A stretch of 64,000 nt of DNA from Maricaulis sp. (GTDB lineage Bacteria > Pseudomonadota > Alphaproteobacteria > Caulobacterales > Maricaulaceae): positions 123,304-187,303 of the forward strand of contig NZMJ01000117.1 of NCBI GenBank assembly GCA_002692855.1, given 5' to 3'. A model generated the notes under the pieces. That model searched no databases and was not told the origin of the DNA. It saw only the letters and a list, made by a program, of their open reading frames with translations. Position 1 is the first letter of the stretch. Each line of letters starts with the position of its first letter. A program made the translations under genes and the position numbers. Below are positions 1 through 64,000 of this stretch, one piece after another.

Positions 1-2174
1 GAATACCCGTCGACCGCGATGTAGTAGGTCGTCCCGGCAACCGCATTGAACTCGACCTGGCTGTCGGTGTTGGACGGGAAGCTGATGTCGTCATTGCTCC
101 CGATCAGGGTCAGGGCATTCACCGCACTGCCGGTATAGACGCCCATCATGGTGTCGAAGCTGGTATTCTGGGTGCGCACCCGGACCTGGCCACTGGTCGG
201 AGCGGTCCAGCGCCACCAAAGCGAGGCGCCGCCGCCGCTGGTGTGATTGGGTTCGCCAGCCTCCTTGGTCGCTCCGACACTGTTGTAGGCAACGGTCTGT
301 GTCGGCTGGGTCAGCGTCAGCGCGTCGGCGAAATTGTCATTGACCGGCGCGATGGCTCCGATCGCCAGCTGTGCCGCTACCTGCAAGCCGGGGCTCTGCC
401 CGTTGGCCGTAAACGTGATCTGGTCGAGATACCCGCCGGCGACGAGCCCACTGGCATTGACCCCCACCTGGACCGCCACGCTGGACCCCGCGTTCAGCGA
501 ACCAGAAACTGTCGCGGCGGCCGGGCCGGACACCGCGTCCCCTTCGCCGTCACTCGCGACGGCCTGGAAGGTCAGCCAGTTCCCCGTAGACGATGCCTGC
601 CAGGTGATCGTCGATCCGCTCGTATTGGTCAGCGTGTAGGTCTGCGTCCCGAAGGATGCGGCGCTGCCGCCAAGACTGCCGGAGGCATTGAAGGCCTGGA
701 CAGGACTGACCGTCATGACCCCGGCGACTGCGCCGCCGGGATTGGCCGCCAGCTGGGCAGCGGCCAGGTCGACCCGGATGCGGGGCGAGGACACGTTGTT
801 GGAGGAATTCAGGATGGCAATCCCAGTCGCCTCGAGCGCGTTCTCGATCGCATCCATGCTGGCGGTCGGATGCGCAGCGCGAAGCAGGGCGATGGCGCCG
901 GCGACGTGAGGGGCGGCCATCGACGTACCCGACGCGGTCGAGGCACGGCCGACACCATTGTCGTTTGCCGTCGTGGTGGCCGAGCGGATCGATGATCCCG
1001 GCGCGACCACGTCGACGAGCGGGCTCGAATTGGAAAAGCCCGACAGGGCGTCTGCCTTGGTGGTCGAGCCGACGGTGATGGCATCCGGAATGCAGCCCGG
1101 TGACGAAACACCGTCCGCGAAACCGTCATTGCCGGACGCGATCACGGTCGCAACCCGCGCCGTGCGCAGCTGTCCGATGACCGTGTTGTGGGCGTGTGAC
1201 GAGCAGCCGGTCGTCGACTTGCCGCCGCCAAGGCTCATGTTGATCGAGGCCAGGTTGAGCGTGGTCCGGTTGGTATAGAGCCATTCCAGGGCGCCCAGCT
1301 GGTCACTGGTATAGCTGAGCACGCAAGGGGCCTGCCCCTGGCAGGTCGTGACATCGGTGAAGCGGGAGAACACCTGCACTGCGATGATGTTCGCGCCCGG
1401 CGCGACGCCGCGCAGCGTGCGGGAGCTGTTGGAAGGATCGACAAAGTCGCCGCCAACAGCAATGCCGGCGACATGGGTGCCGTGGAAACAGCCATTCGCG
1501 CCGGTCAGCGGCGCATCCGAAAACTCCTCGCAGTTGTCACCGGCGCCCGCCGTAGTCGTGTCCGAGGATACGCCGGCCGGGCACAGGCTGGTCGATCCGC
1601 TGGCCGTCGTCGAAAAGCAGGCAGAGCCGGTGATCCGGCCAGCGAACATCGGATGCTCGTGGTCCACACCGGTATCAAGGATGGCGACCCCCATGCCTGC
1701 ACCCGTATTCCCGCCGGTGTGAAGGGCGGACGCGCCGATCAGTGGAACGCTCTGGTCGAGATTGGGCGCGGAGAGTGAATCCGTTTCGATCCGGCGCACG
1801 GCGGGATCCTGCGCCAGCAGCGCGATTTCCGCCGCGTTCAGTTCCATCGCCGCGACGGGCGTGTAGCGGAATTCGCGGACCAGGCGCGGAGCATCGGCAG
1901 TGTAGGCAGTCTCGGCCATGCGCGCCGCCGGCATGCCGAACACCCGCATCATGACGTCGTTTCGGATCGCCTGGATCGTGGCTTCGGCCGAGTCGCTCGC
2001 AATCCCGGCCTCTGCGGCTTCCCCGGCCGTGGGGGCTGCAAACCAGACGATGACCCGCGCGCGCTCCCCGGCATCAAGGACGGCCTGTGTGGGCGCTTCG
2101 AGCGTCACGGGGGCAGCCAGCGCCTGGCCCATGGCAGCAAGCGCGGCGAGCACGACAATCAGCGAACGCATCAT
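1..2174 (-). CDS. S8 (subtilisin-like) serine peptidase, secreted; 3' end truncated by the window edge
   Basis: My own translation of the minus strand from ATG at 2174 gives MMRSLIVVLAALAAMGQALA (signal peptide) ... GVAILDTGVDHEHP (Asp) ... HGTHVAGIAVGG (His) ... ASGTSMAAPHVAGAIALL (Ser), open to position 1. Not in the supplied ORF track, presumably because no stop lies within the window. Confidence 0.93.
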   Translation of the reverse strand, partial: MMRSLIVVLAALAAMGQALAAPVTLEAPTQAVLDAGERARVIVWFAAPTAGEAAEAGIASDSAEATIQAIRNDVMMRVFGMPAARMAETAYTADAPRLVREFRYTPVAAMELNAAEIALLAQDPAVRRIETDSLSAPNLDQSVPLIGASALHTGGNTGAGMGVAILDTGVDHEHPMFAGRITGSACFSTTASGSTSLCPAGVSSDTTTAGAGDNCEEFSDAPLTGANGCFHGTHVAGIAVGGDFVDPSNSSRTLRGVAPGANIIAVQVFSRFTDVTTCQGQAPCVLSYTSDQLGALEWLYTNRTTLNLASINMSLGGGKSTTGCSSHAHNTVIGQLRTARVATVIASGNDGFADGVSSPGCIPDAITVGSTTKADALSGFSNSSPLVDVVAPGSSIRSATTTANDNGVGRASTASGTSMAAPHVAGAIALLRAAHPTASMDAIENALEATGIAILNSSNNVSSPRIRVDLAAAQLAANPGGAVAGVMTVSPVQAFNASGSLGGSAASFGTQTYTLTNTSGSTITWQASSTGNWLTFQAVASDGEGDAVSGPAAATVSGSLNAGSSVAVQVGVNASGLVAGGYLDQITFTANGQSPGLQVAAQLAIGAIAPVNDNFADALTLTQPTQTVAYNSVGATKEAGEPNHTSGGGASLWWRWTAPTSGQVRVRTQNTSFDTMMGVYTGSAVNALTLIGSNDDISFPSNTDSQVEFNAVAGTTYYIAVDGY

Positions 2175-2379
2175 GGAGGTCATCCCTGACAGGAAACTGG
2201 GCATTGTGAGCCGATAGGGCGCACCTTAGGGTGTGACTGTAATCGAAAGTTATTCGCGGTCCAGCGTTCTGATAGCCACTGCCGGACAGTCACGTCTGTG
2301 TGAGCGAACACGACCTGTGCCCCGGGTCGCTTCGTCATCCCCTAGACTGGAATCGGCATGATCCGGGGGAGGTTGCCGC

Positions 2380-4476
2380 ATGTTGACGTTTCTGGCCTTG
2401 ACCGTGTCACTTGCCCTGGCGGACCCCGAATTTCCGGGGCTTCCGGCCGGAAGCCTCGAACTTGAAACCGGAGCGTCGACCGTCCTGACGCTGCCCGACG
2501 GCAGGGCATGGCCCGTGTCAGTCATCCGCAGCGAGACCCAGCCTGCCGGGACCCGTGTCTGGGTCGCGCGCGTCGGCGCAGACACCTCGCCGCACCGGGC
2601 AATCGTGACGTCGGGAAACGGGGTCATCTTTGCCTGGATCTCCACCCCGGACGGCAATTGGCAGAGCCAGTTTGGCGAGGACGGGCAGGCGCCGGTCCTT
2701 CTCCCTGCATCGCTTGCCACCGACGAGCCGGGCACAGACATTCGCCTTCCCCTCGCCCCGCCGCGCAGCCCCCGCGCCGGAAATGACCCGGCCGCCGCCA
2801 TACCTGTCGGCTCCCGGGGCACGGTCGATATCGCCGTGGTCTACACCGAAGGCATGGCGAGCTATTACGGTCTGGGCGTCATTTCCCGGGCCCAACACCT
2901 CATCAATGTCCTCGACCAGTCGCTGATCGACAGCGACACCGGAATCCGGGTGCGCATGGTGCATGCCCAGCCGGTTGGCGTTCCGTGGAATGAATTCACG
3001 TCGACCCTGGAAACCATCGACGACCTCGTGGCGGGCGCCAGCTTCGGCCATCCGGGCACGTCTGCCGACGTGTTCGGCAGTTGCGACACGACGGGCGGCC
3101 TGCAGTGCAACAATGATGGCGACCTGTCCCACCTCTACGCCATGCGCAACGAGAAAGCCGCCGACATCGTCATCATGCTGCGGCGTTACTGGCGCCATCA
3201 GCAGACCTATTGCGGCGTCGCCTACCTGCCCGGTGGCGGCGCGGCGGGCGTAATTGATCCAGCCACCGATGATGTGTTCGGCGTCGCCGTGTCAGGTGAC
3301 GGACCGGACGGAAACGGCACCGGCGCCAGTTGCGGTGACCTGACCTTCGCGCACGAGATCGGTCACAATCTGGGCTCGCACCACAATGTGGAGAATGCCG
3401 GCGGCCAGTTCGGGCTGTTCACCTACTCCTACGGGCACCGAGTGGACTGCCAGTTCCGCACCATCATGGGGTATCACTCGTCGCGTTCGGGCGTGTCGTG
3501 TCCCAATGGCGGCATCGCCGAAGCGTGGATCGCCGCCTTCTCAAACCCGGCCATCGCCCTGTGCAATGGCCAGGCGTGCGGCATCCCGGCGGATGATCCC
3601 GCGATGGCCGGGGCCGACGACAACACCACACCAGCCGACAATGCCCGTTCGATCCGCACCGAAGGGTGGCGGGTAAGCCTCTACCGGGACCCGCCGGCGA
3701 CGTCAGTGGTGTCGGCTGTCCTGCCCTCCAGCCGCGCGGTTACGACCGGCCAGCCGGCAACCGCCTTCGTGACCATCGTCAACCCCGCGTCCACGGGCGG
3801 CACCGCCACGGCCTGCGGGTTGCAGCTTCACGGCGGACATTCGGGGGGCAGCTTCAGCTACCGCACGACCGATCCGGCGACCAATGCCGCAACAGGCGCG
3901 CTCAATACCCCGGCGGACATCCCGGCCGGCAGCAGTCAAAGCTATGTGTTCCAGATGTCGCGCGACGCGCTCATCCTCCAGTCCGACCTCAGGATCGATG
4001 CGGCTTGCGCCAACCGCCGCGCGCAAGCCGTGGTTTCGGGAGTGAACACCTTCCTGTTCACCGCCACCGCGACACCCGGCCCTGATGTCATCGCCCTGTC
4101 GGCCACGCCCGATTCGAGCGGCGTGCTCACCATCGCAGGCAGCGGGCAAACCGCGGCCTTCGCCGTTGCAATTGCCAATGCCGGCGCGCCCGGAAACGTG
4201 CTGTTCTCGGCCGCCCCGGCCGCAGGCAGTTCCGGCGTCGGCCTTGTCCAGATCTGCCGGACAAACCCGCAGACCGGTCAGTGCGAGACTCCGAGATCTG
4301 CGGAAATTCCCCTGACGCTCGCGGCGAACGAGACCGCGACATTCTCGGTTTTCGTCACTGCGGGCATGGCAATCGCGCTGCAACCTGCGGTCAACCGGAT
4401 CCGCTTCCAGGCACGCACGGCATCGACCGCAGTCACCGTCGGGTCGACCAGTGTTGCCGTCCGGACGGCTCCGTGA
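2380..4476 (+). CDS. Reprolysin-like zinc metallopeptidase (HExxHxxGxxH, M12B/M72-like), tandem copy 1
   Basis: HEIGHNLGSHHN at about 3352-3387, Met-turn-like RTIMGYHSS; signal peptide MLTFLALTVSLALA; C-terminal VVSAVLPSSRAVTTGQPATAFVTIVNPAS domain shared with the next three genes. Confidence 0.9.
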   Translation: MLTFLALTVSLALADPEFPGLPAGSLELETGASTVLTLPDGRAWPVSVIRSETQPAGTRVWVARVGADTSPHRAIVTSGNGVIFAWISTPDGNWQSQFGEDGQAPVLLPASLATDEPGTDIRLPLAPPRSPRAGNDPAAAIPVGSRGTVDIAVVYTEGMASYYGLGVISRAQHLINVLDQSLIDSDTGIRVRMVHAQPVGVPWNEFTSTLETIDDLVAGASFGHPGTSADVFGSCDTTGGLQCNNDGDLSHLYAMRNEKAADIVIMLRRYWRHQQTYCGVAYLPGGGAAGVIDPATDDVFGVAVSGDGPDGNGTGASCGDLTFAHEIGHNLGSHHNVENAGGQFGLFTYSYGHRVDCQFRTIMGYHSSRSGVSCPNGGIAEAWIAAFSNPAIALCNGQACGIPADDPAMAGADDNTTPADNARSIRTEGWRVSLYRDPPATSVVSAVLPSSRAVTTGQPATAFVTIVNPASTGGTATACGLQLHGGHSGGSFSYRTTDPATNAATGALNTPADIPAGSSQSYVFQMSRDALILQSDLRIDAACANRRAQAVVSGVNTFLFTATATPGPDVIALSATPDSSGVLTIAGSGQTAAFAVAIANAGAPGNVLFSAAPAAGSSGVGLVQICRTNPQTGQCETPRSAEIPLTLAANETATFSVFVTAGMAIALQPAVNRIRFQARTASTAVTVGSTSVAVRTAP

Positions 4477-4545
4477 GTCGGTTTTTGCTATGCGCACGAA
4501 TTAATTGGGAATACTCTGCCCTGAGTACTTTTTCAGGGGGGAATA

Positions 4546-6702
4546 ATGTTCAGCAGATTTTTTGCCGTATTGGCTGCGTCCGCAGTGTTCGCGGCACCGG
4601 CCTGGGCCGACGACATGTTCAGCGGTGTTCGCACCGTCGCCGCAGATGACGGGACCGACTCCGTCGTGTTCGACCGGCTCTCGCCCGGGATCATGCGCAT
4701 GCAGCCCGGCGACACCGCGACCCTGAATTTCGGTCAGGGGTACGAGGTCGAGTTCGACCGCATCGACACTCAGGCGCTCGGCGCGCAAAGCTGGGTTGGC
4801 CGGCTGGCCGGTCACGACATTCGCAGCCGGATCATCATCACCGAGACCAACGGCACGCTGTTCGGACGGCTGATGACCCCTGAAGGCATGTGGCACATCA
4901 TCCCCGAAGGTCGCGGCCACCGCATCATGCAGATGCCGGCCGACCTGCCGCGCCGCTTCCGCCTGGATGATGGCATCCAAGTGTCCCCGGAAGCCATCGC
5001 CGCCGCGCAGGGTTCTGCCGACGACGCCCCGGTGACGGGTGAAGCTGTCGCGGTCGGTTCCAACGGCAATGTCGACATCGCTGTCTATTACACGCAGAGC
5101 TTCTCGGCCCATTGGGGCATGACGTCAGGCGCACGGGTGAACCATCTGGTTGCCGTGCTTGATGCCGCGCTGATCGACAGCGACACCGGCATGCGGGCGC
5201 GCCTGGTCTTCAACGGCCCGGTCACGCTGACCAATGACAATGCCGACCAGGCCCAGACACTCGCCAATATCTCGGGCATCACCGGTGCTGAAGCACCGAC
5301 CATCACCCAGGATCTCAGCGCCCAGCGCAATGTCCGCACCACGCATGGCGCCGACCTCGTCGCCGTCGTCCAGTTGACCCAGGGCGGTCATGGCGGCTGC
5401 GGCATCGCCAATATTCTCGGCGCTCCGTCCACAAATGGCGACATCAATGCCAGCTGGGCCCCGCAAGGCTATTCGGTCACGGGCGACTGGTACCAGACAG
5501 GCGGAGGCGGCGGCTTCTGCTCTGACATCACCTTCGCGCACGAAATCGGCCACAATCTGGGCATGGCCCACAATGTGGAGGATTCCGGCGTCGGCACGGG
5601 TGTCCGCACCTTCGCCAATGGCCACCGTCAGGATTGTGACTTCATCACGATCATGGCCTATCCGACCGGTGCGGGTGCCACCTGCCCCGGCGGCGCACCG
5701 CGCACCGCGGCCAACGAGATGGAAGCCCCTCACTTCTCCAACCCGTCGATCACGCTGTGCCCGAACAACCAGGCCTGCGGCATCGCCGCCCCGGGTGAGG
5801 TCAGCGTGGTGATGACCAATGATCCGGCTGACAATGCCCGTGCCGCACGCGAAGAGAGCAAGGACGTCACCCTGTTCTACGCCGAAGCGCCCCGGGTCGT
5901 GTCCGCGGTTCTTCCGATCACGCGCTCGGTCCAGAATGGCACCGCAGCGACGGCCTTCGCGACCGTCATCAATCCGGCGTCTTCGGGCAACACGGCGACG
6001 GGCTGCGGACTCCGCCTTGGCGGCGCAACACCGGCGCAATTCTCGTATCAAACCACCGATCCGGGAACGAATGCCGTGACGGGTACCGCCAACACCACGG
6101 TCGACCTGGCGGCTGGCGCATCCCAGACCTTCGTCTTCTCGGTGACCAGTGCCGGCGACTTCAACGACAACACCGGATTGACCAATCCGTCGGCCAATGA
6201 CGAGCGCAATCTCTTCATCGAGGCCTTCTGTGCCAATCGCCGCTCGTCCGACTTCACGCTCGGACTGAACGCGCTCACCTTCACCTCGTCGGCCACCGCG
6301 CCGGCTGACGTGATCGCTCTGGCGGCCACGGTCGGCAATACCGGCCGCGTGGACGTACCCACCACGGGCAATATGGTCGGCGTGTTCTCGGTGGCCGTGT
6401 CCAACATCGGCACCAGCGCATCAATCACCGCCACGCCGGACCTCGGCGGGCGTACGATTGCAGGGCTGACCGGTCTGGAAATCTGCCGGACAGACCCGAA
6501 CACCGCCGCGTGCACCACTCCTCGTGCGGCATCGCAAACCCTGACCCTCAACCAGAACGATACGGCCACCTTCGGCATCTTCGTTCGCGGCAACGGCCAG
6601 GCGATTGCCTTCAACCCGTCAGTCGACCGGGTGTTCGTCCGCTTTGCGGAGGGCGCGACGGCCCGCGGCGCCACCAGCGTCGCCGTCCGCACAAATCCGT
6701 AA
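4546..6702 (+). CDS. Reprolysin-like zinc metallopeptidase, tandem copy 2
   Basis: HEIGHNLGMAHN at about 5539-5574, ITIMAYPTG Met-turn; signal peptide MFSRFFAVLAASAVFAAPAWA followed by DDMFSGVRT; paralogous to copies 3 and 4. Confidence 0.92.
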   Translation: MFSRFFAVLAASAVFAAPAWADDMFSGVRTVAADDGTDSVVFDRLSPGIMRMQPGDTATLNFGQGYEVEFDRIDTQALGAQSWVGRLAGHDIRSRIIITETNGTLFGRLMTPEGMWHIIPEGRGHRIMQMPADLPRRFRLDDGIQVSPEAIAAAQGSADDAPVTGEAVAVGSNGNVDIAVYYTQSFSAHWGMTSGARVNHLVAVLDAALIDSDTGMRARLVFNGPVTLTNDNADQAQTLANISGITGAEAPTITQDLSAQRNVRTTHGADLVAVVQLTQGGHGGCGIANILGAPSTNGDINASWAPQGYSVTGDWYQTGGGGGFCSDITFAHEIGHNLGMAHNVEDSGVGTGVRTFANGHRQDCDFITIMAYPTGAGATCPGGAPRTAANEMEAPHFSNPSITLCPNNQACGIAAPGEVSVVMTNDPADNARAAREESKDVTLFYAEAPRVVSAVLPITRSVQNGTAATAFATVINPASSGNTATGCGLRLGGATPAQFSYQTTDPGTNAVTGTANTTVDLAAGASQTFVFSVTSAGDFNDNTGLTNPSANDERNLFIEAFCANRRSSDFTLGLNALTFTSSATAPADVIALAATVGNTGRVDVPTTGNMVGVFSVAVSNIGTSASITATPDLGGRTIAGLTGLEICRTDPNTAACTTPRAASQTLTLNQNDTATFGIFVRGNGQAIAFNPSVDRVFVRFAEGATARGATSVAVRTNP

Positions 6703-6713
6703 TAAATTCAATG

Positions 6714-6742
6714 GACACGACCGGCATCGCGCCGGTCGTGTC
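6714..6742. other. 12-bp perfect inverted repeat (hairpin) between metallopeptidase copies 2 and 3
   Basis: gacacgaccggc / atcgc / gccggtcgtgtc; no T-tract on the + strand side. Confidence 0.6.
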
Positions 6743-6837
6743 GCCTGACGCGCGATTGTTCGAATCCGATTTCTCTCGTCCTGAGTGCAACTCCCGGCTA
6801 TGGTGTCCGCCGAAACTGTATTCAGGGGAGAAGTTAG

Positions 6838-8940
6838 ATGTTTCGTATGGTTTGTGGTGCGGCGCTGGCGCTGACACTTTCTGTCGGCGCCTACGCCGAC
6901 GACATGTTTTCAGGTGTCCGCGCGACAGCTTCAGATGATGGCATGGACACGATCGAGTTTGATCGCCTTGCCCCTGGCGTCATGCGGATGCAGCCGGGCG
7001 ATCAGATCGAACTCAATTTCGGTCCCGGCTATGTCGCAGAGCTCGACCGGATCGACGTCCAGGAACTGGGTGGCCGCGTCTGGGTTGGCCGTCTTGAAGG
7101 CGAAGGCCTCGACCGCCGGGTCCTGATCACCGAATTCAACGGAACGGTGTTCGGCCGCGTTCTGACCGACGACGGCGACTGGTACATCATCACCGACCGC
7201 CACGGCAGCCATCAGATCATGCAGATGCCTGCGGGCGCACGCCTGATGTATTCCGAGGAAGACGCGATCGTTCCGCGCGAGTCGGACCTGATGCGTGCCC
7301 TCGCCCAGCGGGCCGCTGAAGAACCCCAGACCGCCGAAGCAGTGGCTGTCGGGTCCAACGGCACCATCGACATCGCCTTGTTCTACTCGAACAGCTTTTC
7401 CGCGCTTTGGGGCCTCTCCTCGGGTGGTCGCATCCAGTACCTGTTCTCCATCCTCGATCAGGCCATGATCGATTCCGATACCGGCCTGCGTGCCCGTCTG
7501 GTTCAGCTTCAGCCGGTTGCCCTGACGACCGACAACGCCTCGCAGTCCCAGACGCTCGGCAACCTCTCAGGCTTCGGCCCGACCGGAAACGGAACGGGAG
7601 TCACTCAGGATCTTTCGGCCCTTCGCGCGACCGGCGCCACCTACGGAGCCGACCTTGTCGGCATCATCCAGCGCTGCCAGGCCAGCCTGGGCTCCGCCGG
7701 TCTTGCCTATCTCCTCGGTGGAAGCTCGGACACGATCAACGCGTCTTCCGCGACGGCGGCCTACTCGGTTTCCGCTGACTGGATCGACGGCGAAGACACC
7801 GACCTGTCGAATGGCTTCTCGCTTTGCGGCGATGTGACGTTCGCCCACGAAATCGGTCACAATATGGGCTTTGCCCACGATGCCGCGAATTCGACCGCCG
7901 GATCGGGTGTCCGTGACTATGCCCACGGCTTTATCGTGCCGGGTTCCTACCGCACGATCATGGCCTATCCGAGCGGCCAGGCCGGTGAAGTCGGAACGAT
8001 GTATTTCTCGAACCCCGACATCACGCTTTGCCCGAACAATGCTGCGTGCGGTTCGGCAACGGTGAATGCCGCGCGTGCGGCCCGTGAGGAAAGCCTGAAC
8101 ATCGTCAATTTCCGCGCTGAAATCCCGCGTGTCGTGTCGGCCGTCCTGCCGGTCACCCGCGCCGTGGCAAACGGCACGACGGCATCGGCGTTTGCGACGG
8201 TGATCAACCCGGCCTCTTCCGGTTCGACCGCCAGCCAGTGCGGCCTGCGTCTCGCAGGATCCACCGGCGCCCAGTTCTCCTACCAGACGACGACACCGCT
8301 CAACGTCCTGTCGGGTAGCGTCAACACTCCGATTGATATTCCGGCAGGTGGTTCGCAGAACTTCATCTTTACGGTGACCAGCGCGACCACCTTCCAGGAC
8401 AATACCGGCGCGCCCGCCGGTTACCCCTCGGCGAACAATGAAACCCATCTGTTCATCGAGTCATTCTGCGCCAACCGCCGGTCGGACGAGTACACGCTCG
8501 GCCTGAACTCGCTGACCTTCACCTCGCTGGCCACCGCGCCGACGGACGTCATCGCTCTGGCGGCGACGGTCGGCAATACCGGCCGGGTCGAAGTGCCGAC
8601 GACCGGAAACATGGTCGGTGTGTTCTCGGTCGCCGTGACCAATAACGGCGCTTCGGGTTCCGTCACCGCCACACCGGACCTCGGCGGTCGCACGATTGCC
8701 GGCGTTGCCGGTCTGGAAATCTGCCAGACCAATTCGACGACCGGCGCCTGCCTGACCGGTCGCACCGCATCCGCAACGTTGACGCTGAACAATGGCGAAA
8801 CCGCCACCTTCGGTGTCTTCGTGCGCGGCAATGGCACGGCCATCGCCAACGATCCGCGGTTCAACCGCGTGTTCACCCGCTTCACCGTGGGTGGCAATGA
8901 ACGCGGCGCCACCAGCGTCGCGGTGCGCACGACCCCGTAA
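6838..8940 (+). CDS. Reprolysin-like zinc metallopeptidase, tandem copy 3
   Basis: HEIGHNMGFAHD at about 7846-7881, RTIMAYPSG; signal peptide then DDMFSGVRA; ggggag SD upstream. Confidence 0.92.
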   Translation: MFRMVCGAALALTLSVGAYADDMFSGVRATASDDGMDTIEFDRLAPGVMRMQPGDQIELNFGPGYVAELDRIDVQELGGRVWVGRLEGEGLDRRVLITEFNGTVFGRVLTDDGDWYIITDRHGSHQIMQMPAGARLMYSEEDAIVPRESDLMRALAQRAAEEPQTAEAVAVGSNGTIDIALFYSNSFSALWGLSSGGRIQYLFSILDQAMIDSDTGLRARLVQLQPVALTTDNASQSQTLGNLSGFGPTGNGTGVTQDLSALRATGATYGADLVGIIQRCQASLGSAGLAYLLGGSSDTINASSATAAYSVSADWIDGEDTDLSNGFSLCGDVTFAHEIGHNMGFAHDAANSTAGSGVRDYAHGFIVPGSYRTIMAYPSGQAGEVGTMYFSNPDITLCPNNAACGSATVNAARAAREESLNIVNFRAEIPRVVSAVLPVTRAVANGTTASAFATVINPASSGSTASQCGLRLAGSTGAQFSYQTTTPLNVLSGSVNTPIDIPAGGSQNFIFTVTSATTFQDNTGAPAGYPSANNETHLFIESFCANRRSDEYTLGLNSLTFTSLATAPTDVIALAATVGNTGRVEVPTTGNMVGVFSVAVTNNGASGSVTATPDLGGRTIAGVAGLEICQTNSTTGACLTGRTASATLTLNNGETATFGVFVRGNGTAIANDPRFNRVFTRFTVGGNERGATSVAVRTTP

Positions 8941-8971
8941 CCGGGCAAGCGCATAACATATGATGTGAGAG

Positions 8972-8999
8972 CGGGCGGGCACCTATGCCCGTCCGTTTT
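8972..8999 (+). terminator. Intrinsic terminator downstream of metallopeptidase copy 3
   Basis: cgggcgggca-ccta-tgcccgtccg-tttt: 10-bp stem with one G-T pair, followed by TTTT. Confidence 0.65.
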
Positions 9000-9070
9000 C
9001 GCTTGATACACTGGCAAAAGGTGCACGCTCCAGTTCGGGCTCGGGCGATTTCATAACGGGGAGTTTTTAG

Positions 9071-11173
9071 ATGTTCAGAACCACGACGATGGCCGCCGCT
9101 GCCGCGCTGTTGACCGCAGCAGGCGCTTTCGCCGACGACATGTTTGCCGGTGTTCGTTCGATCGAAGCCGATGGCGGGCAATCCGTTATCGAATTCAACC
9201 AGTTGCAACCCGATGTGATGGACATGCAGCCGGGCGAACGTGTCGACCTCAATTTCGCTGGCGATCTCGAAGCCGAGCTTGACCGCATCACCGTTGGCAA
9301 TCTGGGCGCCCGCACCTGGGTCGGCCGGATCGCGGGGCAGGATATCCGCAGCCGCGTCATCCTCACCGAGACCAACGGCTTTGTTTTCGGACAGATCAAT
9401 ACCCCGGACGGGACCTGGAACATTGTTCCGGCCGTCGGCGGCGGACACCAGATTTTCCAGCATCACCCCGATGCCACCGTTCCGGAATGGGGCGATGACG
9501 GCATCGAAACCGGCTGGATTCCCGGGGACGTCATCGAGCACTCGCCCCTGACGGCGGAAGACCCGTCGACCGGCCAGGCGGTCGCCGTCGGTTCGAACGG
9601 CACGATCGACATCGCCGCCTATTACACGCAGAGCATGGTCGACCTGTGGGGTCTGGCCGTGGGTGGACGGGTTCAGTTCCTCGTCGCCCTGCTCGATCAG
9701 GCGCACATCGATTCCGACACCGGAATGCGGGCCCGTCTGGTCAATCTCGAATTCCTCGCGGCCGACGAAGCGCCGTCCAACAGCAACACGCTCGGTGATT
9801 TGCAGGACGGCGTCGGCGACAACACCGTGGGTGCAAACGGACAGGATTTCCGTGCGCTTCGCACGACCCGCGATTCCAAGGGTGCCGACCTGGTGACGAT
9901 CATTCGCCACTACAATCGCAACACCCACGGAAGTTGCGGCGTCGCTTATGTGCTGGGCGGCGGCACTGGAACCATCACCAGCGGATCAGCGGGTTTCGGC
10001 GTGTCGGTCAACAGTGACTGGATCGACGTGAACTGGTCCGGCACGGGCGGATACAGCTTCTGTACCGACCAGACCTTCGCCCACGAGATCGGCCACAACA
10101 CCGGATTTGCCCATAACCGGGCCAATGCCGGGTCGGCAGGCGTCCGCCCCTTTGCCTATGGGCACCGTGTCGACGGACAATTCCGCACGATCATGTCCTA
10201 CTCGAGCGGCACCGGCGAAAGCCGTGTCAATTATTTCTCCAACCCGGACATCACGCTGTGCCCAGGCGGTGCCGCTTGCGGTATCGCTGATCCGTCTGCC
10301 TCTTCAGCTGACAATGCCCGCGCCGCCCGCGAGGAAGGCCGCAACATCACGGAATTCCGTCCCGTGGCTCCGCGCGTTGTGTCCGCAGTCCTGCCTGTCA
10401 CCCGTTCTGTCCTGAACGGCAATGCGGCCACAGCCTTCGCGACCGTGATCAACCCGGCGGCGAACGCCAGCACGGCGACGGGCTGCGGCCTGCGTCTGGC
10501 CGGGGCGTCGGCGTCGCAATTCTCCTACCAGACCACGAACAGCTCGAACGCTCTGACCGGAACCGCAAATACCCCGGTCGATATCGCGGCAGGCGCCGCA
10601 CAGAACTTCGTCTTCTCCGTCACCAGCGCCACGAACTGGGCCAACAACAACCGGTCCGCGATCGCCAGTGACAACGACGAAACCGACCTGTTCATCGAGG
10701 CTTTCTGCTCGAACCGCCGGTCGGCTGAATACACGCTCGGCCTCAACTCGCTAACCTTCACTTCGTCCGCGACCCAGCCGGCTGACGTCATCGCCCTGGC
10801 AGCAACGCCCGGCAATACCGGCCGTGTCGAAGTTCCGACAACCGGCAACATGGTGGGTGTCTTCTCGGTCGCCGTTTCGAATATCGGCGCCGACGCTGTC
10901 ATCCAGGCCAGTGCCGATACCGGCGGCCGTGCCATGGCAGTCCAGAATATCGAGATCTGCCAGACAAACCCGACCACCGGCGCATGCATCACGACCCGCG
11001 CGGCTTCGACTCAGGTCACGCTTCTGAATGGCGGAACCGCCACTTTCGGCGTCTTCGTCCGCGGCACCGGTGCCGCAATTGACAATGATCCCGCCCGCAA
11101 TCGCGTCTTTGTCCGCTTCACGGACATCGGCGGTGAGCGCGGCGCGACCAGTGTTGCAGTCCGCACCCCGTAA
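9071..11173 (+). CDS. Reprolysin-like zinc metallopeptidase, tandem copy 4
   Basis: HEIGHNTGFAHN at about 10082-10117, RTIMSYSSG; signal peptide then DDMFAGVRS; same C-terminal modules as copies 2 and 3. Confidence 0.92.
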   Translation: MFRTTTMAAAAALLTAAGAFADDMFAGVRSIEADGGQSVIEFNQLQPDVMDMQPGERVDLNFAGDLEAELDRITVGNLGARTWVGRIAGQDIRSRVILTETNGFVFGQINTPDGTWNIVPAVGGGHQIFQHHPDATVPEWGDDGIETGWIPGDVIEHSPLTAEDPSTGQAVAVGSNGTIDIAAYYTQSMVDLWGLAVGGRVQFLVALLDQAHIDSDTGMRARLVNLEFLAADEAPSNSNTLGDLQDGVGDNTVGANGQDFRALRTTRDSKGADLVTIIRHYNRNTHGSCGVAYVLGGGTGTITSGSAGFGVSVNSDWIDVNWSGTGGYSFCTDQTFAHEIGHNTGFAHNRANAGSAGVRPFAYGHRVDGQFRTIMSYSSGTGESRVNYFSNPDITLCPGGAACGIADPSASSADNARAAREEGRNITEFRPVAPRVVSAVLPVTRSVLNGNAATAFATVINPAANASTATGCGLRLAGASASQFSYQTTNSSNALTGTANTPVDIAAGAAQNFVFSVTSATNWANNNRSAIASDNDETDLFIEAFCSNRRSAEYTLGLNSLTFTSSATQPADVIALAATPGNTGRVEVPTTGNMVGVFSVAVSNIGADAVIQASADTGGRAMAVQNIEICQTNPTTGACITTRAASTQVTLLNGGTATFGVFVRGTGAAIDNDPARNRVFVRFTDIGGERGATSVAVRTP

Positions 11174-11191
11174 GGAGGTTAGAGAACTCGC

Positions 11192-11866
11192 ATGTCATAT
11201 CGTTTCTTGTTGGCCAGCACCGCATTCGCGGCGGCGCTCATCGCTCCGGCCCAGGCCGACGTTTCGGCCACACGGACCGACAACACCTGGCAAGTCAGTT
11301 CCGACGGCGAACGTCTGAGCGAAGTCCTTTCGGCGATCCAGAGCGAGGCGGGTTTCCGTCTCGTCGGGCTCGACCGGCTCGAGGATGACCCTGCGGTCGA
11401 AACCGACCTGTCCGGTTCCTTGCCGGATGTGATCTCGCGCCTGCTGCAAGGCTATGATTACGCCGTGGTCTATGGCGAAACGCCCGAGACCGAAGGCGAA
11501 ATCCAGCGCCTCGTCCTGTTGTCCGGCCGTGCCGGTTCAGCGCCGGACGACAGCCAGCGGATCGCACCGCGGCGTCTGGAACCGGGTGCAAGCGAGGAAG
11601 ACGGTGAACGGGTCGCAGCGATGCTGGCCCGCCAGGTCCAGCCGCTCGTCGACCAGGACAATGGTGTCGAAACCACCACGACCACGGTGGCCGTCAACAC
11701 GTCCGGGTCCGGTGGGTCAAACGATCCGACCGATACCGGCGGTGGCGGTGACGATGGCGAACTGGATGCCGAGACCCAGGCCCAGCTGGCCGAAGCCACA
11801 CGCCGCGCCCAAGCAGACCTTGAAGCCCTGGTGAATTCACTGCGGGCGGCCGAGAACGCCGACTGA
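11192..11866 (+). CDS. Small secreted protein with STN (secretin/TonB short N-terminal)-like domain
   Basis: Signal peptide MSYRFLLASTAFAAALIAPAQA; LSEVLSAIQSEAGFRLVGLDRLEDDPAVETDLSGSLPDVISRLLQGYDYAVVY resembles an STN fold; AAGGAGG SD overlapping the end of copy 4; Gly-rich linker near the C-terminus. Confidence 0.7.
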   Translation: MSYRFLLASTAFAAALIAPAQADVSATRTDNTWQVSSDGERLSEVLSAIQSEAGFRLVGLDRLEDDPAVETDLSGSLPDVISRLLQGYDYAVVYGETPETEGEIQRLVLLSGRAGSAPDDSQRIAPRRLEPGASEEDGERVAAMLARQVQPLVDQDNGVETTTTTVAVNTSGSGGSNDPTDTGGGGDDGELDAETQAQLAEATRRAQADLEALVNSLRAAENAD

Positions 11867-11892
11867 TCTCACGCCTCGCGCCGAGACGATCA

Positions 11893-11920
11893 CGCCCCGC
11901 CCTCACCGGCGGGGCGTTTT
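11893..11920 (+). terminator. Intrinsic terminator after the metallopeptidase/STN cluster
   Basis: cgccccgcc-ctcacc-ggcggggcg-tttt. Confidence 0.75.
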
Positions 11921-11924
11921 CATG

Positions 11925-12869
11925 TCAGGTCAGGCCGTCAAATTCCGGCCGGCCGAGGGCAATGGCGAGATTCTGGACGGCCTGGACGGCCGCCCCCTTC
12001 AGGAGATTGTCGAGCGCGCAGACCGCGACGCCGCGCAGGCCTTCCTTCGACACGGCGAACCCGCCCAGCACCGCGCCGTTGAAATGGGCGCCATCGCGAA
12101 TTTCGGGAATCGTGTCGGTCAGCCTCACAAGTGGCTCGTCGCCATAGGCCGTATGATAGCGTTCCGTGATCGCTTCCAGCGATTGCGGCCCGGAAAACTC
12201 GAACTGGACGGTTGCCGTCAGCCCCTGGAAAAAGGCCGCCACGTGCGGGGTGAACGCCACCGGAATGCCGAGGTGACGCGTCATCTCGCCTTCGTGCAGG
12301 TGCCCGGTCAGGGCATAAGGCATCAAATTGCCGGACAGGGCCTCGGTGTCATTTTTCCGCGACGGTGTCGTTCCCGCCCCCGAATATCCTGACACTCCGA
12401 AGACATGGGCAGCCCCCGCGATCAGGTCGCGAACTGGCGCGACTGCGAGCTGGCCGGCCGTCGCATAGCATCCCGGGTTTGCGATCCGCCGGGCATGGGT
12501 GATCCGGCCGCGTCCGTAGATTTCAGGCAGCCCGTAAACCCAGTTCTCGTCAAACCGGTAATCGGCCGAGAGATCGACAATCACCATGCCGGGCGCCTGC
12601 GCCTCGATTGCGGCGACGTAGGGCGCGGCGGCTCCGTTCGGCAGGGCCAGAATGACCGCGTCGAGCGTTCGCCCCGCCACGTCATCCGGTGTCAGGGCCT
12701 CAAACATCAGTTCGGGTTCGGCTTCCGGTGCCAGCGAGGTGACGGGCTGGCCTGCGAATTCCCGTGATCCCGCGCACACCACCTGCATGTCAGAGCGCCC
12801 GGCGATCAGGCGCAGCAGATGGCGGCCCGTATGCCCCCGCGCACCGACCAGGCCGATGCGCACTGTCAT
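11925..12869 (-). CDS. argC: N-acetyl-gamma-glutamyl-phosphate reductase
   Basis: MTVRIGLVGARGHTGRHLLRLIAG; ANPGCYATAGQLAVAPV active-site motif; start overlaps the stop of the next gene. The track ORF extends upstream of the likely ATG at 12869. Confidence 0.93.
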   Translation of the reverse strand: MTVRIGLVGARGHTGRHLLRLIAGRSDMQVVCAGSREFAGQPVTSLAPEAEPELMFEALTPDDVAGRTLDAVILALPNGAAAPYVAAIEAQAPGMVIVDLSADYRFDENWVYGLPEIYGRGRITHARRIANPGCYATAGQLAVAPVRDLIAGAAHVFGVSGYSGAGTTPSRKNDTEALSGNLMPYALTGHLHEGEMTRHLGIPVAFTPHVAAFFQGLTATVQFEFSGPQSLEAITERYHTAYGDEPLVRLTDTIPEIRDGAHFNGAVLGGFAVSKEGLRGVAVCALDNLLKGAAVQAVQNLAIALGRPEFDGLT

Positions 12870-14185
12870 GATTCCACCAGGGTTGGCGGCAATTTGCCGA
12901 TCAGGTCGACGAAACGGGGCACGCGGGTCAGGTCGCGCTCGCCGCGCCAGAACACGATCCAGTTGCCTTCGCGCACCGCCCCGTCGCATTCCGAGAAATA
13001 GAAGCTGTTGATCGGGTTCGTGGCGCGCGACCGCCAGTAAAAATAGGGCACGGCCTCGATCAGGTTCGACCAGACCGTCTTCGACAGGCCTTCGCCGCGC
13101 GCCTCCCCGAGCACGGCGAACTTGTCGAGATAGGCAACACCCCCGACCTCGGTCACCAGCGCACCGGCGCGGTAGTTCTCCGTCACGAAGCCCCGGCTCA
13201 GTGACAGTTGGTCCCAATATCCCGGCACGGTCGCGCGGCCGAATGACTTGCTGATGAGCTCTGTCATCCGCGACCCGTCGAGCTCGCGCTTGTCGGACAC
13301 CGTCAGCACCCGCTCGCCCTTGCGCACGAGCGTTCCCGCCCCGGCATGGGTGAACAGCTCCTTGGCCAATTCCTCGGGACGTGTGATCGAGACCGAACTG
13401 GTCAGCGGCAGGTCGTCGAGCAGGCGTTTGATCTCCTCGATCTTTACCCGCATGCCGCCGGCTACCCAGTCAGAGGCCATCAGCCGGTCGAATTCGGTGG
13501 CCAGGTTGACGCTGGAAATCAGCCGGCCTTTCTCGTCGAGCAATCCGCCCGTCTCGGTGAGGAAGATGATCTTGTAGGGCTGCAGCGTGTGGACCAGGGC
13601 GCGAACCGCGAAGTCGGCATTGATATTCACCAGCTGCCCGTCGGCCGTATCGCCAAGGCACGCCAGGATCGGCGCTTCCCCGCCCTTCAGCGCGCTGTCG
13701 ACCAGGTCCAGGCGAACGCCGGTCGGTTCGCCGACCCGGCCATAAACAGCCGGGTCCAGCAATTCGGCTTCGAACACGCCTTGCGGAATCGCCGCGGCCT
13801 GCCCGCCATGCCGGCGCACGGCCTCGACCAGCGACAGGTTGATGCGGGTCAGGCTGTCGCGAATGACCGTAATGGCGGCGTCGGGCGTAACCCGCAGGCC
13901 ATTGACCTTCTCCGGTGCGATCCCCGCCTCGGCCAGCGCCGAATCGAGTTGCGGCCCGCCGCCGTGAACCACGATCGGCAGCAGACCGACCGACTGCAGG
14001 AAGGCCAAAGCTGCGGCGAGACCGTCGAGGTCATCGCGGATCACCGCGCCGCCCACCTTCACCACGGCAAATCGCGACTGGTCGACTTGCGAGAAGCGGT
14101 TGAGATATTCGCGGATTTCCTTGCCATCGCGCATGTGCGACAGCAGCTGAACGATCGTCTGGCGAACGGCAGGCGTCTCGGCCAT
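12866..14185 (-). CDS. argB: Bifunctional N-acetylglutamate synthase/kinase (ArgB kinase with C-terminal GNAT domain)
   Basis: Kinase part VVKVGGAVIRDDLDGLAAALAFLQSVGLLPIVVHGGGPQLDSAL; C-terminal acetyltransferase-like part AGALVTEVGGVAYLDKFAVLGEARGEGLSKTVWSNLIEAVPYFYWRSRATNPINSFYF; length and layout match the vertebrate-like NAGS/K class. Confidence 0.9.
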   Translation of the reverse strand: MAETPAVRQTIVQLLSHMRDGKEIREYLNRFSQVDQSRFAVVKVGGAVIRDDLDGLAAALAFLQSVGLLPIVVHGGGPQLDSALAEAGIAPEKVNGLRVTPDAAITVIRDSLTRINLSLVEAVRRHGGQAAAIPQGVFEAELLDPAVYGRVGEPTGVRLDLVDSALKGGEAPILACLGDTADGQLVNINADFAVRALVHTLQPYKIIFLTETGGLLDEKGRLISSVNLATEFDRLMASDWVAGGMRVKIEEIKRLLDDLPLTSSVSITRPEELAKELFTHAGAGTLVRKGERVLTVSDKRELDGSRMTELISKSFGRATVPGYWDQLSLSRGFVTENYRAGALVTEVGGVAYLDKFAVLGEARGEGLSKTVWSNLIEAVPYFYWRSRATNPINSFYFSECDGAVREGNWIVFWRGERDLTRVPRFVDLIGKLPPTLVES

Positions 14186-15193
14186 CTAGCGGCCACCCTG
14201 CAAGGCAAGCGCTTCCATGATTGCTTTCTGCACGTGCAGGCGGTTTTCGGCCTCCTCGATGCCCAGGAAGGCCGGGCTGTCGACCACGGCATCGGCAATC
14301 TTCACATTCCGGCGCATCGGCAGGCAGTGGCTGACCACGGCGCCATCGGTCATCGCCATCTTGTCCGGCGTGATCATGAAATCCCGGCCCTTGGCGCGGT
14401 ACGGGGCTTCACCTTCCCACTGGCCGTAGAAGGGCAGAGCGCCCCAGCTTTTCGCATAGACGGCATCAGCGCCCGAATAGGCCGATTCGACATCGGTTGT
14501 GACGGTGAAGCTGGACCCGGCTTCGGCGCAATAGCGCTCGGCCGCGCCCATGTAACGGTCATCGAGCCGGTAAACCTCGTCCGGGATCAGCATCCGGACA
14601 TTCATGCCGAATTTTGACGCGATCAGGATTGCGGAATTGGCGACCGCCGTGTTGAGGGGACGCGGATGCGGCACCCAGGTCAGCAGGAAGTCCTTGCCCT
14701 GGACGCTGCCCATCTTCTCCTGAAGCGCCAGCATCAGGGCCATTTCCTGGCAGGGATGGACGATGGTTTCCATGTTGATGACCGGGACGGTCGCATGCTG
14801 CGCGAAGGCCGAAATCAGCGGATCCTGCTTTTCCTCCGCCCAGTTCTGGAACTTCGGAAAGCAGCGGATCGCGATCAGGTCGACATAGCGTGACAGCACG
14901 CGGGCGGCCTCGCTCACATGCTCTTCCTCGTCGCCGTCCATGACGGCGCCCTCGGCAAATTCCATCGGCCAGGTCGCGCCCTTGGCGTCCAGCACGATGG
15001 CGTGCCCGCCCATCTGGGTCGCGCCAATATCGAAGCTGGAGCGGGTGCGCAGGGACGGATTGAAGAATACGAGCGCGATCGACTTGCCCGCCAGCGCATT
15101 CGACGACGCGCCGGCCTTCAGCGCCCTGGCGCGGTCCAGCAGCGCCTGCAACTCGCCGCGGCTCCAGTCTTCAGTCGTCAGAAAATGGCGCAT
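14186..15193 (-). CDS. argF': N-acetylornithine carbamoyltransferase (AOTCase)
   Basis: FFNPSLRTRSSFDIGATQMGGHAIVLD, EFAEGAVMDGDEEEHVSEAARVLSRYVD, PVINMETIVHPCQE, PLNTAVANSAILIA; resembles the Xanthomonas-type AOTCase rather than classical OTCase. Confidence 0.87.
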   Translation of the reverse strand: MRHFLTTEDWSRGELQALLDRARALKAGASSNALAGKSIALVFFNPSLRTRSSFDIGATQMGGHAIVLDAKGATWPMEFAEGAVMDGDEEEHVSEAARVLSRYVDLIAIRCFPKFQNWAEEKQDPLISAFAQHATVPVINMETIVHPCQEMALMLALQEKMGSVQGKDFLLTWVPHPRPLNTAVANSAILIASKFGMNVRMLIPDEVYRLDDRYMGAAERYCAEAGSSFTVTTDVESAYSGADAVYAKSWGALPFYGQWEGEAPYRAKGRDFMITPDKMAMTDGAVVSHCLPMRRNVKIADAVVDSPAFLGIEEAENRLHVQKAIMEALALQGGR

Positions 15194-15334
15194 GGGCCGG
15201 ACATCCCTTCAAAACGAATGCGGCCCGGTCGATGCCGGGCACGCTTTGTCTATAAAGCATCATCGCTCGGGTTTGAATGCCCTTCACGCCGCTTGCACTT
15301 CCCTCTTTCACCGGCCTGTGCCATGCCGTTTGCC

Positions 15335-16117
15335 ATGAGTGTTCTGGCTGTTATTCCCGCCCGCTACGGGTCCACCCGTTTCCCAGGAAAGCCCCTGGCC
15401 GACATCGCCGGCACGCCGATGATCGAGCGCGTCTGGCGGATTGCCAGTGCGGCCGACGGCGTCGACCGCACGGTCGTTGCCACGGATGACGCGCGAATCG
15501 CCGAGGCCGTGCGCGGTTTTGGCGGCGAGGCCGTGATGACGCCCGAGACCTGCCGCAACGGGACCGAACGGGCCCTTGCCGCGCTCGACGCGTTGAAGGC
15601 CGACGCCGACATCGTCGTGAATGTGCAGGGCGACGCCCCGCTGATCCCGCCCTGGGTGATTGGCGCGGTCGCGACGACGATGAAGGCCGACCCGGCCTTG
15701 CAGATGGCGACGCCCGCCGTGCGCATGACGCCGGAAACCGAACAGCGATTTCGCGAGACCAAGGCTGCGGGTGCGGTCGGCGGCACCACCGTCGTCTTCG
15801 CGCGCAACATGGACGCCCTGTATTTCTCGAAAACCGTCCTGCCCTTCCAGCGTCACCCTGAAGCGGGAACGCCGGTTTTCCAGCATATCGGGCTCTACGG
15901 CTACCGGACCGACACGCTGCGCCGGATCGTCTCGCTGGAGCCCAGCCCGCTCGAACGGGCCGAAAGCCTGGAACAGCTCCGTGCGCTCGAGAACGGGATC
16001 CCGATCCGGGTCGTCGAGGTGGATTATCGCGGCCGCTCGGCCTGGTCTGTGGATTCACGCGACGATGCCGGTGTCGTCGCCGGTATCATCGCGCGCGAAG
16101 GCGAGCTGGTCTCGTGA
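15335..16117 (+). CDS. kdsB: 3-deoxy-manno-octulosonate cytidylyltransferase
   Basis: MSVLAVIPARYGSTRFPGKPLADIAGTPMIERVW ... VVNVQGDAPLIPP ... HIGLYGYR; alternative start ATG at 15323. Confidence 0.93.
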   Translation: MSVLAVIPARYGSTRFPGKPLADIAGTPMIERVWRIASAADGVDRTVVATDDARIAEAVRGFGGEAVMTPETCRNGTERALAALDALKADADIVVNVQGDAPLIPPWVIGAVATTMKADPALQMATPAVRMTPETEQRFRETKAAGAVGGTTVVFARNMDALYFSKTVLPFQRHPEAGTPVFQHIGLYGYRTDTLRRIVSLEPSPLERAESLEQLRALENGIPIRVVEVDYRGRSAWSVDSRDDAGVVAGIIAREGELVS

Positions 16118-16731
16118 CGCGGCTCATCCTCGCACGTCACGGCAACACCTTCGGTCCCGGCGACAAAATCGTCTGGGTAGGCGCGAAGGAAGACCTGCCC
16201 CTCGTCGACAAGGGCGAGGCCCAGGCCCGCGATCTGGGCAAGGCACTGGTCCGCGCCGGTGTAAAACCGGACCGCATTGTCACCGGACCGCTGCGCCGCA
16301 CCCGCCGCGCCGCCGATCTGGTGGCCGAGTTCACGGGGTTTTCCGGCGCCATCGAAATCGACGCGCGCCTGAAGGAAATCGACTACGGCCCGTGGGGTGG
16401 AAAATCCGACGACGAGATCATCGCCGCTTATGGTGAAGCCGCGCTGGCTGACTGGCGGGACCGGCATGTCGTGCCGGCCGGTGCTGGCTGGTCGCCGAGC
16501 CCCGGCACGCTGAAGGCCAATGCGTTGGCCGTATTGAGCGATGTCAGCCGCACCAGCGGAACGGTCCTGATCGTCACGTCCAACGGCATTTTGCGCTTCT
16601 TCCACGCCGCGATGGGCTTTGACGGCGATGCCAAGGTGAAGACCGGTCACGCGGGTGCGGCCGACATGGCTGCGGGTCAGACCACACCGCTTTTCTGGAA
16701 TCTTGACCCGGCCAAGGGGCTTCCGCTCTGA
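16114..16731 (+). CDS. Histidine phosphatase family protein
   Basis: LILARHGNTFGPGDKIVWVG (RHG motif), TGPLRRTRRAADL. Confidence 0.85.
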   Translation: MTRLILARHGNTFGPGDKIVWVGAKEDLPLVDKGEAQARDLGKALVRAGVKPDRIVTGPLRRTRRAADLVAEFTGFSGAIEIDARLKEIDYGPWGGKSDDEIIAAYGEAALADWRDRHVVPAGAGWSPSPGTLKANALAVLSDVSRTSGTVLIVTSNGILRFFHAAMGFDGDAKVKTGHAGAADMAAGQTTPLFWNLDPAKGLPL

Positions 16732-16738
16732 TCGGCTG

Positions 16739-17881
16739 ATGACAGGACCCCTTCACGGCATACGCATCATCGAATTGTCGGGCATCGGCCCCGGCCCTCT
16801 GGCCGGTCAGTTATTGGCCGATCTGGGCGCTGACGTCATTGCCGTCGACCGCAAGGCCGAGCCCCGCCTGCCGGAGCGTCCGAAGGATGCCAACCGGCGC
16901 GGCAAGCGCTCCATTGTCCTCGATCTGAAGCATCCCGATGCCGTCGCGACCGTGCTGAAGCTCTGCGAGTCGGCCGATGCCCTGATCGAAGGCTTCCGCC
17001 CCGGCGTGACCGAGCGTCTGGGCCTGGGCCCCGACATCGTCCTCGGGCGCAATCCAAAGCTGGTCTACGGCCGCCTGACAGGCTGGGGCCAGACCGGACC
17101 GCTCGCCGAGCGCGCCGGACACGACATCAACTATATTGCGCTGTCGGGCGCGCTCGCCGCCATTGGCACGCGGGACCGTCCCCTTCCGCCGCTCAATCTG
17201 GTCGGCGACTATGCCGGTGGATCGCTTATGCTGTGCTTCAGCGTGCTGGCGGCGCTTCTCTCGGCGCGCACCACGGGACGAGGCCAGGTGATCGACGTGG
17301 CCATGACCGACGGATCGGCGGCGATCATGTCGCTCATTCACTCCCTCGCCGCGTCCGGTATCTGGACCGGGGCGCGCGGTGACAACCTGCTCGACGGCGG
17401 CACACCCTTCTATCGCTGCTACGAAACCTCCGACGGGGGCTTCATGGCCGTCGGCGCGATCGAGCCGCAATTCTACGCCGCACTTCTGGCCGGGCTGGGC
17501 TTTGACGCCGCTGACGCCGCCAGGCAGTGGGACAAGGCAGACTGGCCCCGCCTGGAAGCGGCGATGACCCGGCGCTTTGCCGAAAAAACCCGTTCCGAGT
17601 GGACCGCGATCTTCGAGCCGACCGACGCCTGCGTCACGCCTGTCCTGTCAATGGATGAAGCGCCCGACCATCCGCACAATCTGGCCCGTGGCACCTTCAT
17701 GACGGCTGACGGACTGACCCAGCCTGCCCCCGCCCCCCGCTTCGCCGGCACACCGGCCGCGCCCGGTCGCGGCCCCTTCTTTGCCGGCGAGGACACACGC
17801 AATATCCTTGAATCAATTGGGGTTGAGCCGGACGCGATTGACCGCATGCTGAACGACGGCATTGCCGGAGAGAGCATATGA
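16739..17881 (+). CDS. CaiB/BaiF family CoA transferase (alpha-methylacyl-CoA racemase-like)
   Basis: MTGPLHGIRIIELSGIGPGPLAGQLLADLGADVIAVDRK; YGRLTGWGQTGPLAERAGHDINYIALSG. Track start 16655 overlaps the preceding gene; ATG at 16739 preferred. Confidence 0.9.
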   Translation: MTGPLHGIRIIELSGIGPGPLAGQLLADLGADVIAVDRKAEPRLPERPKDANRRGKRSIVLDLKHPDAVATVLKLCESADALIEGFRPGVTERLGLGPDIVLGRNPKLVYGRLTGWGQTGPLAERAGHDINYIALSGALAAIGTRDRPLPPLNLVGDYAGGSLMLCFSVLAALLSARTTGRGQVIDVAMTDGSAAIMSLIHSLAASGIWTGARGDNLLDGGTPFYRCYETSDGGFMAVGAIEPQFYAALLAGLGFDAADAARQWDKADWPRLEAAMTRRFAEKTRSEWTAIFEPTDACVTPVLSMDEAPDHPHNLARGTFMTADGLTQPAPAPRFAGTPAAPGRGPFFAGEDTRNILESIGVEPDAIDRMLNDGIAGESI

Positions 17882-19086
17882 GCGACGCAATCGTCATTCT
17901 CGGGGCCGGGCAGGCCGGCGTTCAGCTGGCCGACAGCCTGCGCCGCGAAAAGTGTACGCGCCCGATTGTCCTGCTGAGTGACGAGACCGACTTCCCCTAT
18001 CAGCGCCCGCCCCTGTCGAAGACCTACCTGCTCGGCAGCTTCGCAGAGGAACGTCTGCCCCTGCGCGGTCCTGACTTCTATGACGGTCATGGCATCGACT
18101 TGCGCCTTGGCGTCGCCGCTGAATCCATCGACCGGGATACAAGAACGGTCCGTCTGTCGACCGGCGAAGACCTGGCCTATGGCACGCTGGTCCTGGCAAC
18201 GGGCACGCGCGTCAGGGACCTGCCCATCCCCGGCATCGGCGGACCGCGGGTCCATGCCCTGCGAAGCCTCGCCGACTCGCGCAAGATCCGGGCGGCGCTG
18301 GAAGGCGCGCGCCATGTGGCGGTCATCGGCGGCGGATTCATTGGCCTGGAAACGGCCAGCGCCGCCGCGAAAATGGGCAAGCAGGTGACGGTGGTCGAAA
18401 TGCTCGACCGTCTGATGCGCCGCGCCGTCGGGCCGCGCATCTCCAGCTTTTTTCACGAGCTTCACGCCGCAAACGGCGTTGAGATCCGCTATGGCGCCGA
18501 GGTCCGGAGCATTGGCGAGGCGGGTACGATCACCCTTGGAAACGGCGACCTGCTCGACAGCGACCTGGTCATTCTGGGCGCGGGCGTCGTGCCCAATTGC
18601 GAACTCGCGACCGAGGCAGGACTGGCCTGCAATAACGGTATCGATACCGACGAGTATGGCCGCACGGCTGATCCGGACATCTTTGCCATTGGCGATTGCG
18701 CTCACCATCTCAGCGCCTTTGCGCGCGCCCGCATCCGCCTGGAATCGATCCAGAACGCCGCCGATCAGGCGCGCGCGCTGGCAAAGACCCTGGCGGGAAC
18801 GCCCACCGCCTATGTCGAAGTGCCGTGGTTCTGGTCAGACCAGTATGACGTGAAACTGCAGATGGCGGGTCTCTCGGACGGTGCCGACCAGCAGGTCGAG
18901 CGCGGCGACCCCGCCTCGGGCAGCTTCTCGGTCTTCTACTTCCGCGAAGGACGCGTCATTGCCGCCGACAGTGTTCGCGCGCCGGCCGACCACATGGCGA
19001 TGCGCCGCATCCTGGCAAAGCCCGATCCGGCCCTGACGGCCGAGGAAGCCGCGGATACCGGCTTTGACCTGAAACAGAGAATGTAG
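17878..19086 (+). CDS. FAD-dependent ferredoxin/rubredoxin reductase-like oxidoreductase
   Basis: IVILGAGQAGVQLADSLR; HVAVIGGGFIGLETASAAAKMG; PDIFAIGDCA. Confidence 0.9.
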   Translation: MSDAIVILGAGQAGVQLADSLRREKCTRPIVLLSDETDFPYQRPPLSKTYLLGSFAEERLPLRGPDFYDGHGIDLRLGVAAESIDRDTRTVRLSTGEDLAYGTLVLATGTRVRDLPIPGIGGPRVHALRSLADSRKIRAALEGARHVAVIGGGFIGLETASAAAKMGKQVTVVEMLDRLMRRAVGPRISSFFHELHAANGVEIRYGAEVRSIGEAGTITLGNGDLLDSDLVILGAGVVPNCELATEAGLACNNGIDTDEYGRTADPDIFAIGDCAHHLSAFARARIRLESIQNAADQARALAKTLAGTPTAYVEVPWFWSDQYDVKLQMAGLSDGADQQVERGDPASGSFSVFYFREGRVIAADSVRAPADHMAMRRILAKPDPALTAEEAADTGFDLKQRM

Positions 19087-19108
19087 GCGAAGCCGCGGGA
19101 GGCGGAAT

Positions 19109-19807
19109 TCAGACCCGCCCGGTCACCGGCACCAGCGCGCCCGTCATGGCATGGGCCTGCTCGGACGAGAGGAACAGGATCACTTCGGCCAGGTCCTTCG
19201 GAGCCACCCAGGTTTTTGGATCGGCATCCGGCATGTCGGCCCGGTTCTGCGGCGTGTCGATGATCGATGGCAGGACGGCGTTGACGGTCAGCGAACGGTC
19301 GGCCTTGGTTTCCTCGGCCAGCGCCTCGGTCAGGCGCATGACGCCCGACTTCGATGCCGCATAGGCGCCCATGCCCATGCCGGCCTTCACCGCACCCGCA
19401 GCGCCAACATTGATGATCCGCCCGGCCGGCGCGGATTTCAGGGCGGGCAGAGCGGCGCGGCAGGCCACGGCCGCCGTTTTCACATTGATCCTGTAGAGGA
19501 AGTCCCAACGGTCGATGGAGCCGCCTTCGAGCGTTTCCCAGGCAAAGCCCCCGGCGATGTTGCACAAGGCATCCAGTCGGCCGAACCGGTCCGTAATCGC
19601 CTCGATCGCCTCGACGGCCTGGGCTTCGTTGGTCAGGTCGACGCTCCCGAGGCACAGCACGTTCGACCCGGCCGCGCACATCCCGTCCGGCGGGGTTTCG
19701 GCCCGGTCGATCAGGGCGACCCGTGCCCCGCGCGCCTGCGCCAGCTCGGCGACGGCAGACCCCAGCACTCCGAACCCGCCGGTGATGGCGATGACCTTGT
19801 CTTTCAT
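19109..19807 (-). CDS. Short-chain dehydrogenase/reductase
   Basis: VIAITGGFGVLGSAVAELAQARGARVALID; GAYAASKSGVMRLTEALA (YxxxK). Confidence 0.9.
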   Translation of the reverse strand: MKDKVIAITGGFGVLGSAVAELAQARGARVALIDRAETPPDGMCAAGSNVLCLGSVDLTNEAQAVEAIEAITDRFGRLDALCNIAGGFAWETLEGGSIDRWDFLYRINVKTAAVACRAALPALKSAPAGRIINVGAAGAVKAGMGMGAYAASKSGVMRLTEALAEETKADRSLTVNAVLPSIIDTPQNRADMPDADPKTWVAPKDLAEVILFLSSEQAHAMTGALVPVTGRV

Positions 19808-19964
19808 GGGCGCTCCTCATGCGTGTTTGGTTCAGGCTAGCCGGTTCGGCCCGGCCATCAAGCCCGGAACCCGGCTTAGAAAAAATTGCCCGCAGATTGT
19901 CAAAATTCCCGGCATGAATTTGCCTTAACACGGTGTAAGCTTGGGGAAGGACAGGGAGGATTTC

Positions 19965-22900
19965 ATGGGCATTCGGCTTCATCGCGCCGCAGCATTCGCT
20001 GTGTGCGCACTCGCGCTCATCGTTTCAGCTTGCGGCGAACGGGAGGGCGGAGGCCAGACTGATCCCGCCGAAGCTGCCCTTCTTCGAGACCGCGCCGCCG
20101 ACGCGCCCCGCGCCGAGGCCGAAATCTCCACCCGCTTTGAGTATTTGCGGTACCGGGTGAATGTCGAAGACGCCACGCCCAGCCTCTGCCTCGTCTTCTC
20201 CGGCCCGCTCGACCCCGAGCGAGACTACGCCCCTTTCCTGCGCATCGACCCCGAAACTCCGCTCGCCCTGTCCGTGAACGGGCAGACCCTGTGTCTGGGC
20301 GGCGTCGATTTCGGCACCTCCTATGACGTGACGCTGCGCGAAGGACTTCCGGCCGAAGATGGACGGACACTCGCATTCGACCAGACGACGACGCTCGAAT
20401 TCGGCGACCGTCCCGCCTATGTCGGCTTTTCGGGCGGCGGCGTGATCCTGCCGCGCATCGAAGCCGACGGCATTCCGATCGAGACGGTCAATGTCGACAG
20501 CGTCGCAATATCTGTCTTCCAGATCACGGATCGCGCCCTGGCCTTCCGGTCGATCTCGCAAGGCTTCACCGCCGGTGAAGGCGAGTATGACTGGCTCTAT
20601 GGCGAGGAAAGCCCCGACGGCGTTGCGCGCCTGATCTGGGAAGGCGAGATGGATACCGGCGGTAACATCAACGCCCCGAATGTCACCGTCATGCCGCTGG
20701 CCTCGACAATCGGTGACCTGCGTCCGGGCGCCTATTTCATGCGCGTCACGGACGCCGGTGTGGACGAGGACGAGCGCCAACCCGCGCGCGCCGCGCGATG
20801 GTTCGTCATCACCGACCTCGCCCTCACCGGCTATACCGGCAGCGATGGCATCGACGTGACGGTGCGATCACTCCAGACCGCCCGTCCACAGGACGATGTC
20901 CGCATCGAACTGGTAGCCCGGTCAAACGAGATCCTCGCCACCCGCACCACAGCGAATGACGGCCGGGTCAGCTTCGACGGTCCGATCATCAATGGCAGCG
21001 GCGATACCGCGCCGCGCATGGTCTTCGCCTATGGGCCGCAGGGCGATTTCGCCGTGCTCGACCTTGACCGCTCGCCCGTCGATCTCAGCGAGGATGCGGT
21101 CGGTGGCCGCGATGCGCCCGAAGGCGCCGACGCCTTCCTCTATCTCGACCGCGGCATCTATCGCCCCGGCGAGACCGTCCACATGACCGGCCTGATCCGC
21201 GATTCCGAGGCCCGCGCCATCAGCGACCGCCCCGGTTCGGTGATCGTCTACGCCCCGAACGGAATCGAGAACCAGCGCTTCCGCTTCGAGACCGCACCCG
21301 AAGCCGGTGCAGTCCAGTTCGATTTCGACGTTCCCCGCGCCGCCGCCCGCGGCATCTGGCGCATGGCGCTCGACGTGGATGGTCTGGGTGTGGTGGGCCG
21401 GGTCAGTTTCTCGGTCGAGGATTTCGTTCCGCAGCGGATTGCGCTCGAGATCGAAACCGATTCCGAAACGCCCGTGCTCGCCGGAGAGACCCGCGCCATC
21501 GAAGCCGATGTGCGCTTCCTCTACGGCGCACCGGGGGCCGGTCTTCCGGTCGAGGGCGAAGTGCGGATCGAGGCCGATTTCAATCCCTTCCCGGCCTATT
21601 CCGACTACAGCTTCGGACGCCACGACGAAGATTTTCGCGAACGGACCTTCGACCTGACCGAGTCAATCGCCGACGGATCGGGCCACGCCACGCTTCTGGT
21701 CGATCCCGATGGGGAAGGCGATGAAGCGTCACGCCCCTTGCGGCTTCGCGCCGTTGTGCGCGCCATCGAGCCCGGCGGCCGACCGGTCGCCGATGATGTG
21801 CGCATCCCCTACCGCCCGCGCGAGCGTTATCTCGGCCTCGACCCGCAGTTTGAAAACCGGTCCCAGCGCGATCAGACCGCCAGCTTCGGCGTCATTGCAC
21901 TCGACGCCCTCGGCACACCGGTCACGACCGCCGTCGAGTGGCGGCTGATCCGGATCGATTACCGCTACGACTGGTACCGCGAGGACAACGGCCCGTGGCG
22001 TTGGCGCCGGACCCGCAACGTGGTCACCATCGAGGACGGCGTGCAGCAGGTCGGCCCCGAAGGCGCATCCATCGAGACGCCTCCCCTCGACTGGGGCAGC
22101 TACCAATTGATCGTCACCGACCCGCTGACCGGCGTTGAATCGAGCGATGCCTTCTGGGTCGGCTGGGGGTCCCAGCCCGTCGACGGCGTCGAGGCGCCTG
22201 ACCGCGTGTCCATCGCCACGCCCGATTCGGGTGTCCGGTCCGGCCGCCAGGCCGAGATCACCATCCTCGCCCCCTATGCCGGGATCGCGGAAGTCGTGGT
22301 CGCCACCGACCGCGTGATCGAATCCCGGACAGTGGACGTCGGCCAGGAAGGCGCACGCGTCTCCCTGCCGGTGACAGCGGACTGGGGGGCCGGTGCCTAT
22401 GTCATGGTGACGGTCTACACGCCGCGCGATCCGGTCGCGCAGCCGCGTCCGCGCCGCGCCGTGGGGGTGGCCTACATTCCCGTCGACGTCGCGGACCGGA
22501 CACTGGACCTGACACTCGACACGCCTGAAGTGGTTCGCCCGCGTCAGCCCCTGACCGTCACGGTCGAGGCCGAAGGCAATGTCCGCGAAGCCTATCTGAC
22601 CCTGGCGGCCGTCGATGAAGGCATCCTGCTTCTGACGCGCTTCCAGTCGCCCGATCCGGTCGAGCATTTCTTCGGCCGCAAGCGTCTGGCCGTCGACATG
22701 TATGACGATTATGGCCGCTTGCTGGACCCCAATCAGGGTGCCGCTGCCGAGGTCCGCTCGGGCGGTGACCAGATTGGCGGGGCCGGTCTGACGGTCGTTC
22801 CCACCCGTACCGTTGCGCTGTTCCAGGGACCGGTCCGGTTCAACGGCAATGGCCGCGCCGAGATCGAGCTCGACATCCCCGATTTCAACGGCGAACTGCG

Positions 22901-24842
22901 CCTGATGGCAGTTGCCTGGACGCCGTCCGGCCTGGGTTCGGCCTCGCAGCCACTCACGGTGCGCGACGAAGTCCCGTCCGAACTGATCCTGCCGCGCTTC
23001 CTGGCACCGGATGACACGGCTTTTGGCACCGCCACGCTCGACAATGTCGAAGGCGAAGCCGGCACCTATACCGTGACCATCGACGCCGGCGCGGGACTGA
23101 GCGTCACCGAGCCTGAATTCCCGCTCGAATTGTCGACCGCGGAACGACGCGATGCGCCGGTCGAGATCGCTGCCGGTGAGACCGGCGTGACCACAATCGG
23201 CATCACGGTTGCCGGACCCGATTTCGCGGTCCAGCGCAGTTATCCGATCCAGGTCCGTTCGGCCTTCCTGCCGGTCAGCCGGGTCAACCGTACCCGCGTG
23301 ATGGATGGCGCCAACTACTCGCCCGACCCGAACGTCCTTGACGGATTCGTTGACGGCTCCGGCAGCGTTCAGGTCAGCTTCTCGGCACTGCCGATGGATG
23401 CGGCAGCCCTCTATGAATCGCTGTCGCGCTATCCCTATGGCTGCACCGAACAGCAGGTCAGCCGCGCCATGCCGCTGCTCTATGCCGACCAGATGGCGGC
23501 ATTGGGCGGAGTGGAGTCCGATTCCGAAATCCGCCGGCGCGTCGCCGATGCGGTGGAAACCATCCTCAACCGCCAGAGTGCAGACGGAGCCATCGGCCAA
23601 TGGCGGATGGGCGACCGGAACGCCAATCCCTGGCTCGGCGCCTACGCGGTCGATTTCCTCGCCCGCGCCCGCGAGCAGGGATATGCCGTGCCCGATGCTG
23701 CGCTCGACCGCGCCTACACCGTGCTCGATGGCGTGTCGCGTCTCGAACTGTGGCGGGCCTCGGGCTATGAAACCCAGGTGCGCCGGGGTCCGTGGCAATA
23801 CGACACCCAGGATCGCCTGAACCATCGCAGCGCCGCCTACGCGCTTTACGTCCTCGCCCGGGCGGGCCGGGTGGATCGCGCCCAGCTGCGTTACATGCAC
23901 GACCGGCTTCTCACCGAGATCGAAAGCCCGATGGCCCGCGCGCATATCGGGGCCGGGCTGGCGATGATCGGCGATCAGGCTCGCTCGCGCAGCGCCTTCA
24001 ACGCAGCCGTCGAGGCGCTCGGTTACAACAATGCCGGTGACTGGTACCAGACCCCCCGGCGTGACATTGCCGGCGTTCTGGCACTCGCGGCGGAGGCCGG
24101 AAACGACGATATCGTCACCGCCCTCACCGAACGGGTCGCGACCGATCTGCCTGAACCCGACCGCCTGACGACACAGGAAAAGGCCTTCCTCCTCCTCGCG
24201 GCCCGGGCCCTCGTGGGCGACACGACCGAAGTCAATGTCCCGGTGGACGGCGATGCGGAGATGGTCACCGCCAACCGGACCTATCGTCTGGATGCGGCGC
24301 AATTGGCCGGCACCCCGGTCTTCACGAACCGCACCGGCAATCCGGTCTGGATGACCCAGATCGCCCGCGGCGCGCCGATTGACGCCCCGCCCGCGGTTTC
24401 TGAGAACCTGCGCGTGTCGAAAATGGTCCTCACCCCGACCGGTGCGACCGCCGACCTGGCCAATGTGACCCAGGGTGACCGCTTCATCGTGGCCATCACC
24501 GTGACCGGCACCGAACAGCGCCGCGCCCCGATCGTCATCGCCGATCTCCTGCCGGCCGGATTCGAGATCGAAGCCGTGCTCGAACCGCAGGATGGAGGAT
24601 CCAACGGCGTCTATAGCTTCCTTGGCGATCTCGCGTCCGCGAACATTGCCGAGGCGCGCGATGACCGCTTCGTGGCCGCGATTGATCTCTATGAGCGGCG
24701 CGGCTACCGCCTCGCCTATGTCGTTCGCGCCGTGACACCCGGCGACTTCGTCATTCCCGGCGCCAATGCCGAGGACATGTACCGCATGGATGTCTTCGCC
24801 CGGTCCGAGGCTGGCCGGGTGACCATCCGCCCGCGCAGCTAG
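19965..24842 (+). CDS. Bacterial alpha-2-macroglobulin family lipoprotein with thioester motif
   Basis: Lipobox-like ALIVSAC; MG-domain architecture; PYGCTEQQVSRAMPL (CxEQ thioester, codons at 23442-23453); AGGGAGGA SD before ATG 19965. Confidence 0.92.
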   Translation: MGIRLHRAAAFAVCALALIVSACGEREGGGQTDPAEAALLRDRAADAPRAEAEISTRFEYLRYRVNVEDATPSLCLVFSGPLDPERDYAPFLRIDPETPLALSVNGQTLCLGGVDFGTSYDVTLREGLPAEDGRTLAFDQTTTLEFGDRPAYVGFSGGGVILPRIEADGIPIETVNVDSVAISVFQITDRALAFRSISQGFTAGEGEYDWLYGEESPDGVARLIWEGEMDTGGNINAPNVTVMPLASTIGDLRPGAYFMRVTDAGVDEDERQPARAARWFVITDLALTGYTGSDGIDVTVRSLQTARPQDDVRIELVARSNEILATRTTANDGRVSFDGPIINGSGDTAPRMVFAYGPQGDFAVLDLDRSPVDLSEDAVGGRDAPEGADAFLYLDRGIYRPGETVHMTGLIRDSEARAISDRPGSVIVYAPNGIENQRFRFETAPEAGAVQFDFDVPRAAARGIWRMALDVDGLGVVGRVSFSVEDFVPQRIALEIETDSETPVLAGETRAIEADVRFLYGAPGAGLPVEGEVRIEADFNPFPAYSDYSFGRHDEDFRERTFDLTESIADGSGHATLLVDPDGEGDEASRPLRLRAVVRAIEPGGRPVADDVRIPYRPRERYLGLDPQFENRSQRDQTASFGVIALDALGTPVTTAVEWRLIRIDYRYDWYREDNGPWRWRRTRNVVTIEDGVQQVGPEGASIETPPLDWGSYQLIVTDPLTGVESSDAFWVGWGSQPVDGVEAPDRVSIATPDSGVRSGRQAEITILAPYAGIAEVVVATDRVIESRTVDVGQEGARVSLPVTADWGAGAYVMVTVYTPRDPVAQPRPRRAVGVAYIPVDVADRTLDLTLDTPEVVRPRQPLTVTVEAEGNVREAYLTLAAVDEGILLLTRFQSPDPVEHFFGRKRLAVDMYDDYGRLLDPNQGAAAEVRSGGDQIGGAGLTVVPTRTVALFQGPVRFNGNGRAEIELDIPDFNGELRLMAVAWTPSGLGSASQPLTVRDEVPSELILPRFLAPDDTAFGTATLDNVEGEAGTYTVTIDAGAGLSVTEPEFPLELSTAERRDAPVEIAAGETGVTTIGITVAGPDFAVQRSYPIQVRSAFLPVSRVNRTRVMDGANYSPDPNVLDGFVDGSGSVQVSFSALPMDAAALYESLSRYPYGCTEQQVSRAMPLLYADQMAALGGVESDSEIRRRVADAVETILNRQSADGAIGQWRMGDRNANPWLGAYAVDFLARAREQGYAVPDAALDRAYTVLDGVSRLELWRASGYETQVRRGPWQYDTQDRLNHRSAAYALYVLARAGRVDRAQLRYMHDRLLTEIESPMARAHIGAGLAMIGDQARSRSAFNAAVEALGYNNAGDWYQTPRRDIAGVLALAAEAGNDDIVTALTERVATDLPEPDRLTTQEKAFLLLAARALVGDTTEVNVPVDGDAEMVTANRTYRLDAAQLAGTPVFTNRTGNPVWMTQIARGAPIDAPPAVSENLRVSKMVLTPTGATADLANVTQGDRFIVAITVTGTEQRRAPIVIADLLPAGFEIEAVLEPQDGGSNGVYSFLGDLASANIAEARDDRFVAAIDLYERRGYRLAYVVRAVTPGDFVIPGANAEDMYRMDVFARSEAGRVTIRPRS

Positions 24843-24847
24843 ACGCG

Positions 24848-26914
24848 ATGCGCATCCCGGTCTGGGTCACGGCAATCCACGCCGCCATCCTTGCGATGGC
24901 GGCGGGGTTGTTCGTCCTCGACCGGGCCCTTCCGCCGGACATGGGACGCGGCACCGAAATGTCGGTCGTCGTCACCGACAGCGGCGGCCGGGCGCTGCGT
25001 GTTTTCCCGGTTGAAGACGGGCGGTGGCGGCTCGCCGCCGACATCGACCGGATCGACCCGGCCTTCATCGACGCCCTGATCGCCATCGAGGACCAGCGCT
25101 TCTACGAACATGCAGGCGTCGACCCGCTCGCCGTCATGCGCGCCGCCCTCACGTCGGCGCGTGCGGGCCGGATCGTTTCGGGGGCCTCGACCCTGACCAT
25201 GCAGACCGCGCGGCTGCTGGAGCCGCGCCCCCGGACGCTCGGGTCCAAGATCGTCGAGAGCTGGCGCGCGCTTCAGCTTGAACGCCGCCTGTCAAAGGAC
25301 GAGATCCTCGAACTTTACCTGTCGCTCGCTCCCTATGGCGGCAATCTGGAAGGCATTCGGGCCGCCTCCTGGGCCTATTTCGGGCGCGAGCCTGAACGCC
25401 TGACGGCCGAACAGATCGCCCTGCTGGTCGCGCTGCCGCAATCGCCCGAAGTCCGCCGTCCGGACCTGCGTCCCGCGAACGCACGGACAGCGCGGGCGGC
25501 GATTCTCGACCGGCTTGCCGCGTCCAGCCTGCTGACACCGGCACGGGCCGGCGAAGCCGCCGGCGAGGACCTGCCCTCGCGCGCCGACTTTCCCGCCGCC
25601 GCCTGGCACGCCGCAGACGAGGCGCGCCGCCGCGCGCCGGGCGTCACCGACATCGTGACCTCCCTCGATGGTGGACTTCAGGCCGAACTGGAATCGCTTG
25701 CCCGCGCCGAGGCCGAGCTTGCCGGTCACGACGTCCAGATCGCCATTCTGGTCGTGGAGACCCGCACCCGCGCAGTTCGAGCAGCGGTCGGGTCGGCCGG
25801 CCGCGACAGACAGGGCGGCTGGATCGATCTCACCGATCGTGCCCGCTCGCCGGGTTCGACCTTGAAGCCCTTCATCTACGCCCTCGCCTTCGATGACGGA
25901 TTTGCCACCTCCGGCACGCGCATGGCCGACATTCCGCGCGCCTTTTCGGCCTATCAGCCCGAGAATTTCGACCGAAGCTTTCGCGGCGATGTGACGGTGG
26001 CGGAGGCCTTGCAGCACTCACTGAACGTTCCGGCCGTGCTGGCGCTCGACGCGGTCGGCGCGCGCCGGTTCGCCGCATCGCTCGACTTTGCCGGCGCCCA
26101 TGGCCGCATCACGGCCAGCGGAGATGACGACGCCGGTCTCGCCATTGCGCTCGGCGGCGTCGGGCTGACGGTGCGCGAGGTTGCGACCCTCTACGCGGCA
26201 CTCGGGGATGGGGGCTCGGCGCGGCCCTTGAGCTGGCTGGACGACCAGTCCGACATCGATGCCGCCACTCCCGCCCAGCCCCTGATGACGCGGGAGACCG
26301 CAGACGAGATCGTCTCCATCCTGCGCCGTGCTCCGCATCCCGGCGGGCGCATGCCGGCCGAGTTGTCGCGCGGCGCGCCGCGCATCGCGTTCAAGACCGG
26401 AACCTCCTGGGGGTTTCGCGATGCCTGGGCGGCAGGTGTGGGCGATGGCTACACCATCGTCGTCTGGGTCGGACGTCCGGACGGGACGCCGCGCCCCGGC
26501 GTCACCGGCCGTGAGGGCGCCTTGCCGATCCTGTTCGACGTCTTTGACCGTGCGCGGCGCTACACCACGGATCCGCAGGGCGGTTGGGGCCAGCCCGAAT
26601 CCGGAACTGACAACACACCGCCCGCCCCGCTGCGCCGTTTCGGGGATTCCCTGCCCCCTGAAATCGTCTTTCCGCCCGACGGGTCGGAAGTCTGGGCCAA
26701 TGACGAGGGACGCCCGCTGGTTCTGGCCGGGCGCGGAACCGGGCGCCTGAACTGGTATGTCGATGGACAGCCTGCGGCCCGCAATGGCGCGGGCGATCCG
26801 GTCTGGTCGCCGCCGGGGCGCGGCTTCTACACGATTGCTGCGGTCGACTCGCAGGGACGCACCGCCTCGTCGCGGGTACGCATCCGCACTGCCAGCGATC
26901 GCCCGCTGCCCTGA
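24848..26914 (+). CDS. pbpC: Penicillin-binding protein 1C
   Basis: GT51 motif IAIEDQRFYEHAGVDPLAVMRA and GASTLTMQTARLL; transpeptidase SPGSTLKPFIYALAF, FKTGTSWGFRDAW; C-terminal BiPBP_C-like domain. Confidence 0.93.
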   Translation: MRIPVWVTAIHAAILAMAAGLFVLDRALPPDMGRGTEMSVVVTDSGGRALRVFPVEDGRWRLAADIDRIDPAFIDALIAIEDQRFYEHAGVDPLAVMRAALTSARAGRIVSGASTLTMQTARLLEPRPRTLGSKIVESWRALQLERRLSKDEILELYLSLAPYGGNLEGIRAASWAYFGREPERLTAEQIALLVALPQSPEVRRPDLRPANARTARAAILDRLAASSLLTPARAGEAAGEDLPSRADFPAAAWHAADEARRRAPGVTDIVTSLDGGLQAELESLARAEAELAGHDVQIAILVVETRTRAVRAAVGSAGRDRQGGWIDLTDRARSPGSTLKPFIYALAFDDGFATSGTRMADIPRAFSAYQPENFDRSFRGDVTVAEALQHSLNVPAVLALDAVGARRFAASLDFAGAHGRITASGDDDAGLAIALGGVGLTVREVATLYAALGDGGSARPLSWLDDQSDIDAATPAQPLMTRETADEIVSILRRAPHPGGRMPAELSRGAPRIAFKTGTSWGFRDAWAAGVGDGYTIVVWVGRPDGTPRPGVTGREGALPILFDVFDRARRYTTDPQGGWGQPESGTDNTPPAPLRRFGDSLPPEIVFPPDGSEVWANDEGRPLVLAGRGTGRLNWYVDGQPAARNGAGDPVWSPPGRGFYTIAAVDSQGRTASSRVRIRTASDRPLP

Positions 26915-26967
26915 CGGGGCCGGGCGTTCGCGCACTACAGCACCCGGGAAAATTTCAACGCATCGTG

Positions 26968-27005
26968 AAAAAGGAAACGCCCCGCACCCGGAAAGGTGCG
27001 AGGCG
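26968..27005 (-). terminator. Intrinsic terminator of the 23-aa-repeat protein gene
   Basis: cgccccgcacc-cggaaa-ggtgcgaggcg stem (one mismatch), with an A-rich 5' flank that reads as a T-rich tail on the minus strand. Confidence 0.6.
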
Positions 27006-27037
27006 CTCCAACCCCTCTCATTCAGTTCGCTGCGTGC

Positions 27038-28009
27038 CTACTGGCGCGCGGCGGCCTGAATGATGCGCGGTCCACCACGTTGGGTGATCCGGCTGGACGC
27101 GAGCGACGCGACCGGAGTCTCGGTCTCGTCCCACTGCGGCTCCTCATAGGTGCCACCGCCCTGGTATTCATAGGACATCGACGGCTGCTCGGAGCGCATC
27201 GACGCAGGCGGGACATAGCCCGGCAGGTCGATCTCGTCGCAGTCCATCAAACGCCACTCATAACGCTCCTCGGCGACCAGCTCGTAACGCGTCACGGTGT
27301 CGGTACGACCCTGGACGGTTTGCGAGTTGACCGAAGCCGCGCGGACCAGCGTCTGGATCTCGACCTGGTCGTATTCGGCCGGGATCGGAACTTCTTCGAC
27401 ACGGGCCTGCTGAACCAGGACTTCACGCTGGATCGTGGCGTATTCGGCCTGGTACTGGACTTCGTCGACACGCGCCGGGGTCACCAGCACGTTGCGGGTC
27501 ACGGTGCGATATTCGCCCGCTTCCTCGACGAGACACCAGATTTCGCCGGTTTCTTCGTCATAACGGGTCATCTGGGCACCCGGCACACGGCCACGCTGCC
27601 AGACCATCCGCGGCTCGCGAACCATGATCCGCTCGGTGACTTCCTCGTGCACCGCCGGAACCACCCGGTATTCGACATAAGCCGGACGAACCATCACTTC
27701 TTCGGTGATGATGTCATAGACCGGTTCATGCACGATATAGCGCATGCCGGCTTCGCGGCTGATGAATTCGCGAACGTCATATCCGAGTTCGGCCGGAGAG
27801 ACGTTATAGGTTTCATAGGTGTCGCCGGTGACGATCGTCTCGGTGTAGGGACGATATTCGGCTTCGACGCGAACGCGAGCGTAACACTCGCCAGGCGCGG
27901 CGCTGGTTGGTTGAGCTGACGGGAACCATGCCATGTCATCTGCGGCCGCAAATCCTGCGGGCGCCAAAGCGGCGATGGCGATTCCAGCCAGATACGTACG
28001 ACGGAGCAT
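27038..28009 (-). CDS. Secreted protein of unknown function containing 23-residue repeats
   Basis: Signal peptide MLRRTYLAGIAIAALAPAGFAAA; repeats such as EYRTVTRNVLVTPARVDEVQYQA / EYATIQREVLVQQARVEEVPIPA. Confidence 0.85.
   Translation of the reverse strand: MLRRTYLAGIAIAALAPAGFAAADDMAWFPSAQPTSAAPGECYARVRVEAEYRPYTETIVTGDTYETYNVSPAELGYDVREFISREAGMRYIVHEPVYDIITEEVMVRPAYVEYRVVPAVHEEVTERIMVREPRMVWQRGRVPGAQMTRYDEETGEIWCLVEEAGEYRTVTRNVLVTPARVDEVQYQAEYATIQREVLVQQARVEEVPIPAEYDQVEIQTLVRAASVNSQTVQGRTDTVTRYELVAEERYEWRLMDCDEIDLPGYVPPASMRSEQPSMSYEYQGGGTYEEPQWDETETPVASLASSRITQRGGPRIIQAAARQ
27308..27721 (-). repeat. Coding region of about five 23-aa degenerate repeats (residues 97-234)
   Basis: VYDIITEEVMVRPAYVEYRVVPA; VHEEVTERIMVREPRMVWQRGRV; EYRTVTRNVLVTPARVDEVQYQA; EYATIQREVLVQQARVEEVPIPA; EYDQVEIQTLVRAASVNSQTVQG. 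Confidence 0.75.
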
Positions 28010-28149
28010 AGGGTACCCCCCTCATTTCTAGGCTTCGAAGTCTGAAGCTTAACGCGGACTTAAGATTCCCCGAAGCTAAAAGTTAAAATTTCTCCCTACA
28101 GGCGAATTATTTTTTCGCCGCCTATCTCCGGACGCGAAGCGTTCCCGTC

Positions 28150-29013
28150 TCAGTCCACTTGCTGGAGGAAATGCACCAACGAGGACCATGCCTCCGGCTC
28201 GGTCATGAAAGGCGCGTGGCCGACATCGGGCACCTCCGTGACACGCAGATCGGGCTTGACCGCGCGCATCCTGGCGACGGTTTCCCGGCTGAGCAGGTCA
28301 GAGATGGCACCGCGGATCACAAGGGTCGGTATCGGGAGGAGCGCCGCAAAGAGCGCCCAGAGATCAATCGGGGGTTGTCCACCCGCTGCGACGGCCGACG
28401 CGATGGCCGGGTCATAGTCCGACCGAATCGCCCCGGACGGCAGCACGCGGTGGGTCCGGCGCGCAAAATCGAGCCAGAATGATTCGCCCGTCTCCTTGGG
28501 GAAGGCATACCCGTTCACATCGCGCGCGCGCTGCGCCGCGCTCTGCCAGTCGGCATGGTCGCCGGACTTGCCGACATAGGACCGGATCCGCTCGATGCCC
28601 GCCATGTCCAGCTCCGGCCCGACATCGTTCAGGACCGCAGCAGCCAGACGGTGCGGCGCAAGGGCGGCCGCGCCCATCGTCATCAGACCGCCCATCGACG
28701 TCCCGACAAGGACCGCGCGGTCAATGCCGAGATGGTCGAGCAGGTCGATCATGTCCTGGGTATAAACCCCTGGATGGTATCGCTCGGTCACGCTGTCACG
28801 CTGCGAATCTCCCCGACCGCGCTGCGAAGCGGCGATCACCCGGCGGCCGGTCGCGGCGATCTGGGGCGCAAGCTCCTCGAAGTCCTTCAAATTCCGCGTC
28901 AGACCATGCAGGCACAGGACCGGCACGCCGGTCACATCGCCGTCCGGCGGATAGTCACGGAAGCTGATCTTCAGCCCGTCGCGGCTTTCGAAGAAGGCAT
29001 CAGTATGGCTCAC
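28150..29013 (-). CDS. Alpha/beta hydrolase
   Basis: VLCLHGLTRNLKDFEELAP; AVLVGTSMGGLMTMGAA (GxSxG); DVGHAPFMTEPEAW. Confidence 0.88.
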   Translation of the reverse strand: MSHTDAFFESRDGLKISFRDYPPDGDVTGVPVLCLHGLTRNLKDFEELAPQIAATGRRVIAASQRGRGDSQRDSVTERYHPGVYTQDMIDLLDHLGIDRAVLVGTSMGGLMTMGAAALAPHRLAAAVLNDVGPELDMAGIERIRSYVGKSGDHADWQSAAQRARDVNGYAFPKETGESFWLDFARRTHRVLPSGAIRSDYDPAIASAVAAGGQPPIDLWALFAALLPIPTLVIRGAISDLLSRETVARMRAVKPDLRVTEVPDVGHAPFMTEPEAWSSLVHFLQQVD

Positions 29014-29030
29014 GCATCATCCTTCCGGGG

Positions 29031-30401
29031 TCAGCGCGCAGCCTCCCAATCCTTGTGAAGGCGGCGCGACGCGGCATAGAAGAACGCTGCCGCAGGGATA
29101 ACGAGTGCCGCGATCAGCAGAATCGCGATTCGCAAGGCGTCCGCACCGTACGATGCCCGCAGGAAATCCGACAGGGCGCCGATGGCAAACGGTCCGATCC
29201 CGAGACCGATGATGTTGATGACGAACAGCAGGACGGCAGACGCCATCGCGCGCATGCCCGGCGCAACGAGATTTTGTGCAGTCGCCCACACCGGTCCGTA
29301 CCAGACCGAACCCAGCGCACTGGCGACGGCCAGGACCATGAAGGCTGCAGCCCCGACCGGCATCGACAGTGACAGGACGTAAAGCGGCAAGGCCACGACC
29401 AGCGCGATGGCCGGGATGGCCATGTAGGCGCCCAGCCATTTGGGACCGAGCTTGTCGGTCAGCCAGCCGCCGAGGAGCGTTCCGACAAACCCGCCGCCAC
29501 CGACCACGAAGGCATAGGGCACCGCCGCACGAGCGACCGCTTCGGCCAGCGGTACGTCGACGGCGTATATCCGCACAAAATAGCTGAGGATCCACGGGAA
29601 CAGCCCGTATCCCACGAGCGACGCGATCGCCGCGCCGAGCGCGATGAACCAGAAGGCCGGCTTTTCGGCGAGGGCTTTCAGGACCGCACCGATTTTCATG
29701 GCGCCGGTCGACGGCTTGGAATCGTAACGGCCGCGCGGCGGTTCCTTGATCGTCAGCTTCACGATAACGGCCAGCAGGATTCCCGGAATCCCAACCAGCA
29801 GGAAAGGCGCCCGCCAGGGTTCGCCCGCACCCAGCATGACAAGCCAGTCCGGCGCGCCGTTCTCGGCATACCATTGTGTCACGGCGTGATAGCCGATGCC
29901 GCCGAACAGGATGCCCAGCACTGACCCGATGGGAATGCCCAGCGAATAGACACTCATCGCGCCGGCCCGCTTGTTGGCCGGGAAATAGTCGGAAATGAGC
30001 GAGTGCGAGGGGGGTGATCCGCCCGCCTCGCCGATGCCGACCCCGACCCGCATCAGCAGCAGGTGGGCAAAACTGCCCGCCAGTCCGAACAGGGCTGTAA
30101 AGCCGCTCCAGATCGCCAGTGCGATGGCGATGATGTTCACCCGGTGCCAACGGTCCGCGAGCATCGCGATCGGCAGACCCAGAATGGCGTAGAGCAAGGC
30201 GAAGGCGGGGCCGGTCAACAGGCCGAGCTGCCAGTCCGCCAGGCCGAAATGCGCCCGGATCGGCTCCTGGAGCACTGAGACGATCTGCCGGTCGATGAAG
30301 TTGAAGGTATAAACGACGAACAGGCCGCCCAGCACATAGGCGCGGTAGGCGCCGCTTTCGGTTGCCGGCGGCACAGCCGCCGGTTTCGCCGCATCGGCCA
30401 T
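29031..30401 (-). CDS. MFS transporter (spinster-like)
   Basis: YVLGGLFVVYTFNFIDRQIVSVLQEPIRAHFGLADWQLGLLTGPAFALLYAILGLPIAMLADRWHRVNIIAIALAIWS. Confidence 0.9.
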   Translation of the reverse strand: MADAAKPAAVPPATESGAYRAYVLGGLFVVYTFNFIDRQIVSVLQEPIRAHFGLADWQLGLLTGPAFALLYAILGLPIAMLADRWHRVNIIAIALAIWSGFTALFGLAGSFAHLLLMRVGVGIGEAGGSPPSHSLISDYFPANKRAGAMSVYSLGIPIGSVLGILFGGIGYHAVTQWYAENGAPDWLVMLGAGEPWRAPFLLVGIPGILLAVIVKLTIKEPPRGRYDSKPSTGAMKIGAVLKALAEKPAFWFIALGAAIASLVGYGLFPWILSYFVRIYAVDVPLAEAVARAAVPYAFVVGGGGFVGTLLGGWLTDKLGPKWLGAYMAIPAIALVVALPLYVLSLSMPVGAAAFMVLAVASALGSVWYGPVWATAQNLVAPGMRAMASAVLLFVINIIGLGIGPFAIGALSDFLRASYGADALRIAILLIAALVIPAAAFFYAASRRLHKDWEAAR

Positions 30402-30506
30402 ACCGTCTCTCCCCGTCCTCGGCCGGTTTTCCGGTCCGTTTGTGGACGGAGGTTAGCAGGCGCGGGAAGCGGGTAAAGAAAAACCGGTATGGTGGGGGAT
30501 GCACCA

Positions 30507-30538
30507 CTCCCTCCCCTTGATGGGGAGGGACGCGAGCG
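30507..30538. repeat. Interspersed palindromic repeat, family 2, copy 1
   Basis: ctccctccccttgatggggagggacgcgagcg; 31/32 identical to 63738-63769. Confidence 0.75.
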
Positions 30539-30596
30539 ACGACCTTCAGGTCGGCGGGAGCGGGGGGGGGTGCGCGTTCAAAAGATCGAGTGACGT

Positions 30597-30663
30597 TTCC
30601 CGGACGGCGAAGCCGATCCGGGATCCAGACTGGACCCCGGTCTTCGCTTCGCGAAACCGGGGA
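30597..30663. repeat. Interspersed repeat, family 1, copy A
   Basis: ttcccggacggcgaagccgatccgggatccagactggaccccggtcttcgcttcgcgaaaccgggga; 59/67 identical (hand count) to 41911-41977. Confidence 0.75.
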
Positions 30664-30694
30664 CCGTCAGAGAAAGGCGAGAGACTCAAGAAGT

Positions 30695-32326
30695 TCAATC
30701 GAACTCGGTCAGGCGCATCGAGACCTGCAGTCCTTGCGTCATCCGGTCGTAGCCCGGACCCGTCAGGAATTCCTCGAAATCGTCCGACAGGACCAGGTCG
30801 CGAACCAGCGCTGCGGCCGCCTTCACCTCGGCGGGGCCGGACAGGCGCCAGGACTCGTCGGCAAGAATGGTCGTCTCCGCCTCGTCCATCGTCCTGGTCA
30901 GCCACGCATCGTCGAGGGCGACACCGTCTTCGGCCTTCGCGCCGTGAGTGCGCCATTGCCAGAGTTGCGCGCGGGCAATCTCGGCGGTGGCTGCGTCTTC
31001 CATCAGGTTGTTGATCGGCGCAGCACCGCGCCCCGCCAGCCAGGCGGCGACATAGCGAATGGCGACCTCGGCGTTCTCGCGGGCCCCGTCCTCGGTGATC
31101 GTGCCCTCGGGAATCTCCAGGAGCTGGGCCGCCGAACCGGTGACGGCCATGCGCTTGTCGAGCTGGTTCGGTCCGGGCATCGCCTCGTCGAACACGGCCT
31201 TCGCGACCGGGACCAGGTCCGGGTGCGCCACCCAGGTGCCGTCATGGCCGTCCGTGGCTTCGCGCAGCTTGTCCTGGCGCACCTTTTCAAACGCCGCGTC
31301 ATTGGCGGTCTCGTCGCCCTTGACCGGGATGAAGGCGGCCATGCCGCCCATCGCGTGGGCACCGCGGCGGTGACACACCGCGATCACCCGGCGCGAGTAG
31401 TTGCGCATGAAAGGAACCGCCATCGTCACCTGGGACCGGTCGGGCAGGATCCGGTCGGAATGGCGCTGCAACCGCTTGATGAAGGAGAAGATGTAGTCCC
31501 AGCGCCCGCAGTTGAGGCCGACGCAATAGTCACGCAGCTCGTAGAGAATCTCGTCCAGCTCGAACACGGCCGGCAGGGTTTCGATCAGGACCGTCGCGCG
31601 GATCGTCCCGCGATCAAGGCCCAGCATCTCTTCGGCATGCTGGAAGACCAGCGCCCACAAGCGGGCCTCGCGGGCCGATTCCAGCTTCGGCAGGTAGAAG
31701 TACGGTCCCGTTCCGCGCGTCTGGAGCGCATCATGGTTGTGGTAGAGATAGAGGCCGAAATCAAACAGCGATGCCGACATCGCCTCGCCATTGATCCGGA
31801 CGTGTCGCTCTTCCATGTGCCAGCCTCGCGGCCGCACGATCAGGGTCGCCGCATCGGATGACACCCGGTAGCGCTTGCCCGACCGGTCGTCGGTGAAATC
31901 GATGGTGCGGCGGATTGCGTCGCGCAGATTGATCTGGCCGTCGACCAGGTTGGTCCACACCGGCGAGGTCGCATCCTCGAAGTCCGCCATGAAGCACCGG
32001 GCGCCGGAATTCAGTGCATTGACCACCATCTTGCGATCGACCGGGCCGGTGATTTCCACCCGCCGGTCGCGCAGGTCTGCGGGCGCTGCCCGCACGGTCC
32101 AGTCGGACGCGCGGATGTCGGCGCTGTCCTTTGGAAAGTCCGGCAACTCGCCGGCATCAAGTCGCTCCTGGCGGGCCTTGCGCTCTTCGAGAAGCGCGAT
32201 CCGCCGGGAATTGAACCGCCGGTGCAGTCCGGCGAGGAAGGCCAGGGCGTGCGGGGCGAGAATCGCCCGGTAGCCCGGTTCAAGTGCGCCAAAGATCTCG
32301 ACGCCATTGGGTGAAATATGGGTCAT
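30695..32326 (-). CDS. aceB: Malate synthase A
   Basis: CFMADFEDATSPVWTNLVDGQINLRDAIR; GRWDYIFSFIKRLQRHSDRILPDRSQVTM; GGMAAFIPVK. Confidence 0.95.
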   Translation of the reverse strand: MTHISPNGVEIFGALEPGYRAILAPHALAFLAGLHRRFNSRRIALLEERKARQERLDAGELPDFPKDSADIRASDWTVRAAPADLRDRRVEITGPVDRKMVVNALNSGARCFMADFEDATSPVWTNLVDGQINLRDAIRRTIDFTDDRSGKRYRVSSDAATLIVRPRGWHMEERHVRINGEAMSASLFDFGLYLYHNHDALQTRGTGPYFYLPKLESAREARLWALVFQHAEEMLGLDRGTIRATVLIETLPAVFELDEILYELRDYCVGLNCGRWDYIFSFIKRLQRHSDRILPDRSQVTMAVPFMRNYSRRVIAVCHRRGAHAMGGMAAFIPVKGDETANDAAFEKVRQDKLREATDGHDGTWVAHPDLVPVAKAVFDEAMPGPNQLDKRMAVTGSAAQLLEIPEGTITEDGARENAEVAIRYVAAWLAGRGAAPINNLMEDAATAEIARAQLWQWRTHGAKAEDGVALDDAWLTRTMDEAETTILADESWRLSGPAEVKAAAALVRDLVLSDDFEEFLTGPGYDRMTQGLQVSMRLTEFD

Positions 32327-32353
32327 GGCCAGGCCCTCCTTGCTCGATCAGGT

Positions 32354-33646
<1,293 letters not shown>

Positions 33647-33770
33647 GTCGAGTCCCTCTCGTGTAAATCCGTTGACCACAGTCAGACGGGATGGGGCCGA
33701 AAAGGTCCAGAACACTTGCCATATAAAGCGGAAAGCCTGTATACTGACATTCGTTGTCGATATGTAATGC

Positions 33771-33785
33771 TGTAAATTATTTACA
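33771..33785. promoter_or_regulatory. Perfect 15-bp palindrome TGTAAAT-t-ATTTACA overlapping the start of the XRE/ScfR-type regulator
   Basis: Sequence tgtaaattatttaca in the aceA/regulator divergent intergenic region. Confidence 0.55.
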
Positions 33786-35206
33786 TGACTGAAACATCGA
33801 AACCGCTCGAAAAGATCTTCGCCGGTGCCCGCCTGCGGCGTCTGCGCCGCGAGAAGGGGTTGACCCAGGCCGAGGCAGCCGAAGCGCTGGGCCTGTCCGC
33901 GAGCTATCTCAACCTGCTCGAACGCAACCAGCGGCCGGTGACGGCGCGCGTCCTGCTGTCATTGGCCGAGGTCTTCGATCTCGACATGAAGAGTTTTGCC
34001 GAAGGCACGGACCGCCAGCTTCTGGCCGATCTGCGCGATGCCGCCGCCGACCCGGTGCTCGACTCGCTGGCGCTGGACCGGGTCGAACTGACCGAACTGG
34101 CCGAGACCCATCCGCGTGCCGCCGAGGCACTGACCCAGCTTCATCAGGCCTACCGCCAGCAAACGGGTGCCGCGCAGGAAATGATGTCGCGCATATCCGG
34201 CGGCTTGCCCGCCGCAGGTGTCGCGGAAAGCGTCCGCGATGCCCTGGATGCGCGCCGCAATCACTTCCCGGAACTGGAAGAGGCCGCGGAAACCCTGGCG
34301 TCCGAACTCAGGCTGGACGTGCGCCGCCGCGCGCCCACACTCGAAGCCCGGCTCCAGGAAGCGCACGGCGTCGTGGTGCGTGTCTTCGAGGAAAAGGTGA
34401 TGGGCGGGGCCCGCCGGCGGCTCGATTTCCACGCCCGGCGCCTGATGCTGTCCGAGGTGATGCCGGTCGAATCGCGCCCTTTCCACATGGCGGCTAGCCT
34501 TGCGCTGCTGGAACACGGCGAGCTGATTGACCGGCTCGCCGACCAGCCCGGATTTGCCGCCCCGGAGGCTCGCACGCTCTATCGCATCGCGCTCGCCAAC
34601 TACACGGCCGGCGCGCTCGTGATGCCCTATGCGGCCTTCGCAAAGGCAGCCGTGGATCTGCGATACGACATTGCGCGGCTGCAGCGCCGGTTCGAGGCCG
34701 GCTATGAAGCGGTCTGCCACAGACTGACGACCTTGCAGCGTCCCGGCGCAGAAGGCGTGCCCTTCTTCATGGTCCGTGTTGACCCGGCGGGGAATGTGTC
34801 AAAGCGCTATGGCGGCGGCGTTCTGGCCTTTGCACGATCCGGCGGGTCCTGCCCCAAATGGACGCTGCACGAGGCTTTCCGCACGCCCGAGCGCCTGATC
34901 CCGCAGAGTTTCGAGCTGCCCGACGGGACGCGGTATCTCTCGGTGGTCAAGGCGGTGTCCCGCCCCGGCCTGCCGGGCGAGCCGCCGGTCATTCAGGCCA
35001 TCGCCGTCGGGTGCGAATGGGACCACGCCGAAAAGGTCGTCTATGGCGATCTCGCGGGCGGTCTGCCACCAGCCCTGATCGGCCTGTCCTGCCGCCTGTG
35101 CGAGCGCAGCCCGTGTGCCCACCGCGCCTTTCCGCCCATGGGCCGCAAGCTCGACATCGACCCGTGGCGGCGCGGGGTCGGTCCCTACTCCCTGGGCGAG
35201 GACTGA
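33785..35206 (+). CDS. XRE-family regulator with short-chain acyl-CoA regulator C-terminus (ScfR/RamB-like)
   Basis: N-terminal [51 protein letters not shown]; ImmA/IrrE-like middle; Cys-rich C-terminus [40 protein letters not shown]. Confidence 0.9.
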
Positions 35207-35248
35207 CAAGCCGCAGCGGCCTTCAACGGCTCGGCCGGCGAAGGGGCA

Positions 35249-36943
35249 TCACCCCGCCTGGCAATCGATGAGTTCGGGCACGCTCGCCCCGTCCCCGAAG
35301 AAGCGGTCTCCGAGGGAGAAGGCAATCCGGCATTCCTCGTCGCGCGTCAGCCGGCCGTCATCGCCGAGCCGGGTCGCGAGGCCCTCGATGGTCTCGATCC
35401 CCCGCATCAATTCCGGCCCGCCATCGGCCGGCGTATCGAAGCGCATGCGGTTGCCCTCGTCGCCCCAGCGCGGCCAGTTGCGGCCGGGATTGCCCTCGCG
35501 TGCGAAATTGCCCCAATGCTCGCCCATCGTCCGGGCCAGTTGCTGACGGCTCGCCTCGTTGCGGTCGTTGAACAGGAACTGGTCGAGCTGCCCGAACAGT
35601 TCGAACCGACGGAAGACGAAGGGAATCTCCATCGCGTGCGCCGAGCCGAGCAGGAAGCTCGTGTCGATGAACAGGTTGCGCCCGCCCTCGTCCCAGTCGA
35701 ACCGGTAGGCCCACACATCCGCATGCCCGCCGGCGGTCATCAGCGTCGCGACATCGTCGACGGCCCCTACCATCCAGACGCGTGACTGGTAGTCCGACAG
35801 CGCGTCATAGTAGGACCGGTCGCGCGGCCGGTAGAAGACGCCAAAGACGCGGTTCACCAGGTCGGGCGTCAGGGCGTTGAACAACTTCATCTCGTCGCGG
35901 TTCGTCCCGGTGATCACCGGCACCGCGTTGAACGTGTCTGCCGATGTAAAGGCCGAACGCAGCCCCTCACGCGGCAGCACCACCCCGTCGGCAATCATCA
36001 CCGGCATGGTCATGAAGGACGGGCCGACCCGCTCATAGGCCGCGAACACCGCGTCGACACTTGCCGCCCGCAGGTCGGCCGCAGTCGCAGTCGAACCGGC
36101 AAGGCGTTCGGCGACTTCGAGCGACGGGTTGGCTTCCTCGCCCGATCGCCCTTCCGCCTCGGCGCGCGAAACGCTGGCCACCGAACCGCTCTGGATGATG
36201 GCGCGGTCGAACAGGCCCTCGGCGAGCGGAGATGCCAGCAGGGCGGCGACGTTATGCCCGCCGGCGCTTTCTCCGAAGATCGTGACCCGGTCGGGGTCGC
36301 CGCCGAACGCAGCCGCATTGGTCTCGACCCAGCGCAGGGCCGCGATCAGGTCGAGAATCCCGAAAGCCGCAGCCCGGTCGAGCGGGTCATCCGCCTCGGC
36401 CCGCAAGGCCGGGTGCGAGAAATGCGCGAGCGGTCCCAGCCGGTATTGCGCCATGACGATGACGACATTCTGGTCGATGGCGAGCTGCGAACCGTCATAG
36501 CTCTGGGTCGAGCCCCAGACATTCGAGCCGCCATGAATCCACACCATAACCGGCAGGTTTTCGCCGCCGGGCGGGGCATAGATGTCGAGATAGAGGCAAT
36601 CTTCGGACCCGACCCGCAATCCCGGCTCGACGCCGCGCCCCTCGTCGAGCGGATTGGTCACCTGCGGACACCGGTCGGCCTGGGTCAGCGCGTCCAGATT
36701 GCCAGTCCAGGCATGTGCCGGTCGCGGCGCGCGCCAGCGCAGATCGCCCACCGGTGGGGCTGCGTAGGGAATGCCGTGCCAGACACGGGCGCCGAGCGAA
36801 TTGGTGAACCCGGTCAACTCACCTTGTTCGACCGTGACGCGCGTATCGGGGTCAGCCACCGGATCGGACGGCGCCGAAGCGTCATCGCGCCCGCTGCACG
36901 CCGCCAGAACGGCAAATAGTCCGGAAATCACGAAACGGCGCAT
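35249..36943 (-). CDS. Type-B carboxylesterase, lipoprotein
   Basis: MRRFVISGLFAVLAACSG; LPVMVWIHGGSNVWGS; VTIFGESAGGHNVAALLASP. Confidence 0.92.
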   Translation of the reverse strand: MRRFVISGLFAVLAACSGRDDASAPSDPVADPDTRVTVEQGELTGFTNSLGARVWHGIPYAAPPVGDLRWRAPRPAHAWTGNLDALTQADRCPQVTNPLDEGRGVEPGLRVGSEDCLYLDIYAPPGGENLPVMVWIHGGSNVWGSTQSYDGSQLAIDQNVVIVMAQYRLGPLAHFSHPALRAEADDPLDRAAAFGILDLIAALRWVETNAAAFGGDPDRVTIFGESAGGHNVAALLASPLAEGLFDRAIIQSGSVASVSRAEAEGRSGEEANPSLEVAERLAGSTATAADLRAASVDAVFAAYERVGPSFMTMPVMIADGVVLPREGLRSAFTSADTFNAVPVITGTNRDEMKLFNALTPDLVNRVFGVFYRPRDRSYYDALSDYQSRVWMVGAVDDVATLMTAGGHADVWAYRFDWDEGGRNLFIDTSFLLGSAHAMEIPFVFRRFELFGQLDQFLFNDRNEASRQQLARTMGEHWGNFAREGNPGRNWPRWGDEGNRMRFDTPADGGPELMRGIETIEGLATRLGDDGRLTRDEECRIAFSLGDRFFGDGASVPELIDCQAG

Positions 36944-37022
36944 GCACTCCCCCCAAGGCGTTGCGAACCGGTGGGGAAGATAGACAATCCCGACCGATCC
37001 GCCACTCCTTTGAATCGGGGAC

Positions 37023-40000
37023 CTATTCCGACGCCGCCTCGTCGCCGCCGCCGCTGTCGGTGTCGGCACCCGCGTCGCCCGCCCCGGCCTCTCCCCGGAT
37101 CCAGTCGATCTGGATCAGATTGTCGTTCGAGTTGCGGTCGATCAACTTGTTGTACGGGTCGATGCCCGCATAGATCGGACGCTGCCCCGTGGTGCGGATC
37201 ACGAATTCCATCTCGGTCTCGTTCACCTCGCGGCGCTCGAAATACAGGATGTGGTCCGTGCCCTCGAACGCGCCGTCGAGATTGCGGCGGAACAGGCCGA
37301 TATCAATGCCGTAATCGATGTCGGCCTCGGTCTCCTCGCCCTGCCCGTCAGCATAGTATTTGTGCGCCTCGACGCGGATCGTGGTCTCCCACTCGCCCTC
37401 GCCCAGCGCGCGCGTTTCCGCTTCGGTGACACGCAGGTCGAAGATGGTGATCCGCTCGAAGAAGTCGGTGATCAGGTCATCCCATTCCGGCCCCGCCTCC
37501 TCGCGCAGCAGGCGCAGGAAGTCTGCCGAACGGGCGTAGGGCTCACCCTGGAAGCCATAGCGCTCGATGAGGCGTTGCATCGCCCGGTTCACCACGTCCT
37601 CGCCGACATAGTCCTGCAGCGCATACATGATCACCGCGCCCTTGCGGTAATGGATGTGCTGCTGGTTCTCGACGCGGTAGAGCGGCAATTCCTCGCGCGC
37701 TTCATTCGAACGGGCGTTGAGATAGCTGTCGAGTTCGAACTTCAGGAAGCGGCGCATGTGGTCGGGGCCGTACTCACGCTCCATGACCATCAGGGCCGAA
37801 TACTGGGCAAAGGTCTCAACCAGCATCGTTCCGCCTTGCACATTCGCGCTCATCACCTGGTGGGCCCACCACTGGTGTGCCGCCTCGTGCGCGGTGACGT
37901 AATAGACGTAGTCGATCTCCTCATTGCCTCGCAGATCGGCAATGAAACCGATGCCTTCCGAATAGGGAATGGTGTTCGGGAAGGACTGGGCAAACGACGC
38001 ATAGGCCGGGAATTCCATGATCCGGAACTGCCGGTACTGGAAGGCGCTCAGGACTTCGGAGAAATAGTCGATCGACTCCTGGGCCGCCTCCATCATCCGG
38101 TCCAGATTCCAGCTGTGCGGCTCGTGATAGTAAATCTGGTAGAGGATGCCGTTGTGCTCCTCCTCGACCACCGAGTAATCCGCCGAAAGCCACGAATAGA
38201 AGTTCAGGATCGGCGCATCCATCACGTATTCGAAATAGCGCCGGTCGCCTTCAGTCCATTCGCGTTCCAGGTAGCCCGGAGCCACCGCAATCTGGTCGGC
38301 ACTGGTCGAGACGATGGTCCGGAAATTCACGAAATCGGCGTCGGACGAGATGTAGTTCTCGCGCCAATGGCTCTCGTCATCGAGGTCGAATGCCCGCTCG
38401 ATCTCGTCGAGACCCTGCCGCCGCCGGGCCTGCCGGTCCTGCAGCAGCCGGCCGCGATTGAAACCGAGCGACGGCATGGCTTCGCCATTGTTGAAGAAGG
38501 TGCCGTTGTAATTGACCGTCGAGACATTGCCGCCATTGCGGAAACCGCGATTGGCAACTTCGACCTCGAACGCGAGCTCGGCGGTTTCGCCGGGCTGCAT
38601 CGGCTCGTCGAACGTCCACGCATACATGTGGAAGTCGTCATCGCTGGTCGTCAGCTCGGCGCCAGCAATGGCTTGCGACAGGATGTCCGCACCGCCGCCA
38701 TAGCTGACCCAGACGGTCTCGATCGGCGCATCGGTCCGGTTCTCAATCACATACCGTCCCTCAGCCGCGTATCGCCGCTCCTCGGGATAGATGTCCACAT
38801 TGATCGATACGTCCGCGATCTTCGGCTGCGGCAGGCCTTCAAGATCGGCGCGATAGGTGCGCTCGAACTCGGCGGCCAGGCGCTCGCCTTCACGGCTGTT
38901 GCGATACTCGTTCAGAACATTGGTGTTGTAGAAAATCCAGCTGCCTGACAGCACGGCCACGAGCAGGGCAACCAGCGCCAGACCGGCGGTTCCCGGACCG
39001 AAGGCGCCCGGCAGGGTGCGCAGCCTGCGCCAGATCGGCGTCAACGCGCCGCGGTTCCACAACAGGTAAGACAGCACGATCAGCAGGACGCTGATCGAAC
39101 CCCAATAGAGGTAGAACCAGGCGAGAATGCCGAGGAAATGCCCATAGCCATTCATGTCGGAATAGGGCGCGCCCGGCGCTCCGCCGAACAGGTAGAGATT
39201 ATGGTCAAAGCCGAAATTCGACGCGACCGCCTGGACAATGCTGAACAGGATCAGCGCCAGCATGCCCAGCCAGCGATTGTTGAAGACGATCTGGAAGAAG
39301 ATCGCCAGCACGGCCGTCATCGCAAACGGAATACCGAATCCGAAGACCAGGCGTTCTGCGTACTGCCCAAGTTCCAGATGGGTGTAACCCTTGATCAGCT
39401 GGATCGCGATGCCGGTCGCCATCGCCGAAACCAGCAGGGCGAAGACCACCATGGTCAGCGCGATCAGCTTCGAGGTGACGAAGACCCAGCTCGGCGTCGG
39501 CGTGCCGTCGACAATGTCGGAGAAGCGGTAATTGCGTTCACGCCAGATCACCTCCGACGCGTAATAGACAATCACCACCAGCGGCACCCAGGCGAACCCG
39601 CCGACAATCACGTCGATGGTTGTGCGCGTGACCGGGTAGTTGGGTGTGCCATAGACCGACTGGGCGAACAGAAGCCCCATCGCGGCCAGGAAGATGCCGA
39701 TCCCCAGCAGGATCCAGAAGGCGACATTGAACACGACGCCCTTGATCTCGAAGCCGATACGCGCGGCAAACTGGGTCAGGGCAACGCCCGGACCGGAACT
39801 CGGCTCGGCGCGCGGCAATTCGATTTCCTGCGGTACGAAGGGCGCTTCATTGGCCGCGCTCTTGCGGCGTCCGCCAAACATCCGGCCCCGGGCACGGAAG
39901 GTGAAGGCCAGGACGTTGACCAGGAACAGGCCCGCTGCGATTCCCAGCCAGAGCAGGCGATTGGTTAGCAAATTGCCTTCGAGCGGCACAACGCGCGAAT

Positions 40001-40682
40001 TTTGCTCCGCCGGGGTCCAGTAGCGGGTCACGTCGCCATAGGCGCTGATCCCGAACGGGTCGCCGATCGCCACGATGTCACGCCATTCCGGCTGGCTCAG
40101 CAGCGTGTTGCCTACAAGATAGAGCACGAACAGGCCCGCGAAGGTCGTGTAGGTCGCGATGTTGCTGCGCGTCAGATTGCCGACCGTGAACATGATCAGC
40201 CCGATGACCAGCATGTTCAGGGCGCCGAACACGAAGAAGGGATAGGCGTAATACTGGAAGACGAACGGCCCGAGGTTTTCGGGATCCACCCAGGGCATCG
40301 CCGCCCCGATCGCGGTGCCCAGCGGAATGCTGGCGAACGCCAGCAAGGTGACCAGGTATCCGCCAAGGAACCGGCCGATCAGATAGTCATGTTCCTTGAC
40401 CTGCGTGGTGAAGAACATGCCCGCCGTGTTCAGACCGAAATCCCGGATCACCCCGCTGACCAGGAAGACGGTCGGGATGATCATCCCGAACACGGTCATG
40501 ATCAGGATGATCAGCGTGATGGCGTTGGGCGAATTGACGTTGACCGTCGATGACGAGCCGATCTGAACGAAATCAGACGCGGAATTGCCGAAGGCCAACA
40601 AGAAGAAGATCGCGAATATGGCGATGAAGGCGGGGGATGTGAGCTGATATTTCAGCTCGAATCCGGCGATTTTACCAATCAT
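37023..40682 (-). CDS. ABC transporter permease fused to M1-family aminopeptidase
   Basis: N-terminal multi-TM ABC-2-like region MIGKIAGFELKYQLTSPAFIAIFAIFFLL...; C-terminal VYYVTAHEAAHQWWAHQVMSANVQGGTMLVETFAQYSALMVMER (HExxH...E). Confidence 0.92.
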   Translation of the reverse strand: MIGKIAGFELKYQLTSPAFIAIFAIFFLLAFGNSASDFVQIGSSSTVNVNSPNAITLIILIMTVFGMIIPTVFLVSGVIRDFGLNTAGMFFTTQVKEHDYLIGRFLGGYLVTLLAFASIPLGTAIGAAMPWVDPENLGPFVFQYYAYPFFVFGALNMLVIGLIMFTVGNLTRSNIATYTTFAGLFVLYLVGNTLLSQPEWRDIVAIGDPFGISAYGDVTRYWTPAEQNSRVVPLEGNLLTNRLLWLGIAAGLFLVNVLAFTFRARGRMFGGRRKSAANEAPFVPQEIELPRAEPSSGPGVALTQFAARIGFEIKGVVFNVAFWILLGIGIFLAAMGLLFAQSVYGTPNYPVTRTTIDVIVGGFAWVPLVVIVYYASEVIWRERNYRFSDIVDGTPTPSWVFVTSKLIALTMVVFALLVSAMATGIAIQLIKGYTHLELGQYAERLVFGFGIPFAMTAVLAIFFQIVFNNRWLGMLALILFSIVQAVASNFGFDHNLYLFGGAPGAPYSDMNGYGHFLGILAWFYLYWGSISVLLIVLSYLLWNRGALTPIWRRLRTLPGAFGPGTAGLALVALLVAVLSGSWIFYNTNVLNEYRNSREGERLAAEFERTYRADLEGLPQPKIADVSINVDIYPEERRYAAEGRYVIENRTDAPIETVWVSYGGGADILSQAIAGAELTTSDDDFHMYAWTFDEPMQPGETAELAFEVEVANRGFRNGGNVSTVNYNGTFFNNGEAMPSLGFNRGRLLQDRQARRRQGLDEIERAFDLDDESHWRENYISSDADFVNFRTIVSTSADQIAVAPGYLEREWTEGDRRYFEYVMDAPILNFYSWLSADYSVVEEEHNGILYQIYYHEPHSWNLDRMMEAAQESIDYFSEVLSAFQYRQFRIMEFPAYASFAQSFPNTIPYSEGIGFIADLRGNEEIDYVYYVTAHEAAHQWWAHQVMSANVQGGTMLVETFAQYSALMVMEREYGPDHMRRFLKFELDSYLNARSNEAREELPLYRVENQQHIHYRKGAVIMYALQDYVGEDVVNRAMQRLIERYGFQGEPYARSADFLRLLREEAGPEWDDLITDFFERITIFDLRVTEAETRALGEGEWETTIRVEAHKYYADGQGEETEADIDYGIDIGLFRRNLDGAFEGTDHILYFERREVNETEMEFVIRTTGQRPIYAGIDPYNKLIDRNSNDNLIQIDWIRGEAGAGDAGADTDSGGGDEAASE

Positions 40683-40707
40683 GACGGTGCTCCCTGACGG
40701 GCGGCGG

Positions 40708-41595
40708 TCAAGCCGCCACCGCCGTCTTCTGACTGGCCGAGATCGTCGCGAAATAGACGTCTTCGAGCGTCGGCGCGACCGCCTCGAACCCGTCGCCCGG
40801 ATCGCCTTCATGACGAATGTGGATCAGTGTCTGGCCCACCGTCAGGCGGGTCGAGATGACGTCATAGCGACCGCGATGCGCCGGCAGGTCGGTCTTTGAA
40901 ACCCTCTTGCGCCAGATCTTGCCATTCAGGGCCGCAACCAGGTCGGCCGGTGCACCCTTCGCCTGAATTTGTCCCTGGTTCATGATCGCCATTTGCGGGC
41001 AAAGGTCCGAGACGTCTTCCACGATGTGCGTCGACAGGATGACGACGACATTCTCGCCGATCTCTGACAGCAGGTTATGGAAGCGATTGCGCTCCTCCGG
41101 GTCGAGGCCGGCCGTGGGCTCGTCAACGATGATCAGCTTGGGATCACCGATCAGCGCCTGGGCAATGCCGAAACGCTGGCGCATGCCGCCCGAATAGCTG
41201 GCGACCGACTTGTTGGCGACTTTCGCCAGATTGGTCTGTTCCAGCAGGCCCTCGACCACGCGCTTGCGGTCCTTCGTGCTGGAAATGCCCTTCAGGATTG
41301 CGAGGTGGTTCAGCATCGCGCGGGCCGACATGCGCGGATAGACACCAAAGTCCTGCGGCAGATAGCCCAGCTGCCGGCGCAGCGTGCGCGGCTGCTTCAA
41401 CACGTCAATGCCGTCGAAATCGATGGAGCCAGAGTCCGGCGACTGCAGCGTTGCGATGGTCCGCATCAGGGTCGACTTGCCCGCGCCGTTGGGGCCCAGC
41501 AGGCCGAACATTCCCGTGGGGATGCTCAGGCTCACATTATCGAGCGCGCGCACGCCATTGCCATAGGTTTTCGACAGGTTTTGGATATCCAGCAT
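40708..41595 (-). CDS. ABC transporter ATP-binding protein
   Basis: MFGLLGPNGAGKSTLMRTIATL (Walker A), YSGGMRQRFGIAQAL, LIIVDEPTAGLDPEERNRF. Confidence 0.95.
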   Translation of the reverse strand: MLDIQNLSKTYGNGVRALDNVSLSIPTGMFGLLGPNGAGKSTLMRTIATLQSPDSGSIDFDGIDVLKQPRTLRRQLGYLPQDFGVYPRMSARAMLNHLAILKGISSTKDRKRVVEGLLEQTNLAKVANKSVASYSGGMRQRFGIAQALIGDPKLIIVDEPTAGLDPEERNRFHNLLSEIGENVVVILSTHIVEDVSDLCPQMAIMNQGQIQAKGAPADLVAALNGKIWRKRVSKTDLPAHRGRYDVISTRLTVGQTLIHIRHEGDPGDGFEAVAPTLEDVYFATISASQKTAVAA

Positions 41596-41767
41596 TGTCC
41601 CTCGCCGCGTGATCCGTCGCCGGTCCGCGTCCCGCTTGTGTTCCGTCCATCGCGAAGCCTACGCCGCGCGACCCTTGGTCACAAATGAAGCCGAGGAAAG
41701 GTATCCGTCCTAGGGGGACAATCAGCGGCGTGGTCCCGCCCCGACCGTCACGCGACCGGAGAGTATG

Positions 41768-41874
41768 TCCCTCATCCTGAGGTGCTCGCGTAGCGAGCCT
41801 CGAAGGGCGAGGAACATGGCCAGCGCCCCTCGTCCTTCGAGGCCGCCTGGCGGCGGCACCTCACGATGAGGGGC
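41768..41874. repeat. Long palindromic intergenic element
   Basis: Left arm tccctcatcctgaggtgc, right arm gcacctcacgatgaggggc, with nested cgcgtagcg and gcctggcggc inverted segments. Confidence 0.6.
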
Positions 41875-41910
41875 TTAAGATCGGGGTGAGGTAACAAAAG
41901 CGTTCGCCGA

Positions 41911-41977
41911 TTCCCGGACGATGAAGCCGCTCCGAAATCCAGACTGGACCTCGGTCTTCGCTCAGCGAAACCGGGGA
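41911..41977. repeat. Interspersed repeat, family 1, copy B
   Basis: ttcccggacgatgaagccgctccgaaatccagactggacctcggtcttcgctcagcgaaaccgggga; 59/67 to 30597-30663. Confidence 0.75.
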
Positions 41978-41999
41978 GCGACATGAAGAATGCAGAACC

Positions 42000-42314
42000 T
42001 TAGAATCCGCTGTTGAGCAAGGGTTTGCGGCCGTGGCGGCGGCGATAGGATTCGATCAGCTTCACGGCCTGGTCGTTGGCAAATGGCGTTTCCGCAAAGG
42101 CAAACGCGCTCGCTTTCGCCATACGCACCTGCGCATGGACTTCGACTTCGCGCTGGTATTCGTGTCGCAGATTGGCTGCGGCCCCGATATACACAACCGA
42201 ATTGGGGTCATTGGCATCGGACAGAAGCCGGTAGACGCCCGGCCCGAACGGAATCCGGTTCTCGTACAGCTTCGACAGCTGAAACGGCCCTTTCCAGGAG
42301 ATGAGACTGTTCAT
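42000..42314 (-). CDS. Small GIY-YIG-like nuclease domain protein
   Basis: FGPGVYRLLSDANDPNSVVYIGAAANLRHEYQ ... KLIESYRRRHGRKPLLNSGF (GVY...VYIG motif pair). Confidence 0.65.
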   Translation of the reverse strand: MNSLISWKGPFQLSKLYENRIPFGPGVYRLLSDANDPNSVVYIGAAANLRHEYQREVEVHAQVRMAKASAFAFAETPFANDQAVKLIESYRRRHGRKPLLNSGF

Positions 42315-42397
42315 GGCACAACAAACTCTCGGCATCTGCCCAATTGGCTTACGCCAGCATTCCTAATGAGGAATTAGGCGAGCCGCCATTCGGCGTA

Positions 42398-43879
42398 TCA
42401 GCGGGTGCGGGTGCGCAAGACAGCCTCGTTCCACGAAGCAATCCGGGCCGAACGCGCGCCGTCGTCCAGTTGCGGCGCAAACGACCGGTCCGCCCGCCAC
42501 AGGGCACGCCCGTCCTCGATCGAACTGAACATCCCGGCCCCGAGGCCGGCAAGGAAGGCGGAGCCCCACGCAGTCGTTTCGGTATTGACCGGGCGAACCA
42601 CTTCAATGCCGGTCAGATCGGCCAGGCGTTGCAGGAAGCGGTCATTCGACGCCATGCCACCATCGACTTTCAGGCTGACGGTCTTCATGCCGTCTCCCGC
42701 CATCGCGGTCAGCAAATCCCCGGTCTGGAAGGCCGTGGAATCGAGCGCGGCCTGTGCGATCTCGGCGCGGCCTGCCCCGCGTGACAGGCCGTAGATCGCG
42801 CCGCGCGCATCGGCGTCCCACCACGGCGCACCCAGCCCCGTGAAGGCCGGAACCAGGACCACGCCGCTGTCCGGGTCTGCGGAGGCTGCCAGCGCCTCGA
42901 TCTCGCTGGCCTTGGTGAACAGGCCGAGCCCGTCGCGCAGCCATTGCACCGTTGCCCCCGCCGACAGGACCGAGCCTTCCATGGCAAAGGCGGTCTCGCC
43001 CTTCAGGCGATAGGCAACGGTCGACAACAGCTGATTTTGCGACACCACCATGTCCCGGCCGGTATTGAGCAGCAGGAATGCGCCTGTGCCGTAGGTCGAC
43101 TTTGCCTCGCCCGGCGCGAAACACGCCTGCCCGATTGCCGCGGCCTGCTGGTCGCCGGCAATGCCGGTCACGGGGATGGCGTCGCCGAGGAGCCCGGCCT
43201 CGATGGTTCCGAACTCGCCTGCGCAGTCGCGCACGTCAGGCAGTCCCGTCATCGGAACACCGAACACGTCCGCCAGGCCTTCGTCCCAGCGGGCCGCCTT
43301 CAGGTCGTAAAGCGAGGTGCGGCTGGCATTGGTGGCGTCGGTTGCATGAACCTGCCCCCCGGTCAGCCGCCACAACAGGTAGGAATCGACTGTGCCGAGG
43401 CACAGCTCGCTCCGTTTCGCCCGTTCGCGCGCCCCGTCAACGGCATCGAGAATGAAGGCGTATTTCGTGGCCGAGAAATACGGGTCGAGCACCAGACCCG
43501 TCTGGGCGGTAATGTCCGGTGCGGCTCCAGATGCTGCCAGTTCGCGGCAGCGTTCGGCGGTCCTGCGGTCTTGCCAGACAATGGCGTTGTGGATCGCCTG
43601 GCCGGTCTTTCGGTCCCAGACGATCGCGGTCTCGCGCTGGTTCGTGATGCCGGCGCACGCTGCGCGCCAGCCTTTTGATTTGCCCGCTTTCAACGCTTCT
43701 CGCGCGGTGGTCAGCACCGTTGCCCAGATAACTTCCGGATCATGCTCCACCCAGCCGGGCTTGGGATAGATCTGCGGAAATTCCTGCTGCGCCAGCGCGA
43801 TCACCGCACCTTCGGGCGAAAACAGGATCGCGCGCGAGCTCGTCGTGCCCTGGTCAATCGCCAGAATACCGTCCTTCAC
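42398..43879 (-). CDS. glpK: Glycerol kinase
   Basis: GILAIDQGTTSSRAILF; GITNQRETAIVWDRKTG; AGDQQAAAIGQACF; DGGMASNDRFLQRLADL. Confidence 0.96.
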   Translation of the reverse strand: MKDGILAIDQGTTSSRAILFSPEGAVIALAQQEFPQIYPKPGWVEHDPEVIWATVLTTAREALKAGKSKGWRAACAGITNQRETAIVWDRKTGQAIHNAIVWQDRRTAERCRELAASGAAPDITAQTGLVLDPYFSATKYAFILDAVDGARERAKRSELCLGTVDSYLLWRLTGGQVHATDATNASRTSLYDLKAARWDEGLADVFGVPMTGLPDVRDCAGEFGTIEAGLLGDAIPVTGIAGDQQAAAIGQACFAPGEAKSTYGTGAFLLLNTGRDMVVSQNQLLSTVAYRLKGETAFAMEGSVLSAGATVQWLRDGLGLFTKASEIEALAASADPDSGVVLVPAFTGLGAPWWDADARGAIYGLSRGAGRAEIAQAALDSTAFQTGDLLTAMAGDGMKTVSLKVDGGMASNDRFLQRLADLTGIEVVRPVNTETTAWGSAFLAGLGAGMFSSIEDGRALWRADRSFAPQLDDGARSARIASWNEAVLRTRTR

Positions 43880-43961
43880 GGCCTTCCTCCCCGCCTGATT
43901 TGGGGTAACCTGCCGTCAAAGACCGGGCTTTTCCAGCCCGGCGATGATCCGGGGGGACAGC

Positions 43962-44891
43962 ATGGCGGCAGGATGGGACAGGCGGGACCTTGTCTCGCCG
44001 ACGGGCGCGACACTCGCCCTCTACGAAACCGCCCCGGCCGCACCGGTCAAAGGCATTGTCCATATCAATCACGGCCTGGCCGAGCATGCGGCGCGCTATG
44101 CGCCATTTGCGCGATACCTCGCCGAACGCGGCTGGCATGTCGCGGCGCAGGATCATCGCGGCCACGGCTTCACCTCGACCTCGGATGGCGGCCCCCGGCG
44201 CTTTTCCGACCGCGAAGGCTGGCGCAAGGTCACCGAGGACACCGCTGCCGTGAATGCCCATCTGCGGGCCGGGTATCCCGGCAAGCCGGTCTTCGTCCTT
44301 GGCCATTCAATGGGCGGCACCGTGGCGATGAACCATGTGGTCCTGCATCCGGACACCGTCGCGGGCGCGGCGATCTGGAATGCCAATTTCGTCTCCGGCG
44401 GCCTCGCCGGCGTGATGAAGCTGGTCCTGTTCGCGAACGGTCTGGGCGGTGCGCACCGCCCGGCCGGAATGATCGACGCCCTCACCTTCAAGACATGGGA
44501 CAGGAAATTCAGCGACGAGCGCCCGGAATTCGGCTGGCTGTCGCGCGACCTCTCGGTGGTCGATGCCTATGTCGCCGATCCCTTGTGCGGCTGGCCGGCC
44601 AGCGTCTCGCTCTGGCGCGACTTCCTCGCCGGCATGGCGCGTGCTGCCGATGACGACGCCCTCAAATCCGTGCCGAGATCCTTGCCCTTCCACCTGGTCG
44701 GCGGCAGCGAGGATCCGGCGACAGAGGGCGGCAAGGCGACACGCGACATGGCGCAGCGGTTGAAGCGGCGGGGTTTCGCGGACGTGACGCTCAACGTCTT
44801 TGAAGGCTTCCGCCACGAGACGCTGAACGAGATCGGCGCCGACATCGCCATGTCGAACTTTGCCGACTGGCTCGATCAGCGGGCAGGCTAG
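43962..44891 (+). CDS. Alpha/beta hydrolase (monoacylglycerol lipase-like)
   Basis: GIVHINHGLAEHAARYAPFARYLAERGWHVAAQDHRGHG; VFVLGHSMGGTVAMNHV. Confidence 0.9.
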   Translation: MAAGWDRRDLVSPTGATLALYETAPAAPVKGIVHINHGLAEHAARYAPFARYLAERGWHVAAQDHRGHGFTSTSDGGPRRFSDREGWRKVTEDTAAVNAHLRAGYPGKPVFVLGHSMGGTVAMNHVVLHPDTVAGAAIWNANFVSGGLAGVMKLVLFANGLGGAHRPAGMIDALTFKTWDRKFSDERPEFGWLSRDLSVVDAYVADPLCGWPASVSLWRDFLAGMARAADDDALKSVPRSLPFHLVGGSEDPATEGGKATRDMAQRLKRRGFADVTLNVFEGFRHETLNEIGADIAMSNFADWLDQRAG

Positions 44892-44903
44892 GACGGGTCT
44901 GGA

Positions 44904-45392
44904 CTACATCTTCGTCTCGATGTGCGCACTCTTCAGGTCGTCCTTGTCGATCGTGCCACCGAAAACCATCTTGAACATGCCTTTCAGGTCCAAATCGGCT
45001 TCCCACATCTCGGCATCCATCAGACTGAATTTCAGCATTTGCAGGTCGGGGTCGGTCTTGCCGCCTTCAAACCAGGCCTCTTCGCCACTCGACCAGAATT
45101 TGTCGCGAATGTCGGCGTCATTGATCCGCGTCAGGTGTCCGCGCAGGCAGGCGAAGAAATCGTGCCCCTTGGACGAGAACTGCATCATCGCTTCGGTGCC
45201 GCCCTCGCCCAGCCCTTCGGCCAGCCGGTTGTCCGTGGTCGTGTAGAAGAAGACCGTGTTCGGATAATCGTCGTCGAACTGGGCCGCCATCGGGATGTTG
45301 TGCGTGCCTTGCGCGGGAATGCCGAGCATCACGAATGGGCTCTCATCAAGCGCTTTCCAGAAATCGGCGATGATGTCGCAGCGGTCGGTCAT
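44904..45392 (-). CDS. Pyridoxamine 5'-phosphate oxidase family (general-stress-protein-26-like) protein
   Basis: FWKALDESPFVMLGIPAQGTHNIPMAAQFDDDYPNTVFFYTTTDNRLAEGL. Confidence 0.82.
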   Translation of the reverse strand: MTDRCDIIADFWKALDESPFVMLGIPAQGTHNIPMAAQFDDDYPNTVFFYTTTDNRLAEGLGEGGTEAMMQFSSKGHDFFACLRGHLTRINDADIRDKFWSSGEEAWFEGGKTDPDLQMLKFSLMDAEMWEADLDLKGMFKMVFGGTIDKDDLKSAHIETKM

Positions 45393-45494
45393 GTCGGCAC
45401 TCCTTCACGGGTTCGGGGATACCCGATCAACGCGGCCGGCCGGGACGCTGTTCCGCCTTGCCGCCCTGACCGGGCAGGAAGGTTCGCGGCGCGA

Positions 45495-46541
45495 TCAGGT
45501 CTCGGGGCCGCGCTTCTTCGACACGGCTGACTTGATCGTCTTGCCCCACTGCTTCATCCGGCGGCGGCGTTCGGAGAGCGATTCCGTATTGAACTGAATT
45601 TCCCGTTGCAGCTTCTCGAACCGCGCCAGCCGCTCGGACTCGAGATCACCTGCGGCAATCGCCGCCTGAACCGCACAGCCGGGTTCCTCACCGTGGGCGC
45701 AGTCGGAAAACCGGCAGGCTGCCGCCAGTTCGGCGACATCGCTGAACGTCTCCGCGACACCGTCGCTGGTATCCGTCAGACCGAGCTCGCGGATGCCCGG
45801 CGTGTCGATGATCCAGCCGCCATCGACCAGCGGTGTGATCGTCCTTGACCGTGTCGTATGCCGCCCCTTGGAATCGTCCTCGCGGATCTCGCCGGTATCG
45901 GCATCACCGCCGGTCAGTGAATTCATCACGGTCGTCTTGCCGACCCCGGACGATCCCAGCAGCGCAATCGTTTGCCCCGGACCGCACCAGACCCTGAGCG
46001 CATCCAGCCCGGCCGGGTCCTTGGCGTTGATCACCTCGACCAGCGCCCCGCCTGCCACGGCGCGCGCGCGGTCAGCATAGGCATCGGCGTCGTCGGTCAG
46101 GTCCGCCTTGGTCAGCACGATGACAGGCGTCGCGCCGGCCTCCCGCACCATGGCGAGAAAGCGCTCCAGCCGCGCTTCGTTGAAGTCGTCATTGCACGAC
46201 GACACGATGAAGGCGGTATCGACATTGGCAGCGATGAGTTGATGCGTGCGCGCCTTGCCCGGTGTCTTGCGCGCGAACAGCGTCTTGCGGGCAATCACCC
46301 GCGCCGGGCGCATCTGCGCCACATCCACCAGCACGAAGTCGCCAATCGTCGGGCGGTCGTCCTCGGCCAGGAAGTCCGGGGCCGCGCGCAGCTCGATCGG
46401 TCCGTCCACGCCTAGCGCCTCGTAGCGATTGCGGTGCACCGCCGTGATCCGCGCGACAGTGCCGGGATCCTCGGTCTCGAGGTCCATTGACTGAAGAAAG
46501 ACCGGGCTCCAGCCCAGTTGTTTGAGTGTGTAGGTCGTCAT
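45495..46541 (-). CDS. rsgA: Ribosome small subunit-dependent GTPase A
   Basis: ALLGSSGVGKTTVMNSLTG; GRHTTRSRTITPLVDGGWIIDTPGIREL; Cys/His zinc motif CRFSDCAHGEEPGC. Confidence 0.95.
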   Translation of the reverse strand: MTTYTLKQLGWSPVFLQSMDLETEDPGTVARITAVHRNRYEALGVDGPIELRAAPDFLAEDDRPTIGDFVLVDVAQMRPARVIARKTLFARKTPGKARTHQLIAANVDTAFIVSSCNDDFNEARLERFLAMVREAGATPVIVLTKADLTDDADAYADRARAVAGGALVEVINAKDPAGLDALRVWCGPGQTIALLGSSGVGKTTVMNSLTGGDADTGEIREDDSKGRHTTRSRTITPLVDGGWIIDTPGIRELGLTDTSDGVAETFSDVAELAAACRFSDCAHGEEPGCAVQAAIAAGDLESERLARFEKLQREIQFNTESLSERRRRMKQWGKTIKSAVSKKRGPET

Positions 46542-46863
46542 CGGTTTCGTATCCGGAAGCGCTGCCGCCTTACAGGCGCGCAGCCGTCATGGCGATCCGC
46601 CAGCGCAGGCGGGCGGACAGGTCGACAGGCCGGATCAGGAAAACACGAAACACGATGCGGGATTGCTTTCCGCGATCGCAGGCGCGCGCTCAGGCTGTTC
46701 CAGCCTTGCGGAGAACAGACACAGTCATGTGGATCAATCTCCCTCTTGCGCGTTGCAACCGGAACGACTTTAGGCCCGCCCGCCGCACGCGGCAAGGCGG
46801 GCAGTCGCAAATGCCCTTCCCCGGCCCGGCCGGAGCGGGGCATTCATTCCCCAGCGCAGGGGA

Positions 46864-48066
46864 TCAATAAACCTCGAACAGGCCTGCCGCGCCCATGCCG
46901 CCGCCGATGCACATCGTGGACACGACATATTTCGCGCCGCGCCGCTTTCCCTCGATCAGGGCGTGGCCGACCATGCGTGCGCCCGACATGCCATAGGGGT
47001 GGCCGACCGAAATCGCGCCGCCATTGACGTTCAGTATGTCATTCGGGATGCCCAGCTTGTCGCGGCAGTAAAGCACCTGCACCGCGAACGCTTCGTTCAG
47101 TTCCCACAGGCCGATATCGTCCATCGTCAGGCCGTTGGCCTTGAGGAGTTTCGGCACAGCGAACACCGGCCCGATGCCCATTTCGTCCGGCTCGGTGCCC
47201 GCGACCGCGATCCCGCGATAGGCGCCGAGCGGTTTCAGGCCGCGCTTTTCGGCTTCCTTGGCTTCCATCAGAACGCTGGCCGAGGCTCCGTCCGAGAGCT
47301 GGCTGGCATTGCCGGCGGTGATGAACTGTCCTTGCTTGATCTCCTGCCCCCCGGCGAAGACCGGTTTCAGACTGTTGAGCCCTTCAAGCGTGGTTTCGGG
47401 ACGATTGCCCTCATCCTTTTCCAGACAGGTATCGACGATGGAGATTTCCTTCGTCTCCTTGTTCATCACACCCATTTTTGACGCCAGAGGCACGATTTCG
47501 TCGTCGAACTTGCCTGCTGCCTGCGCGGCGGCGGTCCGCTGCTGGCTTTGCAGCGCGTACTCGTCCTGCGCCTCGCGGGAAATGCCATAGCGCGCACCGA
47601 CGACCTCGGCGGTTTCCAGCATCGACATGTAGATCGCCGGAACATGCTCGTTCAGCCACGGATCGAAGGCCCGGTGGATATTCATGTGCTCGTTCTGGAC
47701 GAGCGAGATGGATTCCAGACCGCCGCCGACCGTCACCGTCATGCCGTCCGAGATGATCTCCTTGGCGGCGACCGCGATGGCCATCATGCCGGACGCGCAC
47801 TGACGGTCGACCGTCATCCCCGCCACCGTGACCGGCAACCCGCCGCGCACCAGGCATTGCCGCGCCGTGTTCTGGAAGGTCGAACCCTGCTGCATCGCCG
47901 CGCCCATGATGACGTCGTGGATTTCCTTCGGGTCGACGCCTGAACGCTCCACGGCGTGCTTGATCGCGTGCCCGCCCAGCTCCTGCGCCTGGGTGTTGTT
48001 GAACGCCCCGCGATAGGCGCGGCCGATCGGTGTGCGGGCGGTGGAAACAATGACGGCTTCGCGCAT
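46864..48066 (-). CDS. Acetyl-CoA acyltransferase (thiolase)
   Basis: [79 protein letters not shown]. aaaggag SD upstream of ATG at 48066. Confidence 0.95.
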
Positions 48067-48125
48067 GGCGGGCTCCTTTGGAAATTCGGGTATGCACTTC
48101 AACGCCGCCCGCAATGAAGATCAAG

Positions 48126-48155
48126 CCACGGATTTGATCAGCCGAGTTTCACGCC
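48126..48155. repeat. 30-bp direct repeat, left copy (att-like; remnant of an SDR 3' end)
   Basis: ccacggatttgatcagccgagtttcacgcc; reverse complement reads ggc gtg aaa ctc ggc tga = GVKLG*. Confidence 0.85.
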
Positions 48156-48244
48156 GTTTTTATAGGAGTTGAAGCAACAAGAATCATTCCACGATATTCC
48201 ATCTGATCAAGTTGCGGACGCAAACACGTCTGACGGAAAATCGA

Positions 48245-51200
48245 ATGTCCACCTCGGAGTGCAAGGTAAACTGGAGCATGCATGATCCAGAGACTGAACC
48301 CGACGTTTCGCTTGCAGATCTTGAGCGCCTATTCGCGGCTATGTCACCGCCTCAAACTTTATCGAACGCTTTAGAGAAGCAACCGGTCATTCGAGCCACA
48401 TTCGCTTCGCAAAATTGTGAGAGACTGGTAGGCGCCCTTGCAGGTTTGTCCACCGAGCCTCGGCTCCAGGCAAACATCACCCGAATTGATTGGGCGATCC
48501 GGTTTGCCTTGGCGTTCTCACGGGGTCGCAAGTCACTGCGATCAAAGACCATCAGCGACATTCTTAATCGGGCCTTCGATGCTGCAAGGATCAGCGTTCT
48601 TGAGGATCCGGTAGAAAGTCCCTTTATCGAGCGCCTCGCCACCTCCCGAGGAGACCGGCTGATTATCGGTGGATTATGGGAAAGTGCCGGTTTCTATAGC
48701 GAATGCACGCTGCGCGCCTTCGAGGCGCTACCCGAGCACGATATCAAGACCGCCGCACTTGATCGCTCCTATGCCCTGCTGCGGCTCTCGCATGAAATCG
48801 CTCTGCGCACGGGTTACCCACCCAATGTGCCAGGTGGCGGCGAGCCCTCTGGTGCGGTGAGAGTGCCAAATGAGGCCAAACTTCGCACCTTAGCGAAACG
48901 CGTTCGATTTACCTTTGATGATTTGGAACGCATGGGAATCGACCGCGACGATCTACTTCCCTTCGTCCTGCGAGAAGAAGCCACCGCTCACCTCATAGAC
49001 AGTGAGATCGGCAATTCACCGCTTGAGTTTTTGCCGCTCATGCCGGTCGGTGATGGCCTGATCGTCACTGCGCCACAAAACCTGACAACCGCGATGAGAG
49101 CGGACTTAATCACCACCGCCATTGATAGCGGCATGAAAGAAGGGTTTCAGCGGGCGCTGCTTTTCACCCAATCCGATGCACTCAAATCAACCCATTTTTT
49201 GGGTAATTTCCCAGCGCAATACCGCGACAACGGCGAGTTGCCTCGTCTTGAGATCCTTAGCGCTATGCCATCCGGCTACTGGATGCACCTCGTCCAATTG
49301 ATTGACGGGTTCGACGATTGGCCAGAGCAAGCTTTCGCCTCCACCACAACGCTCGGCGAAACCCAGGTTCAAACCCTCCGTAAGTCCGTCACATCCACAC
49401 GGGAATGGTGTGAAAAGCAGCCTGGTTTTATCGAAGGCATCACTGTCGTTCTTCCCTGCGGTGTTGGCAGAGGATTTTCACTCATCCAGGAAGCAGAAGA
49501 TGAACGTGAAAGCTGGGCGTCTTTATTCATCAGCGCCTCGGACGCCCTTACCATTGGGCTGGTAGAGCATGGCGAATTCAACGATGTCTGGCGCTTGGTG
49601 AAATTGGCCGACTTGACCGAGGCAATGGGCTTCCAAGTCTTTTCCGCCAATGGCTGGCTCAACACCTTTCAATGGTGGAAGGACAACAAGTTCAAGCTTG
49701 TCCCAGAAAACCAGCTCGATCTCGCTCCGCCATCCTTAATCAACTTCGATACAAACCTCCTTCTCAGGACACGGCTCGAGGCGATCAAAGCAGCCGACTA
49801 CCGAACCTTGATGCATCCCACTAAGGGAATTCGCCCTGTCTTCAGAATGTCGCGATCGCCACGGGGGGCAGACTATGATGTGCTTTACGCCGATATCGAA
49901 GCCATCGACATCCTCGTGCCGCGCGCGGCGGCTCGGGTCGGCGCCACAGTATGGTGGATTGAGTTGGAAACCAGTGAATACGGAAAGCGTGTTCCTGATG
50001 AGATATTTAGAACGTGGGACGGGCTAACGCACTGGGCTGCAAAGTGCTTGAAGCACGTGAGCGAACAATTTCAGCTTGGCGAAGATCAAATTGAGATCGT
50101 GCTGACAATTGCACCTTCACCTCCACCTCCGGTCCGTTCCGCAGACGCAATCTCTATAGAAGAAACAGTCTCGCTAAGGTGCGATCCCGATGGTCGTTCT
50201 TGTAAAATCGAATTGAGCGCCGATTGGCACAGGTTCCTTTTCCGTCCTGACAATCTCGCAGAACGGCACGTTGCCGCGCGCTTCATAGAGGCCTACTTCC
50301 GGCTGATCGGCATAGGCACTGACGGGGTAGATTTTGATCAGCTGGCTCTATCTGCTGTCGGGTCTCCTAACTATCGTTGGCGGCACATTATTGAGGCCAA
50401 GACTCCGGTCGAGCATATCAAACACTCAGGCCTCGCAGGCGAGTTTCGAGAGATATCCCCTTCCGCCGGCACGCTCGTCCAATTCAGTTCGTGTTGGAAA
50501 GTGCGAGCTCGCGAAGACGGCCCCCGGATTGAAGGCCGGGACGACTGTCTTCGGTTCGCAAGCCAATACTACGGTCATTTGCTCGACACGCTGATCACTC
50601 GTGCGCGCGGATACGACCGCGAAGCCATCCTTGGCTATGCACTAGCCGCCCTGCAATCTGCAGAAGGGGAGCTCTCTCACTGGTCGGCCACAGCTAGCGC
50701 AATGCGCGCGATCCATGGTGTGGAAGGTGATCAAGAACTGAGCATGGAACGACGATCTGAAGCTTACGGTGTCATCCGCTCATCCTCAATCATATTGGAG
50801 ATCGCGCACAGCGAAGCCGGAAAAGATGGTGACCGGATCCCAGGACATCTCGACTTTGAGGAACTCCAGGCGCTCGCATTAATGGTTTTTGAAGTGGCCG
50901 ACCTCAACGCCGGCATCGCTTACAATCAGATCGAGTCGCGCATCCACATCTCACCGACAGGCGAACTCCTCTCAAATCACGAGTTCGAGGAGCGGACGCT
51001 TCAAGTCTCGGGACAACAGATCAATCTCAGGAATCGCCTAACGGATGCGGAACGCTACATCGCTCGATTCCAAGAAAAAGAGACTTCGGAGCCCGAGGCC
51101 ACCTTTTCACGGGCAGTAGAAGCTGAGTTCGGAACACCATGGGAAGGCGTGGTCGATCTCTCAATCGCATCAGCTCATGTCGCAGATGAACGCCGGGAGG

Positions 51201-52045
51201 GAATTCTTAAACTCCGGAAATCGGAGTTGGTCGCCGAGCTGGCGAAGTTCGAACCGCTGAAAGGTGTTGACCTCGCGCCGGCGATTGATCGCCTTTCGAT
51301 GATCCGCAGACCGTCGTGGCTCGAGCGCCCCAATGACTGGACGCCCAACGATATCGATCTAGGGCGCTTGGGCAGACGCTTTGCGCCGATATCTCGGCCG
51401 ATTGTGCCGCTTGATGAAGATGACGACCCGCTTCTCCTGATCTCCCCCGCTGCTATTTTCCGAAGCGTCATGTTCTCCCTCGGTGGCGCTATGGATGGTT
51501 CGCTTCAAAACGAATATTGGCTATCAAGGGAAATGCGGCACTATTCGAGCAATGCCGGGCGCCTTGCGGGAAATCGCTTCAATCAGCGCGTTGCAGACGC
51601 TTTGAGCGCTTTAGGGTTGGAAGCCCAGGCGGAGGTCAAGCCAAGCGCATGTTTGAACGTCAAAGCGACTCCCGAGGTCAAGAAGCTCGGCGACATCGAT
51701 TCACTTGCTATTGACCGGGTGGCCAACACCGTGTGGATCGTCGAAGCAAAAGATCTGCAGGTTTGCAGAACGCTAGGCGAAGCTGCGCGCAGGCTTTCCG
51801 ATTACCGAGGCCTCATTGATGGGCGCGGTCAACGCGACAAGCTTAGGCGCCACCTCGACCGCGTTTCTTTCATACGCGCGAACGCGCACCTCTTGTGCAA
51901 GCGCTTAGGCCTTACCTCGACACCTACTGTGAAAGGCCTTGTCATCGTCCGAGCACCCCAGCCCTTCGCAGACATGGCGGTGACGGTTGGCGAAGATGCA
52001 CGCAGCGTGATGTTTGAGGAGCTTGAAGACTTTTTTGGCCGCTGA
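48245..52045 (+). CDS. Large (~1267 aa) protein of unrecognised family with C-terminal PD-(D/E)XK-like nuclease motif; candidate defence/nuclease protein
   Basis: Continuous ORF (track start is TTG 48212; ATG at 48245, MSTSECKVNW). C-terminus: GNRFNQRVADALSALGLEAQAEV...LGDIDSLAIDRVANTVWIVEAKD (D-x14-E-x-K; codons about 51692-51754). No Walker A motif noticed. Confidence 0.75.
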   Translation: MSTSECKVNWSMHDPETEPDVSLADLERLFAAMSPPQTLSNALEKQPVIRATFASQNCERLVGALAGLSTEPRLQANITRIDWAIRFALAFSRGRKSLRSKTISDILNRAFDAARISVLEDPVESPFIERLATSRGDRLIIGGLWESAGFYSECTLRAFEALPEHDIKTAALDRSYALLRLSHEIALRTGYPPNVPGGGEPSGAVRVPNEAKLRTLAKRVRFTFDDLERMGIDRDDLLPFVLREEATAHLIDSEIGNSPLEFLPLMPVGDGLIVTAPQNLTTAMRADLITTAIDSGMKEGFQRALLFTQSDALKSTHFLGNFPAQYRDNGELPRLEILSAMPSGYWMHLVQLIDGFDDWPEQAFASTTTLGETQVQTLRKSVTSTREWCEKQPGFIEGITVVLPCGVGRGFSLIQEAEDERESWASLFISASDALTIGLVEHGEFNDVWRLVKLADLTEAMGFQVFSANGWLNTFQWWKDNKFKLVPENQLDLAPPSLINFDTNLLLRTRLEAIKAADYRTLMHPTKGIRPVFRMSRSPRGADYDVLYADIEAIDILVPRAAARVGATVWWIELETSEYGKRVPDEIFRTWDGLTHWAAKCLKHVSEQFQLGEDQIEIVLTIAPSPPPPVRSADAISIEETVSLRCDPDGRSCKIELSADWHRFLFRPDNLAERHVAARFIEAYFRLIGIGTDGVDFDQLALSAVGSPNYRWRHIIEAKTPVEHIKHSGLAGEFREISPSAGTLVQFSSCWKVRAREDGPRIEGRDDCLRFASQYYGHLLDTLITRARGYDREAILGYALAALQSAEGELSHWSATASAMRAIHGVEGDQELSMERRSEAYGVIRSSSIILEIAHSEAGKDGDRIPGHLDFEELQALALMVFEVADLNAGIAYNQIESRIHISPTGELLSNHEFEERTLQVSGQQINLRNRLTDAERYIARFQEKETSEPEATFSRAVEAEFGTPWEGVVDLSIASAHVADERREGILKLRKSELVAELAKFEPLKGVDLAPAIDRLSMIRRPSWLERPNDWTPNDIDLGRLGRRFAPISRPIVPLDEDDDPLLLISPAAIFRSVMFSLGGAMDGSLQNEYWLSREMRHYSSNAGRLAGNRFNQRVADALSALGLEAQAEVKPSACLNVKATPEVKKLGDIDSLAIDRVANTVWIVEAKDLQVCRTLGEAARRLSDYRGLIDGRGQRDKLRRHLDRVSFIRANAHLLCKRLGLTSTPTVKGLVIVRAPQPFADMAVTVGEDARSVMFEELEDFFGR

Positions 52046-52048
52046 AAA

Positions 52049-52078
52049 CCACGGATTTGATCAGCCCAGCTTCACGCC
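52049..52078. repeat. 30-bp direct repeat, right copy, overlapping the 3' end of the SDR gene
   Basis: ccacggatttgatcagcccagcttcacgcc; reverse complement reads ggc gtg aag ctg ggc tga = GVKLG*. Confidence 0.85.
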
Positions 52079-52978
52079 AAGATGCTGCGCAGCATAGCCG
52101 AGGAATTTCAGCGTCTGCCCTGAGCCGTCGGTCAGTTCATCCTGGCCGTCGGCGTTCAGGATGGCATCGATGTTTTCCGCGACCTTGTCCGGCGTCTGCT
52201 CTTCCGGCGGCAGGTAGATTCCCTTCGTCTCATAGACCCGGGTGGCGGCATAGCCGCCTGCCCCGGCCGCCAGGATGGTGCGCTTGGGCGCATCCTCGCT
52301 GACGAGATAGACAAGGCCCGCCGACACGCTTTCCGGCGTCATCAGTTTCAGGGCCGCCTCCGGGATCAGCCCCTCGGTCATGCGGGTGTGCGCGGTCGGG
52401 GCGAGCGTATTGACGCGGATGTCGTATTTCGCGCCTTCGATCTGCAACACATTCATCAACCCGACGAGGCCCATCTTCGCGGCCCCGTAATTCGACTGGC
52501 CGAAATTGCCGTAGAGCCCGGACGACGACGAGGTCATGGCGATACGGCCATAGCCGCGCTCCTTCATGTGCTCCCACACCGCCTTGGTGCAGATCATCGA
52601 GCCCATCAGGTGAACGTCCACCACCAGGCGGAAATCCTCGATTGTCATTTTCGAGAACGACTTGTCGCGAAGAATGCCGGCATTGTTCACGAGGATGTCC
52701 ACCGCGCCATAGGCCGCGATGGCTTGCTCGACCATGTCGGCAACTTCGTCGGGCTTGGTGACGTTCGCGCCATGCGCCATCGCCTTGCCGCCTGCGGCCG
52801 TGATCTCGTCCACGACCGCCTGCGCAGCGGAAGCGGATGCGCCCTCGCCATCCACGCCCCCGCCCAGATCGTTGACGACGACGTTGCAGCCACGCGCGGC
52901 CAGCATCAGCGCGTGGCTGCGCCCCAGGCCATTGCCGGCCCCCGTGACGATGGCGGTGCGTCCGTCAAACCGGATCAT
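52061..52978 (-). CDS. Short-chain dehydrogenase/reductase (MFE-type 3-hydroxyacyl-CoA dehydrogenase-like)
   Basis: AIVTGAGNGLGRSHALMLAARGCNVVVNDLGGGVDGEG; SNYGAAKMGLVGLMNVL; HTRMTEGLIPE. Confidence 0.93.
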   Translation of the reverse strand: MIRFDGRTAIVTGAGNGLGRSHALMLAARGCNVVVNDLGGGVDGEGASASAAQAVVDEITAAGGKAMAHGANVTKPDEVADMVEQAIAAYGAVDILVNNAGILRDKSFSKMTIEDFRLVVDVHLMGSMICTKAVWEHMKERGYGRIAMTSSSSGLYGNFGQSNYGAAKMGLVGLMNVLQIEGAKYDIRVNTLAPTAHTRMTEGLIPEAALKLMTPESVSAGLVYLVSEDAPKRTILAAGAGGYAATRVYETKGIYLPPEEQTPDKVAENIDAILNADGQDELTDGSGQTLKFLGYAAQHLGVKLG

Positions 52979-53067
52979 GGCAGTCTCCCCTCGTGAATCG
53001 CGCTGGCGTGAAACCTAGCGAAGTGGGGGGCTGAAACCAGCGAGGATGTGAGTGCCCTCCCCGGCCC

Positions 53068-53748
53068 TCACGCCGCGCCCCTCACCTGCCGCAGCCGTGT
53101 GCGGAAGGAGGAATCGGGTCGGCTGATCCCGCGCCAGGCGCGATATCCGAGCAGCAGGGCGATGACGGCCCCGTGTATCCACGGCCCCATCTGCACACCC
53201 TTCACCATGAAGCCGTAGTGGAAGACCGCCAGCACCGCGACCGGATAGACCAACGTATGGAGGCGGCGCCAGGCGAGCGCGCCCATGCGCTTGATCATCG
53301 TGTTGTTCGAGGTGACGGCGAGCGGGATCAGCATCAAGAATGCCGCCATCCCCAGCGTAATGTAGATGCGCTCCACCACGTCCTCCCACAACGCCGGGAA
53401 GGACCCGCGAAGGTCGAAGACGAGATAGGCGGCAACGTGCGCCAGCGCATAGAAGAACACCGCCAGCCCGATGCGGCGCCTGATCTGCAACAGCGGCGCC
53501 CACTTGGTGAGGTCACGCAGCGGCGAGATCATCAGCGAGACGATCAGGATGCGCAGCGCCGTATCGCCCAGGTAGTGGTGCGTGCGCGCGACCGGGTCGA
53601 AGCCCAGCGCAACCGGATTGAAGGTCAGCGCCTGAACCCACAGCCAGATGAGCCACAGCCCCGGCACCATGAGCGCGATCAGGGTCAGCGGCTTCATCCA
53701 GTGCTTGGCGAAGCTGCGCAGGAAGGGAGAGCGTTGGGCGGCGGCCAT
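53068..53748 (-). CDS. msrQ: Heme-binding membrane subunit of the periplasmic methionine sulfoxide reductase
   Basis: ALRILIVSLMISPLRDLTKWAPLLQIRRRIGLAVFFYALAHVAAYLVFDL; LAWRRLHTLVYPVAVLAVFHYGFMVK; adjacent to msrP. Confidence 0.92.
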   Translation of the reverse strand: MAAAQRSPFLRSFAKHWMKPLTLIALMVPGLWLIWLWVQALTFNPVALGFDPVARTHHYLGDTALRILIVSLMISPLRDLTKWAPLLQIRRRIGLAVFFYALAHVAAYLVFDLRGSFPALWEDVVERIYITLGMAAFLMLIPLAVTSNNTMIKRMGALAWRRLHTLVYPVAVLAVFHYGFMVKGVQMGPWIHGAVIALLLGYRAWRGISRPDSSFRTRLRQVRGAA

Positions 53749-53753
53749 GCGCG

Positions 53754-54737
53754 TCAGAAATTCTCCGACAGGTCCATGCCCGCATAGAGGCCCGCGACCT
53801 CGTCGGCATAGCCATTGAACATGTCGGTATCGCGCCGCGCGAAAGGCCCGCCACCGATCACCCGCTCACTGGCCTGGCTCCAGCGGGGATGATCCACATT
53901 CGGGTTCACGTTGGAATAGAAGCCATACTCGTTCGGCGCGGAGCGGTTCCAGCTGGTCGGCGGCTCATCGGACACAAAGGAAATCCGGACAATCGACTTG
54001 ATCGACTTGAAACCATATTTCCACGGCACGACGAGGCGCACGGGCGCGCCGTTCTGGTTTGGCAGCACCCGGTCGTAGAGCCCGACCGCGAGGAAGGCGA
54101 GCGGGTTCATGGCCTCGTCCATCCGCAGGCCCTCGACATAAGGCCAGTCGAGCACCGGAAACGTGCCAATGCGCATTTCCGAGCGGTTGAAATAGGTCTC
54201 GAATGCGACGTAGCGCGCATCCGATGTGGGCTGAAAGCCTTGCAGGATCGGTCCCAGCGGCACCCCGATCCACGGAATGACCATCGACCACGCCTCGACG
54301 CAGCGCAGCCGGTAGATGCGTTCCTCGAGCGCGTTGAAATCGATCAGGTCCTCGATCCCGAACGTGCCGGTACGCCCGGCATGGCCGGTGACCTCGATCG
54401 ACCAGGGGTCGGTTGTCATCGCGTCCGCGTGGCGGGCCGGGTCGGCCTTGCCGGTCCCGAATTCATAGAAATTGTTGTAACCGGTGACAGCTTCGAGCGG
54501 CGTCAGATCCCCGTCGGGCGGCATGTAGGCGGTCTCGCGAGCGGAGAGATTCCCGTCCGCCGGCATCGCGCCTCGCGGCGCCTCGGTCTGCGCCTCTTCG
54601 GCGGAACACGCCCCGGCGGTCAGGCTGACCGCCGCCGCCCCGCCCGCCGCCATGATGGCGCGGCGATTGAGATAAAGCTTCTCCGGCGTCACGTCCCGGT
54701 CGGTCAGATGCCAGGATTTGCGGGTCTTGATCAGCAT
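53754..54737 (-). CDS. msrP: Periplasmic methionine sulfoxide reductase catalytic subunit (molybdopterin)
   Basis: Tat-like LNRRAIMAAGGAAAV; YRLRCVEAWSMVIPWIGVPLGPIL (RCVEAW); PWKYGFKSIKSIVRISF. ATG at 54737 preferred over the upstream track start. Confidence 0.94.
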   Translation of the reverse strand: MLIKTRKSWHLTDRDVTPEKLYLNRRAIMAAGGAAAVSLTAGACSAEEAQTEAPRGAMPADGNLSARETAYMPPDGDLTPLEAVTGYNNFYEFGTGKADPARHADAMTTDPWSIEVTGHAGRTGTFGIEDLIDFNALEERIYRLRCVEAWSMVIPWIGVPLGPILQGFQPTSDARYVAFETYFNRSEMRIGTFPVLDWPYVEGLRMDEAMNPLAFLAVGLYDRVLPNQNGAPVRLVVPWKYGFKSIKSIVRISFVSDEPPTSWNRSAPNEYGFYSNVNPNVDHPRWSQASERVIGGGPFARRDTDMFNGYADEVAGLYAGMDLSENF

Positions 54738-54865
54738 GGGCAGCCTCGTGGTCGGCGGTGAGTCCGGAACAGACCCTATACCGATATAGGCCGATCGTCC
54801 GCCGCGCCCACGCGGGCGTGACCCGGTTTCAAGTCTTCGTGTGATGGCGTGAAGCGCCGCGCATG

Positions 54866-54890
54866 AAAAAGGGGCGCCCAAAGGCGCCCC
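54866..54890 (-). terminator. Intrinsic terminator of the M3 peptidase gene
   Basis: aaaaa-ggggcgcc-caaa-ggcgcccc; on the minus strand this is a stem followed by TTTTT. Confidence 0.75.
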
Positions 54891-54918
54891 TGATCCGTTT
54901 GGCGATAGACTGGAGTGT

Positions 54919-57246
54919 CTATTCGTTGTCGCCGTCCGGCATGACATCGGAGTCATGCGCGTGGCCGGCATCATCGTGCATCTCACCATGATCGGGAGCC
55001 GGCATGTCGCCGTCTTCGTGCATGGCGTCATCCTGCATTTCGTCCGAACCCGGAACCGGGAAGCCGCGGTCACGCATCAGCGGACCGATATCAGCATCGC
55101 GTCCGCGGAATTCGCGGTAGGCGACAGCCGGGTCGATGGCATTGCGCGGGGCGAAAAGATACTCCACCAGGCGGCCAGCCACCTCGGGATCGTAGAAACC
55201 GCCCGGGGCCTCGGCGAAGGCTTCCGCCGCGTCCGAGGTCAGCACGTCGGCCCACATGTAGCCGTAATAGCCCGCCGAATAGCCTTCACCCGAGAAGATG
55301 TGTCCGAAATGCGGGCTGCGGTGCCGCATCGGGATTTCTTCCGGCATGCCCAGCCGCTCCAGCGTTTCACGCTCGAAGGCGTCGGGGTCGATGCCCTCCG
55401 GGTCGGTCGTGTGGAAATACATGTCGACCAGGGCCGAGGCGAGATACTCGGTCGTGGAGAAGCCCTGGTTGAAGGTCGAGGCCGCACGGATGCGCTCGAC
55501 CAGTTCCGCCGGGATCGGCTCTCCGGTTTCGACATGGACAAGATAGTTGTCGATCACCGGATCGGTCAGCAGCCAGCGCTCGAGCAGCTGGGACTGGAAT
55601 TCGGTGTAGTCCCGCACACCGCCATTCAGCGTCGGATAGGCGACGTTGGACGACAGGTAGTGCAGGGCGTGACCCATCTCGTGGAAGAAGGTGCTCGCGT
55701 CGTCAAACGAGATCAGGACGGGCTCGCCCGGCGCGCCTTCCACGAAGTTGGAATTGTTCGTCGCCAGGACATTTTCCGGGCCGTCAAACGTCGTGTGGCT
55801 GCGGAAGCCGCTGGCCCACGCGCCCGAGCGCTTGCCGGTGCGCGCGAAGGGATCGAGATACCACAGGCCGACATTCTCGCCGGTTTCGCGGTTGGTCACT
55901 TCCCAGACCCGCACGTCTTCATGCCAGACCGGAACGCTGCCTTCGGGCACTTCGGAGAACGCGAAGCCGAACAGTTCGCCGGAGACGTAGAACATCGCCT
56001 CGCGCAGATTGTCGAGCTGCAGGTATTGCTTCACCTCGTCGCTGTTGAGGTCGTAGCGCTGCTGGCGGACCTTCTCCATGTAATAGCGGTAGTCCCACGG
56101 CGCGATGGTGATGTCGGCGCCTTCCGCGTCGGCGAGGGCCTGCATTTCGGCAACCTCTTCCTCGACGCGCGCGAGCGCCGCCGGCCACACCGCTTCCATC
56201 AGCTCCAAAGCGCGCTCCGGCGTCTGGGCCATGCGGTCTTCCAGCCGCCACTGGGCGTAATTGTCATAGCCGAGCAGGCCGACCCGCTCGTCGCGCAACT
56301 GCAGGATCTGCGCGATGATCGCGTTGTTGTCCCACTCGTCGCCATTGTCGCCGCGGCTGTAATAGGTCCGCCAGACCTGCTCGCGCAGGTCGCGCTCGTC
56401 GGAATAGGTCAGGAACGGGTCCATCGACGACCGCGTGTTCGTGATGGCGTATTCGCCCTCGCGGCCGCGTTCGGTCGCGGCCGATGCGGCGGCGTTCACG
56501 AAGGATTGCGGCAGGCCCGACAGCTGGTCCGCCGTCAGATAGGTGACGTAGCTTTCCTCGTCGTGCAGGACGTTGTTCGCGAACTGCGTGTGCAGCGCGG
56601 CCAGTTCCTGGTTGATCGCCGCATAGCGCGCTGCCGCTTCACCTTCCAGCGTCGCGCCATTGCGCGCGAACCCGTCATAGGTCAGTTGCACGACGCGCTG
56701 CTGGTCGGGACGCAGCGTCTCCAGCTCGTCGGAATTATAGACCGCCGCGACGCGCTCGAAGAGCGCAGCATTTTGCGTGATCTGCGAGTTGTAGCTCGAC
56801 AGGCGCGGCGCCATGCGCTGCTGGATTTCACGGAATTCCGGCGACGAGACATTGGACGACCAGATACCGTAGAAGCTGAAGACGCGGCCGATCGGCTCGC
56901 CGGCGCGTTCCATCGCCACGATGGTGTTTTCAAAGGTCGGCGACTCGGGATTGTTGGCAATCGCATCGATCTCGGCGAGGTGCGCCGCCATGCCCGCTTC
57001 CAGCGCCGGTTCCAGGTCTTCGAGCGATGCGGCATTGAAATCCGGAACGCCCTGATAGGGGCCAGTCCACTCGGCCAGCAGCGGATTGGATTCCATTTGC
57101 GCCTCGACTTCGGCCTCGGCCATCCAGGTGCTGGCGGCGGTCGTCATTTCGGCTTCAGCGTCCTGCATCGAAAATCCTGCCTGAGCGGCCGGAACAGCGA
57201 CGAGGATGGCGGCCAGGCTTGCGCCGGCGGTTAGAAATTTTCTCAT
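54919..57246 (-). CDS. M3 family oligopeptidase (Dcp-like), secreted
   Basis: MRKFLTAGASLAAILVAVPAAQA signal peptide; DDASTFFHEMGHALHYLSSN (HExxH); GYYGYMWADVLTSDAAEAF; His/Asp/Glu-rich C-terminal tail. Confidence 0.94.
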   Translation of the reverse strand: MRKFLTAGASLAAILVAVPAAQAGFSMQDAEAEMTTAASTWMAEAEVEAQMESNPLLAEWTGPYQGVPDFNAASLEDLEPALEAGMAAHLAEIDAIANNPESPTFENTIVAMERAGEPIGRVFSFYGIWSSNVSSPEFREIQQRMAPRLSSYNSQITQNAALFERVAAVYNSDELETLRPDQQRVVQLTYDGFARNGATLEGEAAARYAAINQELAALHTQFANNVLHDEESYVTYLTADQLSGLPQSFVNAAASAATERGREGEYAITNTRSSMDPFLTYSDERDLREQVWRTYYSRGDNGDEWDNNAIIAQILQLRDERVGLLGYDNYAQWRLEDRMAQTPERALELMEAVWPAALARVEEEVAEMQALADAEGADITIAPWDYRYYMEKVRQQRYDLNSDEVKQYLQLDNLREAMFYVSGELFGFAFSEVPEGSVPVWHEDVRVWEVTNRETGENVGLWYLDPFARTGKRSGAWASGFRSHTTFDGPENVLATNNSNFVEGAPGEPVLISFDDASTFFHEMGHALHYLSSNVAYPTLNGGVRDYTEFQSQLLERWLLTDPVIDNYLVHVETGEPIPAELVERIRAASTFNQGFSTTEYLASALVDMYFHTTDPEGIDPDAFERETLERLGMPEEIPMRHRSPHFGHIFSGEGYSAGYYGYMWADVLTSDAAEAFAEAPGGFYDPEVAGRLVEYLFAPRNAIDPAVAYREFRGRDADIGPLMRDRGFPVPGSDEMQDDAMHEDGDMPAPDHGEMHDDAGHAHDSDVMPDGDNE

Positions 57247-57542
57247 GAGACGGGTAGCTCCCCTAATTGAATTCCTCACTAACATGGGGGCTGGGTCACG
57301 CCAGTTCAAATCCGCAAGACTCATCTGACTCAAGTTTAATCTTCCACCCGCCCCGAACCTGGCGGGGTAATTTTTTCCGGGAATCCCATGCCCCGATGCA
57401 GTGCATTCAGCGCCTCACGCCGGATTTCGTGGTCCTGTTCGACTCTGAAACCGGCATGAGAAATCCGGCCCTGTCCTGCGGTCGCGCTGGCTTTTTTCTG
57501 ACTCACTGTAATTGTGTGGAACCCTGTGCGACGTCAAAGCGT

Positions 57543-57560
57543 TCCGGACTAACGTCCGGA
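57543..57560. promoter_or_regulatory. Inverted repeat TCCGGAC-taac-GTCCGGA upstream of the TonB-dependent receptor
   Basis: Perfect 7-bp arms in the long intergenic region upstream of ATG 57597; function unknown. Confidence 0.35.
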
Positions 57561-57596
57561 GTCAATCCGGGCCAGGAGTGGACGGGGAGACCAGCG

Positions 57597-59531
57597 ATGC
57601 GACCAGGGATGACGCGGCCGGCGAACACGCCGGCATTGGTGCTGGCCTGGCAAACCCTCTTCGCCCTGGTCCTGGCCTTGGTCGCCCTTCCGGCCAGTTA
57701 TGGCGGAACCGAACAACAGACCCGTTCCCAGCTCGAGGAATTGCGCAGCCTCTCCATCGAGGAATTGATGCAGGTCGAGGTCACGTCGGTGTCCCGGCGC
57801 GCGGAGCCGGTTGCGCTCGCGCCTGCGTCCATCTACGTGATCTCGGCGCAGGACATTCAGCGGTCCGGTGCGCTGAACCTTCCTGAAGCCCTGCGCCTCG
57901 CACCCAACCTCCAGGTCGCCCGCGACGATGCGTCCCGCTACGCCATCTCGGCACGCGGAATGAACTCGGTCTCGACGTCGAACAAGCTGCTGGTCCTGGT
58001 CGACGGCCGCAGCATTTACGAACCGCTCTATGCCGGTGTCGTGTGGGACGAGGAACAGGTCCCGCTTGAGGACATCGACCGGATCGAGGTCATTTCCGGT
58101 CCGGGCGGAACGCTGTGGGGGGCCAATGCCGTCAACGGCGTCATCAATGTCATCACGCGCCGCGCACAGGACACGCAAGGCTGGTCAGCCCGCGCCAGCT
58201 ACGGCGCGATCGACCGGGTGGCATCGGTTCGCTATGGCGGCCGCCTGACGGACAATGCGGCCTTCCGGGTCTATGCGCGCGGTTCCGAACTGGGGCAGTC
58301 CCTCAGTGCCGCCGGGCTGGGAAACAATGACGGCTACAGCTCGGTTTCAGGCGGGTTCAGGACCGACTGGATGGCGGGCCGGGATCATTACACCCTCCAG
58401 GGCGATCTCTTCTCCAATGACTATGACGGTTCGGGAAACGCCATAGATGGCGGCAATCTGGTTGCCCGTTGGTCACGCGAAATGCAGGACGGCGGCAGCT
58501 TCATCCTGCAAGCCTATTACGACACCACCGAACGCGACGGGCCGGGGTTGATGACCCGCAGCCGGGTCGGCGACATCGCCTTCCAGCACAGCCTGTCAGC
58601 GCGCGGACGCCATCAGATCGTCTGGGGCGGGGGATACCGGACGATCGATGACTTCTTCTGGTCGACCGGCAGCTTTTCTCTCGATCCGGTCGAGGATGAC
58701 TTCCAGCTGTCGAACCTCTTCGTCCAGGACACGATTGCCCTGTCCGGCGACCTGTCCCTGACCGCCGGGGTAAAGCTCGAACATTCCACCTATTCGGGCT
58801 TCGACTACCTGCCGAGCCTTCGCCTGTCCTGGACGCCGTCTTCCACCCAGATGGTGTGGGGTGCCGTATCGCGCGCCATCCGGACACCCGTTCGCCTGGA
58901 CCGGGACGTGTTGATTCCCGGGACGGTGGACGGCGGTGATGATTTCGATTCCGAGAGCGTCATCGCCTACGAGCTGGGATACCGCGCCAACCCCACGGCG
59001 CGGCTGTCGTTTTCGGCAACCGCCTTCTTCAACGAATACGAGGGCCTGCGCGTCCTCTCCTTGCAGCCCGGCACCACCAATGGTCTGCCGATGGAATTCC
59101 GCAATGGTCTAGACGGCACAAGCTGGGGCGTCGAAGCCTGGGGCATGTTCCTGATATATGACTGGTGGCGGATCCGGGGGGGGATTGCGACGCTCCAGAA
59201 AGATTTCGACCTGCGCGCCGGACTGACGGATATTCTCCTTCCGCAAAGCAGCGGTAACGACCCGGAATACCAGGCCATGGTGAATACCCGCATCAATCTG
59301 GCTGACGTCTTCATCGACGCGAATCTGCGCCGGGTCGGCGACCTGCCCCGGCCCGGCGTGCCGGGTTATACGGAACTGAATGCCACGATCGGATGGCAAG
59401 TGACCGACCGGTTGGAAGTGTCCCTGTCGGGCGTCAACCTGCTGGACGACTCGCATCCCGAAACCAGCTCGGCCGGACCACCTGACGAAATTCGCAGAAG
59501 CGTGTTTGTCACGGCCAGGATGGGGTTCTAG
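57597..59531 (+). CDS. TonB-dependent receptor
   Basis: DIQRSGALNLPEALRLAPNLQVARDDASRYAISARGMNS...LLVLVDGRSIYEPLYAGVVWDEEQVPLEDIDRIEVISGPGGTLWGANAVNGVINVITR; C-terminal beta-strand ending in F. Track start 57267 is probably too far upstream. Confidence 0.93.
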   Translation: MRPGMTRPANTPALVLAWQTLFALVLALVALPASYGGTEQQTRSQLEELRSLSIEELMQVEVTSVSRRAEPVALAPASIYVISAQDIQRSGALNLPEALRLAPNLQVARDDASRYAISARGMNSVSTSNKLLVLVDGRSIYEPLYAGVVWDEEQVPLEDIDRIEVISGPGGTLWGANAVNGVINVITRRAQDTQGWSARASYGAIDRVASVRYGGRLTDNAAFRVYARGSELGQSLSAAGLGNNDGYSSVSGGFRTDWMAGRDHYTLQGDLFSNDYDGSGNAIDGGNLVARWSREMQDGGSFILQAYYDTTERDGPGLMTRSRVGDIAFQHSLSARGRHQIVWGGGYRTIDDFFWSTGSFSLDPVEDDFQLSNLFVQDTIALSGDLSLTAGVKLEHSTYSGFDYLPSLRLSWTPSSTQMVWGAVSRAIRTPVRLDRDVLIPGTVDGGDDFDSESVIAYELGYRANPTARLSFSATAFFNEYEGLRVLSLQPGTTNGLPMEFRNGLDGTSWGVEAWGMFLIYDWWRIRGGIATLQKDFDLRAGLTDILLPQSSGNDPEYQAMVNTRINLADVFIDANLRRVGDLPRPGVPGYTELNATIGWQVTDRLEVSLSGVNLLDDSHPETSSAGPPDEIRRSVFVTARMGF

Positions 59532-59534
59532 CCA

Positions 59535-60122
59535 GTGAGACGAGACCGCTCGCTCTGCCTCATGCGATGGCGCGCCCGACTGTCAGCAATCATGCTGGCG
59601 GTGGCCTGTTTCGTTGCACCGGCCTCGGCACCGGCCAGCACCCTGGACGAAGCGCTCGAAACCGTGGTCAAGGCGACCTTCATCCACCGCTTCGCATCCT
59701 TCATCAGCTGGCCGGAGGGGCATTTCCATAGTCCCGGCCAGTCCCTCATCCTGTGTGTCGCGGGCCGCGACCCGTTTGGCGACGTCCTCGACCAGGCCGT
59801 GACGGGCGAACGGGCCGCAGGCCGGATTATCGAAGTCCGGCGTTTCGACCGAGCGCGCCGCGGCACCCAGTGCGACATCATGTATATTGGTGAAGCGCAG
59901 GGGCAGACCGTGTCCCGCAGCTTGCAGCTTCTCGCCGGAGAGCCGGTCCTGACCATCACGGACCAGTCCGCGTCGCCGGTGCGGGGCGTGATACATTTCG
60001 AGACAGTGGGCAATCGCGTACGCTTTCACATCGACGAGAATCGCGCCTCGCGCGCCGGGCTGACGGTCAACTCCCGCCTGCTCAGTCTCGCGCTCAGCGT
60101 CCGGCGCAGGGAGGCCGGCTGA
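59535..60122 (+). CDS. YfiR/HmsC-like (DUF4154) periplasmic protein
   Basis: ATFIHRFASFISWPEG ... ILCVAGRDPFGDVLDQAV ... VLTITDQ ... GVIHFETVGNRVRFHIDENRASRAGLTVNSRLLSLA. Confidence 0.88.
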   Translation: MRRDRSLCLMRWRARLSAIMLAVACFVAPASAPASTLDEALETVVKATFIHRFASFISWPEGHFHSPGQSLILCVAGRDPFGDVLDQAVTGERAAGRIIEVRRFDRARRGTQCDIMYIGEAQGQTVSRSLQLLAGEPVLTITDQSASPVRGVIHFETVGNRVRFHIDENRASRAGLTVNSRLLSLALSVRRREAG

Positions 60123-61864
60123 TGCGCGTCTCCCTGCCCCGCTGGAACTGGACCTTCGCCCCGATCGCGGCGATGGTCATGGCTGGTGTTCTTCTGGCGA
60201 TCAGCGTGGGCATCGCGATCTTCGCCGAGCGCAGCTATGTCCGTCAGGAATTGGAAGAGACCGGCGCGCAAGCCGGAATTCTCGCCGCCAGCGTGGCACC
60301 GGCCCTCGCCTTCCAGGACGACGAGACCGCGCGCGACTACGTCAATGCCATGGCCGCCAACCCGACCATCGAAGCGGCGGGCGTCTACGACAATCTGGGC
60401 AATCCTGTCGCGGTCTACACAAGAAGCGAAAATGAGCCGCCTCCCGCGAGTTTGTCACTCGACGGGTCCGACTTTCGCGATGGCAAGGTCGTCGTTTCGC
60501 GTCGGGCGGAATATGGCGGCACCCAGCTGGGCTTTGTCTATTTGCGTGTCTCGGCCGAGCCGCCCGCACGCCGCGTCGCACGCTATGCCGGCATCGGACT
60601 GCTGGTCGTCATGGGTGCGCTGGTGGTGGCGGTGCTCGCGGGCGCCCATGCCGCTCTCGGCCGTGCCAACAAACAGTTGCGGGCGCGCGCCGAGGAATTG
60701 AGCGCAACGAACAAGTCCCTGCATGTCGAGATTGCCGAACGCGAAAAGGCCGAGGATGCGCTGCGCCAGAGCCAGAAGATGGAGGCCATCGGCCAGTTGA
60801 CCGGCGGCGTGGCGCACGATTTCAACAATCTGCTCGCCGCCCTGATGAGTGGCCTCAGGATTCTGGAGAACCAGCAGGACCCGGAACAGCGCAAATCCAT
60901 CACCGACATGATGAACCAGACGCTCGAACGCGGTGCCCGGCTGACCCGGCAATTGCTGGCCTTTGCGCGCCGCCAGAGCCTGAACCCTGAAGTGATCGAC
61001 CCGGCACAGCAGATCGAGTCCATGCGCGAACTGCTTCAGCGTTCGCTGCGCGAGGACATCCGGATCGAGACCGACTTCCCGCCGGACCTGTGGCCCGTCG
61101 AGGTCGACCCCGGTCAGTTCGAACTCGTCATCCTGAATCTCGCCGTCAATGCCCGCGACGCCATGCCGGATGGCGGCGTCCTGACCATTTCGGCCGGGAA
61201 TGTGGACGAGGCGGACAAGCCTTTCGTCTGCATCGCCGTGTCGGATACCGGCAGGGGCATGTCGCCCGAACTGATCGCACGGGCTTTCGAACCCTTCTTC
61301 ACGACCAAGGAAGTCGGCAAGGGAACCGGTCTCGGCCTGCCGCAAGTCTACGGTTTCGCCGCCCAGTCAGGGGGCTATGCCGACATCGAGAGCGTCGAGG
61401 ACTCGGGAACGACGGTCACGCTCCACCTGCCCCGTTCAATGCGCGAACCCGCGACAAGTGAGGCCGCCCCGACCGGCGCGGCACCGGACCTGCCTCCGCC
61501 CAATGGCGCGAAAGTCCTGGTCGTGGAAGATGACGACTCGGTTGCCGCCTTTGTCTGCGACCTCCTGAAGCAATACGACTACCGGCCTCACCGGGTCGCC
61601 TCTGCCAGCGAGGCCCTGGAAGCGGTCCGCACCCGGCCTCTCGACCTGGTATTTTCCGACATCATCATGCCGGGTGGCATGAACGGTCTCGACCTGTCGC
61701 GCGAGATCCGGCGGCGGCGGCCAGACCTGCCGGTCGTGCTGACGACCGGCTATAGCGGTGTGGCAGACCCGGTTCAGCAGGAATTCCCCGTCCTCGCCAA
61801 ACCCTATCAGCCCGGCGAGCTCGACCACGTGCTGCGGCAGGCGCTCGAGGATGCCGCCGGTTGA
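60122..61864 (+). CDS. Hybrid sensor histidine kinase with N-terminal periplasmic sensor (CHASE8-like) and C-terminal receiver
   Basis: AGILAASVAPALAFQDDETARDYVNAMAANPTIEAAGVYD; HisKA MEAIGQLTGGVAHDFNNLLAALMSGL; HATPase DTGRGMSPELIARAFEPFFTTKEVGKGTGLGLPQVYGF; receiver VLVVEDDDSVAAFVCDLL ... DLVFSDIIMPGGMNGLDL. Confidence 0.93.
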   Translation: MRVSLPRWNWTFAPIAAMVMAGVLLAISVGIAIFAERSYVRQELEETGAQAGILAASVAPALAFQDDETARDYVNAMAANPTIEAAGVYDNLGNPVAVYTRSENEPPPASLSLDGSDFRDGKVVVSRRAEYGGTQLGFVYLRVSAEPPARRVARYAGIGLLVVMGALVVAVLAGAHAALGRANKQLRARAEELSATNKSLHVEIAEREKAEDALRQSQKMEAIGQLTGGVAHDFNNLLAALMSGLRILENQQDPEQRKSITDMMNQTLERGARLTRQLLAFARRQSLNPEVIDPAQQIESMRELLQRSLREDIRIETDFPPDLWPVEVDPGQFELVILNLAVNARDAMPDGGVLTISAGNVDEADKPFVCIAVSDTGRGMSPELIARAFEPFFTTKEVGKGTGLGLPQVYGFAAQSGGYADIESVEDSGTTVTLHLPRSMREPATSEAAPTGAAPDLPPPNGAKVLVVEDDDSVAAFVCDLLKQYDYRPHRVASASEALEAVRTRPLDLVFSDIIMPGGMNGLDLSREIRRRRPDLPVVLTTGYSGVADPVQQEFPVLAKPYQPGELDHVLRQALEDAAG

Positions 61865-61918
61865 GGCCTGACGGCACGGATGACAAGCCGCGCGGGCTTC
61901 TGTAAGCCTCCGCGCCCC

Positions 61919-63730
61919 ATGGCACCGCCCCTCCTCACCCTTCAAAATACCGCCTTGACATTCGGGGGACGCCCGCTGCTGACCGACGCGTCCCTGTCGG
62001 TCGAGCCGGGCGAACGCCTGTGCCTTGTCGGCCGCAATGGGTCGGGCAAGTCGACCCTGCTGAAGATCGCGGCCGGTCAGATCGAGGCGGATTCGGGCGA
62101 GCGATTCATTCATCCCGGCGCCACGCTGCGTTACCTGCCGCAGGAGCCGGACCTGACCGGCTACGCGACTATCTGGGATTATGCGGCGGGCGGACTCGCG
62201 GAAGGGGATGACACCTGGCGCGTCGGCTACCTCCTGGAGCATTTGTCGCTCGACGGGGAGACCCCCACGGCGAATTTGTCGGGCGGCGAAGCGCGCCGCG
62301 CGGCGCTCGCGCGCACCCTCGCGCCGCAGCCCGACATCCTCCTGCTCGACGAGCCGACCAACCATCTCGACCTGCCCGCCATCGAGTGGCTTGAAAGCGA
62401 ACTGGCCGCCCATCCCGGCGCGCTGGTCCTGATCAGCCACGACCGCCGTTTCCTGTCGAAGCTGTCGCGCCGCACATTGTGGATCGACCGCGGCGAGACC
62501 CGCTTGCTCGAACAGGGCTTCTCGGCCTTCGAGGCATGGCGCGACGAGGTCTTCGAACAGGAACAGGTCGATCTGCAAAAGCTCGACCGCAAGATCGTCC
62601 GTGAGGAGGACTGGCTGCGCTACGGGGTCACCGCGCGCCGCAAGCGCAATGTCCGCCGCCTTGCCGGCCTGCATGAATTGCGCGCCCAGCGCCGCGACCA
62701 TCGCGGCCCGCAAGGCCAGGCGAGGATGACCGTTTCGGACGCCGACCAGTCCGGCAAGCGCGTCATCGAGGCCAAGGGCATTTCCAAGTCCTATGAAGGC
62801 CGGCCCATCGTCGCCGACTTCTCCACCCGCATCGCGCGCGGACACTGCGTTGGCATTGTCGGCCCCAACGGCGCGGGCAAGACGACGCTGCTGAACATGC
62901 TGACGGGGGATCTTTCGCCCGATGGCGGCACGATCACGCTCGGCACCAATCTGGAAATCGCGAGCCTTGATCAGAAGCGCGCCGCACTGAAGCCGGGTTG
63001 GACGCTCGCGGATGCCCTGACCCAGGGCGGCGGCGAACGTGTCGAGGTCGGCGGCCAGACCAAGCACGTCATGGCCTACATGCAGGACTTCCTGTTCCGG
63101 CCGGAACAGGCCCGCACCCCGGTCGAGGTCCTGTCTGGCGGTGAACGGGCGCGGGTCATGCTGGCGCGCGCGCTTGCCCTGCCGTCGAACCTGCTGGTGC
63201 TCGACGAGCCCACCAATGATCTGGACCTGGAAACCCTCGACCTGCTCGAAGGCCTGATCGCTGACTATGCGGGCACGGTGCTTCTGGTCACGCACGACCG
63301 CGATTTCCTCGACCGTGTCGCGACCAGCGTCATCATGGCCGAGGGCAATGGCGTCTGGCGCGAATATCCCGGTGGCTATTCCGACATGCTCACCCAGCGC
63401 GGTGCCGGCGTCGAAAGCGTGAAGAAGGACCAGCCCCGACCCGGCTCCAAACCCGGCAAGCCGCCCTCGTCCGCGCCATCGAATGCGCCCAGAAAGCGCA
63501 TGTCGAACAAGGACAAGTACGCGCTTGAGGCCCTGCCCGGCGAGATGGACGCGCTGCAGGCCCAGATCGCGAAAATCGAACTTGAACTGGCCGACCCGGC
63601 GCTCTACGCGCGCGATCCTGCGCGCTTCGCACGGCTCTCCGAAGACCTCGCGGCGGCGCAGGCTCGGCTGGCCGAAGCCGAAGACCGCTGGCTGGAACTC
63701 GAAGCCCTCCGCGAGGAGATCGAGGGCTAG
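61919..63730 (+). CDS. ABC-F family ATPase (Uup-like)
   Basis: Two ABC domains: LVGRNGSGKSTLLKIAAG / LSGGEARRAALARTLAPQPDILLLDEPTNHLDLPAIEWLE, and IVGPNGAGKTTLLNMLTG / LSGGERARVMLARALALPSNLLVLDEPTNDLD; coiled C-terminus. Confidence 0.94.
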   Translation: MAPPLLTLQNTALTFGGRPLLTDASLSVEPGERLCLVGRNGSGKSTLLKIAAGQIEADSGERFIHPGATLRYLPQEPDLTGYATIWDYAAGGLAEGDDTWRVGYLLEHLSLDGETPTANLSGGEARRAALARTLAPQPDILLLDEPTNHLDLPAIEWLESELAAHPGALVLISHDRRFLSKLSRRTLWIDRGETRLLEQGFSAFEAWRDEVFEQEQVDLQKLDRKIVREEDWLRYGVTARRKRNVRRLAGLHELRAQRRDHRGPQGQARMTVSDADQSGKRVIEAKGISKSYEGRPIVADFSTRIARGHCVGIVGPNGAGKTTLLNMLTGDLSPDGGTITLGTNLEIASLDQKRAALKPGWTLADALTQGGGERVEVGGQTKHVMAYMQDFLFRPEQARTPVEVLSGGERARVMLARALALPSNLLVLDEPTNDLDLETLDLLEGLIADYAGTVLLVTHDRDFLDRVATSVIMAEGNGVWREYPGGYSDMLTQRGAGVESVKKDQPRPGSKPGKPPSSAPSNAPRKRMSNKDKYALEALPGEMDALQAQIAKIELELADPALYARDPARFARLSEDLAAAQARLAEAEDRWLELEALREEIEG

Positions 63731-63737
63731 GCATGCC

Positions 63738-63769
63738 CTCCCTCCCCTTGAGGGGGAGGGACGCGAGCG
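63738..63769. repeat. Interspersed palindromic repeat, family 2, copy 2
   Basis: ctccctccccttgagggggagggacgcgagcg; 31/32 to 30507-30538. Confidence 0.75.
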
Positions 63770-63837
63770 GCTTGCGTCAGAAGGACGGGAGCGGGGTGGG
63801 GTGAACATCCTCAACTATTGCGTGTTATCCTGCTTCG

Positions 63838-64000
63838 ATGAACCGCGATCGCGCCCGGAGTTTGCGAAACAATGCGACAGAGCCTGAGAAACGGCTCTGG
63901 TATCGGTTGCGTGGCTGGCGCAAGGACGGGTTTCCCGTGCGTCGCCAGGTCCCCATCGGTCCGTACATTGTGGACTTCGCCTGCCATTCTTGCCGCGTCG
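63838..64000 (+). CDS. DUF559 (endonuclease-like) domain protein, truncated by the window end
   Basis: My translation: MNRDRARSLRNNATEPEKRLWYRLRGWRKDGFPVRRQVPIGPYIVDFACHSCRV...; absent from the ORF track because it runs off the right edge. Confidence 0.85.
   Translation, partial: MNRDRARSLRNNATEPEKRLWYRLRGWRKDGFPVRRQVPIGPYIVDFACHSCRV

What the first reader, a model, noticed from the sequence alone, without database searches (positions are those of the whole stretch)
48245..52045. ~1267-aa protein of unrecognised family with a C-terminal PD-(D/E)XK-like nuclease motif: candidate single-gene defence system
The last ~170 residues contain GNRFNQRVADALSALGLEAQAEV ... LGDIDSLAIDRVANTVWIVEAKDLQV. 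This is the D-x(n)-ExK core with an upstream amphipathic helix, typical of PD-(D/E)XK nucleases. The preceding ~1000 residues match no family I can name and show no Walker A motif. A very large protein with a terminal nuclease, alone in a mobile islet, resembles known solitary nuclease defence genes (e.g. Shedu) in logic but not in visible sequence.
Basis: partly seen in the sequence, partly recalled or inferred. Interest (0 to 1): 0.8.

Follow-up and report, generated by a model that had tools for sequence, protein, structure and literature searches.

The report
Divergent Upx phage-defence nuclease, single-gene islet
The large gene is a distant but full-length relative of Upx, an already known one-gene bacterial anti-phage protein with a nuclease at its end, and it sits alone in a small inserted DNA segment bracketed by a 33-base repeat; it is a new member of a known family, not a new kind of system.

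Summary
The ORF is real (48245-52045, +, 1266 aa, 55% GC against about 64% around it) and ends in a PD-(D/E)XK nuclease. The family is not unknown. Over nearly its whole length the protein matches Upx: PADLOC Upx 1e-118, NCBIfam NF042954 "anti-phage protein Upx" 3e-139, and PDB chain 9wuf_A at 3e-76. Foldseek names 9wuf "Cryo-EM structure of Upx" and matches both AlphaFold models to it (residues 1-1100, E 2e-58, TM 0.81; residues 941-1266, E 4e-19, TM 0.74). D1152, E1167 and K1169 are invariant in all complete homologues. The protein is divergent: 465 bits against NCBI's cut-off of 1900, closest fetched relative 46% identical, in a well-supported three-member clade with long branches. Relatives show the empty SDR-thiolase junction, and the islet holds no recombinase; the genome search found only XerC/XerD-type recombinases. 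The mechanism (sensing by the body, DNA cleavage by the C-terminal nuclease) is inferred. New member of a known kind.

The parts
48245..52045 (+). Divergent upx homologue, 1266 aa (alternative upstream TTG start at 48212)
51545..52042 (+). PD-(D/E)XK nuclease domain, about residues 1101-1266 (D1152, E1167, K1169; invariant F1112, G1124, G1149, E1179, H1203, R1206)
48245..51544 (+). Body of Upx (residues 1-1100), mixed alpha/beta with a long helical region at about 765-940; invariant EDPxExxF at residues 120-127; proposed sensor/scaffold
   Evidence: the function is inferred
48123..48155 (.). Left (distal) copy of the 33-nt direct repeat, a displaced copy of the SDR gene's 3' end
52046..52078 (.). 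Right copy of the direct repeat; it holds the last five codons and stop of the SDR gene and starts directly after the upx stop codon
48156..48244 (+). 89-bp leader of upx inside the islet (no sigma-70 consensus promoter found)
52061..52978 (-). SDR-family dehydrogenase whose 3' end is the insertion site; intact
46864..48069 (-). Thiolase (acetyl-CoA acyltransferase), directly downstream of the SDR gene in relatives with the empty site

Best explanation
The gene encodes a divergent Upx, a single-protein anti-phage defence enzyme. Shown here: full-length sequence and fold homology to Upx, an intact PD-(D/E)XK active site, horizontal acquisition as a one-gene islet inserted at the 3' end of an SDR gene, and homologues that lie among restriction-modification genes, other defence genes and integrases. 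Inferred: the roughly 1000-residue body detects or binds a phage-associated feature (invading DNA, a DNA-end or replication structure, or a phage protein) and licenses the C-terminal metal-dependent nuclease to cut DNA. No ATPase domain was recognised and no partner gene is present, which points to a direct nuclease rather than a translocating enzyme. Whether it cuts phage DNA (restriction-like) or also host DNA (abortive) is not settled. The islet most likely arrived through site-specific recombination between attachment sites that carry the SDR 3' end, by an integrase acting in trans or since lost.
For: PADLOC Upx, E 9.9e-119 over residues 37-1234. NCBIfam NF042954, E 3.3e-139 over residues 44-1235. 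PDB 9wuf_A, E 3.4e-76, with the D and ExK residues and the EDPxExxF motif conserved. Foldseek: residues 1-1100 against 9wuf, E 1.7e-58, TM 0.81/0.74; residues 941-1266, E 3.9e-19, TM 0.74; other weak hits of the C-terminal model include PD-(D/E)XK enzymes (EndoMS, Card1, Can2, Bse634I, MspJI). Invariant catalytic residues. Tree: clade of window + L034 + L035 with 100/100 support. Defence neighbourhood of homologues: type I R-M, MADS mad2, type IV REase, PbeA, phage integrases; nSTAND3 NTPase and T4SS coupling protein beside L034, tyrosine integrase beside L035. Islet: direct repeat 30/33 against at most 21/33 in shuffles; empty junctions in L008, L010, L014; repeat found only twice in the genome and in none of 59 relatives. 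Published surveys place Upx in genomic islands and ICEs (PMC12629846; PMC12824646).
Against: Divergence: 465 bits lies well under NCBI's equivalog cut-off of 1900, and identity to the solved Upx is only about 21-23%, so equal function is not guaranteed. No defence neighbours in the window itself; the flanking genes are metabolic or housekeeping. No biochemical data on Upx could be read: Gao et al. 2020 is not held and no paper on 9wuf was found. Trigger and substrate are unknown.
Confidence: 0.88

Rival explanations
1. It is a Upx-fold protein that has diverged to another target or function, for example defence against plasmids or other mobile elements, or a methylation-dependent restriction-like enzyme, rather than phage defence like characterised Upx.
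For: Low identity to canonical Upx, below the NCBI equivalog cut-off; long stem of the window clade; its closest relative (L034) sits beside a T4SS coupling protein, suggesting a conjugative element.
Against: All conserved motifs, the full architecture and the fold are kept; no domain gained or lost.
Confidence: 0.2
2. A solitary nuclease of another known defence family (Shedu, or a type IIS/type IV restriction enzyme) with an unusual long N-terminus.
For: Terminal PD-(D/E)XK domain; a weak, poorly superposed Foldseek hit to FokI (E 0.0096).
Against: Upx is the only PADLOC family hit; no Pfam hit; 9wuf is the only PDB match at E<=0.001, by sequence and by fold.
Confidence: 0.02
3. A decayed or inert remnant without function.
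For: No resident integrase; single copy; absent from relatives.
Against: Intact 1266-aa frame and all invariant residues kept.
Confidence: 0.05

Closest known systems
Upx anti-phage protein (PADLOC PDLC02221, NCBIfam NF042954.1, PDB 9wuf)
   Same: Length (1266 vs 1272 aa), collinear over about 1190 residues, same fold, same D...ExK nuclease core and EDPxExxF motif, single gene in mobile DNA
   Different: Only about 21-23% identical; 465 bits against a 1900-bit equivalog cut-off; in a separate clade with a Rhodospirillales MAG protein (L034, 46%) and a Stygiobacter MAG protein (L035, 36%)
Shedu (single-protein nuclease defence)
   Same: Works-like: solitary protein with a PD-(D/E)XK nuclease
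   Different: No Shedu model hit in PADLOC; different size and body (the latter from general knowledge)
EndoMS/NucS, Card1/Can2 and other PD-(D/E)XK nucleases
   Same: Nuclease fold, weak Foldseek hits (E about 0.1-1)
   Different: Unrelated accessory domains; no CARF domain recognised in this protein

Membership tests
Upx | Full-length match to curated Upx profiles | tested here: met
   PADLOC 9.9e-119, NCBIfam 3.3e-139, each over about 95% of the profile
Upx | Score above NCBI's curated equivalog cut-off (1900 bits) | tested here: not met
   465 bits. This is the threshold for NCBI's automatic naming; none of the 385 genomes of the class searched passes it, L029 included at 934 bits. It lowers 'functionally equivalent Upx', not 'homologous Upx-family protein'
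Upx | Same three-dimensional fold as solved Upx | tested here: met
   9wuf, TM 0.81 (N-terminal model) and 0.74 (C-terminal model)
Upx | C-terminal PD-(D/E)XK active site | tested here: met
   D1152, E1167, K1169 invariant; aligned with 9wuf
Upx | Stand-alone gene | tested here: met
   No other gene in the islet 48123-52078
Upx | Protects against phage when expressed | not testable with these tools
   needs experiment
Shedu | Match to Shedu profile | tested here: not met
   no Shedu hit in PADLOC with the limit set at E=10
Integrase-borne genomic island | Direct repeats at gene 3' end plus empty site in relatives | tested here: met
Integrase-borne genomic island | Recombinase gene inside the element | tested here: not met
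   only upx inside; the tyrosine recombinases found in the genome are XerC/XerD-like, and no PF07508 protein was found

The most novel reading that the evidence does not exclude
The islet is a minimal, non-autonomous mobile defence cassette: one gene plus one attachment site carrying a gene 3' end, with no room for anything else (the repeat starts directly after the upx stop), spread by recombinases acting in trans. The two coding-part mismatches between the repeat copies are synonymous (both copies encode G-V-K-L-G-stop), consistent with the second copy coming from another lineage's SDR gene. In addition, the window/L034/L035 clade may be a Upx subtype with its own trigger.
Probability: 0.25. 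Interest if true: 0.5.

Novelty: new member of a known kind. Interest (0 to 1): 0.3.

Why it matters
It places a divergent Upx in a genome of a group where the family is rare (none in 98 other relatives searched; 3 of 385 genomes of the class, this one included). It shows that Upx can travel as a one-gene islet rather than as part of a large defence island, and gives precise boundaries and an invariant residue list for tests. It also shows that NCBI's strict cut-off leaves Upx homologues like this one unnamed.

Tried and rejected
Unrecognised family: rejected by PADLOC, NCBIfam and PDB. Shedu or an ordinary restriction enzyme: no hit. Phage-borne: no relative in 50,697 phage records, one at 24% identity in the viral-contig scan. 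A resident integrase for the islet: only XerC/XerD-like tyrosine recombinases and no large serine recombinase found. Attachment site in viral contigs: none. A similar bracketing repeat around other homologues: none clearly above background; the best is a 16-nt match at L046, more than 1 kb from the gene on both sides. Foldseek on the 1-1100 model to name the body's domains: nothing credible besides Upx itself. Papers on the 9wuf structure or the Upx mechanism: none held.

Full report
Observation. The window has an intact ORF at 48245-52045 (+), 1266 aa from ATG, with an alternative TTG start at 48212. Its GC is 55.4% and GC3 59%, against about 64% and 81-90% for most neighbours.

Identity. PADLOC gives a single hit, Upx (9.9e-119, residues 37-1234). 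NCBIfam gives a single hit, NF042954 'anti-phage protein Upx' (3.3e-139, 465 bits, cut-off 1900). The only PDB sequence hit is 9wuf_A 'Restriction endonuclease' (3.4e-76, residues 51-1240). Foldseek lists 9wuf as 'Cryo-EM structure of Upx', released 2026-02-11. AlphaFold models built from window and locus homologues (residues 941-1266, pLDDT 85.8; residues 1-1100, pLDDT 84.7) both have 9wuf as their only match at E<=0.001 (TM 0.74 and 0.81). This is a full-length Upx-family protein.

Active site. In the C-terminal model residues 1095-1122 form a helix, followed by strands 1126-1131, 1151-1157 and 1162-1169, a helix at 1177-1185 and a later strand at 1228-1235. D1152 lies on the second strand, E1167 and K1169 on the third: the classical PD-(D/E)XK arrangement. 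These three residues, with F1112, G1124, G1149, E1179, H1203 and R1206, are invariant in all complete homologues. A second invariant block, EDPxExxF (residues 120-127), lies in the N-terminal body and is also present in 9wuf; its role is unknown. Beyond Upx itself, the C-terminal model has weak matches that include PD-(D/E)XK nucleases (EndoMS, Card1, Can2, Bse634I, MspJI). The body has no credible other match.

Relatives. A genome scan gave 25 loci and a viral-contig scan one. The closest are L034 (Rhodospirillales MAG, 46%) and L035 (Stygiobacter MAG, 36%); nearly all others are 21-27% identical. The window, L034 and L035 form a clade with 100/100 support on a long stem. The protein is absent from the other 98 genomes of a 99-genome set of relatives, and the family was found in 3 of 385 genomes of the class, the window's included. 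Neighbours of homologues include type I R-M, MADS, type IV restriction and PbeA genes and phage integrases; L034 lies beside a T4SS coupling protein and an nSTAND3 NTPase, L035 beside an arm-binding tyrosine integrase. Published surveys also place Upx in PAGI-1 hotspot 6 of Pseudomonas (PMC12629846) and, with qatABCD, in an ICE/IME of Vibrio europaeus (PMC12824646).

The islet. A 33-nt direct repeat (30/33) lies at 48123-48155 and 52046-52078. Shuffled flanks give at most 21/33. The right copy begins directly after the upx stop codon and holds the last five codons and stop of the minus-strand SDR gene. The left copy encodes the same G-V-K-L-G-stop with two synonymous differences. In L008, L010 and L014 the SDR and thiolase genes are 41-47 bp apart with nothing between them, so the islet is a precise insertion of about 3.9 kb that restores the gene end. 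The repeat occurs only twice in the genome and in no other of 60 genomes searched. The islet has no recombinase. The tyrosine recombinases found in the genome are XerC/XerD-like by size and context, and no large serine recombinase was found. No comparable bracketing repeat was found around other homologues. The simplest reading is an integrase acting in trans or since lost; a cargo-only mobile cassette is possible but not shown.

Mechanism. Inferred: the body senses or binds a phage-linked feature and licenses the C-terminal nuclease to cut DNA. The trigger, the substrate, and whether the response is abortive are unknown. That Upx was discovered by Gao et al. 2020 and shown there to protect E. 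coli is from my own knowledge; the paper is not held, although PMC10855318 lists Upx under nucleic acid degradation and cites a reference for it.

Verdict. The nuclease and defence interpretation is right in kind, but the claim of an unrecognised family is wrong. New member (divergent clade) of a known kind.

Noticed in passing
window 48123-48155 and 52046-52078: 33-nt direct repeat (30/33) duplicating the SDR gene's 3' end and exactly bracketing upx; the two mismatches in the coding part are synonymous. A one-gene integrase-less islet.
   Followed up: partly
G000 contigs C35 and C172, C8: Two XerC-like matches with identical scores on different contigs (C35, C172), a 4.07 Mb assembly against 2.2-2.8 Mb in the genus and 5.9% contamination suggest a duplicated or mixed assembly; the SDR-thiolase pair on the window's contig C155 is also paired in relatives.
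   Followed up: no
window 48602-48625 (protein residues 120-127): Invariant EDPxExxF motif in the N-terminal body of all Upx homologues, of unknown role: a candidate second functional site.
   Followed up: partly
L034:13102-16941 and L034:1189-2829: The closest homologue lies beside an nSTAND3 NTPase and a T4SS coupling protein on a 20-kb contig: probably a conjugative element with defence cargo.
   Followed up: partly
L040, L051, L054: Upx homologues whose frame is interrupted within the matched stretch (as assembled): possible pseudogenes or sequencing errors.
   Followed up: no
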